A DNA stretch of 64,000 nucleotides from Telmatactis stephensoni (lineage: Eukaryota; Cnidaria; Anthozoa; Actiniaria; Isophelliidae), in contig JALIZF010001609.1 of assembly GCA_029948255.1 (NCBI GenBank), positions 372,001 through 436,000 of the forward strand. Reading direction: 5' to 3'. Positions 1 through 64,000 of the stretch are shown one piece after another. The notes beneath the pieces were generated by a model that was not told the origin of the DNA, did not search any database, and saw nothing but the letters and a program-made list of their open reading frames with translations. Position 1 is the first letter of the stretch. Each line of letters starts with the position of its first letter. Position numbers and translations under genes: made by a program.

Positions 1-78
1 TGATAGTTTCCCCCTCTCTAAGTGAGGGAGACACGGCCTCTAGAAAGGCTTATTTAACTAAAAAAAATTGCTGTACAC

Positions 79-370
79 TAAAATAAGTTTACTAGTTGGA
101 AACTGATCTAACAAGATAAAATGGCTGTTTAAAACTGTCTTTTGAATTGTACAATGTTGTTTTCATGTTTTTTATTCAAATTTAGCAACTTGCAAAGAAC
201 GGCAAATTAGTAAATGGAGGCCTAGACCTCATTTTTAGATTCAAATTTTCACTTTGGATTAATTAACACTGAATTTGATTTTTCTCAGCGTAATCAAACT
301 GCAAACAATCTAAACTTTGTGAAAGAAATTATTTGGCTATCTGAAACTCTGCTTTTCAAGGTGGTTTTCA
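79..370 (+). mobile_element. Partial copy of TTAA-flanked repeat family D
   Basis: This stretch resembles the fuller family D copies at 21211-21663, 34666-35115 and 38510-38955. Shared blocks include an 'aactgat...aagataaaa' segment, 'cttttgaattgtac', an 'aggcct' segment and 'caaattttcactttggatta'. Neither terminus is intact here, so it reads as an old truncated copy. No coding potential is seen. Confidence 0.6.
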
Positions 371-449
371 TTATTTCTATACATTTTTCTTGGGCTTTCG
401 ATTCACCTTAAATATTGGCTATTCTTTCACGACGTACGTATCGACAATT

Positions 450-678
450 AACCTTTGGTTATCTTCTTCGGGCGTTGAATAACTTATTCAAAAGTGGTTT
501 CCAGTAGTCGTTGTTTTCGTGAACAACAAAGACAAAAAATATTTAGAATCTCTAGAGAGCATGAGGGTGATATACAACAACAAACACCTACTTAACATTT
601 ACGAAAACATCGACTACTGAAAACCACTATTGAATAAGTTATTCAACGCCCGAAGAAGATAGCCTAAGGTTGTCAAAA
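450..678. repeat. Foldback element with about 75-bp inverted arms
   Basis: The left arm (about 450-523) reappears as reverse complement at about 602-678, sharing 'cttcgggcgttgaataac' and the neighbouring 'ccactt/ccacta' segment. The loop is about 80 bases. The shape is that of a small hairpin transposon; no target duplication was established. Confidence 0.7.
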
Positions 679-998
679 CGTATACTGGTTGCCTGTAGTT
701 CAACAAGCCACAGTAGCAAAGACCTTGTATGAATCGGCTAACTAAAACTAAAGAAATTACACTTTTGTAAGCCCAGCAACTTTAAAAAGAGGAGCTTGTT
801 ATCGTCGACCACCGGGTGATGCCGAATCAAATGGTCCGTCCTTATCTGATTACTGTCAATTTGTCTGTCAGCAGTGAAACAAAAACGGTTCGAATTGTCG
901 AGAAGTTCGAGAAACAGAGGGTTCGAGAAACGGGGATTCTACTGTATAATAGAGAGTAAAATCTTTACTAATCGAATAAGAGTTTTCTTATTTAAACA

Positions 999-1108
999 TT
1001 TGATTATAAAATTCAGCGATAAAATTTTGTACATGGTTAAGAAATAAAAAATTATTTACAAAACGACGACGACGTTTCGACGCTCCCAGAATGTCATTAT
1101 CAAGTCAA
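999..1108. repeat. Left inverted terminal repeat of the Penelope-like element
   Basis: About 110 bases that recur almost exactly as reverse complement at 6967-7076. Together they bound a 6.1-kb unit containing the reverse transcriptase and endonuclease remnants. Penelope-like elements are known to carry terminal repeats in direct or inverted arrangement. The motif 'gcgtcgaaacgtcgtc' lies in each copy. Confidence 0.85.
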
Positions 1109-1201
1109 AAAATAAATGATAAAATTACAATGTATATACATAACAAAACAATGAAGTTAATTAAACAAAACGTTTTGCCAGTATTGAGTCTGATTGTTTG
1201 T

Positions 1202-1600
1202 TTAAACTTGTTTGAGATACTTTATAAGAAGCATCTCATTAACAAGACAATCAAACTTTCCTTTGCATTTTTTCAGTACTTTGAATTGACTTTCTTTCAC
1301 AGTTCCATGCTCTTGGGCGTGTCTTCCAATTGATGAAGTTGGAGCTTTGTGTTCAGCCACTCTTTGGTGCAAATGTCTAGTTGTAAAGCCAACATAATCT
1401 GCTTCGCACAGATCACATTTGTAGTAATAAACGACGTTGCGTTGACTCACAATAGACGGTTTTCTTTCGTTGGGCTTTAGCACTTGTTCCAATTTCTTGC
1501 TTGTAAAGACAGGTTGTATATTTAAGCCACTCTTGTTCCCAAGCGAACACAGTTGTTTTTTTACAGCAATTAGTTGCTCTCTGATCTTTAAATGGGATAC
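1202..1600 (-). pseudogene. Penelope-like element GIY-YIG endonuclease domain
   Basis: The 96-residue open stretch at 1202-1492 contains VVYYYKCDLCEADYVGF, then TRHLHQRVAEHK. This is the cysteine-containing GIY-YIG variant (YxCxxC...YVG...R...H) typical of Penelope-like elements, where it nicks target DNA for integration. The same frame stays open upstream to about 1600 and includes a linker typical of the family (NIQPVFTSKKLEQVLK). No full ORF remains, because stops separate it from the RT part at 1662. The chain ends in LLIKYLKQV. A relic of a retroelement, not a host gene. Confidence 0.85.
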
Positions 1601-1661
1601 TTATCCTTAATATTTTCTCGTTGTCAGTTGATGGTGCTTTTTGGTCACTTTGAAGGTTTTT

Positions 1662-2036
1662 TTAAACAATAGAATTAACTAGTCCCTTGGGGTAGTCTAC
1701 CCGGTTGAAAATAGTACGCAGCTTGTCACATTCTTGTTGTAGGCCTTGAGGCGTTGATGATAATGCTTTTGCTCGATGGACCATGGTCTTAATCAAACAT
1801 TCTTTATATCGCTTGTCAACATGACTATGGAAATGCAATAGTAAACCAGTGTTAGTAGGTTTTCTATACACTTCTGTTTCTAAACGTGATCCCTTCTTTA
1901 AGATCTCCATGCCAATAAACGAAATTCGATCATTACGCGCAAGTTCCATCGTAAAGGATAAACTTGGGTGTAAGTCGTTTAGTGTTGTCAGGAAATTCTC
2001 TGCTGTAGTGACGCCATGGCGCAGAATGCCTATTGT
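1662..2036 (-). pseudogene. Penelope-like reverse transcriptase, C-terminal part
   Basis: From about residue 30 of the open frame the translation reads GVTTAENFLTTLNDLHPSL, then FTMELARNDRISFIGMEI and EVYRKPTNTGLLLHFHSHVD. These match the region after the catalytic YVDD motif in Penelope-like RTs. The open frame runs on to 2105, but its first 25 residues or so do not resemble RT, so the break is placed near 2036. The piece that should precede it ends at 5087, about 3 kb away. It is therefore one RT split by later DNA, or two copies side by side. Confidence 0.8.
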
Positions 2037-4272
2037 TTTAGGGACATCTAGAGTTAACGCAATCAACACTGTTTTCCAGAGCGCCGACATTCCATGCATG
2101 AGCAAGTCAGTACGTGATTGGTTATCGTATTCTCATAAGGGAATAAGCATACTGTCAATCACTCCTTGCCATCCTGTCAATCAAAATTTCCGAGCGTTTA
2201 ACGAAAATACGTAAAAACATTTTGTAGCTTCGAATGAAACTCGAAATCTTGGTGCTAAAGATTGTGTGGTTGAGTATTTACAATGATCGCCAATCATTAC
2301 GTCAAAGGAGAATCAATAACAAACAAGATAGATGAGGCAAAATGACAAGTTAACGTTCAATAAAAGTAAAGCTTGATTTATATGCGATCGAGGAAGATTC
2401 TAGGAAATACCTCTTTGATTATACTAGCAACTAGCAAGTGTGTTTCGTTCGTAATGATCGCTGCACATTGAAACCAAGCTTTAATAATAATCTATCTAGT
2501 ATATATGTTGATAGCTCAATCGTTGAGAAATATAACCAAGACAGTTAAAAAAATCTAAGCTTTCAGTGTGGTGATTTTGATTAGTCTTTGATTGCTCTAC
2601 TAAAGCATTGAATGATCGCAAGTTGTTATTTTGACAACTCCCTTTTCTTCCTATGGCTGATTATTTTATTTGATTCGATCTGCTCGACATAAAGTTCAAT
2701 GATTGTAATCACTGAAACGTGTTTTGCTTAAGAACTACTCACTGAAAGCAACCGTTAAGTTTATAGAAATGTATCCGCCGGTCGCTTCAATATGATAAAG
2801 ATGGCATTGCGAATCAATTTCACTGATGACTTAGACTTGTAGGAGATCGATCGATTCCGCTAAAAATCTGCTTTTCTCTCAGCCAAGAATACCTAATAAT
2901 AAAGTTTTCACTACAAAAGGAATTATAAGACAAAATAAAACCATTAGCAGTTAAACAAGTGGTCAGTTTGAATGTGGTTTTCATTGCGAAGTTGGGTTTG
3001 TTTACCGTAAGTTGTACGCGTTGCTATGTCGCTTGTCCCGAATAAACTCCTTTACTACACTCTCTCCTCAAATATATCTACTTATATCTTTAATTGCATG
3101 CTTTCAGTGTTGGTCTTGCTTGTGGAATGGCTGTTTTATTTTTTATTTGCGCCCGTTACATTGATTAATACCGGTTGTTAGCGTCAGTTGAAGTTTGTTG
3201 AATTCGTTTCTATGAATAACAGTCTTTTAAAGATGAAGTCGATTCTGCTTAAAAATCAGTCCACTTTCACTGCGCAAGATTATCTCAAAGTGAAGTTTAC
3301 ACTATAAAAAATTTTTTTACTCAACCAGAAATAAAGGTCGTTATCTAAAAAGAGGTACAAAAGGCAAGTTGGGTTTGTTTGTAGCCGAGTTTGACAGTTG
3401 CTAGGAATGCCAAGACACTTCTCTCTTCCCTTTATTCGGCTTGTATTTACTTATATTTTTAATTTTTTCAGACTCTCTACCTTAACTCTAGGTACTGAAA
3501 AACTTAAATACTTTCATTCTGTTGTCTTATAACTAAAAGAAATAAAACATTTTAGGCTTTGATCCATTCTCTACGCCGTGCTATTCAGTATAAAGATGAG
3601 GTTCGTGAGAACTGAACGCCAAGCGACAGGATTAACTAAGACTAACTTTTATCATCAAACGTAAAATAACGCATAATTTGTTTGTGTGTTTTACTTAACT
3701 CTTATTCTTAAATTAATCCATCATACAAGCAAAGAACAAATGACTTATTCACAAAAAATCATACTGATGTCCTTACTAATAGAACGGATCGGAGATGAAG
3801 ACATTTTGCCCACAGCACGCTGAACTTAAATTCAAATTCTACAACAATCACTCTATGAAGCGTTTTATAAGTGTTTGGGCGTATAAAAATTTATTGCGGG
3901 CTAAAAAGTCGAGTTTAGATTGTAGGAGAAACTTCTTATAGTTTACAAAGAGTTCCAGAGTTATTAGCCGAAGTCTTTCCGAAGTTTGTCCGCTATTCCC
4001 TTGAGTAAGAAAAGAGGCGGAGCTACGTGTTGGCGGTAAATTCGAATCGGTGACTCAAAGGAACTGAAATGGCTGAATTTGAATACTAATGAGGTGTTTT
4101 GATCTAAATTTGCATACTAATTAGGTGTTTTGATGGGTGATTCTTGATTCCCAACATGTTCCCGTGGTCGGAATAAAGAAAACTTAGGCTAGTTACTGAA
4201 TTTAAGTTTACAATATTAATAATCTGGATGAACCTGACATGGGTCGTTTGAAAATTCGTGAGAATTTTTGCC

Positions 4273-4357
4273 TCAAATTCTGTAATAAAGATGGCATTGC
4301 CACACATTCTGCATTCGCCGTTTTCAAAAGCTGATTATTAAACTGGAAAGGCGTTAT
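4273..4357. repeat. 85-bp direct repeat, copy 1
   Basis: Identical over 85 bases to 5003-5087. Copy 2 ends exactly where the RT reading frame of the Penelope-like element breaks off. The pair may mark an insertion or a local duplication next to the break. Confidence 0.9.
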
Positions 4358-4562
4358 TTTGCTGATTCAGGATTCAAATAGTCAGCGAGAGTTTTTCCTT
4401 TCATTGTTGTGAAGACACTAAAAAGATCTCAAAAGATCCTGACAAGGTTTTTGACAGACACTCGTAAAGTCAAAAGTTTGTTATGAATCTAAACATGTAG
4501 GACAAGATTCAGTATGACTTATAAATTGTCTGAGTTCTTTTTCACTTGTATCACTTTAGCAA

Positions 4563-4600
4563 GACCGGTTTCGGACAAGTAATGACCTGTCCTTCTTCAG
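4563..4600 (-). ncRNA. Hammerhead-ribozyme-like motif (candidate)
   Basis: On the minus strand the order is CTGAAGA, then a hairpin with arms GGACA and TGTCC, then GAAAC. This resembles the hammerhead core CUGANGA-stem II-GAAA. One extra A lies between the core and the stem, and stems I and III were not confirmed. Penelope-like elements are known to carry minimal hammerheads. Activity is uncertain. Confidence 0.35.
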
Positions 4601-5002
4601 TTGCTCTCAGTAGTGAATATGTTTATGCTCGAAGGTGTGCGAGCTAGCAAGAACTGTGATTCAAAGCGCTAGATCAGTCCTCTTTATACAAGTGAGGTGA
4701 TACCTTGCCGTGATTGAGTTACGCTGTAATATCCAATGAGAAACAATTACTGTGTCCTACTTCCGGACATGATTCGCGGCAAAGTGTTGTCGGTATCATA
4801 GGCCGAGAACGGAGGTGCGAAATGTTTTGTTTCAAGGGATATTTTGTGTTCCCTTTTAGAGAACGAGTTAAAGTGCGTAAAATAAATGTCTTCTACCAGC
4901 TGCAAATGGCTTGATGGACTAGCTAAAAATCCGTTAGCCTGAACGAAATGCAGAGAAAGTACTTACAGGGGCATTTGCAATATTCACCGAAGTGATTTAA
5001 AG

Positions 5003-5087
5003 TCAAATTCTGTAATAAAGATGGCATTGCCACACATTCTGCATTCGCCGTTTTCAAAAGCTGATTATTAAACTGGAAAGGCGTTAT
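5003..5087. repeat. 85-bp direct repeat, copy 2
   Basis: Second copy of 4273-4357. It abuts the end of the RT catalytic half, which stops right after the motif YRRYVDDTLVIMP. Confidence 0.9.
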
Positions 5088-6130
5088 GTTGGCATAATTA
5101 CTAGAGTGTCATCTACATATCGTCGATAGAAAGTTGGAAGCAATCCATCAGACACCAGCTTTTCTTCAAGATAACACATGAAAGCATTGGCCATTAAAGG
5201 GCCTAACGGAGACCCCATCGCAACTCCATCTATTTGCTCGTACAGAGAGCCGTTAAACTGGAACAGTTGGTTTGTTGTAGCGATTTCCAAAAGACTAGCC
5301 AGCTGATCTTTTTGGAGATTAAGATCGTATGTACGGTTAAACCAATCATCCAAAAAGGCTTTTTCGGTTAATATACCAATAGTTTCCTTCAGGGGGACGT
5401 TGGTAAACAGTGATGTAACATCATATGAAGCCAATATTTCATCTTCCTTTATGTGGATATTTCTGATTTCTTCAGCAAAACCAAAGTCATCGTTGATTGT
5501 ATAATCATTAACTTACAGTGGTTTGAGTTTCTCTTCTAACCATTTAGCAAGTTTAAAGTTGTAGCTATCGGTTGCAGAAAGGATAGGCCTCATACTAAGA
5601 GTGGGTTTGTGCGTTTTAGGTAAACCATAGAGATGAGCCAATCTGGAGCTTTTTGGGCACAGTGATTCAGCAAGAGGAGCTGGAAGTATATCTCGAACAA
5701 CTTTGTTAAATGCTTTTTCTTTATGCAAGAGAGGATGAAAGTGCTTAGGAGATCTTCCTCTGGTCTTACGTCTTTCTTCGTCGATCTCAGTAAACTTGGA
5801 TGTATCGTTGACTGAGGATTCAGCTAGGAGACGTAGATACTGAACTTTATCCATTACAACAACGCCGGTTCCTTTATCCGCTCTTGTGATAATAATATCA
5901 TCCTTCTTTCGTAGCCGTTCCAAAGCTTTCGAAAGAGCTTTAGGTGAATTAGGAGATTTATGATTGATATAGTTCAAAGCAATCGAGCGTAACGTTGAAC
6001 TTGCTAGATCTTTCTTGTTGGTGTCGGTTAGAAAGTCTTCCATTTTCCAAAAGGCTTTCTCGAAGCTTGCTTCAATCTCAACTGGCGATGTTTTCTGTGG
6101 TAGGGAAAATTTTAATCCTCTACAAAGCAC
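5087..6130 (-). pseudogene. Penelope-like reverse transcriptase, N-terminal and catalytic part
   Basis: The first 205 residues (5513-6130) include RADKGTGVVVMDK and RPILSATDSYNFKLAKW, both typical of Penelope-like RTs. The frame then meets a single TAA at 5513-5515 and continues in the same frame through SYDVTSLFTNVPL (motif A), QIDGVAMGSPLGPLMANAF (motif B) and YRRYVDDTLV (motif C, YVDD). Both catalytic aspartates of motif C are present. It stops at the 85-bp repeat at 5003-5087. One nonsense codon plus the 3-kb break make this a recent but dead copy. The start near 6130 lies just after a hairpin-rich stretch and may not be the original start. Confidence 0.88.
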
Positions 6131-6218
6131 AAGCTTTTCGAAGAAAGATAAACGATACGATGATTTAAAAAAAAAAAATTGTTTAATTATCTACATTGTT
6201 ATCTTATGTATATATATT

Positions 6219-6786
6219 GTAATACCATGATCACCTCGGGATCTATTGTTTTTGGAGGGACGTTTAATCGCTAACATCCCTCCCTCATGAATAGAAAGAG
6301 GGAAAATTAGTTCTAATATTCCCTCATTAATTATGAATGAGGGATGATTAGAACTAATCGTCCCTCATCCATAATTAATGAGGGACGATTAGAACTAATC
6401 GTCCCTCATGTTATTCATGAGTGGTTGTCCCTCATTTAACGCAATCATCGGGACGATCGGGACAACTTTGAACACTGTCCCGAAACTCTATAACTTTCTA
6501 ACGCACCGATACCTCTTACCACTGCACACTCTTACGCGTGTGGGATCTATGCATTCTATTTTGCGCATGAGCATAACGACACAAAGAAAGCATTTAGCTT
6601 TCGAATTGATTAACAACTTATAAATACTTGTTCATTGTAAGTATATAACAAAGAAATCTATTTTCAAAAGTCCCCAGAGAACAGGGTTACGCACAATTGG
6701 TAAAAGAATTGTAAAATATTTTCAAGTTTTGGATGAACAAACAGCGAAGTATATTTCGTTTATTTCCTCGGTGATCATGGTATTAC
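6219..6786. mobile_element. Element with GTAATACCATGA inverted termini
   Basis: The left end 'gtaataccatgatcacc' (from 6219) is the reverse complement of the right end 'ggtgatcatggtattac' (to 6786). The interior at about 6270-6420 is a nested palindrome of 'gattagaactaatcgtccctc' blocks. No coding sequence is seen. The termini match those of the neighbour at 6790-6949. Confidence 0.7.
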
Positions 6787-6789
6787 AAA

Positions 6790-6949
6790 GTAATACCATG
6801 ACTTCTTCGGGATATTAGTGATTAAATGTCCCCTCAGCCTCGGGAGGTTTAGTAAAAGTCCCTCGGCCTACGGCCTCGGGACTTCCACTAAACCTCCCTC
6901 GGCTTCGGGGACATTTAATCACTAATATCCCTCAGGGTCATGGTATTAC
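6790..6949. mobile_element. 160-bp full-length hairpin element
   Basis: A near-perfect palindrome. It starts 'gtaataccatgac', ends 'gtcatggtattac', and folds about a centre at 'ggcctacggcc'. It shares its termini with 6219-6786 and lies 3 bases from it, so two relatives lie side by side. It is a MITE-like foldback with no gene. Confidence 0.8.
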
Positions 6950-6966
6950 TTATAATAATTTTACTC

Positions 6967-7076
6967 TTGACTTGATAATGACGTCCAGGGAGCGTCGAAA
7001 CGTCGTCGTCGTTTTGTAAATAATTTTTTATTTCTTAACCATGTACAAAATTTTATCGCTGAATTTTATAATCAAA
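6967..7076. repeat. Right inverted terminal repeat of the Penelope-like element
   Basis: Reverse complement of 999-1108 with few differences. It contains 'gagcgtcgaaacgtcgtcg', a sequence with a GAAAC core that could be the 3' half of a degenerate hammerhead. Confidence 0.85.
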
Positions 7077-7153
7077 ATCTTTACTTTCACGTTTTTTTAA
7101 GTAAAACCTTCTAAATTTCGATTGGGATTCCTGTGGTTTTCACAGCGAGAAAC

Positions 7154-7205
7154 AAGGCTCTCTTTTGGGGGTTTACCGATCGGGAAAACCCCAAAAAGAG
7201 AGCCT
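7154..7205. repeat. Short perfect-looking hairpin
   Basis: 'aggctctcttttgggg' pairs with 'ccccaaaaagagagcct' about a small 'accgatcggg' loop. There is no gene context; it may be a hairpin transposon or a remnant of one. Confidence 0.7.
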
Positions 7206-7584
7206 TTAGGCAAATCAAACAAAAGAAAACAATAGAATTAGCATAAAGTAGCACTATTTAGTACTATTTATGTTGCACGCTTTTAGTGTTTGACTTTGAT
7301 TATACTTCATATATTTGGTGGGGCTTTGGTAACGCTGATCATTCATCAGGGACAAGAGTCTGAAGGTAAGCCATTTTGAACTACAGCAACTCTCTGCTCC
7401 TTATGTCTTATGAATAGTCAAATGTCAAGATCGATATATTGAATTGAATGCAGAAAATTGGTTCTACAAATTACATGATTGATGAATTGGAAAACGTAAA
7501 AGAATGTTGAAAAGCTTTGGCTTGGTTGGCGTACTTGTGCGGCCTTACATCTTTGCTCGCTTTACACCTTGCAGCCCTTGGAAC

Positions 7585-8541
7585 ACAGCCTAGTCCCCAG
7601 GCTATCCCGTCTCTCGTTTCAAAACGTGACGTCACAGAGTGACTCCAACGGGAACGCCTAGCGAATAATGCCAAAGTTCAAGATGGCGGACGCTAACTTA
7701 GAGACAAACTCGAGACAAACGTGATGCTTTAGAAGACGCTGTTAACTTCACAGTTAAATGCTCCCGGATCTCACAAGACACCCTATATGTGAAATTAACT
7801 GAATTGAACTGAGTTCAAAACTCTAACGGTTGTGTGTTCGCATCGATCGAAGCAATACGATAAGTTGTGTTCGGTCTATTCGATTCTCCACTTCGAAGGT
7901 AAAATCTCTTAGTAATTAACGGCTATCTATACCGCTAAAATTTCTGGTGAATTGAAATTGCTTTATTTACACAGACTACTATCACTAGTTGAGTTAAATC
8001 CACATATATTTATGCACTTGAAATATAACAAATCTCCGTCAGATTCTCTGTAATAAATGTAACGTATCTGATATTTATCAAGTTCCCTTTAGCCGCAACA
8101 GGGTTCAATTCAAATTTTATTGTAAACAAACTTCACTCAGTTAGTTTTATAATCACTACTAAGACTGTGATTGTTTGAAAATGTAATAGATTTGAATAAA
8201 ATGTACTTGTGCGTAGTCTCTTGACTCTGAAATCCCCTTTTACAGTCTATAATCTTCCTCTATGCTTTCTTAAAAACATGTAAACTCGTAAAAATCCAAT
8301 TTTTGGTCTATATTGGTGAATGTCGATACTCGTTCCACCGAAATTGTTGGAAAAACTTTAAAAATTCATGTTGTTAAGTCAGCTAAAGGTCAGGGACACT
8401 GTTGGTCAAATCAGGGACGCTTTTGGTCAAATCAGGGACACTTTTGGCATTATTCGCTAGGCGTTCTCTCGCGCTTACGCCCTCGCCTCAGGTCTCGCTC
8501 GCGCTTCGCGCTCGCAGAGGAACGCCTGGGTACTAGGCTGC
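7585..8541. mobile_element. Inverted-repeat unit with AACGCCTAGCG arms
   Basis: A 21-base stretch at 7652-7672 is the exact reverse complement of 8446-8466. The outer ends also match: 7585 'cagcctag' with 8541 'ctaggctg'. The arms are about 90 bases and the spacer about 770 bases. The spacer has no recognisable gene. At 8385-8450 it holds a few copies of 'tttggtcaaatcagggac'. Confidence 0.6.
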
Positions 8542-8772
8542 TTGGAACAATTTCAAGAATGAATTTTCCAATGGCAAGAAAAACAAAGAAGCCTTGAAAA
8601 TAACACGTTTTCCTATCAAGGATACGTAAAAACAGGTTGTTTTTCCGTTTTGGAGTCGAATCTTTTGGGTTTTTCCGGTCTCAGGTCTTAGCCGTGGCGC
8701 CGCACACACCCCACCACAGACCAAGTGTCCAAGGTTGTCTAATTTTTGTACATTTAATTTATTTTCAACTAG

Positions 8773-8928
8773 ATGAGGCTCACTGTAGTGGCAACACTTC
8801 TTTTGCTGGTACCATTTTGTTATGGGGGAATGGACGCATTTGAAGAAATAGAGCAGTGTATTAAGCAGTGGACTCTCAACAAACCTCCTGGAGAAGACTA
8901 CATTGAGAAGCACTGCCACCATCAGAGG
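8773..8928 (+). CDS. Secreted cysteine-rich protein, exon 1 (signal peptide)
   Basis: First of three coding exons of an unrecognised 192-residue protein. The ATG at 8773 opens a clear signal peptide (MRLTVVATLLLLVPFCYG), so the product should enter the secretory pathway. The exon encodes 52 residues, ends HCHHQR and is followed by a good donor (AGG|GTAAGA) in phase 0. Cysteines fall at residues 29 and 48 of the mature part. The next exon, at 10888, also begins in phase 0. The intervening 1.96-kb intron is full of repeats. Function is unknown; the rich cysteine content suggests a disulfide-bonded extracellular protein. Confidence 0.75.
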
Positions 8929-9284
8929 GTAAGAAGCACGATAGATAGAGTAATTATACTTAACCGATGAAATGGATTTTAGGCTAGTACACATAAGCAG
9001 ATCGTATTTTTTCCGTCTTTTGACTCTAGTTCACTGTTACACAGTTTTTGTTAGTTTTACGGATACTGCAGTTTTCAAAATCGTTCAAACACAGACAGCA
9101 GAACAGTTTGCTGCAGTTTGTTGACTTCACCTCCGTCAATCAAAATAATGAAGATCAGATCGACAATAATTATTGTCTGATATAACATACAACCTAAATG
9201 TCATACTGGACCTGATCATTTGGTAGGTATTTAGAGTGCTTTGAAATCAAATTTTATCACTTTGATCCCTTTTATTTTTGGGTG

Positions 9285-9360
9285 GCAAGGGTGGCGCAGC
9301 GGTTCACCGCTCGCCTTTCACCGCTGTGGTCCAGGTTCGATTCCCGGCTCGGGCCATACG
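9285..9360 (+). mobile_element. tRNA-derived SINE head
   Basis: The sequence has an A-box-like 'gtggcgcagcggtt' and, about 35 bases later, a B-box 'ggttcgattcc'. It lacks a convincing full cloverleaf and is followed by unrelated DNA, as in a tRNA-derived SINE. It lies inside intron 1 of the secreted-protein gene. Confidence 0.6.
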
Positions 9361-9846
9361 TGAATTGAATTTGTTTGATGTGTTGTCCTCTCCCTTGCCA
9401 CGAGGGATTTTTCTCCCTCAGCAAAAATCAACATGTGAGTCGAGTGAAGTATGTAGAGTATATCGAATGTAGTGGTAGTGAGTGTGGAGTGACACTGAAA
9501 AGCCCTTTCAGGGGAGTGTCAATTAAAATATTTATATATATATTAGACGGAATTCAACTCGACAAAATCCTGCAGACTGTTTGGATGTCGTGAGCTCGCA
9601 CGATTTTGGAATTTGTAGAAAAACCACTTTATAGCTCACTTCCCTGTAAATAGGTATATATTTGTTGCTTTAACATTTAGCTTTCTAAGTAATTTTTTAA
9701 CTGGATTCTATCTCTGCAAAGTCATAAAACTAGGCTAGAGAACTCGCCGAACAACAACTTCAACAGATAGGTCGCTATTAGTGATATTTTAGAAAACTTT
9801 CGAATGGCTAGAAATTGTAGCATAGAAAACTCGACAGGAAAGCTAT

Positions 9847-10075
9847 GAAAACTCACCAAAGGCTATGATTGGAAACGCGCCAAAGGCTATGACTGAAAAT
9901 GCGCCAAAGACTATGACTGATAACTCGCCAAAGGCTATGACTGATAACTGGCCAAAGGCTATGACTGAAAACGTGCCAAAGGCTATGACTGAATATGCGT
10001 CAAAGGCCTCGAGAAAAAACTCGCCAATTAAGGGCCACGAGCGAGAAACCTCGCCAAAGGCTATAAGAAATATAG
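9847..10075 (+). repeat. 24-bp minisatellite, about 9 copies
   Basis: Tandem copies of a unit close to 'gccaaaggctatgactgaaa' plus four bases. It is imperfect at its right end. It can be read as an open frame (MTENAPKA repeats), but this follows only from the unit length being a multiple of three. It is intronic. Confidence 0.85.
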
Positions 10076-10136
10076 CGCAGCCAAGAGTTCGAAGAGTAAG
10101 TTAGCTGAGCTAGAAATAGGTTAGAACGCCTGTTGG

Positions 10137-10784
10137 CGTCCTCGGAGACCCAGGGCGTCAGGGAGCGGGGAGGGGAGCGGAGGGAAAAGGAAAGAGGGGA
10201 AAAGGACGCCCTGGGCTTTTGACTACCCCTAACTTGTCTTGAGGCCAAACATAAACAAAGGCTCTGATTGGCCTCATTATAATTTAATTATAATGAGGCC
10301 AATCAGAAGCGTTTGTGCCATTAGGTTAAAATCATCTAAAATTACCAGTAAGCAAGTTGATCCCACGCATCGCCACGATCAAACAATACAAGCTGTCACG
10401 TTTAGTTTGAAAAGAACCATGTTTCCAGCTTACCGCGACTTTTAAACAATAAATACGTAATCTCTTTCATGTATTTTGCAACAGCAATGAGTTTAGAGTG
10501 AAAAATATAGATAATTTCAAAGACCTTGGTGAAACAAGATGTATTTGAGGAACTTCTGACAGGATATGGCTGAGCAACTGTCACTATATCAAAGCGATAA
10601 TTGAAATGAGCCAGATATGTTTGTCATTTGAACTTTGTTTACGTTAGACCGTCTAATTGAATTAATTTTGGCCTCAAGACAAGTTAGGGGTAGTCAAAAG
10701 CCCAGGGCGTCCTTTTCCCCTCTTTCCTTTCCCCTCCGCTCCCCTCCTCTCTCCCCTCCCTGACGCCCTGGGTCTCCGAGGACG
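10137..10784. mobile_element. 648-bp foldback element with 110-bp arms
   Basis: The left arm 10137-10249 and right arm 10667-10784 are reverse complements, including 'agacccagggcgtc' and 'gtcttgaggccaaa'. A second palindrome (10264-10304, 'tgattggcctcattat') lies just inside the left arm. There is no coding content. It is intronic, ending about 100 bases before exon 2 of the secreted-protein gene. Confidence 0.85.
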
Positions 10785-10887
10785 GCCTGTTGGGGCATCC
10801 TGTTTAATTTTACACTGGCCTTCCTGTCTTTTGATGAGCTTCCTACGAAGATAAATTTTTACACTACTATCTTACTATTCTTTTCAG

Positions 10888-11047
10888 TTCTCAGCAGCCT
10901 GCCTTAGCCAAGAAACCAGCAACCCAAACCAAATCATTGATGACATGAGATTCTTTGTTGAGCAAGAAACACGTTTCCAACAGAAATATCATTTCTGTCA
11001 TCCTGACATCGACTATTCAGGACTAACGAAACTCCTGGAAAAATCTG
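10888..11047 (+). CDS. Secreted cysteine-rich protein, exon 2
   Basis: Preceded by a polypyrimidine tract and acceptor (attcttttcag|TTC). It is open in the frame left by exon 1 and encodes residues 53-105, beginning FSAACLSQETSN. The donor is TCTG|GTAAAC, leaving phase 1, which matches exon 3. Cysteines fall at residues 57 and 89. The phase match at both ends is the main support for the gene model. Confidence 0.7.
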
Positions 11048-11618
11048 GTAAACATTTTTGAACTGAGATTATAAGTCAGATTATAAGTCGTAAATTTTTC
11101 TCCTTTAAATCGGTGGCGCTTACGTACCACAGGAAGCCCAAACTAACGACGAACAGACTGGCTTTTGGGATTAACTGGAACGGGTTAATTTCAAGATGGC
11201 GTCAGACGCAACAGAAAAGAAATTGCAAACATTTCCATCTCTAGAGCAAACAATAAGCTCAATAACGAGTTTAAGAGTTGGCGGTTATAAATTAAATTAG
11301 TATCCAAGTTTCGGTCGCCAATTAGTATCCAAGCTTCTGTCTACATTTTGACGTCATCTGTGCATCTACTTGAGTACAGATGTACGGAATATAATATATA
11401 ACAAAAAAAATATCTATTTTATATAGATATTTGTTATACAGATTATAAAGAATAAACATAACTTGAAGCTTATGAAAGTATTATTGCTATTTTAAGGAAC
11501 GAAGACAAATTACAGTTCGTACATCATAGGTAATATAATCCTCTCACTGGCATTGAACTATTCCTCGTCTTCATCACTTCCTGTTCATCGACCTAATCAG
11601 CTTCTTCTTCCATCGTAG

Positions 11619-11881
11619 ACGATGAGAGACCAGAGCTGTGTGCTTTGAACGTATACAAGACATGCTTAAAGAAATACTACGAGCTGTTCCCAAATAAAAT
11701 GCCTTGTGCTGATCTTTCTGTGCAAATTTCTTGCATGAAAGAAGAAGCCCCGAAAACCTGCCGAGTCACCATTCTGGATAAGCTTGTTTTTATTTTTGAT
11801 ACAATTGGTAACGATCTTATTAACAAGATAAAGGAAAATATGCCAGAAGAATGCGATTTTAATCAGTCAGAAGCTAGCTAG
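11619..11881 (+). CDS. Secreted cysteine-rich protein, exon 3
   Basis: The acceptor is catcgtag|AC, continuing phase 1 from exon 2. It encodes residues 106-192 and ends SEAS-TAG at 11879-11881. Cysteines are at 113, 121, 135, 144, 153 and 184, giving ten in the mature protein. The spacings 48-57-89 in exons 1-2 (9 and 32 residues) are echoed by 144-153-184 (9 and 31) here, and CIKQW echoes CLKKY, so the protein may be a tandem duplication of one module. Candidate AATAAA signals lie at 11949 and 11973. No family was recognised. Confidence 0.72.
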
Positions 11882-12073
11882 ACCTCAAGGTACTAAGCCC
11901 TTGTAATCGATTGCATAATCAGATAAATTATCGACAAATGTATTCAAAAATAAAAAAAATTGAAAACTAATTAATAAAAGAACTAATATAACTTGTCAAT
12001 TGGAAACGGAGATGAATTAAGAAGCAATTTTGCGATCAGAAATTTAAACAAACAAGCAAGTAAGCGAACAAAG

Positions 12074-12207
12074 AAGCAGAAATGTAAGCGTAAGACGGTC
12101 TTCAGTTATTCGTTCGTTCGTTTGTCTGTTTAGACTAACACAAACAAACAGACAAACGAACAGACGAACGAATAACTGAAGACCGTCTTACGCCTTCGTT
12201 TCTGCTT
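12074..12207. repeat. Long hairpin with about 60-bp arms
   Basis: 12074-12132 and 12147-12207 are reverse complements sharing 'cgtaagacggtcttcag' and 'ttattcgttcg'. The loop is about 14 bases. It lies between the convergent 3' ends of the secreted-protein gene and the zinc-finger gene. Confidence 0.8.
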
Positions 12208-12576
12208 CAGCTTCTCCTTCCGTCGCTCGAAAACTGGATTTAAAAACCACACACACACACACACACGCAAACAAAGAAAAATGAACGAACAAACAAAACT
12301 GCCTGTTGAAATGTGCAATGTTATACATCAAAGAATCACTCGAGCATCGTCTTTTACTGAAAATATCTTGATAGCTATTCTCCATTGCTTTTCCTCTCGG
12401 CCCACGTAAGGGAATCCGGAATGATGCAAGATTCCAGTTTTTGTGGATTCATGATTCGCTTACATGGGACGATTCCTCATACAGTTTCTCAGTAGAATTG
12501 TTGATATTAAAGAAACATTGAACTAATGACGTTCGCTCTTTGAGGGCTCACTGTACATCGTTTCCACTTTTCACAC

Positions 12577-14217
12577 TCAGTGATGTTTGACTTCATGCTC
12601 TTTAAGGTACGCTTTACGAGTAAATCCTAGACCACAGATTTTACACCCATACGGTTTTATGCCAGTGTGAACGTATTCATGACGCATAACAATTGCTCTT
12701 TGTGTAAATGACTTTCCACACGTCTTACATTTATACGGTTTTGTTCCAGTGTGAATATATTCATGATGTTTTAACGTTCGTTTTTCAGTAAATGACCTTC
12801 CACAGGTTTTACATTTATGGAGCTTTGTACCGGTGTGAATATATTCATGTTTTTTAAGAAGTGAAGATTGTGTAAACCTCTTTCCACATGTTTTACATTC
12901 ATATGGTTTTATCCCAGTGTGATTAAAACTATGAAGTTTAAGAGCTCTCTTATTTGTAAATCCTTTACCACAAGTCTCACATTCAAATGGTTTAGTATCA
13001 CTGTGAATGTATTCATGACTTTTAAGGCTTACTTTTTGCGCAAACTTATGACCACAGATTTTACATTCAAATGGTTTTTGTCCAGTGTGAGTATTTTCAT
13101 GAATTTTAAGGTTTCCTTTCAAGACAAACGCCTTACCACAAACTTTACACACATATGGCTTCTTTCCACTGTGAATAAGTTCATGAACCTTAAGATATTG
13201 TGGGTTTGCACATCTCTTGCCACATGTTTTACACTCGCACGGTTTTGTATCACTGTGAATGTATTCATGAAGTTTAAGGTGATACTTGTCTATAAATGCT
13301 TTTCCACAGGTTTCACACTTATGTGGTCTTTTGCCAGTGTGAATGCATTCATGACGTCTAAGGTTAGGCCGCCTTGGAAATCTCTTACCACAAATTTTAC
13401 ATTCGTGCTTTTTGACCCCAGTGTGAGTGTCCTCATGACGTTTATGATCACTCTTATGTATAAATTTCTTTCCACAGGTTTTACATTCAAAAAGTCTCTT
13501 TCTCATAGTTAAATTCGACTGACAGTCTTCCGTAAACTTTTGATTGTTTTGGGATGCAGATTCGATTTCGCTGTTTACTGGTGGATGTCCTTCATCACTA
13601 CCATCCAACACACTGCAGTCCCCTGTAACCTCAGTCATTCCTTGGATTTCACTTTCACCATCCAATACTGTGTTCTCACTTTGTCCTGATGCTGGTATAG
13701 CATCGAGTACGTCAACCACTGCCAAATGGAAACTTTCTGTCAATGGGCTTTCATTTCTGACGGCATTGATGGACTCCATCAAACCACGATTACTATCGGC
13801 AATAACGTGGGGCTCATTACGAAGATCTTCATTACAGTTTTTTCGTGATATTGATGAAACATCCTCATCCAACTGTAAACTACAAAGATTTTGAACAATA
13901 TTTGGTAGTATCAAACCACAGTCATTAAACCGATCACCCTGGTTAATACATCCTAGATCGTTGTCTGTTTTATCCTCCATCATAAGGTGAGATTCGTTTT
14001 CGCAATCAAATACTAAATCACTGCTTTCTTTTGATGTTGATGCAGCATCCCCATCCAACTGTGACCTACATAGGTTTTCGTTGTCAAGACTGTTTGGCTT
14101 TATCAAACTATCATCTACATGTACAGACAAACATCCATTACTACATCCATAATCCTCAGTTTGTGTTCCCACACAGACAAGTAGCCGTCCAAAAATTGGT
14201 GTTCCATCTTCATAGCC
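12577..14217 (-). CDS. C2H2 zinc-finger protein, main exon (11 fingers)
   Basis: Second coding exon of a predicted 585-residue nuclear DNA-binding protein. The acceptor ttttag|GGC at 14217 is in phase 0, matching the exon at 14542-14658. After GYEDGTPIFGRLLVC comes an acidic, serine- and asparagine-rich spacer of about 220 residues. Eleven C2H2 fingers follow, from FECKTCGKKF to YGCKICGLGF, joined mostly by TG(x)KP(Y/F)-type linkers, with SD(T)KP and SGKKP in three places. All pairs are CxxC and HxxxH. The fingers occupy roughly residues 277-585 and the stop is at 12577-12579. The target is unknown. The array looks intact, so the gene is probably functional. Confidence 0.9.
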   Translation of the reverse strand, partial: GYEDGTPIFGRLLVCVGTQTEDYGCSNGCLSVHVDDSLIKPNSLDNENLCRSQLDGDAASTSKESSDLVFDCENESHLMMEDKTDNDLGCINQGDRFNDCGLILPNIVQNLCSLQLDEDVSSISRKNCNEDLRNEPHVIADSNRGLMESINAVRNESPLTESFHLAVVDVLDAIPASGQSENTVLDGESEIQGMTEVTGDCSVLDGSDEGHPPVNSEIESASQNNQKFTEDCQSNLTMRKRLFECKTCGKKFIHKSDHKRHEDTHTGVKKHECKICGKRFPRRPNLRRHECIHTGKRPHKCETCGKAFIDKYHLKLHEYIHSDTKPCECKTCGKRCANPQYLKVHELIHSGKKPYVCKVCGKAFVLKGNLKIHENTHTGQKPFECKICGHKFAQKVSLKSHEYIHSDTKPFECETCGKGFTNKRALKLHSFNHTGIKPYECKTCGKRFTQSSLLKKHEYIHTGTKLHKCKTCGRSFTEKRTLKHHEYIHTGTKPYKCKTCGKSFTQRAIVMRHEYVHTGIKPYGCKICGLGFTRKAYLKEHEVKHH

Positions 14218-14541
14218 CTAAAACCAATAGTAGGTGATGTGTATTAGCTTCAGTTTATACATGGCATCTGATAGGGTATGACATGAGAAAATAAAAACAG
14301 AGCTGTGCGGAAATTTGAAGGCATATTACGCTGGAAAAAATCGATGATCATGCGAGGACAAAAAATAATAATGCTCATGTGGATTTTAATGCAATCACCA
14401 CAAAAATGGCAAAATTAAAAAAAAGGTAAAGGACCTTGTTTAACGTCGGTAGTTCCTTTAGCTGAGCTAATCTTCCAGGAAGCCGACGGTGCGCTCATTT
14501 TTTTTATAATAGATATATTATAGAGAGATAGCAATACCTAC

Positions 14542-14658
14542 ATTAGACCTGTCTGGCCATCTGTGTTCTGCAGTCACCTTGTTGTAATAAAACAGTAGCT
14601 GTCCTGACTTACAGAAGAACTCCATCCAATCTGTGTCCGGCACTGTTGATGAATCCAT
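14542..14658 (-). CDS. Zinc-finger protein, first coding exon (WW-like segment)
   Basis: The ATG at 14656-14658 follows an acceptor (gtttcag|CAATCCT), so a 5' untranslated or coding exon probably lies upstream. It encodes 39 residues and ends AGGTCTAAT|GTAGGT in phase 0, matching the finger exon. The segment from W11 reads WMEFFCKSGQLLFYYN, then VTAEHRWPD. It has a first tryptophan, a tyrosine pair followed by N, and a second tryptophan followed by P, as in a WW domain, which binds proline-rich peptides. WW domains fused to C2H2 arrays are not a standard architecture as far as I know. The WW call rests on pattern only. Confidence 0.6.
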
Positions 14659-14911
14659 AGGATTGCTGAAACACAACAGGGTGTATTTTATTTGCATATT
14701 TCTATGTGTTCAAAGAATGTCTTCAATACACTTTGTACAGTAAGGAAGATAAAACCTATCAAGAGTGGGGATACTACACCAAAACTCTGCTAACCCAAAT
14801 CCTTTTAACTCAAGAACCCTGCTATATCGCACACAATTCCCTTAAGTCATTTATTCAGTCAATTACCATCCCGAACCCCCGCTATCTCAAACAATGTTAA
14901 GGGTGTACAAT

Positions 14912-14999
14912 AATGATAACAACAACAATAACAACAACAACAACAACAACAACAACAATAATAATAATAATAACAATGATACAATACTACTACTACTAG

Positions 15000-15033
<34 letters not shown>

Positions 15034-15036
15034 AAT
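14912..15036. repeat. (AAC)n, (AAT)n and (GAT)n microsatellites
   Basis: Adjacent trinucleotide runs. They create long spurious poly-Cys, poly-Ser or poly-Leu frames on the minus strand. Confidence 0.95.
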
Positions 15037-15834
15037 GTTATCAATAGACTTGGCGCAAAACTGAAAAAGTAGATCGCAAAACATGCAGAAGGCATTTTAG
15101 GGTAGAATTAAGCTGGTAACATAACTATTCTAAACTTATTTTTCATGCTAAATCCGAATATGGCAGTTACCAAGACGTATTCTGTAATCTTATACGTGTA
15201 AATGACGTATTTTGTGAATTGCTACAGTCATTTCATACTAACGGCTTTTTCATGTAATTCCAAAAGTTCCCAAACTTAAAAACAGTGACCATAACTGGAA
15301 AGAGCACATCAAAATCAGTAAAACTGTGAAGTTCGAAAAATATAAGTTGAAAAATCAAGGAGATACGAATTTAGATATTTAGCGCAGGTATATGAATCCA
15401 CCTTTTTATCGTATCTTCGCCATAGATAGAAAAGATATTAAGGAGAAGCCTATATGCAAATTAGGTCACTTGACCTCTTTTCTAAAATATCTCCCTTTAT
15501 AAAGAACGTTTGAAAGCCATAAAGGCCAATTTGTAAAGACCTCTATAAAAGGAAGAAAACAATATAAACCGTTAAAATCCAACAAATCTTTGTGTACCCC
15601 AATTTAAATCCAAAATTTAAAACCAATAATTTGATGTAGCTTGTCACGTGACAGCCCATCTAAAGTGAACATGTTTCAGAAATTTTCATTTTAGGTATAT
15701 TCAATAAAATATGCTGGTTTTTTATTCCCACGAAGAAAAGGCCAAAAACCTCTTAAAACCTAGATTTATGCAAATTAGGCTCAATCCAGGCCTTAATATA
15801 CTTGACTAGTCAGAAAAATACTGTCATCAAAGTT
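15037..15834. other. Non-coding stretch
   Basis: AT-rich with no gene. The segment 'ccaggccttaatata' at about 15788-15804 matches the right terminus of the TTAA-flanked element at 30982-31400, so an end of a related element lies here. The matching left end was not identified. Confidence 0.5.
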
Positions 15835-16222
15835 GAATGGGAGAAATACTGTTGCAAGCATTAATTCAAGAGCAGTGTTATTGGTGCAATAAAGAGCAGG
15901 AATTGTCAGCTGGACAAAGGAGGATCTTCAAACCATGGACAGAAAGACAAAAATAATGACAATGAATAGAGTGCTGCACTCTCAGAGTGATGTAGATAGA
16001 CTATATGTACCAAGAAAAGAAAACCGGGAGAGGTCTGGTAAGTGTACAAAGTTGTGTTGAACTTGAAGTTATTAATGAAAGCAAGTATGTTGAAAGTCCA
16101 AAGGAAAAGTTGCTAAATATTGTTCATAGTGAAAAAGTGGTTAGTTTTGAGGGGGAGGAAGAAGTCAAGGAAATAAAAAAGAATGTAAAGCAAAGACAAA
16201 TTCAGGCCTGGACTTTTTAATT
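15835..16222 (+). pseudogene. Non-LTR retrotransposon reverse-transcriptase relic, C-terminal region
   Basis: Translation gives WTKEDLQTMDRKTK, then DVDRLYVPRKE. After a frameshift near 16020 it continues as GRGLVSVQSCVELEV. The order WTKEEL-MDRKTRK-DRLYVPRKEGGRGLISVEDCVE is a well-known block downstream of the RT domain in metazoan LINE-type ORFs. A weaker upstream match (SINSRAVLLVQ, then AGIVSWTKED) extends it left. The frameshift and missing catalytic core make it a dead 5'-truncated copy. The frame ends at 16218-16220. Confidence 0.75.
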
Positions 16223-16854
16223 GTTCTTCTATGGTGGGAAAAAAAACCAGCTTAAAGTGGCTTAACCTATGTAGGGGACTACGTGTCCTATTGTTTTGTT
16301 CACCTAGTGTAACTAACTATATGTAAGTTTGTTAACTGAATCTGTACATAAATAAACCCAGAAAATTAAGCTTAAATAATACATGAAAAGGTATACAAAA
16401 TATTTAAAGGTGAAAACTTGTTTTTGTATTTCATAAGGATTCAAACTCAGACCTTCTATTTGTGTTGCCTGGATAGGCCCTGCTCTAAATGATTGCCTGG
16501 GGTGCCTGGGGTGCCTGGGGTGAAACCAGCATTTGATTTAATTACAGCACACGCTGGGATGGAATGTTGAAATTGCATAATCTCATGTTGAAATTGCATG
16601 TCAACGAAATTGCATGTTAAAATTGCATGTCATATTGAAATGAATGATGTCATGTTGAATTGAATAATTACATGTGTAAAGCTAACTAAACAGGAACTAT
16701 AAACCCAATTCACAAATGAAGGGTTCGATGTGAAAACAGCCTTAGTGACTTTTTGATATTAATTTTTTTGTAAAATGGTATAATTAGAATAATTATTAAT
16801 TATAATTAGAATATAATTATAATTAATAATGGGATTTCAGAGTAGTATTACAGC
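16223..16854. other. Non-coding stretch with short direct repeats
   Basis: No gene is seen. It contains tandem 'ggggtgcct' units at about 16496-16520, repeated 'gaaattgcatgt' units at about 16567-16632, and an AT palindrome at about 16780-16830. Confidence 0.7.
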
Positions 16855-17450
16855 TAATATCTCTGCACATTCAAAGCGTTTTTATGACGGAATAATTGAA
16901 AATTGAATAGATTATCTCTTCGCTCTCAACACAGCGCGCATTCAAAGAGTTTTGGTGACTGAATAAATGTAAATTGAATGGATTTCTACTTTCCTTTCTT
17001 TTGAGCGCGCATTCAAAGTATTTTGGTGACGGAATAATTGAAAATTGAATGAATTATATCTTCGCTCTCAACACAGCGCGCATTCAAAGAGTTTTGATGA
17101 CGGAATAATTGAAAATTGAATAAATTATCTCTTCGCTCTCACACAGCGCGCATTCAAAGTGTTTTGATGACGGAATAATTGAAAATTGAATAAATTATCA
17201 CTTGGCTCTCAACACAGCGCTCATTCAAAGCGTTTTGATGACGGAATAATTGTAGATTGAATGAATTATCTCTTCGCTCTCAACACAGCGCGCATTCAAA
17301 GAGTTTTGATGACGGAATAATTGAAAATTGAATAAATTATCTCTTCGCTCTCAACACAGCGCAATTTCAGAATGTTTTGTTGACGGAATAATTGCAAACT
17401 GAATAAATGATCTTTGGCTTCCAACACAGTGCGCATTTAAAATGATTTGA
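16855..17450 (+). repeat. About 71-bp minisatellite, roughly 8 copies
   Basis: Tandem units contain 'gcgcgcattcaaag', 'tgacggaataattgaaa' and 'ttatctcttcgctctcaac'. Copies start near 16866, 16932, 17005, 17077, 17147, 17218, 17288 and 17359. The outer copies are the most diverged. No ORF and no sign of transcription. Confidence 0.9.
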
Positions 17451-17555
17451 TGACGCAATGATTTTCATTGGCCTTTTGGCAGGTCTTGCGTGACATTTTA
17501 AATTTTAATCCAACAAAAACAAAAATATAATATTTGAAAAGAACGTTAACACACC

Positions 17556-17770
17556 AAAATTAGTAAAAGTTGAGATTTTGAAGTAGTGTCGATGAATGGC
17601 GCCAAAGTTATCGTTGGCCAAAGTTGGTTCTTTTTCTATAGAAACGTTCGGTGGTGGGCAACAGCTTGCCCACCAACGAACGTTTCTATACAAATAAAGC
17701 AAACTTCGGCCGCCCATAACTTTGGCGCCATTCATCGAAACTACTTCAAAATCTCAACTTTTACTAATTT
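17556..17770. mobile_element. Foldback element with about 100-bp arms
   Basis: The arms 17556-17654 and 17661-17770 are reverse complements and meet at 'gtgggcaacagcttgcccac'. Shared blocks include 'gaatggcgccaaagtta' and 'agttgagattttgaagtag'. The fold explains why similar short frames appear on both strands. Confidence 0.88.
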
Positions 17771-18043
17771 CAAATATTTGTGATATTTGTAACAAATAAA
17801 CTAATAAAGTGCAACGTACAATATTACTTTTTTCTTAGCTCTGTCTTTGTTGAGTTTCAGTTATCAACAAAAAATGTAAATTGATTAAATTGCAGCGGGA
17901 AATCATTTCTAAGCGAAGTTCGCTTCCTTCGATCCATTTCTCCATTTCATGAAAGCATCATGTTTCTTGCGGGACTGGCAGGTATGTTAGCTGGAACGTA
18001 ACATCCTTTTCACGTGGTCTGAAATTGAAAACTGTGGAATTAA

Positions 18044-18422
18044 TTAAGGCCGTAAACGTTATATTTTTGAAATGGTCATCTTTTAGGCGTTATTTACATG
18101 TCCCGAATTGATCGTTGTCACCGAAAGCGCCTCAGCTCTTCCCCTTGAAAGCGCTTTTAAAAGTGACTATTTTCGAATACGCTCATCTATCGTTTCCGTA
18201 TGACACTGAGCCGTAAGAACTTCTCTTCGGAAATGCTGGACCACGTGACATTTCTAGTCCTTTCTAAGTAGGATAAACAAACGTTTGTGGATGCTTTCAT
18301 AGTTCTCGTGTGAACAGGCAAAAACGAAGTGAAAACTGATCGTGTGGACGAAGAAGTTTTTAGCTTTTTACGTACATTTATACCATAAAACGAAAACATT
18401 TCCTTGTGGACGGGGCCTTATT
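18044..18422. mobile_element. TTAA-type MITE with TTAAGGCC termini
   Basis: The left end TTAAggccgt (18044) mirrors the right end acggggccTTAT (about 18422). The interior, on the plus strand, includes 'tcgtgtgaacaggcaaaaac', a motif seen in many animal MITEs. Right-flank decay (TTAT for TTAA) suggests age. Short ORFs here are not genes. Confidence 0.55.
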
Positions 18423-18727
18423 GAATGAAAGATAATTCCCATGGATGGTATGGAACTGCAAGGAATGAAGATTCACACGGCCATTTTACTACTAAATTAT
18501 CGCCAGAAAGTCTAATTTACAATATAAAATTGCAGTCAGTTATGCCATATATCTAGTTTGAGAATTCTACACTTTGTAGGCAAACTTGTTGATGTTTTAC
18601 TGAACCCCTTCATGAGTCTAGCTCGATCTGATGGCTTACCACAGGAAACCCTCAGTGAATAAGAATATAAACTATCATATCGCTCAGAAATGTACACAAC
18701 AGTTAAATTTTTCACTTTTTATTGGTT

Positions 18728-19908
18728 AATAATATACATGAAAAAATTTCTCGATGCTGATTGGCTAAGAGCAGTGCTGTTTTAAAGAAATTTATTGCAG
18801 AAAAAAGCTAGGAAAATTAGTGCAGAAAAAAGGAAATTTAGTGCAAACCCCAGTTGAGTTTTCCAAAACAGCGTCAAAATCCAAGTTTTCTTAGTTCTGC
18901 TGTTGTTCACATTATCTAGTATCAAAAGGACGGGGGCCACTAATTGCGATTCATTTTTAATTCAATTTTTCTTATAGACTGTGTATAGGGCTTTTGATTT
19001 ATGAAAAAAAATTGGGGGTACCCATGCATTTAGCCAAGATAATTAATGCTAAAGGTAGCCAATTACCGCTGACCAGCGATTTTTTGCACTTCCAATAAAG
19101 TATTATTTTTTAAAACGCTCATTCATAAAGAAGTCCGATGAAATTACTAAAAACTTTGAAAGGTCGAATCCCTTAAAATAAAAGAAAAAAACTCATATTT
19201 TTCAAATTACTGACACGCATTTTTGTCGATTTTCTTGCCTCCTTTTTACTCATTGGAGGCCGGACATCCAACGCTATTTAGCAAAAAATATATCGCAAAT
19301 AAGTTTTTTTACCGTAATTTTTTGTATACATGTAGCTTAGTTAATCTAAAAGCAAATGAGAAAATAAAATTATGAGGTATCCTTGCGATTTGAAAAGTTA
19401 TTTCCTGATAAACGCACGAAAACGTATTCGGCCAGGATTTGCCTAAATAACCAAGTGGCAAAGTAAATACAATGCATTATGGGACATTTTCAAGATGGCG
19501 GCCAACGGCATGTCAAAAGAACCGGGTTTTTTTTATGCGCTTTTAATATTTAATTTTAGAATGTGAGAAGCCATGTGTTTTTCTTCTCAAAATCCGAATT
19601 TTCTTCTCCAAAATTCGTAAAACTAGTTTGTTTTCAAGATGGTTTTTTTGCGAACACGATCTCCAAAAAAACGTTTGTTATTCAAAATTGTGTGACGTCG
19701 CGCTCGCGCTCGAGTCAAATGCGCAGAACACAGTGCACGCTGGAATTTGTGGCCCCCGTCCTTAATATTGTGTTTTTGAATGGAATTTTTGCTGAAATGT
19801 GCGCGCGCTACTGACGCCATCAAACGTCATCGAGCGCGCGCTCAGTTATTCCAAAAAGTTCGCTCTTTTAAAGCGGAAAAACTCATTTGTCTCTATAATT
19901 TTTTCATG
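18728..19908 (+). mobile_element. Family A MITE, copy 1, split by a second element
   Basis: The left terminus 'aataatatacatgaaaaaat' and right terminus 'ataattttttcatg' match the intact copy at 31476-31870 and the inverted copy at 32381-32806. The body is interrupted by a TTAA-type element at 18924-19765. The flanking halves line up with the unbroken copy. Confidence 0.8.
18924..19765. mobile_element. TTAA-type element B, copy 1, nested in family A
   Basis: The termini are 'aaggacgggggccac' and 'gtggcccccgtcctt', exact reverse complements. TTAA is present on the right and AAAA on the left. The interior includes a 'gggggtaccc' segment, 'aaaagttatttcctgataaacgc' and 'ttttcaagatggcggc', shared with copy 2 at 20221-21063. 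About 840 bp, with no transposase. Confidence 0.82.
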
Positions 19909-20220
19909 TTTGTTCCGGAGCCTCAGATTTCATCAATGAATTTCCTTTAAAATCCTGTCATTTAAAGATAATTGTTTGGCAATTCGAAAAGCGAGAAAAA
20001 AAGAGGGGGTCACCGTATTGGTTTCTGAGCTATAAGATGTCTTAAAAGGTGGTATTTTCAATGATTTTCCGCGATTTTTTGCAAAATGCACGTAATCCAT
20101 ATGGTCTGTAGAATGCGAACAAATTTTTTCCGAGAAACGCCTTGAACGTCTCAAAAGAGAGATGTGAGGTTTATCTAGCAGTTGTAATCGTATGTATTGT
20201 TTGATGAGTTGCAAACATGA

Positions 20221-21063
20221 TTAAGGTTGGTGCCTACTAATGGGAAGGTAATTTTTTTGGCCAAAAACCACATGGGTATCAAAGAGCCCATCATAGGGAA
20301 CTAGAATCCAAGGAAAAAAATGGGGGTCACCGTGCATATTAATGAGTTACACGCCATCAAATGTTGCAAAATCTGCCTATTCTTGAGGCCCAAAGAAAAA
20401 ATCATAAATACCCCATATTTTGAAAAAATGTCAAACTTTTTTTACTAAAACGTTTACAACATAATTCCCTTACTTGTCAATGCCATACGAAATATGAAAA
20501 ACCAGAATAACAATTTTTTTAATGACTTTTTACTAGTTTTCGACCTGTTTTGGTTCATGACCGCCAAATGAAAAGTCCAATTTTTACAATCAAGTTTCAA
20601 TTTTAAATTCATAAAAATATTTTAAAATAGTAGGTTAATCTCCACTTTACAATTTACAGAAATAAAAAATAGGGGTATCCGTGCGATTTAGAAAGTTATT
20701 TGCAGATAAACGCGCGAAAACTGATCAGAATTCGCGAAAATGATCAAAAATTCCCTAGCCCTCCCCGGAAAGTAGAGCGAATTATAATGCATTGTGGGAA
20801 ATTTTCAAGATGGCGGCGAAAACAGATCGTTTCTGGTAGAAATGATAGTCAAAACAGGCGTTGTAACTCAGGTTCTATTTATCAACTGTGAATTTCATTC
20901 AAACACAGGAGAGGCTAAATGGTTTTCCTTTAATTCTGTAAGTTTATTTTTTCAAAAAGTTGTAAAAAGGCCTTGCTTTTACGATTGCTTTACCGACAAA
21001 AATTCAGTGTTTTTGCATGCGCAGAAAGCAGTGCGCGCGGACAATAGTAGGCACCAACCTTAA
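20221..21063. mobile_element. TTAA-type element B, copy 2
   Basis: TTAA flanks both ends, with perfect termini 'ggttggtgcctact' and 'agtaggcaccaacc'. Length 843 bp, the same as copy 1, and it shares interior blocks with it. piggyBac-superfamily transposases duplicate TTAA; no transposase is encoded here, so it is non-autonomous. Confidence 0.85.
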
Positions 21064-21210
21064 AAGGGCATTCTAGAATCAAATTCCTACCCAATTACGC
21101 GCTCCGAAATCGTGTACAGACTGTAACAATGTGGAAAATTTACAACAATCCAATCAATGAAGTTGTATTTTTATTTTTTAAATCAAAAAAATGATAAGTG
21201 CTCTTTTGAA

Positions 21211-21663
21211 TTAAGAGGGGATTTTTTTCAAGTTCGAGCAGTGAGCGACAAAAACTCCTGAGTTGAAGAATAGCTGTTGTACAAATCTAAAATCATTTCT
21301 GTCGGAAAGTTTAAGTTGTTTGTAAGTAGTTTTGGCCAATGAAAGTTGAATCAAAGTGTTAATCCAAAGCGAAAATTTGAATCAAAAATGAGGTTTAGGC
21401 CTTCATTTGCTCATTTCCTGTATGTTTTCCTTATATTCAGCTTGAAAAAGCTTAATCCTAACACAATGTCAAGAAAAAGTCTTTGTACAGTTCAAAAATC
21501 TGTTTCAAACAGGTATTTTATCTTAGTACATCAGTTTTTAACCGGTAGGAAAAGGATTTGAGTGTTAATCCAGAACGAAAATTTGGTTTAAAACTCGCAC
21601 GAAAGTCTAGTTTTTGGCGCTTTTCGCCATTATTGCTCGTCATTGAAAAAAATCTCCTCTTAA
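21211..21663 (-). mobile_element. TTAA-type element D, copy 1
   Basis: TTAA at both ends, with termini 'gaggggattttttt' and 'aaaaaaatctcctc'. The body is the reverse complement of the copies at 34666-35115 and 38510-38955. 453 bp, with no gene. Confidence 0.88.
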
Positions 21664-22045
21664 AAGAAAAAACCAGGGGGTCACCGTATTATTTCAAGAG
21701 TTAGAAAAGCACAAAAGAGAAAACACACCGAAAACGAACACCAAATATCACCCATTTTAGGGATTTTCTCGCCGGCTTTTTCGATGGATAAGATTAACTA
21801 AATTTATAAGTTTCAGGTTAAATACCTACATTACATAGTGTATACGATTTCTTGATTAAAGTTTTTCCGATATTTGGATGACAAAATATAATTTTTCTCT
21901 ACTAAAGTTTGAGTTTCTACGCTTTACAATCGTTGCACACTAGTGCCCAGACTCCCCACGTTAAAACCAATATTCTTCAATAAAAGTGCGCGCGCTTCGG
22001 AGCGCGCGGGGGATGCGCAGTAGCAAGGGTCCGGAACTACCTTAA

Positions 22046-22190
22046 TAGGAAATCATATGGCTTTCTCATGCAATCTATAATAAATTTGAACTAAAAATAA
22101 ATTTTCGCCTAAAGGCTCGTGCAAATTCGAACCGAATTCCACTCGTTCAAATTTATTCCAAATTGCACTCGAAACCATATGATTTCCTAT
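22046..22190. mobile_element. Foldback family K, copy 1
   Basis: Termini 'taggaaatcatatggctt' and 'ccatatgatttccta' are inverted. The interior repeats 'caaatttattccaaattgca'. It starts directly after the TTAA of element C. Relatives lie at 31872-32039 and 32217-32376. Confidence 0.85.
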
Positions 22191-22740
22191 ACTAATTCCA
22201 CTCTAGGTCAGTTTTGGCAGTACACTGATATGAAAAAATAACCCGTATATGTGAAGCTGATTTCTCGTTCACTTTTTCGTTTTGGTTTTATCACCGAGTC
22301 AGGATTAACAACGTCCTCTTGTTGTAATGGATATTGGTTATTGAGGGTCAACATTTGAATAATACTGTTACTATTAACAATCTAGTATACTGGAGTACAT
22401 AATAATCTATTGGAGTATAATAATCATGTTATCATTGTTATGTAATCTGCAGATTAATATTCATCCTTTTTATCCTGTAAATATGGCCTCAATTTAGTTA
22501 ATAAAGGTCTGATTGAGGAGCCCGTAGGCCAAAGTCAAAATTACCGGTCTCTCGGTGGTAGCGTAATTGTTTAATTCTTTTTTTATTGATGATTGTGGAC
22601 TGCGTGCCGAGATAACATATAACGTAAAAGGACCGAGAATAGATTTTAATTATATTTATGGATGTACGAAGAGGGTTTTCAAGCAATGTTAGATGAATTC
22701 AAAACTAATATTTGTTTCGAATTCATATTGTTTTCATACA
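22191..22740. other. Non-coding stretch
   Basis: No gene, repeat family or RNA gene recognised. AT-rich. Confidence 0.6.
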
Positions 22741-22923
22741 TTTTATGTGTTTTTTGGTTTTGTTTTTGTTTTGTTTTGTTTTTTGTTTTTGTTTGTTTGT
22801 TTGTTTGTTTTTTAATTTAGTGTTTCTTTTTCTCCCTCCATTTGGTTTTCTTTTTGTTTTAATTTTCCTCCTTTTGGCTTGTTTTTTCTTTCTTTCTCTC
22901 CCTCTCTCTCTCTCTCTCTCTCC

Positions 22924-22984
<61 letters not shown>

Positions 22985-23060
22985 TCTTTCCTTTCCTTCC
23001 TTCCTTCCTTCTTTCCTTCCTTATTTCTTTCTCTCTCCCTCCCTCCCTTTCTTTGAATTG
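22741..23060. repeat. (TTTG)n, (CT)n and (TTCC)n microsatellites
   Basis: A run of pyrimidine-rich simple repeats, with (CT)n centred on about 22900-22980. Long frames over it are artefacts. Confidence 0.95.
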
Positions 23061-23199
23061 TTCGTGAACAATAAAACAGTCTTTGAGTATATTTTATTTT
23101 ATATACTGACAGCAGCTTTTCTCTGACAAAAGGCCTAGAAAGGCATGCATTTGCCTTGAATGAGTCTTGTCGACAGTCGATCATCTCTATTCACAGGAG

Positions 23200-23300
23200 C
23201 AAGGATGGCACAGTTGGTTAGTGCGTGGCCTTCGGTGCGAGAGGTCCCTAGTTCGATCCTCAGTGACCTCGCATCCTTGTTTCAACTTCTTTCCTTTCTG
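23200..23300 (+). mobile_element. tRNA-derived SINE head
   Basis: An A-box-like 'gatggcacagttggttagtg' is followed by a B-box-like 'agttcgatcctc'. The anticodon arm is not convincing, so it is called a SINE rather than a tRNA gene. Confidence 0.6.
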
Positions 23301-24155
23301 TGTAGCTTTCATTAGCTTTAAATACCATTAAATAACGGACCACTGAAGGAGAGAGGGGGGTAAAATGAGCGCACCGTCGACCTCAAGTTTATCAGTTACC
23401 CAAATTACTGCCACGAGCTATCGACGTAAAATATGGTCGCTTTTATTCCCAAGAAATTAAAGTAGCCCTGTTCTAACACCAACAACTTTTTCCACTCAGG
23501 CATACAGTTGGTCAATTCGATTCACGCTGGTTTACTGCACATACGTTCGACCGTTACAGTGATTTATTCCTCGCGTCATGCAAAATTTGCTCTTCCTGAC
23601 GTCAGGATATATGTTGGCAGTATTCTCTATCCAATTACATCAATCCTATCACTAAACGTCCATTTACAACTAGTGCCGGAAAAGTGATTCGACTAGTAAA
23701 TGAAGATGGTGATGTGAAACTAATAAGAACGATTTAAGTGTCGGAGACAGGAGACATTTTCGCGTGTCAACATCGTTAACTTAACGTAAAAATTACGCTT
23801 TGTTTATAAGAGCTAGAGTCAGTGTTAACTAGAAAAAAATTCAGTAAAAGTAAGACGAAAATATAAACAAAAGAATATATTCATGTTTAATGCGAAGTAG
23901 TATAAAAAAACTGTTGATAAACGTTTACAATGTAATTGAAAAACATTGTAAACAGATCACTTTCTCTCTTCTTTCTTAAATTTGTAAATTTAAAATTTGT
24001 TAACATTTTAAAAAGATCACTTTCCTCTAGGATAATTACAACATATAACTTAACACTTTTTGACTTAGTCAAATGTTCTGTTTTGTCTGATCATGATCGG
24101 AAAAATCTGACTTGTACAATAGACACTGCACGGTCTTTTAAAGTGAAAACTGAAC
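23301..24155. other. Non-coding stretch
   Basis: No gene recognised. Two similar short pieces, each with 'aaaagatcactttc' or 'aacagatcactttc', occur near 23951 and 24012. Confidence 0.5.
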
Positions 24156-24215
24156 ATATTTTTTTTTTCCTTCCTTCTCTTTCTTTCCTTCCTTCTTTCT
24201 TTCTTTCCTTCTTTC

Positions 24216-24246
<31 letters not shown>

Positions 24247-24575
24247 GTTTCTTTCTTCCATTTTTCCTTTCTTTCTTCCTTTCTTCCTTCCTTCCTTCCT
24301 TCCTTCCTTCCTTCCTTCCTTCCTTCCTTTCTTTCTTTTTTTCTTTCTTTCTGTCCGTCTGTCTATTTTTTTTCTTTCTTCCTTTCTTTTTCTTTTTCGA
24401 TTCTCTTTCTTCATTCAGTCATTCTATTAAATTCAGCTATAAAAAGAAAAAAAGTTCATTCATTCATTCACTCATTTTTAGCTTTCTTCCTTCCTTTCTC
24501 TTTCTTCTTTCCTTTCTTTCTGGTATCTTTTTTTTTTTTCTTCCTTTTTTTTTCATTCTTCCTTTATCCGTTGGC
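24156..24575. repeat. (TTTC)n/(TTCC)n microsatellite
   Basis: About 400 bases of pyrimidine tetranucleotide repeats with interruptions. Frames on either strand are low-complexity only. Confidence 0.95.
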
Positions 24576-25254
24576 TAAACTTTTTCTCTCTAGCTTCTAA
24601 TTTGGCTTCAGTTTAGTTTAGTTAAGTACCAAGCAAATCCTTTTTAATCTTTCGTCGTCATTGCTGAGCAAATAAATTCTCAAAGGTAATTAAACTAAAC
24701 TAGCTCACTACAAAAACGTACAAATTCAAGAGGCACTTGAAATGTGAATGGATCGATGGCCGCTTGTAATTAGCATAGTCTGTAAGACTTCCGCTTTAGA
24801 AAACTGTTTGCTTTGTTATACTATTGAAATGTCAGCGCAGTTTAGATACAGGATTAGTAGATTTGTAGAAAGAACGTTTTGCGTAAGTACACTGCAGATA
24901 AGCCCGTTTGCTGCTTCTTTGTAAACTCTCCTAACCGAGTTCATACGATCTGAAAAACAAAACAAAAGATGATTGGACTGCATATCTGGGAAACAAGGGC
25001 CGTACATAGTACAGGGACAGAGGGGGCTGTTGCCCAACTAGGAAAGTAAACGGATACCTTACTCTCTATGTTTTAATATTTCCTACAAAAGAAATATCAC
25101 TGACTGCTACCCAAAGTATTTGGGTTATGTACGGTGATTGTATGATTTGTGTGAATGATTTTTAATTATTTCTGTAGGAACATATATATACACGGTGGTG
25201 CGAAGATATGAATTGTATTTTCGAGTGGTGAAAACAATATTTTACGAGCGAGCG
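24576..25254. other. Non-coding stretch
   Basis: Nothing recognised beyond a short, poorly supported frame at 24816-25037 on the minus strand. Confidence 0.5.
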
Positions 25255-25455
25255 CATTTATTATATGGACAAACTGAGGCAATAACTAAATAAAAACATA
25301 AGTTTAATTTTAAACTGGCGGGGAAAATTTTTTTAGGACGCGCGCGTACATCCGGGACATTTGTACATAACTTTTTCATATATCTTCACTAGTGAAAATA
25401 TGGAAAATACGAGTGTTTTAGTTTCCGGTAAAACACTATTATCCATATAATAAAT
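25255..25455. mobile_element. Family M MITE, copy 1
   Basis: Inverted termini 'catttattatatgga' and 'tccatataataaatg'. The interior is AT-rich with one GC block 'ggacgcgcgcgtaca'. A relative with the same termini is at 30210-30358. Confidence 0.75.
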
Positions 25456-26314
25456 GTTAAGTAACTAACGATCCTGTTAAGAACGATAGCACAAACAATA
25501 GGCTAGATCTAGGGCAAATTTGCTTTCCCACATCAGAATTTCATGATTTTCATACAGAAAATGTATCAATATACGGAGAACATGTTTACGAAGAAAAAAA
25601 AGTATTAAAAGTCATTTCTAAAAATATTTTCTTTTGACTTCAAAATTTTGAACCAATTAGGGGCAACATACATAAGAGTAAAGAAAGGATAACAATTTTC
25701 CATGTTCCCCAACTAGAATTTCGATTCTGTTGTATTTAGACTCAGAAGGATTCTGGCCAAAAGGGATTTCTTGTAGTCAGTAAGTAAGAAGTTAAGATAT
25801 ATGCTTCCCTGCAAAGTTATAGCAATTTCTCATAATTTAGCCAATAAGATGAACGCGGGTTTTAAACAAGCTAATACAAGCTACCAAGCTACCAAGCTAA
25901 TAGAACCTTTAGCATTTTGCTGCTGCATTCCATGTCGTTCACCGCTATCCTTCTTTTTAGGCGGACCATTATTTAATTGCAATTAGATAATAAAAATAAT
26001 AAAACTTATTTGGTTCAATTCTCAGGGTTTTTTGGGGTTTTTTTTCACTTCTCTATTCTTTCAGCGGGGTCGGACTATAACCTAATCATCTTTTGATTGA
26101 TCGCTAATTCTCATCTATTCAGTCAGAATGTTACTATGTAATCTTGTCACTAATTATAGATACATTGGATAATCAGTTTTACTAACATCTGGTCATGAAT
26201 CACTCTTTACTGCTTGATTTTCTGACGAGAGGGCCACCTTGTTTTAGTCAAATGTCAGCCTTGAGCTCACAGCAAAGTCTTAGGTACAAGAATCGAGTGA
26301 GTGAATTGATCGAT
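25456..26314. other. Non-coding stretch
   Basis: No gene recognised. Confidence 0.5.
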
Positions 26315-26480
26315 CTATTAAATGAATGAATGAATGGATGGATGGAGGGATGAATGAATGGGTGGATCGATGGATCGATGGATCAATGGATGGAGGGATA
26401 AATGAAAGGATGGATGGATGTGTGGATTGATGGGTGGGTGTGTGGGTGGGGAAAGAGGGATGGATGAATGAATGAATGAG
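26315..26480. repeat. (GATG)n-rich degenerate microsatellite
   Basis: About 165 bases of gatg/aatg/gatc tetranucleotide units. Confidence 0.9.
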
Positions 26481-27677
26481 AGCGAGACAAAACTAATAAT
26501 TATCGTTTATTTCTACGTTTGACGGCTGAATACCAATTATTACAACACTTTGTATTTAACTTACAAAATATCGGAACATCCAATTATCATCAATTATGAC
26601 CTTAAGTCAACTATTAATTCTACACTCCTAAAAACGACAATTTGTATTAGAATAAAATCCTGTAAAAAGCTACTAATTTCCTTAGCAATTATTAATTGAC
26701 ATGCTAGAGGAACTCGTTCCCAAAGCTTCTTTATTCAGACAAGAAAAGCGTAGAAATTCACCGGATACATGCTTGTCCATGTAGCCCTCGCAAGCGTGGT
26801 TTAAGAACATAAAAGATCAAGACTTACAGCACGCAATTTACTGAGCGTTAATTCTATCTGTTCAGTTCGTGGCCGACAAAGAGGAGTTTTTTCGATCGCC
26901 AGCAAGAGGTCCACTTCATCTAGCTAACGTAATAACCTGGTAAGTAAGCCAAGTAAGAGTGTGTCAGTGATTTTCGTTTTGCAGAGTGCGAGTTACGTAA
27001 GACTGCGATGCTTTCAATTTCATGTGTAAGTAACCACTTCATTACTTATTAAATTGAAAGAGAATGTTCACAAATGAACTCGATAGAATATAAATGCAGA
27101 CAGTGAAGGGTAGTGTTTGTTGTTGATGTTGTTTTTGCTTTTGTTTTCCTTTTCTTGAAATGACCAAAAAAAGTTGAACTGAACACCTAGACTAGGAATG
27201 CGCGCTTTACGGATACTTCATCAGCTAGAACTATATCAGTACTCAAATGTATCCATCTTCTGTTCCAGCTATATGTCGTCATAATGATATACAAAATAAC
27301 CTTTAAGTCCCTGCAAAATGAAATTAAACTTTCCGGAATTCTATCGATTTCGTTGAAGACGACTGAAAATATACCATGGACTACATTAACCATGGCCAAA
27401 CGAAACAACTTTTTGATTAGCTATATAGATTCCCCGCGAGACACACTTTGATGCTGCACCTCATAACAATTAAATATCAAACGTCCGTACATTGTTCAAG
27501 CGTGTGCGTTTTTCTTTTCGTGAGATAGTCAGGAGTATACCAGCCGAAAACGGAAAAAAAACTGGCTGGATTTGTCACCGAATGATTGTAGCATGACGTT
27601 ACGTCATTCGGATAATGAATACCTATTGAATTTCACTGAATACTTGAAGGCCCGTATTCAAGCGTGTACTTCTTGTG
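26481..27677. other. Non-coding stretch
   Basis: No gene recognised. A good splice-donor-like site (cctg|gtaagt) at about 26938 follows a GC-richer 60 bases and could end an untranslated exon, but nothing downstream supports it. Confidence 0.4.
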
Positions 27678-27988
27678 TATAGTCAATTGAAGAAATGTTA
27701 ATTTTCGGGACTAAAACATAGAACATAGAAGCTGAGACCGAAATGGTGCTTTGGATGTCAATAATAATATTCTGGTCGATTTATTCATTTACGCTTTGCC
27801 TTCGATGCAAAATGAAAAAAGCGTGTTCGAATTCAGGACCTGGGTTGGCGGGCCGTTTAATTTGGGCTATTTGTTATCGGTTGCAGCTTAAATGAATAAA
27901 TCAGAATATAGTTATTGACATCCCATGCACCATTTCGGTCTCAGCTTCTATGATTTTAGACCCGACAACGTTTCTGCAATTGACTATA
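27678..27988. mobile_element. Foldback element with about 105-bp arms
   Basis: The arms 27678-27800 and 27885-27988 are reverse complements, sharing 'agaagctgagaccgaaatgg' and 'tatagtcaattg'. Parts of the same arm recur at about 28256-28310 and 28480-28540, so a second decayed copy lies next door. Confidence 0.8.
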
Positions 27989-28532
27989 TTTTGCTTTTCA
28001 CAAAGTGCGCGAGTTTCTACAAAGAATTTTCTCTCTTAATCTTAAATAAATGCATGCCTAGCCTACGCATATAAGCAAACTAGTCATTATATGCTCTTTT
28101 ATAAGTTTTATATGCATTTTTAAGTAAAATTCGACTGATTCGATTGTTTACTGTACCAATTCATGAATGGATAATTTGTATAAAAACCTGTGTGGGTAAG
28201 TATGTGGCGTTGGATGGTGCAGTCTCGCTGCAGCTCTATTGAATTTCGTAAAATATAGGTAATTGCAGAAACACTGACACTTTCAAAACATAGAAGCTAT
28301 GACCGAATAAGGAAATGAAAATTGGGAAACTTTGATTAGATGATTTCAAAGAAGCGCGTGGACGTGGACATTTCAAACAGTGACTGAGACAAATTCTTGT
28401 ATTCCAGATACACGTATTCAGCACATGACATTCATAGATAAAATACATGAAAATCCAAATATTAGTGGTGTATCCAGGAGCCGGTCTCAGCTTCTAGGTT
28501 CGATGATTTTGAAAGGGTCAATGATTGTGCAA

Positions 28533-28697
<165 letters not shown>

Positions 28698-28887
28698 TTA
28701 AAAAGACGATTTTATAGTAACTGACTAATTTTTATACGGATAATAGAATGGACATGCACTTATACTGGTGGAGCTTTACTGTATGAGAAAGAAAATGTTA
28801 ACTTTAGATATATACTCAGTATGTACGCTTATACCCCGTTCCAACCAACAAGTTTAACATATTTAAAAGCTGTTTGAATAAACGAGG

Positions 28888-29532
28888 TTAAGGGTGTACT
28901 GACATTTAACGTTGCTGTGCAACGGTTGTTATGCAAAATAGGATCTTGCTTTCGCGATAGGCGCACGTGCGCGCGTTTTTGGCGGGAATAATTTGACTTC
29001 AGGTAGAACGACGCACACCTTACAAAGAGAATAATTTTTGTTCTTACCGCGCATGCGCGCGACATTTTCCTTTCGGTTGATATAAAAATTTATAGTCTTT
29101 GACGGATTTCATCAAAACAAAGTGTTTCTTCAATATTTATATCATCATTTACCGCCTTTTCTTCAAAGGCGAGCATGGATTTGCAATAAAATTAAGAAAT
29201 ACAGAAGTTATTTGCATTTTTCGCTCATTTGCGACATTCAAAAAAATCGATCATAGCAAGTTTATTTCGAGATCATTTGTAGACGAATGCTTGGTTTTAA
29301 GCACCTTGATCTCGAGATTTATTTTACTATATCAAATTCTCCAATGTGCATTGCTAAAGAAAATTATAACTTTTTTCTGTAGCTATGACGTCATGTGTTG
29401 ACGTTATAATATGTGAAAGTTTTCTCAAGGAAGACAATCTATAAAGTGTTAAAGTGATTTGACATTTTAGAAGCATTGTAGAGCTTTTTTTAGTTTCCCT
29501 AGCAACGGGCAATTATGTTAGTACACCCTTAA
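28888..29532. mobile_element. TTAA-type element F
   Basis: TTAA on both sides, with termini 'gggtgtact' and 'agtacaccc'. Length 645 bp. The interior contains GC-rich 'gcgcacgtgcgcgcg' and no transposase. 'ttaagggtgtac' also occurs at 14896, perhaps the end of another copy. Confidence 0.8.
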
Positions 29533-30209
29533 AGAAGAACTTGGATCAAAGTCAATGAAAATTGAAAACGTGAAACCTTTGCACACGACACCAATGATCA
29601 CCACTGATAAAGCAACATTTTCTTCACATCCAAAACTGAGATGGATAAAATTGACAAGGTTTTTAGCATTTAAATCTGATTGTGAGTAAATAGCGTCATT
29701 ATGACGGCGATTACTCAGCCCTATTGTTCTTTTAGGTTTTAAACCAATATTTCTCTGTGATAATGAACTTAAAATGTAGATTTTTTGTCGGAGATTAGCT
29801 AGTTCACCAAATTAATTTAGTTTTGCTAGTAATCTTCATATAGAAATAATCAGTTCCAATTATCACCGATTTTCATCCCATAAGTGGACCTTTAAAGTTT
29901 AGTTGCTCATACCGTGCGCACCACACAACTAAACAAGGTACAACACAAGGTAACTCGTTTGATGAAAATATCATAGCAAGACGGTTTGAAATTTGTCTTC
30001 TCTACATGACTGGAAAACGTTATCAACAAACTAGCTAGAAAAACCTAAAACTGGTTTAGTTTCAATAACTAACTAGTTGTTGTGAATGGGCCATCACTTG
30101 AAAGTGTTTTAGACTTTCGCTTCCAACTGGGATCTAGATCTTGTTCCGATAATTCGGTTTTTTGCCCTCCATGCTTTTCAGTACTGCGTGAGATATGGTC
30201 AGTATACTA
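29533..30209. other. Non-coding stretch
   Basis: No gene recognised. Confidence 0.5.
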
Positions 30210-30358
30210 GTTTATTATATGGCTAGATAATTTCCTGAATTCTGATTGGCTAACGCATGGTCTGTATTTTGCCATATCAGGACCGCTGTCCCGGATGAAA
30301 AGAAAAGTTTGTCTTTGGCAATTGTTTTAGCGGGACTTCTCAAAGCCATATAATAAAT
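30210..30358. mobile_element. Family M MITE, copy 2
   Basis: Inverted termini 'tttattatatggct' and 'agccatataataaa'. Followed at 30385-30482 by a separate hairpin whose arms share 'gtctgtatgggaaaatatc' in opposite orientation. Confidence 0.8.
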
Positions 30359-30384
30359 ACGTTATTAACCTCGCTTGCTCAGTC

Positions 30385-30482
30385 TGTATGGGAAAATATC
30401 ACCTCAGTCTTTTTGTACAGACCTCGCTGCGCTCGGTCCGTACTGTCAAGACTTCGGTCTGATATTTTCCCATACAGACCTC
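30385..30482. repeat. Hairpin next to family M copy 2
   Basis: The left arm 'gtctgtatgggaaaatatca' is matched by the right arm 'tgatattttcccatacagac'. Loop about 50 bases. Confidence 0.85.
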
Positions 30483-30926
30483 GCGCTCGGTTGATAATCC
30501 TTTATTATTCTGAAGTTTTAGTTTAAATTATTGGATGGAGCTCGTGTCATTTGGGTTTTGGTACATAATATTGAAGTACAGATATTTTTATTATATATTT
30601 CCATAATGACATTTCCCTAATCAAGCCAGGCCGTCTGTAACGATCTTTCCACGTTGCATCCCTGAATATTTTTTTGGCTTCAATGCAAATCTCGACTGTA
30701 AATTTTGATTAACTGTTGTTTGAGATTAACTGCTAGCCATAAATGGTACACTAGTTTGAATGCATTTTGTGATCTTGGTTAATCTTGAAATTATTCTGTA
30801 GTGAGTGCATGGTTGTTGACACGAAAGTTTGCAATAGTTTAATATAAACGTACAATGATATAGAATCGAAGAAATAAGCACGCGTTAAATACAACTACAA
30901 CCACTTCAGAAAAATTGAATCTCAGG

Positions 30927-31425
30927 TGGGAACCGAACCCGCGACCTTCCGATTATCTAGACGGATGCTCTCTCGGGTATATTAAGGTTTGGGTCGATCT
31001 AGATCTCTAATTGACTAAAATAAATTCAGATAAAAAAAATCATTTTAAGGATGCTAAACTCGACTTCCTTCACTTCAGTTTTTAAAGGTACTTTTATGAT
31101 GCCACGTGACCTAATGACGTCATAGTCAACAAATATTGTATTGCAAACTTCAAAGTAAAATGCGGTCGCGAGTATAACTTAAGACTCCTTAAGACTCCAA
31201 AGTAACCATGCTAAGGTACATTAAGACTCACAATCTATAGGATGGTCACTTTGTAGTCTTAAGTTATATATGCGATCGCATTTTGTTTTTGACGTCGAGT
31301 TTAGTAACTTGTCAAAGAAAAATGTTTATTTAGATGTTGTGTGTCCTCAAAATAGTTTTTATCCGAGTTTTAAGTAATTAGTGATTGACCCAGGCCTTAA
31401 TATACTCGAACTACCACTTAACTAC
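30927..31425 (-). mobile_element. tRNA-like SINE head split by a TTAA-type element
   Basis: On the minus strand, 30927-30981 reads 'gagagagcatccgtc', then 'ggtcgcgggttcggttccca', a B-box. The A-box half 'gtggtagttcgag' lies at about 31403-31415, on the far side of element E (30982-31400). Rejoined, the parts give a tRNA-like promoter region. Confidence 0.55.
30982..31400. mobile_element. TTAA-type element E
   Basis: TTAA at both ends, with termini 'ggtttgggtc' and 'gacccaggcc'. The interior has a foldback at about 31150-31290 ('aatgcggtcgcgagtataac' against 'ttatatatgcgatcgcattt'). No transposase. A matching terminus occurs at 15788-15804. Confidence 0.75.
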
Positions 31426-31475
31426 TGGAAACTCTTATATGGATCTGAGGTGATTGAGTGTGATTATGTACTTAA

Positions 31476-31870
31476 TTATATACATGAAAAAATTCATCGA
31501 TGCTGATTGGCTTAGAGCAGTGCTGTTTCAAGGAAATTTAGTGCAGAAAAAAAGGAAATTTAGTGCAATTTTGAGTTTTTAAAAACAGTATCAAAATCAA
31601 AGTTTTTTTGTTCTGCCGTTGTTCACATTATCTAGCATCAACACTATGAACATTCTGATCACACAAAAAAACGATTTTGACGAGAAAAAAGTGAAAAAGC
31701 TGAAGATTTTGTTGTGTTTTTGAATGAAATTTTCGCTGAAATGTCACAGCGCGCTACTGACGCCATCACACGTCATCGAGTGCGCGCTCACGTTTTATTC
31801 CAAAATGTTCGCTCTTTTGCAGAGAAAAATGAACTCATTTGTTTCTATAATTTTTTCATGTATATTATTA
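31476..31870 (+). mobile_element. Family A MITE, copy 2 (uninterrupted)
   Basis: Termini 'atatacatgaaaaaattc' and 'ataattttttcatgtatat' are inverted. The body matches the two halves of copy 1 (18728-19908) that flank the nested element B, so it serves as the uninterrupted reference. Foldback K copy 2 begins immediately after. Confidence 0.85.
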
Positions 31871-31871
31871 A

Positions 31872-32039
31872 TAGGAAATCATATGGCTTTCTCGTGCAAT
31901 TTGGAATGAATTTGAACTAGTGATATTTCAAAAAGCTCAAATTGCACTCGCCCAAAGGCTCGTGCAATTTCGAACTCTTTGAGATCCCACTGGTTCAAAT
32001 TTATTCCAAATTGCACTCGAAACCACATGATTTCCTATA
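31872..32039. mobile_element. Foldback family K, copy 2
   Basis: Inverted termini 'taggaaatcatatggctt' and 'aaccacatgatttccta', with interior 'aattgcactcgcccaaaggc'. It abuts family A copy 2. Confidence 0.88.
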
Positions 32040-32216
32040 CGAATTCTATCAGTAACACTACTTCGACAACCACGCACACTTGATCTGATATTTCCTTATA
32101 CCTAAATTCACCTTTTATAATTCATTCTGAAAATTGTATTTATTGTTATATAGTTTCTGATTACACCACTGAATTACAAATAGAATTTTGCATGATACGG
32201 ATATCATTTGTATACG

Positions 32217-32376
32217 AAATAATATGGTTACGAGTGCAATTTAGAATAAATTTGCACGAGTGAGTTTTCAAAGAGTTCAAAATTGCACGAGCCCGTAGGG
32301 CGAGTGCAATTTGTGCTCTTTGAAAACTCACGATTCAAATTTATTCTAAATTGCACGAGTAAACCATATTATTTCC
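32217..32376. mobile_element. Foldback family K, copy 3 (diverged)
   Basis: Inverted termini 'gaaataatatggtt' and 'accatattatttc'. Arms share 'tttagaataaatttg' and its complement, and 'gttttcaaagag'. It lies four bases before family A copy 3. Confidence 0.85.
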
Positions 32377-32380
32377 TTTT

Positions 32381-32806
32381 AATAATATACATGCAAAAAT
32401 TCAAGCAAAATTTTCAAGTTTTCTGTAGCTTGTCAGTTGAAAAATCAGGTTAGCGCGTGCCCAGTGTTCGACAGAGAATTGACGATGTCGTCACCAAGCG
32501 CGCGCTCAAGGAAAAAAAATCAAAACTTTTCACCCGAAACTTGGGCACTTTTTGATATTTTTCTTGCATGTTTTCGAAAATTTTGGAAACAAATCTCTCA
32601 AAAAGTGTTTTATAAATTGTTTCTTTGACGAATATAAAGAAGAATTTGACATTTCAGTAGTGCATTTTGACTGTTTTCTGCCAAAAGAAATTTGCACTAA
32701 ATTTCCTTTTTTTGGCACTAAATTTCCTTTTTTCTGCACTAAATTTCCTCGAAACGGCACTGCTCTTAGCCAATCAGCAACGAGAAATTTTTGCACGTAT
32801 ATTATT
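32381..32806 (-). mobile_element. Family A MITE, copy 3, inverted
   Basis: Termini 'aataatatacatgcaaaaat' and 'attttt' through 'gcacgtatattatt'. The body on the minus strand repeats the 'tgctgattggctaagagcag' region seen in copies 1 and 2. Confidence 0.82.
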
Positions 32807-33769
32807 AGCAATATTACAAACTTTGTTTATATATCTATTTAGCAGCAAATAATAAATAATTATCGGATGAAGTTTTGATGATATCCAAAATTATCAATGC
32901 CTCTCTCTTACTGTGACATTGATATTTCAGAATATCATCAACAAAACCAATTTCAGTCATTCCATTCCCTAGATGACTTTAATAATTTAAAGTAGTTGAA
33001 GACCACAAAGTCATTCCAAAAAGAATTGCAAACGTAATCGACCCTGAAATTTGAAAGCTGAAAGCTAGCGTGAGATCAGGGTCAGAATGAATCACTCGGT
33101 TTGACAGCTCACGTGTTGTAAGTACCCAAGCTAGGGGGGTTAATGTAATTATCATAACCCCCACACAAACCTCACATGTACCGTCGTTCTTACATAACAG
33201 ATTAAGTTGACGCGATTACTTGATTCCTCTATGTAACAATCATATAGAATCTAAACCAATATAGCCATGAGAAAACATAAAAATTAATATTATATTTGCG
33301 ATCTGATATTTCATATTGTACATCATATTATCATCATCGATCATTTCATGTTATACATCATATGATACATCGTCCATCGCAATTGAAAATGAAAATGAAA
33401 AGCGATCCGTTATATATGTAACGTTATAGTTGTAAAATTAAATTTCGAAGTCAGTTCAAATTATCCTTAGATAAAAAATGATCACGCGACTCATAAAAAT
33501 TACGCAAAATGATTGGAAGGTGATGTTCACATAGGCTAAATGTTTACAAATCACACTACAATTTCCAGATATTGCATATATACAGTTCACTAAATTTTCA
33601 CAGTGGCTATCTAGCCGTTGACAGATAGTTAGACCTCTATATACGAGCATGTTTTCTGACAAATTTTCCATATAACAAAGTTTTCTTTCCCGTATTGGGT
33701 GTGAAATTTGATCAAATTTTAAAAGACAAAATAAAATTGCTTTTTATGGCAAAGAAATTTTGTCACGTA
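32807..33769. other. Mostly non-coding; one unexplained hydrophobic frame
   Basis: No gene could be assigned. On the minus strand an open frame spans about 32979-33220 and includes CEVCVGVMIITLTPLAWVL and a second apolar stretch, SGSITFAILFGMTLW. It has no start, splice or homology support, so it is described rather than called. Confidence 0.35.
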
Positions 33770-33933
33770 CAGAGGTGGATTTAGGGGAGGAGTGCAGGGA
33801 GTGTGCACTCCCTCCTGAGACGACTTTGCATTGAGTCCTTTTTTCTTAATATTTTTCCAAAATATCCTCTCGGTAGTTTCCAGTTTATATGATGGTGCAC
33901 CCCCTCCTGAAGATAATCCTGGATCCGCCCCTG
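33770..33933. mobile_element. Short MITE with CAGGGGCGGATCCAGG-type termini
   Basis: The left 'cagaggtggatttagg' and right 'cctggatccgcccctg' are inverted and resemble hAT-type MITE ends common in animals. An 8-bp target duplication could not be recognised. Short frames with GADPGLSSGGG on the minus strand are translations of this element. Confidence 0.65.
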
Positions 33934-34665
33934 ATGTACACATTTTTTTTCGTGTAGATTATTTGTCCAAGAAAATTTGTCAAATCATTCGCTCCCAGGT
34001 CATCAATCGCACGGTCAAGATATAACCAATCTGGATACTTTTTAGTCGCCGCTGTCCCAAAACAGCGCAGACATTAGCAAACGAAACCTCTTCGACCTTC
34101 AAAACGGGCAAATCATTTGTAGAGGAAATTTGGTCAGACGGACATTAAGATTAGCTAACTATAGTCATATTTCTGTAATCAGTGTGTCCACACGTAACGT
34201 GCCTTATCTTTTTCTGGAAAAGGAATGTGTCTTCCGAAAGACAAAACGTTTAATTCAGTGTTTCACAAGAACGACCCTCACAAATGCATGCATAAGACAG
34301 AGGCAGGTTTCCAGAAGTACATTTGGTTGTTTTACTTGCACCTGTAATTGCGTTGCCAGTCAAAAACGCGAAATTAAATTTCTCTTCAAAAAAATAATGT
34401 CTTATTATTTGTATTTGTAAATGGATTATATGTTTAAAGCTTTTAGTAAGATTTTTATGCCATCAGTTGACTTAAAATGATCGATGGTTTGATTTAATTA
34501 TTGTTATTTGTCGATAGTCAAGATAAACACTATCAAATCGATAAACGTATACCAAAGAACTCCGGCTAGAGTTAAGTCTTTTAAGCTGTAAAATCACTAA
34601 AAAGCTTACCGGCAAATCCCTCTTAGCAAAGCTTGTAAACTTTGTTGTATTGACGATTCTTAATT
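33934..34665. other. Non-coding stretch
   Basis: No gene recognised; a 96-residue frame at 34130-34420 has no supporting features. Confidence 0.4.
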
Positions 34666-35115
34666 TTAAGAGGAGAAATTTTTCAATATTGAGCAATATT
34701 GGCTAAAAGTGCCAAAAACTAGCCCCTTGTGCAAGTTTTCATTGAAATTTTTGCTTTGGATTAACACTCAATTTCTATTTTTATCAGTTAGGAATGATCT
34801 GCTAAGATATAATGCTTGTTTAACAGTCTTTTGAATTGTACAAAGTGGTTACCCTGTATTTCATTCAAATTTTACAACTTTCAGGCTGAATGTAAAGAAT
34901 TGTGCGGCAATTCAGCAAAAGAAGGCCTAAAACTAATCTTTAATTCAAATTTTCACTTTGGATTAACACTTTTATCCAACCGTTAATTAAAACCACTTAT
35001 AAACGACCTAAATTTTCTGAAAGTAATAACTTTAGCTTTGTATAGCAGTTATTCTTTACTGAGCTGAATAGTTTTTGTTGCCCAATGCTTGAAAGGGAAA
35101 ATATTTCCCTCTTAA
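34666..35115 (+). mobile_element. TTAA-type element D, copy 3
   Basis: TTAA on both sides, with termini 'gaggagaaat' and 'atatttccctc'. 450 bp and colinear with 38510-38955. Confidence 0.85.
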
Positions 35116-35214
35116 TGCGCATATTAATTTTCAAACGGAGAGGCGGGTATACCCTCATTTATCTGTGGCATAAAGACGAAGCTAAGGCTCTGAACCCTAA
35201 AGCTGCTGTAATTT

Positions 35215-35565
35215 TGGTCAAATTACGCCGACTTAGGACGATATTAGGCGATTAATTTAAGCAAAAATTGGCCAAAAAGTCGATTGAACTTAGCGTGACT
35301 TTGGACGATTTAAGGTGACTTTGTGCGGTTAAGGTGACTTTTTGCTACTTAAGGCGACTTTAGGGCCGGAGAGGGCCGAAGGGTTGAGCTTTTCGGAGAC
35401 GTACTTGAGTCATGGCGATTTAAGCAAAAATTGGTCAAAACGTCGATGAGACTTAAGGCGACTTTGTGTGGTTTAAGGCAACTTTGTGCGCTTTGAGGCA
35501 ACTCTGTGCGATTTAAAGGCGACTTTGTGCGACTTAAGGCGACTTTAGGGCCGGGAGTAGTTCTG
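35215..35565 (+). repeat. Degenerate tandem repeat of TTAAGGCGACTTTGTGCGA units
   Basis: Units of roughly 18-20 bases, with a longer-period duplication containing 'gcaaaaattgg' and 'tttagggccgg' at each end. No ORF. Confidence 0.8.
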
Positions 35566-38509
35566 GGCTATTCCCGCTTTGTCCATTGAAAAATAAATAA
35601 ATATGCGCATTAATATTAAGAATCGTCAATTCTAGGGCATTTCAAGTACTATTTTAGGCTGCAAATGGACTACAAACTCCCTCATCCTTTTATAAATCAT
35701 TTCCCGTACATTTCCGCACGTTTTTGACATATTTTAGTCCATTTTCTACCATTTCTACTTCTCTTGTAGCATAACGACGCCACATCTTCCGCCAGCTTTA
35801 AAGAGCACAGTCCATTTACCGTAATGGTTCCTGAATTAACTGTTTTATTACGTGTTTGTTTAAACTTGTCTTGAGTAGAATACTGACAGTTATAAAAACA
35901 CTTAATTTAAGACAAAATTTTAATTGTTAGAAAGACGGTTTGCTGGCTTCTCCTTAGTTTGCAGCATTTGCGAAATCCGACTGCATGGGATCGATTTAAT
36001 CCACCTCCGGAGTAAGCAGTGCATTTCTAAATTAAAGTGAACGAAAAAACTAGAAGCGATTTGGATCATGGAAAGGGGAATTTTCCCCACCGATTCAATA
36101 TTCAAAGTCAACGTTTACGGTGCTGCAGTAGTTTAAATGTGACCTCGGGGAGAAGTTTAAAAATATATTAATTATAAAACTGTTAACCTATAAATAACAT
36201 CATTTTATGTATAAATTAGAGGCGTTATCAGGATAGCCTACATCTCTACTGCATGGTCCTTACACTTGGTCATCGTGCATTATATGCCTACAACCTTAGT
36301 ATTCTGAAACTAAGTTTACTGCTCGAGGAACCTTTCTGCACTTGTTCTTAGGTATGTCACGATAGACAAAAGGGTTTATTCGGGCCAACTAAAAACTCGT
36401 TTCAAACTATAACACAAAAAATAATTAATATTCACTCTCTAGTCTACATTTTTCTCTAAAGTGTTGAGTAATTGTCTTTAAAAATTCTGCATCAAAGGTG
36501 AGTTATCACAACTAGTACATTGTACTGGAGAGCCCGGGTTCGGTACATGAGTCGTGCACATTAGAATGAGCTTTACAGCTAGCGGTGTTTATCACTTGAA
36601 ATGATATGGGTGTCGAGATCAACGGAATTCTCGTAACCGTAAATTAACCACTATTAAATATATAGTCATATTCACCCTTTGAGGTATTTTGGTGCTTAAA
36701 AGCATTTTGGCTCCATCGTGGTTACTGGGTTAACTCCATACTAATCCCGATAGTTTTGAAATCTGTAATTTTTTTGTCTTTATTTTTTTTTATCTTTAAT
36801 TTTTTGCTCCATATAAGCTTCTTGTCTACATTAAACGGCATTATTCTTTTGTAAAACGCTATTTTTGTGTGGACAGCAAAAACGGATATCCGTAAAATCT
36901 ATAACAATGGAAGTCGTCTGAAACATCAGACACTTTCACAGGGGTGAACTATGGTTTGTCGCTCTGAAATAGCTAAGACTGAAACGTCTTTTTTTAGTTT
37001 GAATTTTGGTTTTCATATGTCGTTTTTCTACGGTCATTGCAAAATGCTAACTTTTTCTGAATACTAACTGAGGAATACTAGCTTTCATAATTTTTACTTC
37101 TATTAAAAAACACGCCTTTAAATCATCCAGAAACATACACTTGTCTACGTATGTAATAAAAACAAAAAACGCTTATTTTCGACTGATGTTCTATTTTCAC
37201 AGCAACATCAGGAAGTTACATTGCATCTTGGCATCTATGACAAAGATATCGACGTAATTTTTAATGTTTTCGTTTTACTCTTCCATTCACCTGAACCGGC
37301 AGGCATGCTTCTTTGTTCGGGCGTGATGTCGTCATCTCATTGTTTAAGCAAAGAATTGAATTCGCTTTTCATCGGTTGGATATCGTAGGTGTATTCGATA
37401 AACTTCTCTTGTTAAGTTAAATAGAGTGTAATGGGATTAATTCGAGATAATCAAACAGCTTGAAGATATGATCAATGATTACAGATTTCAAAAGATTAGC
37501 TCGAGTACATCACTATAGTACATGTGAAATAGTCACTATAGGTTTAAACACACGTGGGTATCTTCAAGAAATATTAAGGTAAAATTCGGATTAAAAAAAA
37601 AAAAAAAAAGAAAAAAAAAAAGGAAAAAAAAAAAAAAAAAAAGAAGAAGATTGACGATTAAACTAGACTAATAGTTCTGTTAATGGAAAAACCTCTTGCT
37701 ACGTTTTTTTTGCAATTTCCGATCCGTTTAGTGTAAAAGTAATGAAGTATAGTCCATCATAAACCCAATATAAACCAAAGAATCGACTATTACGTGCTTG
37801 AACACAATTTACCGGTTTTTGTGTCTATTGCTCGAGCCAGATTTGCGTTTTGAAAAACATGACCAAAAATTGCGTCTTTATTCACCGATACGTTCATTTA
37901 TAGCTGATTTATTACTGTGAATAACGTGGAATAACTTTTAAAGATAGCAAAATCTGGGAAGATTTTCATTAGATTTTTATTTTCATGCAACTTTAATTGT
38001 TATAAGCTGCTAATTTATTGACTATCTCGTGCAACTATGCGTTCTAAAATTTTCACCTCTTATATAAATTTATTAATTGCCAGTAGACTACTTAAGTGTT
38101 TCAGAAAATGGTGGCAAGTGCGCGTAAAGTGATAGTGGCAAACTCTTTCAGTGCGCTAAACAATTAAACTAAAAAAAGGAAAAAAAAAAACCTAGAAGCA
38201 AAAGGGAATGAATGAATCCCTTCGGTAGAATTTACACTTACAGACACTGACGGTGGTTTTGTAAGCCATATTGGCCAAATAGATGCTCGTTTTAGGCTCC
38301 AGATATGTTGAGTCTTAGTGCAATTTTAATGACAGATTCCTCAATGAAAAACTCTTATGCATGAGCAATTTTCTATTACAAATTTTTTAGTGAGAAATCC
38401 ATTTGTCATATTAACTGATTTGGTCAACTTTTCCCATCCATAAAAGAGCAAAGTTAAAAAATATTTGTCGTAGGAATTTTTCTTGTGAAGAGTGACGTAC
38501 CTTTAGGTT
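35566..38509. other. Gene-free AT-rich stretch
   Basis: No gene or repeat family recognised. A (A)n/(AAG)n tract lies at 37591-37651. Confidence 0.5.
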
Positions 38510-38955
38510 TTAAGAGGAGATTTTTTTCCATGGCGAGCAATAATGGTGAAAAGCGCCAAAAACTAGACCTTCGTGCGAGTTTTAATCCAAATTTTCGCGG
38601 TTCTGCATTAACACTCAAATCCTTTTTCTACTAGTTAAAAACTGATGTACCAAGATAAAACACCTGTTTAAAACGATTTCTTGAATTGTACGTATGAGAC
38701 ATTTTCTTGAAGTTGTGTTGGGATTAAGCTTTTTCAAGCTGAATATAAAGAAAACATATAACAATTGAGCAAATGAAGGCCTAAATTCAAATTTTCGCTT
38801 TGGATTAACATTTTGATACAACTTTCATCGGCCAAAACTACTTACAAGCAACTTAAACTTTCTGACAGAAATGATTTTAGTTTTGTACAACAGCTATTCT
38901 TCAACTTAGGAGTTTTTGTTGTTCACTGCTCGAACTTGAAAATATCCCCTCTTAA
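38510..38955 (+). mobile_element. TTAA-type element D, copy 2
   Basis: TTAA on both sides, with termini 'gaggagattttttt' and 'aaaatatcccctc'. 446 bp. Confidence 0.88.
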
Positions 38956-41340
38956 AAAACTAACTAAAACATGTAAAACTGATGACATTCATTTAGTATT
39001 CTAATGAATTACAAACTGATCATTCAAAAAATTGTGAAAAACAAAACAATCTTGAGCTTTTTTATCTTACCTGCGTTTGTTTCGCATAAAAAGAATTGTC
39101 ACCTCAGTAATGGCCGATATACGCCTCATTCGCATTAAAGTGAAAATACTTGAAGCTAAATTTCAAATGATAAGTAAACTTTGAATCAAAACTCTTAATG
39201 GTAGCGTTTGCCTCTACCATGGAAAAATGATAATATGCAGAAAAGTTATGTATTCATCATTCTCGTCGTTGTCAATATTGTTGTTGATTTTTTTGTCGAT
39301 ATTTCTTTCGTCAATTGACCCTCATTTGTCTATTGACTTGATAGTCACTCAGTTTGCGCATTTCAAAATTGAATATAGTCATTTTTTCTCATTCATTGAC
39401 TCACCCATCCATCTATCTATCCATTTTTTCATACATTCAATTAATTCATTTATTCATTCATTTATTCATTCGCTTCCTCATTCCTACGAACGCTGGTTTG
39501 TTTATCAATTAGTCTATTGATATATCTTCATATTTCTCTCTTTTTCGTTTGTATATATACATTTATATCATTAAATATCAGTTTCAGTTTGTGTTTAACT
39601 GTTTATCTATCGTTTATGATAATATATTAATCAGAAATCCTCTAAATTATTAGCTGATTTTGCTAATTTATATAAACTTATTTTCAATGCACTAGCTCTA
39701 GAGCTGCGACATTTTGAACCTTGCTATCTAGTAGAAGTTCAGTTCAGTTAGCAATAACTGAATATATTTCAGTTTCTTGTTGATAGAGACTGATGAATGG
39801 CTCAGTTTAGATCATTTAGATAGCCTCCAACTCAAGGACTCTTTAATCAACAATTAATGCTTTGCCTGGGGTGACATTTCAAAACGGCTTTCAAAATTGT
39901 CGCCATAGACAGTTTACAAATCAATTAGAAAACTTCACAAGAGTTTGTTCATCTGTAATTCAGAAGGAATTTCTTACGGCGTGGTCTACTGTTTACTGAG
40001 CTTGAGAGCACAACTGGCTTGTTAGATGATTTCTGTATACAAGAAATTGCTGTCCCCTGGAGCAAAAATAGCAGAGATGGTGTCTAAAGACAGTACATAG
40101 CATACGGAAGTTTCTTAGATATTCCAGGAGGTTCAAAAGATACAGATGTACTCGCAATATTCTAATTTAAGGGGACGCGCTTTGTATTGAATGGCCTGAA
40201 TTAAGCAGATTTTAATTTTGGTGAAAAACTAACATTTGTAAGTTATTGCTCTTACTTTTATTTGTTCTTCATGGTAGAGCTTGATTTACAGAGATATCAT
40301 GCAAATTTATGTATCGTTTTTCCAAAATTGTTCTCTTACGACTGCAGAAACTTTTTTCCACTCATTTTTCGTTTCCGAAAACCTTAAAAGCAAAAGCAAA
40401 ACTCAAAAACATACAGAAAAAATATTCTATAATGTAATGTGGCTGTATAAAGGTGTGTGTGTGCGTTTTTTCTTTTTCCTTTTTTTTTCTTTCTTTCTAT
40501 ATCTATTTTCTTTTTTGTCAGTTAATGTGTTCTTAGTTAATCTTAAAACGGGTGAAATGTAATCCACATGGATAAACATAAACAAGAGAACCATCAGTAC
40601 AATTTACTAGATTATGACCACTGATACACGCTATTTCCCGTCAAAAATCCCAGTCTGGAAATTGCCAGTTTGAGTAAGTGAAATGAATATCCTTTAATAG
40701 CGAATCAGCGTAGGTGGAAAAGGTTCACTCGTACAAAGAAGGAAATGGACAGATTATCGCTATAAGCAACTTCATGCACTTTTCATTTTCGTCATAGCGT
40801 TCACTTTCAATCTCTAGTCCAAATTCTACGTCTATGAAAGCTGATTCAGCGTAGTCGAGAAGAAGATAAAAGCAAAGGCGGTTCAGGGCCTGCCTAGCAA
40901 TTTCTAGTTTTCGAATTTTCTATATTACTCTTCAGTGACGTATCCGGGGCCAGCTGAAAAGTGGAACGAGATTAATTAAATTCGTAGAAGCGCGTCAGGC
41001 ACGGGTTGAACCAAATCAAGTAGAAATCAAACAATAAAACAGGAGTTCCGGAAAAGAAAGCTTTGTTTTCTGTTAATGATACTACATAAGATTATGAATC
41101 AATAACCGACAATACCTCCTACACCAAAGGGAGGCGCTAGGAACAAGGGAGCTTTCGCGGACCGGGTAAACGACAATTTTTTAATGTTTACATTGTGAGC
41201 GATTTGTTATTTGATTTGGAAGAATAAAAGCATCGGTTTTGGCGTCTTGACCAATTATACTCAAAGAACTATACAGGACGCAGAGAATTCGACACATAGA
41301 AAGCTGATTCGCTGTTTAGTTGAAGATTTTTGACGTGGCG
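38956..41340. other. Gene-free AT-rich stretch
   Basis: No gene recognised. A (ATTC)n-like run occurs at 39400-39480. Confidence 0.5.
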
Positions 41341-41356
41341 TGGAAGCTTGTTAAAG

Positions 41357-41364
41357 TATAAAAG
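41357..41364 (+). promoter_or_regulatory. TATA box (tataaaag) upstream of neuropeptide gene
   Basis: A consensus TATAAAAG, with a plausible transcription start about 28 bases downstream (near 41385) and a leader exon ending in a strong donor at 41494. It is assigned to the neuropeptide gene because that is the next plus-strand exon with a matching acceptor. The assignment is an inference. Confidence 0.45.
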
Positions 41365-41384
41365 TCTAGTTAGTTGAGAGAGTT

Positions 41385-41494
41385 ACACATCAACTCTCTG
41401 CACGAGGCAAGACAATTAAGCGGATCTGTTCAGCAGAGAGAAGAGACTGTCAGCTTAGCAGTGTAGAACACACCAAAAGAATTCATCCTAACAG
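41385..41494 (+). other. Candidate 5' untranslated exon of neuropeptide gene
   Basis: About 110 bases between the TATA box and the donor aacag|gtaaga, with no ATG. If spliced to the acceptor at 44435, it gives a leader followed by the precursor ATG nine bases into the coding exon. A 2.9-kb intron would result. Confidence 0.4.
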
Positions 41495-44184
41495 GTAAGA
41501 GAAACTAGATTCTTCGTTGAAGCGCAGTTTTCCTTTCACAAATTGGAAGTACATCAAGAAAAATATATATTGATTTTTCTTTCGAGTGCCTTTTTTAAAG
41601 CCTTTACTCTTTGCACTATTTTTTCAGTTTTTCTTTTTAATTTTTCTCCTCCAATTTCGGGCAATCCAAGCTCTCGTTATTGTAAATTTTGCTTGAACAT
41701 TAAACCGACTCCGGCCAAAAAAATAATTTACTTGTTCAGTTTTGTTATTAAAGCAGAAATATTGTCAACTGTCCATTACAAAATTCTAACCCGAATTGCA
41801 AAAAGAGTGAATAGAGGACAAATCCTTGTTCAGTGGATATTTTTTGGCTAACAGCTCCGTTTAAGTTTATATTTTCTCCACTGAAGGAGAATTCATCCAA
41901 CAGATAACACATATCCTATATAAAAGGGGCATGGTCAATGAGATTAATGGAATACCTCGATTTTACATATGATAAGATTTTTTTATATTATCACTTTTTA
42001 ATATCAGAATGTTAACTAATTCGTAATAACATTTTAGTTTTTATACATTAACTTAATTTTTCATAAACAAATCAGTTGAATTAATTTAATTATTCGAGTT
42101 TTATCTGAAAATGAATTACATTAAACTTTATTCATTCAAGTCTTAGTGCAAAACAACTGAAGCGACAGGATTCATAATCTTTACCCGCAGAAATTGATTT
42201 TAAGTTAATGAATGGAATTATCACTCGGAAAGATGTTAGTAATAAATGTATTCTTCATCGAATGTGATTTTAAGTTGTTGGGCAATTTTTGTTCTCGGTG
42301 TTTTGACCTTTAATTTCCTGGGCCTCGCAGGATTTCTTTCTGATTGTAGCAAGTACGTTTTTCCAAATAATTCAGTTAATTGAATGATAGACAGCATTCA
42401 AGTGGCTTCTCTTAAGCAAACAATCACAGGTAAAAAGCTGTTTGCGAAAACTAGACTGAAAAAGGAAAAAGAAAAAACGAGCAAAAAGAAAGACAATAAA
42501 TGGAAGGGAAAGATAATGTTTTTTTTAAGAAGACAATCTTATTTACTCTGCGACTGTAAAAGCTATTTACAATTAAGAAGAAATTGCAACAAAAATTAAA
42601 CGTTCACCGCCAATAGTTGGTCTTCCATACACATTTCCTGTTCTGAGGCCTTACAATAGATTATTTACAAGCATCTGCTAAAGGTGGGAGCTAAGATTCG
42701 GAGTTCTTTTCAAACGACTTCAAAAGCAACTCACTTTATAGGCAAAATAAATGCCTTATTGCTCCCAAGTCCACGTCATTGAGCATGTTATTTAGACGTG
42801 AGATTGGTAAAAGGGTCGAGCCAACGAGCTCCTGTTTGTGATGATACAATGGAAGAGAGCACATTGGTGAGGGAAGCTTTGAAGACCTAAGATAGATTTG
42901 AAGTTTGAGCCGAAGAAAGGAAAAAGAAAGAAAAGCTAATGTGATTTAAATAACCTAGAACTAAAATACAATGAAAATTAAAGATGGGCAGTGTTATTTG
43001 TTGAAAGTATATGCCATTCTAGAGTTATCGTTGAAGGATTTGCGCTGGAGCTAAGGAAAATGAACGAGAAATGAGTGAATGAACGAATTGTTGGATGAAT
43101 AGAGGGATAGATAGGTAGAATGGATGGACGGACGGATGGATGATGGATGGCGAATAAGTCATTTAACCAAATGAAATATAAATGAATGAATTATCAATCA
43201 AAATTATTTTGTTAAAACACAGACTCTTATCAAATTAAAGGGCTCCATCAGTTCTTTTGTTGATCAATCAATAACTTTTTTGTCTTCTCGACTTTTCTTT
43301 TATGTTCCAAGCAATTAAATTAAGCGCTGATTTTTTCCTTTCTTCTAATTTGTTTGTGTATTTGACAAAACGTTTAAGTTCATTACGGCGGATGTTTTGC
43401 TTTGAAAAACGTTCCATTAAGATTCTAGCTTCCTTTCTTTCGATGATTCAACTCTGAAGTGATATAACGTAGTTGTGCTAAACGTTCAATGAATGTAATT
43501 CTGTGTTGTCTCAAGTGTCATTCATTCTAACTTTCCTTACTTCATCCGCCTTCATGAAGTCTTTAATGTTCCGCTGCATGCAATTCAGTAAAAAGTAATT
43601 CTATAAATATCTATTTAACAACAGTTTAGTAGTGTTTCACCTAAGGCGTTGGGTGGTGGGTCGACAGAATGTTTGTTGTACCGAGGTGATGATCCTTATT
43701 TTCAGTTAGGGAGGAGGGGGGGGGGGGGGGGGGGGAGAAGTGTACGCCCTGGTTCCTGAGGTGGGTCAGAGTAAGAACTTGGGGGAGGGGGGGGGGGAGG
43801 GATAGATGTGTCCGAGTAAGAACCAGGGGGAGTAAGAACTAGGGGGAAGGGGGTGGGGGAAAGGTTGAACAAAAGGGCTGAAATATTCACCAAAGTTTAC
43901 CCTCCACTCCCTCACCCCTATGCTTACGTACCAATGAGAGGGGTGGGAGTTATTTTCAGAACAATGTTTGAGCTTATAGTCCATACCTTATACCAAAGGA
44001 TACAAGTATTTACCTAGGTTTACGCCCCTACACCCTTCCCTTTCCCTATAGCTACTGGGGAGGAAGAGGGTGGGGATGGGGTGGGAGGTTATGAGTTAAA
44101 TTCTAATGATAAAGGCGTATTGAATGCATTGTACAATCTCTTATAATAACTTACATGTACCTACCCCGATGGTATACAAATGAA

Positions 44185-44218
<34 letters not shown>

Positions 44219-44435
44219 ATGTACATTTCGTTAAGATACAATCGACTACACGGCAATGATTATTGCAATTGTAAAGTACCAACCGAATGTCAGTAATCTG
44301 TGTTTTTTGGGGAAATCTCAAGAATTTCACTGTTTCCGCAAACTAACAGAAACGAGAAAACGAACGAATAAACAGCTAGACGAACGAATTAAAAATACTT
44401 TCTTTAATTTAACATTGTTGCTCATTATTTTTCAG
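41495..44435 (+). other. Candidate intron of neuropeptide gene
   Basis: It contains a GATG-like repeat (43060-43150), a G-rich polypurine tract (43708-43870) and a (GAT)n run (44183-44217). No other gene recognised. Confidence 0.4.
43708..43870 (+). repeat. G-rich tract with a run of about 20 G
   Basis: Contains an unbroken guanine run at about 43716-43734, a second at 43788-43797 and several GGGGGA units, so G-quadruplex formation is likely. The complementary strand gives poly-Pro frames, which are artefacts. Confidence 0.9.
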
Positions 44436-44444
44436 ACTGTCAAT

Positions 44445-44930
44445 ATGATTATAAAAGTTTTTCTAGTCCTTCTTGGGGCAATAGCTGTTTGTAAACCAGA
44501 TCTTATGTCAAAGGACAGTAGAGTAGCCAGATCAATGTCCAGTTTTGCCAATAAATGTCCCCCAGGCCTTTGGTGCGGTAAAAAGCGTTCAGTGACTGAA
44601 ACAGGAAAATTAGAAGAAGCTTTTCCCAAATCTATAGACGAAAAATTATCGATGTCCAATTTTGCTGCAAAGTGTCCTCCTGGTTTGTGGTGTGGAAAAA
44701 GAAAGAGAGAAGCTCCAGCGGTAGAGACGGAGGCCGAACAACTGATGAAAACCCCCGAAAATTCCTTCCCTCAAGAAAGCATTCAAGGCCAACAGCAATC
44801 CCCTGTAAATCCCAAATTAGTTCGCCGCTTTATGGAAGTGTGTCCCCCCGGTCTGTGGTGCGGAAAGAAGAGAAGCCTTAAATCAAAATTTGCCACCAAC
44901 TGTCCCCCCGGATTATGGTGCGGCAAATAG
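44445..44930 (+). CDS. Neuropeptide precursor with four CPPGLWC-amide copies
   Basis: 161-residue prepropeptide. The ATG at 44445 follows an acceptor (tttttcag|ACTGTCAAT) and starts a signal peptide (MIIKVFLVLLGAIAVC). An open frame reaches further upstream to 44256, but that part would be intronic and lacks a signal peptide. Four copies of CPPGLWC-G follow at residues 38-45, 77-84, 133-140 and 153-160, the first three before KKR or KRKR and the last before a terminal K. Glycine then basic residues is the standard signal for C-terminal amidation and prohormone cleavage. Each peptide would carry a seven-residue Cys-Cys loop around PPGLW. PPGLW-amide ends are characteristic of cnidarian GLWamides, which act in neurons and in larval settlement. 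The spacers are acidic. AATAAA at 45144. Confidence 0.9.
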   Translation: MIIKVFLVLLGAIAVCKPDLMSKDSRVARSMSSFANKCPPGLWCGKKRSVTETGKLEEAFPKSIDEKLSMSNFAAKCPPGLWCGKRKREAPAVETEAEQLMKTPENSFPQESIQGQQQSPVNPKLVRRFMEVCPPGLWCGKKRSLKSKFATNCPPGLWCGK

Positions 44931-45143
44931 ACTCAATAGTGTCACAAATGTCTAGAAAATAATTCAATTGATAAAAGCGGAAGGATAATTGATTAAATGA
45001 TGGTTGGCTAAAAATCAGGTGTAGCAAGTGGAAGTTCTCAAATGACTGGGTGATGAAGAAGTGTTTAAATTGAGTGCTGAGAAATGTTTTATTGTGACCT
45101 CAAACATGTGTGATAGAAAATGATATTTTAGAAACCAGAAATT

Positions 45144-45149
45144 AATAAA
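45144..45149 (+). terminator. Polyadenylation signal of neuropeptide gene
   Basis: AATAAA, 214 bases after the stop codon. It fits a short 3' untranslated region. Confidence 0.55.
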
Positions 45150-45199
45150 CATATGCACTCATAAAAAGCGGATGTCTTTTCAGATGTCGTTGGACAAAT

Positions 45200-45509
45200 A
45201 TAGGGGAGTCTATACCACCACTTTAACCCTGTTCCTCTCACTTACTTTTCTTTCGTTTTCTCTTTATTCACACTTTTCCTTTCTCTTACCCTTTTTTCGT
45301 TTAGTTTTCTTCTTTCCTTTTTCTTTCATTCAGCTTTTCTTTTCTTTTATCTCTTCTAGTTCTTTCCTTTTCTTATTCTCTTAGTTCTTTTTCGTTTCTT
45401 TTCTTTTCTATTCCGTTCTTATTTCTTTTCATTTCTTTTCTCATCAGTTTTGTTCTATTTCTATTCTTTTCTTTTCCTTTCTGTCCTTTTCTTGTCTACT
45501 CTTCTTCCA
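45200..45509. repeat. Pyrimidine-rich (TTTTC)n-like stretch
   Basis: About 300 bases of T/C-rich low-complexity sequence between the neuropeptide gene and element G. Confidence 0.8.
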
Positions 45510-45878
45510 TTAGCCACTTTCATACCGTGAAGACTGGGAACGAGTCCCTTAAACTTTGATGCCGGATGGCAACACAAAACTTATTTAGTCAAAAAGAGCA
45601 CATCGAGCTGTATATAATCCCGAGGTCTGATGTTAATCGGATATACAATGAAAGAGATACAGCAGTTCAAACATGCTAGATGTCCCTACAACCATACATT
45701 TCTTTGTAAATTGTAGCATTTTTGCACGGCTGTTAGTCATTCAATATTAACCCGATTAATACCAAACTTCGGGATTTTATATAGCTCGAAGTGCTCTTTC
45801 TGACTATATGAGGTATGCGTTACCATCGTCAAAATTTGAGGAACTCGTACCCAGTCTTCACGGTATGAATGTGGCTAA
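45510..45878. mobile_element. Element G, full-length foldback
   Basis: Termini 'ttagccac', then 'ttcataccgtgaagactggg', are mirrored by 'cccagtcttcacggtatgaa', then 'gtggctaa'. The arms stay complementary inward for about 150 bases ('aagagcacatcgagctgtat' against 'atatagctcgaagtgctctt'). 369 bp, with no gene. Confidence 0.88.
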
Positions 45879-46481
45879 TTAATTGGCATTCTTCGATTCA
45901 TTTCGCACTTTTTTCTTTCCCTCTCTTTACCCTGTTTATTAGAGGCCATTATTTTTCTCTATTCTTCTACGAAGAGCGCCTTTGTCATAAAAGAATAGAG
46001 AAAAACAATAGCCTCAATTTGATACACAGGGTTCCCTCTCTTTTGTTTCGCTGCCTCAAATCCTCGGTACCTCGAATTTGGAGCTAACTTGCAAATTGAA
46101 CCAAAACAGGCCTCCCTTGCAAAATGGATCTTTCTCCAAAATGGCGGCCGATATTTCTTTTTTTTTTTTTTCAACCTAAGGCATTATTGAAATGAAATGA
46201 AATGTCTCACTTAGAAACTGTGCAAGCATGAATTTTTGAAATTTGCTAATCTTACAGACAAATGTATGTCTGGGGGTATGGCAATTTCACAATATCGGGA
46301 GTTAATATGAAAAAGGTAATATAAAGGTGGTAGATTTGGTACCTTGTAGTGTATTCACGAATTAAACGCTTCTATGGAATCGAAACCGATACCAGGTTGA
46401 GATTTAATATTTAATTTTTAATTTTGATTTAAAATTTTTGATCTTATTGATAACTTTAAGTTTTTGTGGGGAATCCGAAGA
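45879..46481. other. Non-coding stretch
   Basis: It holds a short palindrome at 45941-46016 ('tttttctctattctt' with its complement) and nothing else recognised. Confidence 0.6.
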
Positions 46482-46735
46482 ATAGAATAGAAAAGAAAAG
46501 AAACTAAGAAAAGAAAAGAAAAGAAAAGAAAAGGAAAGGAAAGAAAAGAAAAGAAAAGAAAAGAAAAGAAAAGAAAAGAAAAGAAAAGAAAAGAAAAGAA
46601 AAGAAAAGAAAAGAAAAGGAAAGAAAAGGAAAGGAAAGGAAAGGAAAGGAAAGGAAAGGAAAGAAAAGAAAAGAAAAGGAAAGGAAAGGAAAGGAAAGAA
46701 AAGAAAAGAAAAGAAAAGAAAAGAGAAGAGAAGAA
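46482..46735. repeat. (AAAAG)n pentanucleotide microsatellite, about 250 bp
   Basis: Long run of aaaag/aaagg units; followed by (AAAC)n at 46786-46812. Confidence 0.97.
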
Positions 46736-47249
46736 CAAAAACAGCAACAATGAACTGCTAAAAAGAAACTAAACAATAACAAAAACAAACAAACAAACAA
46801 ACAAACAAACAAAAGAACTTCATCGTATACTATACGGTGTTTAATATATCGTCAAGCACTGCCTGTCCTAAATGTTCAATGCGTCAAAATTTCTTTCATG
46901 CAATATATATATATAAATTATATAAATATGAATGTTTATCTATATTTACATTTATCGGTCTGTAAGTCCTATAATTAAAAAGCTAATGACAAGATATACT
47001 TTCTTACTTGTATGAACTTGAATTACTTCCTTAACTTTGAAATTAATTTTTCAACAGTCTTTGAAATAATATTCGTTCCAAAGAACCTGCAGCTGCTAGC
47101 GTTTATTCTAATGAACAGTGGACTAGGTCCAGTTCATGTCTAATTTAAATGCTTTTTATTATTCTTTACAACAAATCTTGGCTAGTGATGAGGCCTTGAA
47201 GTCCATCAAAAGAGGCCCGGTTACATTGCCTCGGTAGACTTATTGAATT

Positions 47250-47402
47250 TATCATGATTTTGAAGATTGATGTATAATAAACAATAAATATTTCATCCTC
47301 TTTGAAGATCTATTTTGAATTTTTTTAGAATGATTTTCTACATGATTTTGATGATCGATGTATAATAGCTAATAAATATATCATCCTCTTTGAAGATCTA
47401 TT
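47250..47402 (+). repeat. Direct repeat of about 65 bp, two copies 88 bp apart
   Basis: 47252-47313 and 47340-47401 share 'catgattttgaagattgatg' (diverged in copy 2) and 'tcatcctctttgaagatcta'. It lies downstream of the Pax 3' end. Confidence 0.8.
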
Positions 47403-47495
47403 AATATTTCTTTCTACAAAATATTTACTCTACATTTTCAATGTAAGGTCAAAACTCTCTCGATCACGTGTCATTTCTTCTAATCACTCTCAACA

Positions 47496-47501
47496 TTTAT
47501 T
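47496..47501 (-). terminator. Candidate polyadenylation signal of Pax gene
   Basis: AATAAA on the minus strand, about 350 bases after the stop codon. Confidence 0.4.
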
Positions 47502-47848
47502 GGTTTTTAATTTCTTTTGTTTGTTTTTGATTTCTCATTTCAGTTGTACTATCCTCAGGGTTGTTCTTGATGAAGAATACTATTAATTTCAATTTGATTA
47601 TTCTTTTTCCAATATTTTGAACTATATATATATTTTTACTTCAAATCATGATCTAAACTTTTTGTAGGTATGTTTTCGCTTGTCTCTCTATTTCTTCGTC
47701 TCTCATTGTCTCTCTCATTGTCTCTCACACTCTCTTTTTGCTTCTCATTTTCTTTGTCATTCTCTTTGTCATTCTAGTCTCCCTTTTTCTTTCGTTCCTC
47801 CTTCTCACTCTGTCTCTTATCATGATTATTTTCATCTATTGAGCTAGA

Positions 47849-48085
47849 TCAGAAAATGGCTCTATCGTCATAAAGCAAGTAATGTGAATATGGCCCTGCA
47901 ATCGAACATGGGGGCGCATATCGTATGACAGGTGACATTATGGAGCTGTGGTGGTCGTATACTGTGGGGCTGGGCAGCTGAATGTCATTTCTTGGGAAGG
48001 AGGAATAAAGTGGTGTAGTGTTGTTGTGAAATAACTGGGATCGTAACTTTCTTTTGCCTTTAGAACGTCTATTAGAGAACCATAC
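47849..48085 (-). CDS. Pax homeobox protein, last exon (recognition helix and C-terminus)
   Basis: The acceptor ttccctctag|GTA is in phase 0 and directly completes the homeodomain, beginning VWFSNRRSKGKRKLRSQ. The serine after WF is the Pax-type residue 50. Where Pax3/7 and Pax4/6 have RRAxW, this has RRSKG. The remaining 60 residues are short, rich in P, S and Y (including SPVIRYAPPC), and end at a TGA at 47849-47851. The intron lies between homeodomain residues 46 and 47, a conserved position in paired-class genes, which supports the model. Confidence 0.88.
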   Translation of the reverse strand, partial: VWFSNRRSKGKRKLRSQLFHNNTTPLYSSFPRNDIQLPSPTVYDHHSSIMSPVIRYAPPCSIAGPYSHYLLYDDRAIF

Positions 48086-48143
48086 CTAGAGGGAAAGAAA
48101 TTCAATTATATGGCTTTTTTCTTTTTAAACTAATTACTTCTTA

Positions 48144-48355
48144 ATGTCTGTCTGCCTGTCTGTCCGTTCATCTGCCTTTCTGTCTGTCTGTCTGTCTGCC
48201 TGTCTGCCTGTCTGCCTGTCTGCCTGTCTGTCTGTCTGTCCATTCATCTGCCTTTCTGTCTGTCTGTCTGTCTGTCTGTCCGTTCATCTGCCTTTCTGTC
48301 TGTCTGTCTGTCTGCCTGTCTGCCTGTCTGTCTGTCTGTCCGTTCATCTGCCTTG

Positions 48356-48393
<38 letters not shown>

Positions 48394-48450
48394 GCCTGCC
48401 TGCCTGTCTGCCTGTCTGTCCGTCTGTTCGTCCGTCGATCCGTCCGTCAG
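48144..48450. repeat. (CTGT)n/(CTGC)n microsatellite in Pax intron
   Basis: About 300 bases of TGTC/TGCC units with a repeated 'ccgttcatctgcctttctgt' segment. It lies within the last Pax intron (48086-48582). Confidence 0.95.
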
Positions 48451-48582
48451 CTGGACAGGGAATTCTTCCTATATATTAATATTCCTATCTGTCTCTTTGT
48501 GTTTTTCTTTCTGTTTGTCTTTTAGTCACCTACGTTTGGTTTGATAGACTTCTCTAACTCACATTCACACTCTCTAACCAAC

Positions 48583-48779
48583 CTGAACACGCGACTCAGG
48601 AACATTCAATCGCTTCGCCAACTCCTCTCTTGTAGTGATATCAGGATACTGAATCTTAGTGAAGGTGGTTTCGAGTTCTTCGAGCTGTTTAGTTGAAAAT
48701 TTTGTACGGTTTCGTCTCTGATAGTGAATCAAGGGTTTCCTTGGCAACTTGTTGTCTTCCTCACGTCCTGGGTATTCAC
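48583..48779 (-). CDS. Pax homeobox protein, homeodomain exon
   Basis: Encodes two bases plus 65 codons, from [10 protein letters not shown] to LNVPESRVQ. The homeodomain starts at [20 protein letters not shown] and continues through [14 protein letters not shown]. The TREEL and QLEELE segments resemble Pax3/7 more than Pax4/6. The acceptor is attcatag|GT, entering in phase 1, which matches the preceding exon. The donor is CAG|GTTGGT in phase 0. The domain continues in the exon at 47849-48085. Confidence 0.88.
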
Positions 48780-49349
48780 CTATGAATTATCACAATTTGC
48801 AGTGTTTGAGAAAGATTGCACTATATATTGCAGTAATTCACAACGTTTGCAATACTCAAGTAGTGGAGAGAAAACTATTGGAGAGAAAACTATTACGAGT
48901 TTCACCGCCCTTGTTTATAAAATGGAGAGATTATGAATTTCGGAATTTGTGAGATTGTGCAAAGAAATGTGTGGTTAATTATTCTGGCCCTCCATATATT
49001 TCTTTGTAAAATTTCTAATTTCAAACGTGAAATTTTCACTTTATGAGTAATTGCGCAACAACTGCGTACATCGTTCAGTATGACGAATTTGACATCCTTT
49101 ATTTCACCAAATAAAATTGTTATTTTAGAACGTCACCCATATCGTAATAAAGGTGAATTGTAACAATTGCGCAGACTTAATTTCTCTGATAAATCCTGAG
49201 AATAATGTTGTCATCCTTGTCAAAACCAAGAATAAACATTGCACGCACAAAGCCACGTTGAAAATTCCAAGGTCTCTGCGCTGTAACCTTTAGATCTAGA
49301 AGTTCTTCTTAAAAGTCATTATTCGCGAATTGCATTAAGATGGCGCACA

Positions 49350-49653
49350 GTAAAGGCGCTGTTACACGCTGAAACGTTTATTTGAAACTTATCTCAATCG
49401 CCGATGCGAGACGAATTTCATAAGGGGTGTGTTACACGCTGAAATTTTGTCCTGAAACTTGTTCGCGGCAGAAATTTCTGTTGCAAGAGTAGAAAGTAGT
49501 TCTACTTTTCGTGAAATCGTCTCCAGAAACCGATCCCGGGAAAGCTTCAGCTAAATGACCATATTGCACGGTGCAGTGCGTTGTAAAACTTGTCTCGCAA
49601 CAGCGATCGACACAAGTTTCAGAAAAAAGTTTCAGCGTCTAACAGCGTCTTAA
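49350..49653. mobile_element. MITE with GCGCTGTTACACGCTGAAAC termini, in Pax intron
   Basis: The left end 'aaaggcgctgttacacgctg' mirrors the right end 'cagcgtctaacagcgtctta'. The right flank is TTAA and the left TAAA, so it may be another TTAA-type element. It sits in the intron between the homeodomain and paired-domain exons. Confidence 0.7.
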
Positions 49654-49946
49654 CGTATTTAGTAATCATTTTATCAAGTGATAGATAAAAGTCGAGTAAG
49701 TTTGCTGAGTCAATGTAACGCAGAATTTACATCTGAATGTCTTGTAAACATGAGAAAAATATATTTGGTTTGCAATGCACAACGTTGCACAATACCATCA
49801 GGTACCATCAGGTATACTTCCATGGTTTCTCGTTATTGATTGTTATTATATATTAAAAGCAATGAAACGTGCGCAATTTAGCGATAATGTACTATATAGA
49901 CCAAATATAAAGGTTTTCTTCAAAATTTGTCTTCAATGTTTCTTAC

Positions 49947-50462
49947 CAATGCTGCGACGTGTTTTTTCGTTCCTGTCGTACTGTCCTGTCTCACTATCAT
50001 TGAGATCCAAGATTTTAGCAATAGAAAAGGAACAGCGACTTGAAGAAGTCTGGCTCTCTTCCATGTTGCCAAGGCTCCGTTTACAGCCATCCGTACCCCA
50101 GTTAACTTCACCGTCTAGCATCTGGTTTCTAGAGGGAACATCCTCGCTGCTGCTGCCATTGCTCCATCCCTCGCCTTCCATGGACTCGTAAGGGCGCTGG
50201 TGGCACAGTGCTTGATTGTAATACCTGGCGTCTCTTTCTTCGCTTTCTTTTCTGCGTTTACATTTTCCTGGTTCAATGGAGCCTGTTTCTTGGTACTTTG
50301 CTAGCAGTTTACTGATACAACCGTGAGAGACACGAAGGCATCTACTGATGTCACAAGGGCGTGTTCCTCTCTCAGCCATGTCTATGATTTGCTGACGGAC
50401 ACGGCGAGGGAGAGGTTTGCCATTCACGAATAGTCCTCCTAACTGATTGATCTTGCCCTCTC
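49947..50462 (-). CDS. Pax homeobox protein, paired-domain (PAI) exon
   Basis: Entered in phase 1 from an acceptor tttttttag|GA. It encodes [20 protein letters not shown], then [41 protein letters not shown]. This is the N-terminal PAI half of a paired domain, including the DNA-contacting turn and the helix-turn-helix. After GSIEPG the expected linker and RED half are absent. Instead there is [16 protein letters not shown] and about 80 polar residues. FSIAKILDL then fits the Pax octapeptide/eh1 pattern FxIxxIL, which recruits Groucho-type corepressors. It ends RRSIG|GTAAGA in phase 1. The nuclear regulator is probably nearest to cnidarian PaxD/Pax3/7-like genes. The 5' exon was not found. Confidence 0.88.
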
Positions 50463-50549
50463 CTAAAAAAATAAACAAAAAATGTGATTTAGAATTCTTA
50501 ATAGAGCGATTTAGTTTTCTGCGATGTTTACACAACTCTCGGGGAAAAG

Positions 50550-51199
50550 ATTCTTTTGTTCAAAATGAGCTTTCTCTTGTGTCTTCTTGATCAAAACATT
50601 TCGAACAAGAATCTAATTCCCAAAGGGATTGAAACAGGAAAGCACTTAACACAGTTCAATTAAATCGCTCTATTAAGAAGAAAGTCTGTATAATAATTAT
50701 ATTCTGCATGAATAAATCCATATGAAATTTAACACACTCAAGAGTGTTGTATTATACTTGATTTTAACAGGCCATGAATAAATCTAGTTTCTTTACCGGT
50801 AAAAACCCTTGCCATTTTCCTTTACGAATATTGCTGGAAGGTATTTGAGCTTTGACGGTGGCCGGTCGCAAATAAATTATTTGATCTGTTGATCTTGTTT
50901 TTAAAAGTAGCTCATATTATAAATAGAAAAACCCAGTAGATGATGAAATATCATGCAAAGATTAAAGCTACGACAGAAAAATAATGAAGAGGATTCTTCG
51001 CTGATGTAAAACTCCCGAACTTTTTTATCAAAGTCGCGCTCACTATAATACCTATCTTAAATACAGTCTTAATCCCAGGGTTATTGGAAATGGAAAATTC
51101 TAGAATCTGCTAATCAGTGAACCTACTCCTTGTATTTAAATTATCGAGTGTCTGTTTTTCCCTTTTTGGTTTAAGTTATCACTTATTTCTATTTTTGTT
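50550..51199. other. Non-coding stretch upstream of Pax exon
   Basis: No exon for the missing Pax N-terminus was recognised. Both 50510-50560 and 50650-50690 carry 'aatcgctctattaaga' in opposite orientation. Confidence 0.4.
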
Positions 51200-51680
51200 A
51201 ACAAGAACACTATAGGACACTTGTGACACGAGGATACCAATAGTTGTGGGGGCGTAGTGTCCTAGTAGTGTCCCAGTGTCTTAAGTGTTCTAGTGTCCCA
51301 CTTCGAAAAAATAGAAATATAGGAGTGTGTGGATTGGGCTACCTGTGCCGCCCTAATTGTCCTAGTGGACACTTATAGAGGACACTCAGGACAATTAGGG
51401 CACCACAGGTAGTCCCATCCATATACTCCTTTATTTCTATTTTTGATTTTTGCCGAGTGTGAAATTAGGACACTTAGGACACTAGTACACCAGGATACCA
51501 CAGCTAACCCAAGCGATATACTCTTTGTTTCTATTTCAGTTTTGCAGACTTATATGACCACGCAATGGAGAAGCTGTTGCGTCCTAAGTATATCCTACTT
51601 CAGTGGTAAAAATAGAGACAAAGGACTATATGGATTGGGGTACCTGTGGTGTCCTAAGTATCCTAGTGTCATCAAGAAAG
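51200..51680. repeat. GTCCTAGTGTCC-rich region with two nested hairpins
   Basis: Repeated 'ggacac' and 'gtcctagtg' units. 51311-51444 is a near-perfect palindrome, starting 'atagaaatataggagt' and ending with its complement. 51465-51535 pairs with 51609-51672. It is flanked by Pax upstream DNA. Confidence 0.8.
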
Positions 51681-52889
51681 AACCGATGAAGAGCCAGTTA
51701 AGCTTCAGCTCGAAAAAGGAAAACTTTGCAGTTTCACTTTTGTAAACAAGTTGGTTGCTGATATATCTTGAAAAAATACCATTAACAAAAAGGAATTGAT
51801 TACCTTTTCCTTCAAAACTAAACTTGTAGGCATTCCCTCTTCAGTTTCCCTTTTCTTTCCGGCCATACAATTTACAGAGAAATTTTGCCAACATCACAAG
51901 AATTTAGGCTTTTGAAAGTCTGCCAGTGTGATGGATTCACAGAGAAAAACAAAACAGAACAAAGCCTCGATAAAGAATTTGTCATATTTATTTTATTTAG
52001 AGACTTCCACTTAAATAACGATTTAATAAATAGAAATAAAAAGCGAGATAAACACAAATACAAACAGTTTAACTAAAAGAGGGGACAACTAACAGACTCA
52101 GAAGGTCCCGGTGATCGAGATAGCCCCGAATAACAAACAAGACGACGACAAACACTAAACGATAAAATAAGGAAAAGAAACTAGCTCTAGCAGTCTCCGT
52201 AAGCCAGATAAGGATAGCGATAAAGGAGATGGACTATGGACACATTTGGCTTAACTCCGTAACATTTTCAGAAGCACATTGCAATATTACTGCATCATAA
52301 TATCTTATGTTATAAAATATCTGAGATTCTCGGCTACTGCATGTGGGAAAAATTAACCCTCGATAACCTTTAATAACTCGAACGTTTGAAAAGGTGTTAA
52401 TTTCAGATACGTTCGCAGTGCCTTCTGGACTAGTTATGTTTCCTATTTTTTAGTACACAGCAAGCAGCAAATCTGTCATCTTTTGCTAAATAAAGGTCTC
52501 TATCTACAACCAAAAGGATATTTCTATGAAAATGTGCATAATTGCCCCTAATAAAGCAATATTTTAAGACTTCATTGTCATTAATGGCCGATTTTTCGAA
52601 CCAGGTTTCGTTTTCCTTGGAGGTTCGAGGCATGGGGTTTCTACTTTCTTGGTTTCTAATTTCAATTATTTATCGACAGAGATATACAGAGTACTAAAAA
52701 AAACAACAAACAAATCTCAACTGAGTTTATGCAGGTAGAATTAAGAGTTCCATAATGGTATTAGCCGTCAGCATCAAAAGGCCTAATATGATGTCTCACC
52801 GGATCAACTGTCATGACCAAATCAAGAAATAATTGTTAATCGACAAATTGGATACCTCAAAGGAAGTAAAAATGCGCGCAAGAAGTAGG
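51681..52889. other. Non-coding stretch
   Basis: No gene recognised. A short minus-strand frame at 51804-51866 starts MAGKKRETEEGMP and ends at a donor. Its phase (0) does not fit the Pax exon at 50462 (phase 1). Confidence 0.4.
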
Positions 52890-53021
52890 CAAATGGCAGC
52901 CATGTTTGTGGTCAAAATAATAGAGCTAGCTTTTTTTCCCAAAAGAGATGAAATCTTTTCTAATTCAAAAACTTTCTATTGTACTTGCCCACAAACATGG
53001 CTGCCATGAAACCCCTCTATT
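52890..53021. mobile_element. Foldback family H, copy 1
   Basis: Arms 'ggcagccatgtttgtgg' and 'cacaaacatggctgcc' are inverted. The right end is 'catgaaacccctctatt'. Related to 54074-54737. Confidence 0.82.
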
Positions 53022-54073
53022 GTTTAGTTTATTTATTTCTATTTATCTATTTTAGTTATCTCCACTATTTTTTTCCAAATCATAACTTGCAAAAAAGGTA
53101 ACATAAGAAAGAAAACTTACAAGATGGAGAAAAGACTAATGATGATGTGGATGCTCTTTTCGATATTATAAAAGATAAAAGTATACACAGACCGAAAAAG
53201 TGAAGAAAAGAAAAAGATCGAAGAAAAGAAAAGAAAAGAAAAAAAAAAAAAAGAGAAGAGAAAAGACACTTTAAAGGAAACAAAGAAGATTATAAATATG
53301 TAAATTCATATTTTAATTATTTTCCATTTCATATTCCCCCTCATGAGAATGTGTCTTGGTTGTCAGAATGAAAATATATCAACATATGGATAACATGTTT
53401 TAATAATAAAATATAATATAAATAATAATTTATATATGTAGCTAGTTTCTTTTGAATCAAAATATGTTAGCCAATCATTTATCATGTTCCCACATAGAAT
53501 TTTCATTATATTACTGGAACTCGGCCAGAAAATAAAAACGTTTTCACCAAAACAGAATCAGATATCACATAAGATATAGAAACAGTAAGTCTCAAAAGCT
53601 GATGAACCTGTTTTTAATAACTCAATTAACTTTTTTAAATGGCCCTAAATTTTCCCAATTCTTAGGATTTCTTCTATGCTATGTCCACTATTTATGTAAG
53701 GAATTTCAGCAATCTGCGTGGCCTTCTTTGTTTTTGTTTTTGTTTTTTGTTTTTTCATAAATGCAAAATATAAGAACCGCGGTATCAAATAATGTGACAG
53801 CTCTTAGAGTATATATAATCCATAAAAAGGCACATTTTTGCATGATTACTTAATGAAACCTATACCATTTTTCTCAAGTGTTTTTGAGGTTTTCTTTTGA
53901 AGGCATTCCAGAGAGTCTCACTGTAGATCGTTGAGCTTGTATTTGATGTGGTTTGTTTTTATTATAGTTTGGAAATGGATGAAGATAATATGAAAGATCA
54001 GGGCACAAACTTTTGAGACATCCTAGATCACCCTATCAACGTACTACAGCGAATGAATCGGACGATTTCAAGA
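53022..54073. other. Non-coding stretch
   Basis: No gene recognised. An A-rich purine tract lies at 53200-53272. Confidence 0.5.
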
Positions 54074-54165
54074 CAATAGAGGGATTTCATGGCAGCCATT
54101 CTTCACCTAGCTCCGCAGGCAATAGACCTGTCATTCATAGCAGTTCTACGCATATACATACATAT

Positions 54166-54270
54166 TACTTCTTACTTATGTTTTTTCCCCGGCTGTTTTT
54201 CATTCATTCTGTCAATTACTTCTTACTTATGTTTTTTCCCCGGCTGTTTTTCATTCATTCTGTCAATTAA
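54166..54270 (+). repeat. 52-bp exact tandem duplication
   Basis: Two adjacent copies of a segment beginning 'tacttcttacttatgttttt' and ending 'attctgtcaat', without visible mismatch, so recent. Confidence 0.92.
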
Positions 54271-54486
54271 TACCTTGTCTCCCATGATCTCGTCTAGTCC
54301 CACCTAGGTATCGAGGTATGGCGGCGGATTTGGGTGGCTATTGTTCTGGGCTGACCAGATCTCGTGGGGGGCTGCTGATCGGAACGGGACAGTGGTTATT
54401 GGGATCTGCCGCCAGATCTCAATGCGGTAATATTTACTATTTCTTGTAAATTTTCTAGTTACTTATTGTAAATTTCTATTATTTTG

Positions 54487-54559
<73 letters not shown>

Positions 54560-54560
54560 T
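54487..54560. repeat. (GATT)n microsatellite
   Basis: About 74 bases of gatt units with one interruption. Confidence 0.95.
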
Positions 54561-54737
54561 TGTTAATCTCCTAGTATTAGTGAAAACTATTTTTAGGAGT
54601 AAACTTATCGAAGTATCGAAGTCATGTTTGTGGGCAAGTACAGTAGAAAGTTTTTGAATTAGAAAAGATTTCATTTCTCTTGGGAAAAAAGCTCTATTAT
54701 TTTGACCACAAACATGGCTGGCGTGAAATCCCTCTAT

Positions 54738-55458
54738 ATATATCACAATTAGCACATTTTAACATTGGTGCATTATTCCAAGCATACTTCTTTTGTAGAG
54801 CATTACTTAAATACAATTCAAGAAGTGCACATCTTTTTGTAAAATAAATCAGCAAGTAAATATAACAATTACAGATATCACAATCATGCATTGTGCCTGC
54901 ATTTCTTCGTAATATTCTCTATGAAACATCCGCTAACATTTAAACGTCAAAATTGGGTATTTTTAAAACTTTCACCTAAACGTTAATAACTTTGGCAATA
55001 GATGAAGCCTTTATTTAACTAGGGTATTCCCATCAGTCACTGTACAGCAACTGCTATCAATAGGAGCCCTCAAACACTTGCTCTTTCCTTTACCCCAAAA
55101 ATAACCAAAAGTATCATAAATTTGTCACAAAATGTTTTCTTAGAAAGTTTTAACGATTAGAGATCTTGACTGACAGAGCAAATTAAATCTCCCCGGAAAC
55201 GAAGAATAGTAGAACTGAGCTTTACTTGCTTTAATTATAAGTACTGAAGTAATTTCCAAACTTGTGTATCCCAAATTGCCAAGCAACAACTCTCAGTTAA
55301 TTGGCGTTACCCGCATTGTTACAGAAAAAAAATGCAAATACATTTTCTCAGAGTGGAGAAAAGTTTCAAAACGTTTAATTGAATTGGACCAAAGGTATTG
55401 TGTGTTGTCTGAGAATGAATGGAAGGAAAGTCTGAGCAAATGTTTGCCTTCGAAACCA
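54738..55458. other. Non-coding stretch
   Basis: No gene recognised. Confidence 0.5.
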
Positions 55459-55552
55459 AAGAAGAAGAAGAAGAAGAAGAAGAAGAAGAAGAAGAAGAAG
55501 AAGAAGAAGAAGAAGAAGAAGAAGAAGAAGAAGAAGAAGAAGAAGAAGAAGA
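55459..55552. repeat. (GAA)n microsatellite, about 31 units
   Basis: Perfect GAA run. Frames over it give poly-Lys, poly-Glu, poly-Phe, poly-Leu or poly-Ser and are artefacts. Confidence 0.97.
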
Positions 55553-55651
55553 CACAAGACAAAGAATTAACATCAAAATAATAAACAAAATGTACATGAT
55601 TTAGATCACATTAAAAAGATATCAAAGTTATGACATAATACAAAAAGCATC

Positions 55652-55782
55652 GTCATTTTTATTTATTTCAATTCTTGTTAAGTTCTTTTTATCAGCTTAG
55701 CAAAATTCAAACTGATGATTCAGTTTGAATTTTGTTAAGCTGATAAAAAGAGCTTAATAAGAAAGAAATAAAAAGGACGTTG
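55652..55782. mobile_element. 131-bp palindromic element
   Basis: The two halves meet at 'actgatgattcagt' and pair throughout ('tttttatcagcttagcaaaa' against its complement). The outer ends are 'cgtcatttttattt' and 'aaataaaaaggacg'. MITE-like. Confidence 0.88.
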
Positions 55783-56743
55783 CTTTTTGATTTTGAGGGA
55801 TCAGTCACTCAATATTTCTTAAACAAAAACAAATGTATGGCCTCCAAGGGCAAAAACTTAACCAGACTTTACCCGCAGCTATGAGATTAACAAACACAAT
55901 TGACAGCCATCTGAACATGTAACATTATCTAAGTGCCATTTCATCGTTAAAACAAAGTTGTTTTATCAGCTGTTTAATCAATAATTGTTTCGATAAATTA
56001 CCTTTCCAGACACTTATTCTTTGCGCATACAACACTTTTATAATGACGGTTTATATAATTTCAAATTGATTGACAGTCAGCAACAATTAAGAAAAAGATA
56101 TTTAACAAGAATAATTACGCATAAATTGAAATTACAACGTGCTTCATTGATATATGCCATTTCTGCTGAAAAAGGCTTAACAAGTGTTTACCTTCACTGG
56201 ATTATTGATCTTGACATTTCTTTTGTTGATTGAATAGGCGTTTGAATTAAAAACTGGCACGGGTTTTCAATATCTTCAAATGCTTTTCATGATTTAGACA
56301 TTGAGACTGCATGAAAAGAGAGGGCGACAATAAAAGCCAGATTGCAGCTTTGTTCTCTAACTCGATCACCGTAGTGACCATCGCTTGTATTTAATAATTG
56401 ATTATTTCTCCTCGCGTACTCGGCTTTGACGACCACTTTAAAAGCGTAAGGGAGGCCAAGTCAAATACTTGCTATGTAATGGCTATGATGTTCGAACAAA
56501 GAAAAACCCTTGCTGAATGTAATGCTCCGGCCTGCAGATTGTTTATATTTTATCATTTTTTTCGGACAATAGATTGAAAAACTACTAAGACTCTAGATCA
56601 TCATTTCTCAAGGTTTCTAATCAAATTTGGCATTAATCCAATTTTCGTGCTAACAAAAAACCTTTCAAATGAAATATTGAAAATTCTGAATAAGATTGAA
56701 TGAAATTTTATGTAAGAGTCCGTTGAATTATTTGCCGGAAAGA
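55783..56743. other. Non-coding stretch
   Basis: No gene recognised. Confidence 0.5.
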
Positions 56744-56746
56744 AAA

Positions 56747-56777
<31 letters not shown>

Positions 56778-56977
56778 AGAAGAAGAAGAAGAAGAAGAAG
56801 AAGAAGAAGAAGAAGAAGAAGAAGAAGAAGAAGAAGAAGAAGAAGAAGAAGAAGAAGAAGAAGAAGAAGAAGAAGAAGAAGAAGAAGAAGAAGAAGAAGA
56901 AGAAGAAGAAGAAGAAGAAGAAGAAGAAGAAGAAGAAGAAAGAAGAAAGAAGAAAGAAGAAAAAGAAGAAGAAAACT
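56744..56977. repeat. (GAA)n microsatellite, about 230 bp
   Basis: About 65 nearly perfect GAA units, ending in degenerate gaaa units. One of two long GAA tracts 1.2 kb apart. Confidence 0.97.
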
Positions 56978-59900
56978 GAAAAAAGTTACATTTTTTGACG
57001 AAATGAGGTTCAGAAAGAACTTCAGAAAAAGTTTGTCTTTCTAATTCTTTTGTTTCTTTTGAATCTTGACCAAAACCATATACTTTGAACCCTAGAAAGC
57101 ATCTCAGTGCCGTCTCAGATCTTGTGTGGCTAGAACACGCGATGCGGATTGTTGAATAAAAACTCCAAACTATGAAAACTCTCTAAATCACTACCATATA
57201 TTCGAATCAGTTTCAAATTAGAAAACTGATTTAGAACTTTCTTTTTTTTCTGCATCATCGATTGAATCGGATTTTCGAGCTACAAAAAGCTCCCTCTCTG
57301 AATTACTAAGACTATGAGAGTGTCAGCCATATGGCAACTGTCAGTTAACTTATATTTAATTTCAACTTATTCGTTTATACACAGCTACAAAACGCTACTG
57401 TTAATTCTTGGCTTCCTTTTGAATTCTTTGTTCACGAGGAAAAAATAACAAAGAATAAAGAGCTTCAGGGTGTCCCCGGCCAAAAACCTTGGAAATATAA
57501 TGGATGGCCAACTGTGGCTAGCTAGAGCATTTAATGAAGAATCATTGCCTTGGATCGACCGTGAGGACATATCGTAAGCTTACAAAAAAAAAAAACTAAG
57601 AGCATACCCTTAAACTTACTAATACACTTTTTTCACATTTAGGCTGAGCTGGCTAAGCTAAAGTACTAAAAAAAATAGGTTGATATTTATATTTTCATCT
57701 TTTTCGTGAAATGTCATATTTCAAGCTTTTCTTTAATTAATATTCTCTAAGACAAAAAAAAAAAAAAAAAGAATTTTTCTTTCGTGAAACCTCATATTTT
57801 CAAGCTCTTCTTTTAAGAACAAGCATCAATTAGTTGGCACCCGAGCTATTATTTTATTGATATAAACACACCCAGTGAAAGGCTTGTGCATAAATATCAA
57901 ATTGAAAAAAAAAAAATTGGCAAAAGTTTACAAAGTTTAATTGTTTACCAGCTAAAGTGCTAATTTTCATACTAATTAAAGATATACCAATGTTATTGAA
58001 TACCATCGAGGGCTTTCGGCTCAGTTTTTGACAGAATGTGGCAGCGTTTTGACATAAAATATAATTGCACTTATTTGTCTCTAAAGAACAATGAATACTA
58101 TCAAACAAAAAATATATATCGTTCAATTTTTTTGAAAAATAAAATTGTTATCTTTTTTCAGTATTGTTTCGACAACATTACCAGCTTTTACCCGTGTTAA
58201 TTATATTCAGTAGTTTTTGTTAAAATTAATTTGTTATATAATTACTAACTTTTAAGAAAGCTTTGCTCCCCTGTGAGAATCACTTTGGCTATATTCCAAG
58301 TTTTCATTCAAGACTATAGCTTATTTATTGGCTATGAATGATATTCCTTAATACATTGTCAATCTCAACAACTACCATTTTCGGTTTTGAAATACCATTA
58401 ATATATAAATATAAAATACTATAAGAGCAACAAATGTTTTAGTCCATAACAAAATTTTACGATATTTTCTTGAATATATTTTCCAGCTACCTTGTACGAT
58501 AGTCCATGCATGTTCACACTAGGAACATGTTATAGTTAAACTAAAAGATATATATTTCATAAGATCACCTAAATATTTGAAATCTCAATAATGCATGTTT
58601 GAAAAACGCCAGCCATCTTGAGATCACTATATAAGTGTATAATTAAAAATCGTTGCATATGAAAAATGACATGTAAAATTGGCAAATGGTTGCTGAGATA
58701 TGATGATCGCATCCAATTTCCACAAACGAAGTAGTGTCGTGTTAGTAGCTAGTCTCAAAAGAGAATAATTACTTAACTGAATTCGGAAAACTATTTCAGT
58801 GTCCTAGGTCCCACCCACATTTCATGCAGCTGTACTTCCTTGTGTTATTGTTCAAGAAACTTTCTTTACCTAGTTTGAATTGTCTGATATTGCATACACT
58901 TAAGCAACGCTAGCGAAAGCTAAACTTTGTTTTTTGTTCGCTTTTTTAGAATTCAGATTTAATTTTTGACACGGTTTTATAAGAGAAAAACTCATCTGTT
59001 GTCGTATCGTCCTCGGTTGTTGCCTTTTGCAAAAGCTAAAAATTAACAATAGAAAAGCTAAAAAAAGACAGCATCTATTATAGAGACAAAGTTTGGCATT
59101 TTTAGACGCAACTTAGCTGTTTATTTTGGCGAGTTCTCTAGAAATGACTGAAAACTCTGTCGGCTAACGAGTGTTTAGGTCAAGGATAATTCCAATGTCC
59201 ATAACCTTGGAGTTAAAAAACACCATGTCGGTCAAGCTTGTTTGATAATTTAATCTTATCAGTATTTTTATCTTAAGCTTACTGAAATAAGAAAACGGAT
59301 TTTGCTGACTGCAAGTATATTTTCATTTTAAAAACCCTCTCCGGCATTTGCTATGTTTTACCGTGAAACTTGAGATATTACCGTTTAATTTACTTGTCGC
59401 AAAATGAGCTTTTACTTTGTACTTTCCTGACTGCATGCAGGTATATTTTCATTTTATATACATTCTCTTTTACTACGTTTGGCTGAAACTAGAAATAACC
59501 GTTTACTTTCGCAAACTCTGCTTTTATCAGTCACAATTTTTTGTCTACGCTTGTGTTAGTATTGTCTAGTCAAATAGGCCACCAACAGAGTCCATTGACA
59601 GTTTCAAGACAGTTGATACAGACTCCCTCGACGCTTTTATTTTTCCTTAAGGGCAATTGCTTTATTACTGACTTGCTTTATCTCCAGAAACCTTGAAAAC
59701 AATGCTAGACGATATAAATTTTAGATCACTCTTTCCTTTTGATACTGAAACGTAACTAAGAAGAGTATTTGGTTTAGAGAGATTTCGAGTCACACACACA
59801 CAAAACGGCTGACAAAGCTACAAAGCCACTGATCACCAAATCAATTCTGTTGTTTACAAAACATGATACTAAGGGCGAACTTGAGGACTTTTTTAAAAAA

Positions 59901-62900
59901 GAACCAGTTTTACGCCTAGCTTCGGTGTTTAATGTAATTCCTTTCTCCCAAACCGCTAACTAACAACCAGGGATGGATATTTTCTCTCTCAAATGCTTGG
60001 CTTTGTATAAGAGTTTACAATATATTGCTACCGATTATTTTAGTTTTTAGTTGCAAAACAATTTATAGGAATTTTTGGATAAATAGTTAGATAGTAATAG
60101 GTTAAAGATTTCGTCAAATAACATTTCAATATAAATGATACCTTTCTGGAATTTCAAGCAAATCTACGCCTTCAGCTTAGTGTGAAAACGAGTCAGCTAC
60201 TTTTTTTTCTGATCAAAGTACGGAATCTACAGAATTTGAAACAAGAAGGTGTTATTTTTTTCTTATTTAGTTTTATATTATGTCAAAACTCCAGTTGGAG
60301 ATCATTGTTTGTCAGACTACTCAATTCTGTTCTTTCGATTTAGCAGCAAAACTCAAAAGTAAAGAAGATTCGATTAGGACGCAAAAATACCACATTAGGC
60401 GGGGCGTTCAGGAGAGCAAGTGAATCAGTTCTTGCTTATGTTTGTTAATTATTATGATATTTTAATTTGCCAATACTTTGGACGGCTTTATTTCATTTCT
60501 AATGAAGAGTGTTAAGTAGTAATTGTACATTTTTTAACAGCGAGGAAGTTTAGCTCAACCGCAGCGATGACGATCTTGAAACCACTTGAGAAAAGCGGAA
60601 ATAAATTTTTAAGAAACTATTGATTGGTGAACAAGAGCTCTTTTGCTACTGAGCCAAAATGTTGCACAAAAGCCTTAAAACATTTGCAATGTTGCGAAAA
60701 TAAAATGCTTAAAAATTACTGCATTTTCACGTATGAAAACCTGGTTACTCAATTTTAAATGGTAAATTAATGGTTGGTAATCGTATTTTAAGGCAAAAAC
60801 CTCAAATAAAGCCCATTTATTTGTAGCCAAATTATTTAGGGATGGAATGGGCTTTAATACGATGATATCACTTGCAAGTTTATTACATTATTAATGGAAA
60901 ACTAGTCCCCCTGGAAGGTCAATAAAGTATTAGTAGTGTTATTGCTTTTTCAAACTGAACTAAAGTAGCTTTCTGTTCCGTTTATTTGCCATAGCCAAAA
61001 GAAAAGAAGCCGTATTTTGAAATCGTTGGGCTTTAAGAAATGGCCTACGATTCATGTGAGCTCACCCCAAACGAGAAAAAATTGAATGCCATAAAAGTTT
61101 TACCGACTTAAACCTGTGGGGCTAAACAGTTGAAATTATTAATATTGCAGTGTTTCGAGTTAACTCATTGTATTTGCAAAAAATTCTCAGTTTTCAACGT
61201 TTGTCTTACCGATAAACTAACAAGATGAGAAATTGTGTTCCTTTCTCCCATCAACTAAAGACCGAAAAACGTTTATAATTACTTAATATTAAAAGGGAAT
61301 AACTGAAAATTAGCGAATACATAAAGTTAAACTAGGAGTTCAAATTGAGGCAGGTTTGGCAAAATGTGGTGTATAAGATTAAGAGGGCTAGTATTTTCCT
61401 TTTTCCACACAAAAAAGCCTGAGGAAAGTTGAGTTTGATGATGATAAAATGTTTGAATTCAACTGGTAGCCTATTCTTAGGAGACAATATTGTAAGCAGA
61501 AATCATTTCAAGTGAAAGCAGTAGAATACTTGACCACCTGTATAAAGAGGAGTCACTATCTAAGAGCTCAATTATATACATATTAAGATTTGGAAGCGTC
61601 GTTTTCCATTACGCAACTAGCTTAAGAAAACTAGAAACTATACGACAAGTATATTTTATTTGCACTCGTGCTGCACTCGAATGGCTTCACGATTATGCTC
61701 TCTGCCAATGGAAATGACTGTGGCATATTAAACGAGTTTTATACGCCGAACAAACTCAATCTTTCATGGTCTATAGAGAAATGCAATCGATAGCGTTATT
61801 CAATTGAAAATAAAGCAGCATTATAAATCGTTTATCAAATCGCGCCAAGAATTCGTTGGGCATTATTTAAGGTGTCAGAATATCTTTTATTGCACTTCAT
61901 GTCTGAAAGAAAAGGCTCAAATGCTTCATAACAATCAATTAGATAAATTTTACCGCAAATTACGACATGTGAGCATATTCTAGTTATAGGAATTAAGAGT
62001 CTTATACGACTAACAAGTGTATAATTTGCTTGAATCTACGAATCATTGAAGACCATCAAAGAGAAGAAAGGAGAATATAATCAATTTTGATCTAAGTTTA
62101 TCACTGATCCTTCTTTCTTTCACAAAACTTCTGTCAACTTAAAACTTGGAGTGAGATAGAAAAGATAATATTCGATCGTAAGGTGAACTAATTGCACCAG
62201 AAAACATTATCAAAACTAAACTGATAAACAGTTTTTGGCATCACACTTGCAGCAACCGAGAAAAGAACAGAAGTATGGTGAGCTTGCTTTGCGCAATCGA
62301 AAAGTTGTTCAAAAGCCCTTAAAAAGTCATTTTTCCTCAATTATTTCCGTTTTCTATCAAAAAGTCATGCCTAATAAGACTTACCGATTCCAAACGAATC
62401 TGCCATCTTGGTCTGTGTCTTCTTTTTTGAATGTCGTTCAGCTGGCAAACACCGAAGCCTGGAGCCTGCCTCTGTCTAATGCGCGAAATCAACGCAGTCT
62501 GGCTAATTCTGTTTTTTACAAAGTACCTAATAAATGTCGTCATGGTCGGTTGTGCTGTCACAGGAAGGGGGACTTGAATGTGACGTCAAAGCCACGTGGG
62601 TCGGCTATTTTAGGCAGCTCTATAGGATTGAAGAGTAATTATAGCTAAATGGCCATCTGGTATCGTGTTAAGTGAATTGCTTAACGATATCCTAATTCAA
62701 GCGGTCATGCTTGTTTGATAAGCAAAAGTTTTTTCAAGTGACTTAACAACACAATGAATGCTAAATCTTCAAAACGACAGGAATGAGAGCCAGTATCGAT
62801 CCTCTATCTACATGAATTAGCATCGCCGATGTATAAACAAACAAAGAGGACTGCACTCCTTGAAGAACTATTTTTTCCGGAACTTCTGCCTACCAGTCGG

Positions 62901-63302
62901 GGCACTCTAATGCATAAATAATGGCATCGTTATTCTTTAGTTTACGGAAGACCTAAAATACCTGTTAAAAAGCTCCTTACTGTGTTTCAAAAAAATACAT
63001 CACCCCTATCTGACTTTGTAAATAGCTCGTCAGAAACCTTCGACTCGAAATAAAGTTAACGAATTATGCTGTGACGTCATAAAACACGTGTGAAACCTTG
63101 ATTAACAATTGAGACTCCTTGGGGAAGTTTTTTTATATAAATAAGATTTAAAATTGTTAAAAATAACTATAACATAGAAAAGAGATGATTGTAGGGTATC
63201 TAAATAAATTAGCGATTGTGTGAGGTTTTACAGACACAAAAAATTAATAAAAATAGTACCCAGAAAACGGTATTTAGCAGTAAAAATGTCCTGAAAACAA
63301 CA

Positions 63303-63307
<5 letters not shown>
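56978..63307. other. Gene-free AT-rich stretch
   Basis: No gene or repeat family could be recognised in about 6.3 kb. It contains a diverged tandem pair of about 110 bases at 59306-59530 ('gtatattttcatttta' with 'accgttta...'). A 137-residue open frame at 62235-62648 has no signal, motif or splice support. Confidence 0.5.
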
Positions 63308-63387
<80 letters not shown>

Positions 63388-63408
63388 GAGAGGGAGAGAG
63401 AGAGAGGA
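63308..63408. repeat. (GA)n microsatellite
   Basis: About 100 bases of GA dinucleotides with a few GGGA or AAAG interruptions. Confidence 0.97.
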
Positions 63409-64000
63409 AAAAAACTTCTGGGAATTTGTTTTCAATAAAACAAAGAACAACTACTTGGCAGAAAGGAAAGCCATACTTCCTTTACTGTTTAACAATTTTT
63501 AACCAGCTCTTTCACTTTAAAAACAATTAAATGACAATTTCTAACGTCAAATTACGAAATCTTAGACAAAATAACAGAATTCAGATGAGATAATAAAAGC
63601 ACGTAGTTGGTCGAACAGGTGGCCGTGAAGCAAACCCATGAATATTTGAACGCGACCTTGAGAGTGCTTGGAAAGCGAGTGATATTTCCATTCAGACATC
63701 TAAGTAGGATTAACAATTAGCTTTCCAGATAAAAGCCCTAATATTTTTGAAACAACTGTTAGTTTAACCCAGAAAAGCAAATATTCCACTTGAGCAAACA
63801 ACGAGCGGTGCAGTGAAAAATATGACAGTAGGATGCTTCAACTTCCGGTTTTCTACGATCAGTGGTCATCAATGATATTAATATTACGAGTAAGATCATC
63901 TTGAGTTGTTATTGAAAATCCTAATATATAGCATTTTAATTCTGTAACATTCAAAAATTCATTTTATGCATTTTATTCCATATCATATCGAGAGTGGAGT
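63409..64000. other. Non-coding end of window
   Basis: No gene recognised. Confidence 0.5.

Follow-up and report, generated by a model that had tools for sequence, protein, structure and literature searches.

The described peptides closest to those considered here are the GLWamides, which include metamorphosin A (pQQPPGLWamide) and coral peptides such as GPPGLWamide (PMC7523074), and the products of the Nematostella gene NvLWamide-like (Nv242283). The section of PMC6152798 on the latter predicts that it releases QCPPGLWGC peptides and not GLWamides, and neuronal expression of the gene and of its reporter is described for Nematostella in the relevant parts of PMC4968017 and PMC8128482. Cyclic cnidarian peptides have also been predicted for Clytia (GPPCRWGCamide; PMC8638164) and for scyphozoans (CTSPMCWFRPamide; PMC6909153).

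A related precursor gene lies in the window, by which we mean the whole 64-kb stretch of Telmatactis DNA analysed here. A preliminary description had placed at 44445..44930 a secreted-looking multi-copy precursor with four CPPGLWC-G units, basic sites after the first three, and in every unit a PPGLW core enclosed by two cysteines and followed by an amidation signal. The reading frame and a pattern search bear out each of these points, down to the exact coordinates, with the signal peptide supported by hydropathy. The features, including flanking signals predicted from the DNA sequence, are as follows.

44428..44436, plus strand: possible 3' splice site (TTTTTCAG followed by A), just 5' of the ATG
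44445..44930, plus strand: prepropeptide coding sequence, 161 aa, an amidation-type (type A) CPPGLWC precursor; open reading frame with its ATG at 44445 and its stop ending at 44930
44445..44492, plus strand: probable signal peptide MIIKVFLVLLGAIAVC, from hydropathy and from hydrophobic N-termini aligned in relatives
44556..44576, plus strand: CPPGLWC copy 1, with RVARSMSSFANK before it and GKKR after it (44577-44588)
44673..44693, plus strand: CPPGLWC copy 2, with DEKLSMSNFAAK before it and GKRKR after it (44694-44708)
44841..44861, plus strand: CPPGLWC copy 3, with dibasic RR and then FMEV before it and GKKR after it (44862-44873)
44901..44921, plus strand: CPPGLWC copy 4, with KKR and then SLKSKFATN before it and GK-stop after it (44922-44930)
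44992, plus strand: second possible polyadenylation signal, ATTAAA
45144..45149, plus strand: possible polyadenylation signal, AATAAA

The putative splice site upstream of the ATG suggests an intron in the 5'-UTR. In the protein, the units begin at residues 38, 77, 133 and 153, behind a strongly hydrophobic N-terminus (Kyte-Doolittle mean up to 3.14 in 11-residue windows). A degenerate DNA pattern for CPPGLWCG, with three mismatches allowed, found four sites in the 64-kb window, all within this reading frame and with no mismatch; 100 shuffled versions of the window gave a mean of 0.01 sites and never four, which rules out a chance origin of the units. Any two of the four copies are distinguished by 4-7 silent differences in 24 bases, which excludes a recent DNA tandem repeat and points to constraint on the protein sequence of the unit. 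The GK-stop ending recurs in 12 of the 81 proteins collected below, the window protein among them. A solved-structure search with the window protein gave no match at E<=10, and AlphaFold gave no confident fold (mean pLDDT 47.9, from an alignment of only eight sequences), which is weakly consistent with an unfolded precursor.

Like NvLWamide-like, as far as that gene is set out in the sources above, the window gene combines a hydrophobic N-terminal stretch with many cysteine-flanked copies and basic sites. The cores of NvLWamide-like are PPGLW or LPGVW between cysteines, whereas the window gene has PPGLW; the former carries an extra glycine between the tryptophan and the second cysteine, making an eight-residue ring, whereas the latter would form a ring of seven; and NvLWamide-like has no glycine after the second cysteine, hence no amidation, whereas the window units continue as GKKR, GKRKR, GKKR and GK-stop. 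The eight-residue C[PL]PGxWGC ring is absent from the window gene, whose ring is CPPGLWC, and none of its units has the basic residues directly after the cysteine that are found in the NvLWamide-like type. With the GLWamides named above the window gene shares the PPGLW core and a multi-copy amidated precursor, but in those peptides the amide sits on tryptophan and there is no cysteine ring, whereas the window peptides have a predicted ring and a predicted amide on cysteine. Judged by these predicted products, the window peptide is by definition not a GLWamide, nor is it of the NvLWamide-like type, which the same genome encodes in a separate CPPGVWGC frame.

The Clytia peptide, from an RWGamide precursor, shares a predicted cystine ring and a Cys-amide with the window peptide, and the scyphozoan one, from a cyclic FR-type precursor, shares a predicted cystine ring; as published in those texts, both differ from it in sequence and ring size. 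Arthropod CCAP, PFCNAFTGC-amide, is a seven-residue disulfide ring ending in a Cys-amide, and its resemblance to the window peptide is one of form only: the CCAP Pfam model PF11105 had no match to the window protein at E<=10 and scored below its cut-off against a Nematostella relative, P0033 (16.0 against 27, E 0.012), so that membership was rejected.

Relatives were collected in successive searches. The window protein itself (P0001) gave seven matches among 40 candidates; an alignment of these eight sequences (A1) gave 65 matches at E<=10 among 5173 candidates, reaching Nematostella P0048 and P0054; and an alignment of 17 sequences (A2) gave at least 57 matches at E<=1 among 7994 scored candidates, reaching a hydrozoan protein of type C, Clytia hemisphaerica P0080. 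Matches by name include Actinia tenebrosa LOC116291611 (P0007), Nematostella LOC116610157 (P0033) and LOC116612021 (P0048), and proteins of Stylophora (P0040), Montipora (P0057), Porites evermanni (P0067) and Desmophyllum (P0075). Nematostella P0054, which is named 'LWamide neuropeptides' and holds the CLPGVWGC/CPPGLWGC units of NvLWamide-like, is also among them. An insect match (P0065, E 5.3, no unit) was taken as chance.

Three kinds of unit were distinguished: type A, CPPGLWC-G[KR], a pattern into which the amidation signal is built because G[KR] is required; type B, CPPGLWC-[KR][KR], without glycine; and C[PL]PGxW[GTV]C, which covers type C and a relative. Of 81 proteins, 41 have A units only, 24 B only, eight C[PL]PGxW[GTV]C, two both A and B, and six none; each protein stands for a 90%-identity cluster, the window protein is one of them, many are fragments, and the figures do not count species. 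P0028 was classed as mixed because R replaces glycine in one of its units. The six proteins in which no unit was counted are P0061-P0066: a truncated CPPGLWCG stands at the end of P0066, P0064 has one CPPGLWCGIGR, and some of the six are probably unrelated. An earlier count of 66 proteins under a different rule found amidation-type units in 38 of them, 164 in all, of which 149 read CPPGLWC.

Conservation across anthozoans is supported by the recovery of the family, with type A in Actinia, Nematostella and Porites. The Nematostella type-A protein has three CPPGLWC units, one CPVGLWC and one CHVGLWC. In the Porites gene model A units come first and B units after; annotation may have joined two adjacent genes here. 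The Nematostella A, B and C proteins have host sequences of equal size (19,000,648), which suggests that their genes lie on one chromosome. Matches between subtypes are driven by the repeat. If the broader family is taken to comprise secreted-looking precursors that repeat the unit C-P-P-G-[LVI]-W-(0-1)-C, the window protein has both features, and on sequence evidence the gene is a member of a conserved, little-described family in corals and anemones, with a resemblance to a published gene for neuronal peptides.

Further candidate members occur in the same genome. In its assembly (1782 contigs, 483.5 Mb), the window protein matched only itself at E<=1e-3 and so missed the other frames, which came to light when a coral CPPGVWGC protein (P0069) served as query; this query also matches the window gene (E 8.2e-6). 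The frames recovered are these.

C16:721973-722659: open frame (L008) that holds CPPGVWGC nine times, with Gln ahead of the ring; resembles NvLWamide-like
C16:730063-730977: open frame (L010) with thirteen CPPGIWNC units, 7-8 kb from the CPPGVWGC frame
C8:122006-123271, minus strand: open frame (L012) with sixteen CPPGLWC-KR units
C131:718043-718249: small open frame (L014) whose four CPPGIW[TV]C units are followed by KKKR or stop

Together with the window gene, the genome thus holds at least five precursor-like frames. The frame on C8 has the same CPPGLWC ring as the window gene, but without the amidation glycine; among the frames recovered the window gene is the sole amidation-type gene, and there may be additional ones. 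The CPPGIWNC frame is a 78-bp tandem array of 13.3 copies with 92% matches, and an open frame upstream in the same locus holds one CPVGVWGC. No nearby paralogue was found in the 64-kb window, where one pattern match at 23502 runs through stops and was dismissed as chance, or in 58 kb of flank, where a lone CPPG (L007) was not accepted as a unit. Weak matches on C80, C346 and C410 (E 0.02-0.3) have no CPPGxW unit and were set aside. Long open frames at C346:133000-134400 (L017) and C410:111500-112900 (L018) carry an unrelated CPAYMGVC-type tandem repeat reading CPAYMGVCLRSMSGVSILQR.

In the relatives compared, conservation is concentrated in the unit. Identity to the window protein in units and in spacers, the latter computed without residues 1-17, is 36/36 and 43/100 for P0002, 35/36 and 22/101 for P0003, 36/36 and 17/75 for P0004, 36/36 and 36/94 for P0005, 35/36 and 31/99 for P0006, 35/36 and 34/91 for P0007, and 27/36 and 17/68 for P0008. 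Unit identity is therefore 35/36 or 36/36 in six of the seven compared relatives, while the spacers have diverged. The residues before the ring also vary in the window protein and other relatives: RR, for example, is followed by FMEV in the window protein, FMDN in P0002, ASTS in Nematostella and Q in P0008, P0045 and P0046. Both Arg of the RR upstream of copy 3 are invariant in all seven aligned sequences, window included.

We consider it likely that the gene encodes a secreted precursor of cyclic Cys-amides, most probably neuropeptides that act on G-protein-coupled receptors of their own. After removal of the signal peptide, the cysteines at either end of every CPPGLWC unit would pair into a seven-residue disulfide ring, a prohormone convertase would cleave at the basic sites, a carboxypeptidase would trim the K/R residues, and an amidating enzyme would convert the exposed glycine into an amide on the second cysteine, before a presumed release from neurons. 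A cyclic amidated signalling peptide is, from these motifs, the most likely product. Among the 177 type-A units of 43 proteins, KR stands immediately before the first cysteine in 127, and the predicted product there is the bare ring, CPPGLWC-amide. Phe lies four residues upstream of the first cysteine in all four window copies (44544-44900) and in 149 of the 177 units (118 of the 127 with KR, 31 of the 50 without), against an overall Phe content of 3.7% in these proteins; if the relatives cut at KR, this residue would be excluded from their peptide.

The window gene itself may yield the bare ring, or else peptides with an N-terminal extension, for instance FMEVCPPGLWC-amide. A dibasic site near the ring occurs only at copy 3 (RR, four residues upstream); in copy 4 KKR sits nine residues upstream, in copies 1 and 2 a single K immediately precedes the first cysteine, and RVAR upstream of copy 1 has the Rxx-R form. 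Mass spectrometry in Nematostella, as reported in the main text of PMC11087051, found N-terminal cuts at KR, RR and KK, a non-dibasic N-terminal motif with Pro at peptide positions 2 and 3 and often an acidic residue before, and, at the C-terminus, cleavage at dibasic sites and at some of the form Rxx-R. The RR before copy 3 fits the dibasic rule, and extended forms would fit the dibasic sites of the window gene; the bare seven-residue peptide needs a cut immediately before the first cysteine, and because CPPGLWC fits the Pro-Pro rule of that text, the bare ring is possible in Telmatactis too. Computed [M+H]+ values are 772.327 for disulfide CPPGLWC-amide (774.343 reduced), 1278.547 for FMEVCPPGLWC-amide, 1205.523 for FATNCPPGLWC-amide and 1624.707 for SMSSFANKCPPGLWC-amide.

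Secreted effectors (antimicrobial, mucus or venom), in which ring and amide would serve stability, are an unlikely but not negligible alternative. Many copies of a short disulfide ring that contains Trp would be in keeping with such a role, the CPPGLWC-KR precursors carry additional cysteine-containing segments, and neural expression of the amidation type was not found in the literature searched, the published neuronal expression there being that of the NvLWamide-like branch only. Against this, the ring is near-invariant across diverged relatives, as is commoner in ligands of receptors than in effectors, which evolve fast. P0008, which has three units reading CPTGLWC and retains only 27/36 unit positions, is one point against the neuropeptide reading; others are the peptide surveys without such a string, listed below, and the failure of the window protein to match the other precursors of its genome at E<=1e-3.

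A divergent classical GLWamide precursor acting on GLWamide receptors is very improbable. The PPGLW core equals that of coral GPPGLWamide in the text of PMC7523074; yet all four units read GLWC-G, with cysteine and not glycine directly after the tryptophan, which leaves no possibility of a Trp-amide, and the section of PMC6152798 on NvLWamide-like concludes likewise for that gene. The preliminary label 'GLWamide-like' needs to be changed: the peptide falls outside the GLWamide definition and groups with the disulfide peptides, one branch of which, CPPG[LV]WGC, has been published as NvLWamide-like. That receptor use would differ from that of classical GLWamides, as first proposed, is a fair inference. 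The least probable reading, in which the repeats belong to an uncleaved, folded cysteine-rich (lustrin-like) secreted protein, draws on P0003 (30.0), P0048 (33.2) and P0009 (37.1) exceeding the Pfam Lustrin_cystein cut-off of 27 as whole proteins, but their best stretches each fail E<=1 alone, the best stretches span 10 to 21 of 46 positions on the CPPGLWC letters, P0033 stays below the cut-off (21.6) and P0054 has no such match, basic sites follow the units, the eight-sequence AlphaFold model has no fold, and the window protein scores 17.5 against 27 over 12 of 46 positions of PF14625, for which domain membership was rejected.

The idea of a disulfide GLW-type peptide is partly known already. 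A prior description exists for the sister branch, NvLWamide-like; as far as the main texts searched go, the amidated branch seems not to have been described. The string CPPGLWC was not found in them, related strings were found there only in PMC6152798, and no further cnidarian paper among them contained a sister-type peptide string; five other papers that contain a five-letter string deal, to judge by their titles, with phage display, ovarian cancer or polymers. In their main texts, PMC11087051, PMC9525235 and PMC6756747 lack GLWC, LWC and CPP, despite the existence of an amidation-type gene in Nematostella (P0033). GLWC and LWC are likewise absent from the main texts of the surveys PMC7523074, PMC6909153 and PMC8638164 and the reviews PMC9545775 and PMC7270403, and PPGLW from PMC12225738 (Clytia and coral larvae). 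The identifiers LOC116610157, LOC116612021 and LOC116291611 occur in no paper searched. According to its main text, PMC11087051 gives 33 Nematostella precursors in a supplement, among which LOC116610157 may be included; the same text reports a 'GLWL' peptide.

Of more interest than the amidated branch is the wider family, of which a single genome carries at least five precursor frames. Tentatively, and at somewhat less than even confidence, we propose an old cnidarian family of disulfide CPPG[LVI]W peptides that would run alongside the linear GLWamides, predate the split between corals and anemones and the hydrozoans and act on its own receptors. Separate genes of a genome would supply several rings, and CPPGLWC would occur in two forms, an amide from the window gene and a free acid from the C8 frame, with amidation alone defining two signals. 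An identical ring from two genes, as amide and as acid, would allow a direct test of the role of the amide. The conserved family, with its link to NvLWamide-like, a gene in use as a neuronal reporter, would offer precise synthetic ligands for orphan receptors, and PPGLW-based antibodies or searches can mistake one peptide system for the other.

Other features of the window, all on the minus strand, are a reverse-transcriptase piece at 5084-5512 (RVT_1, E 2.5e-8), a 546-residue open frame at 12577-14217 with many C2H2 zinc fingers, and an open frame at 49933-50559, probably one exon, encoding the beginning of a paired-box (PAX) domain (E 1.7e-30).
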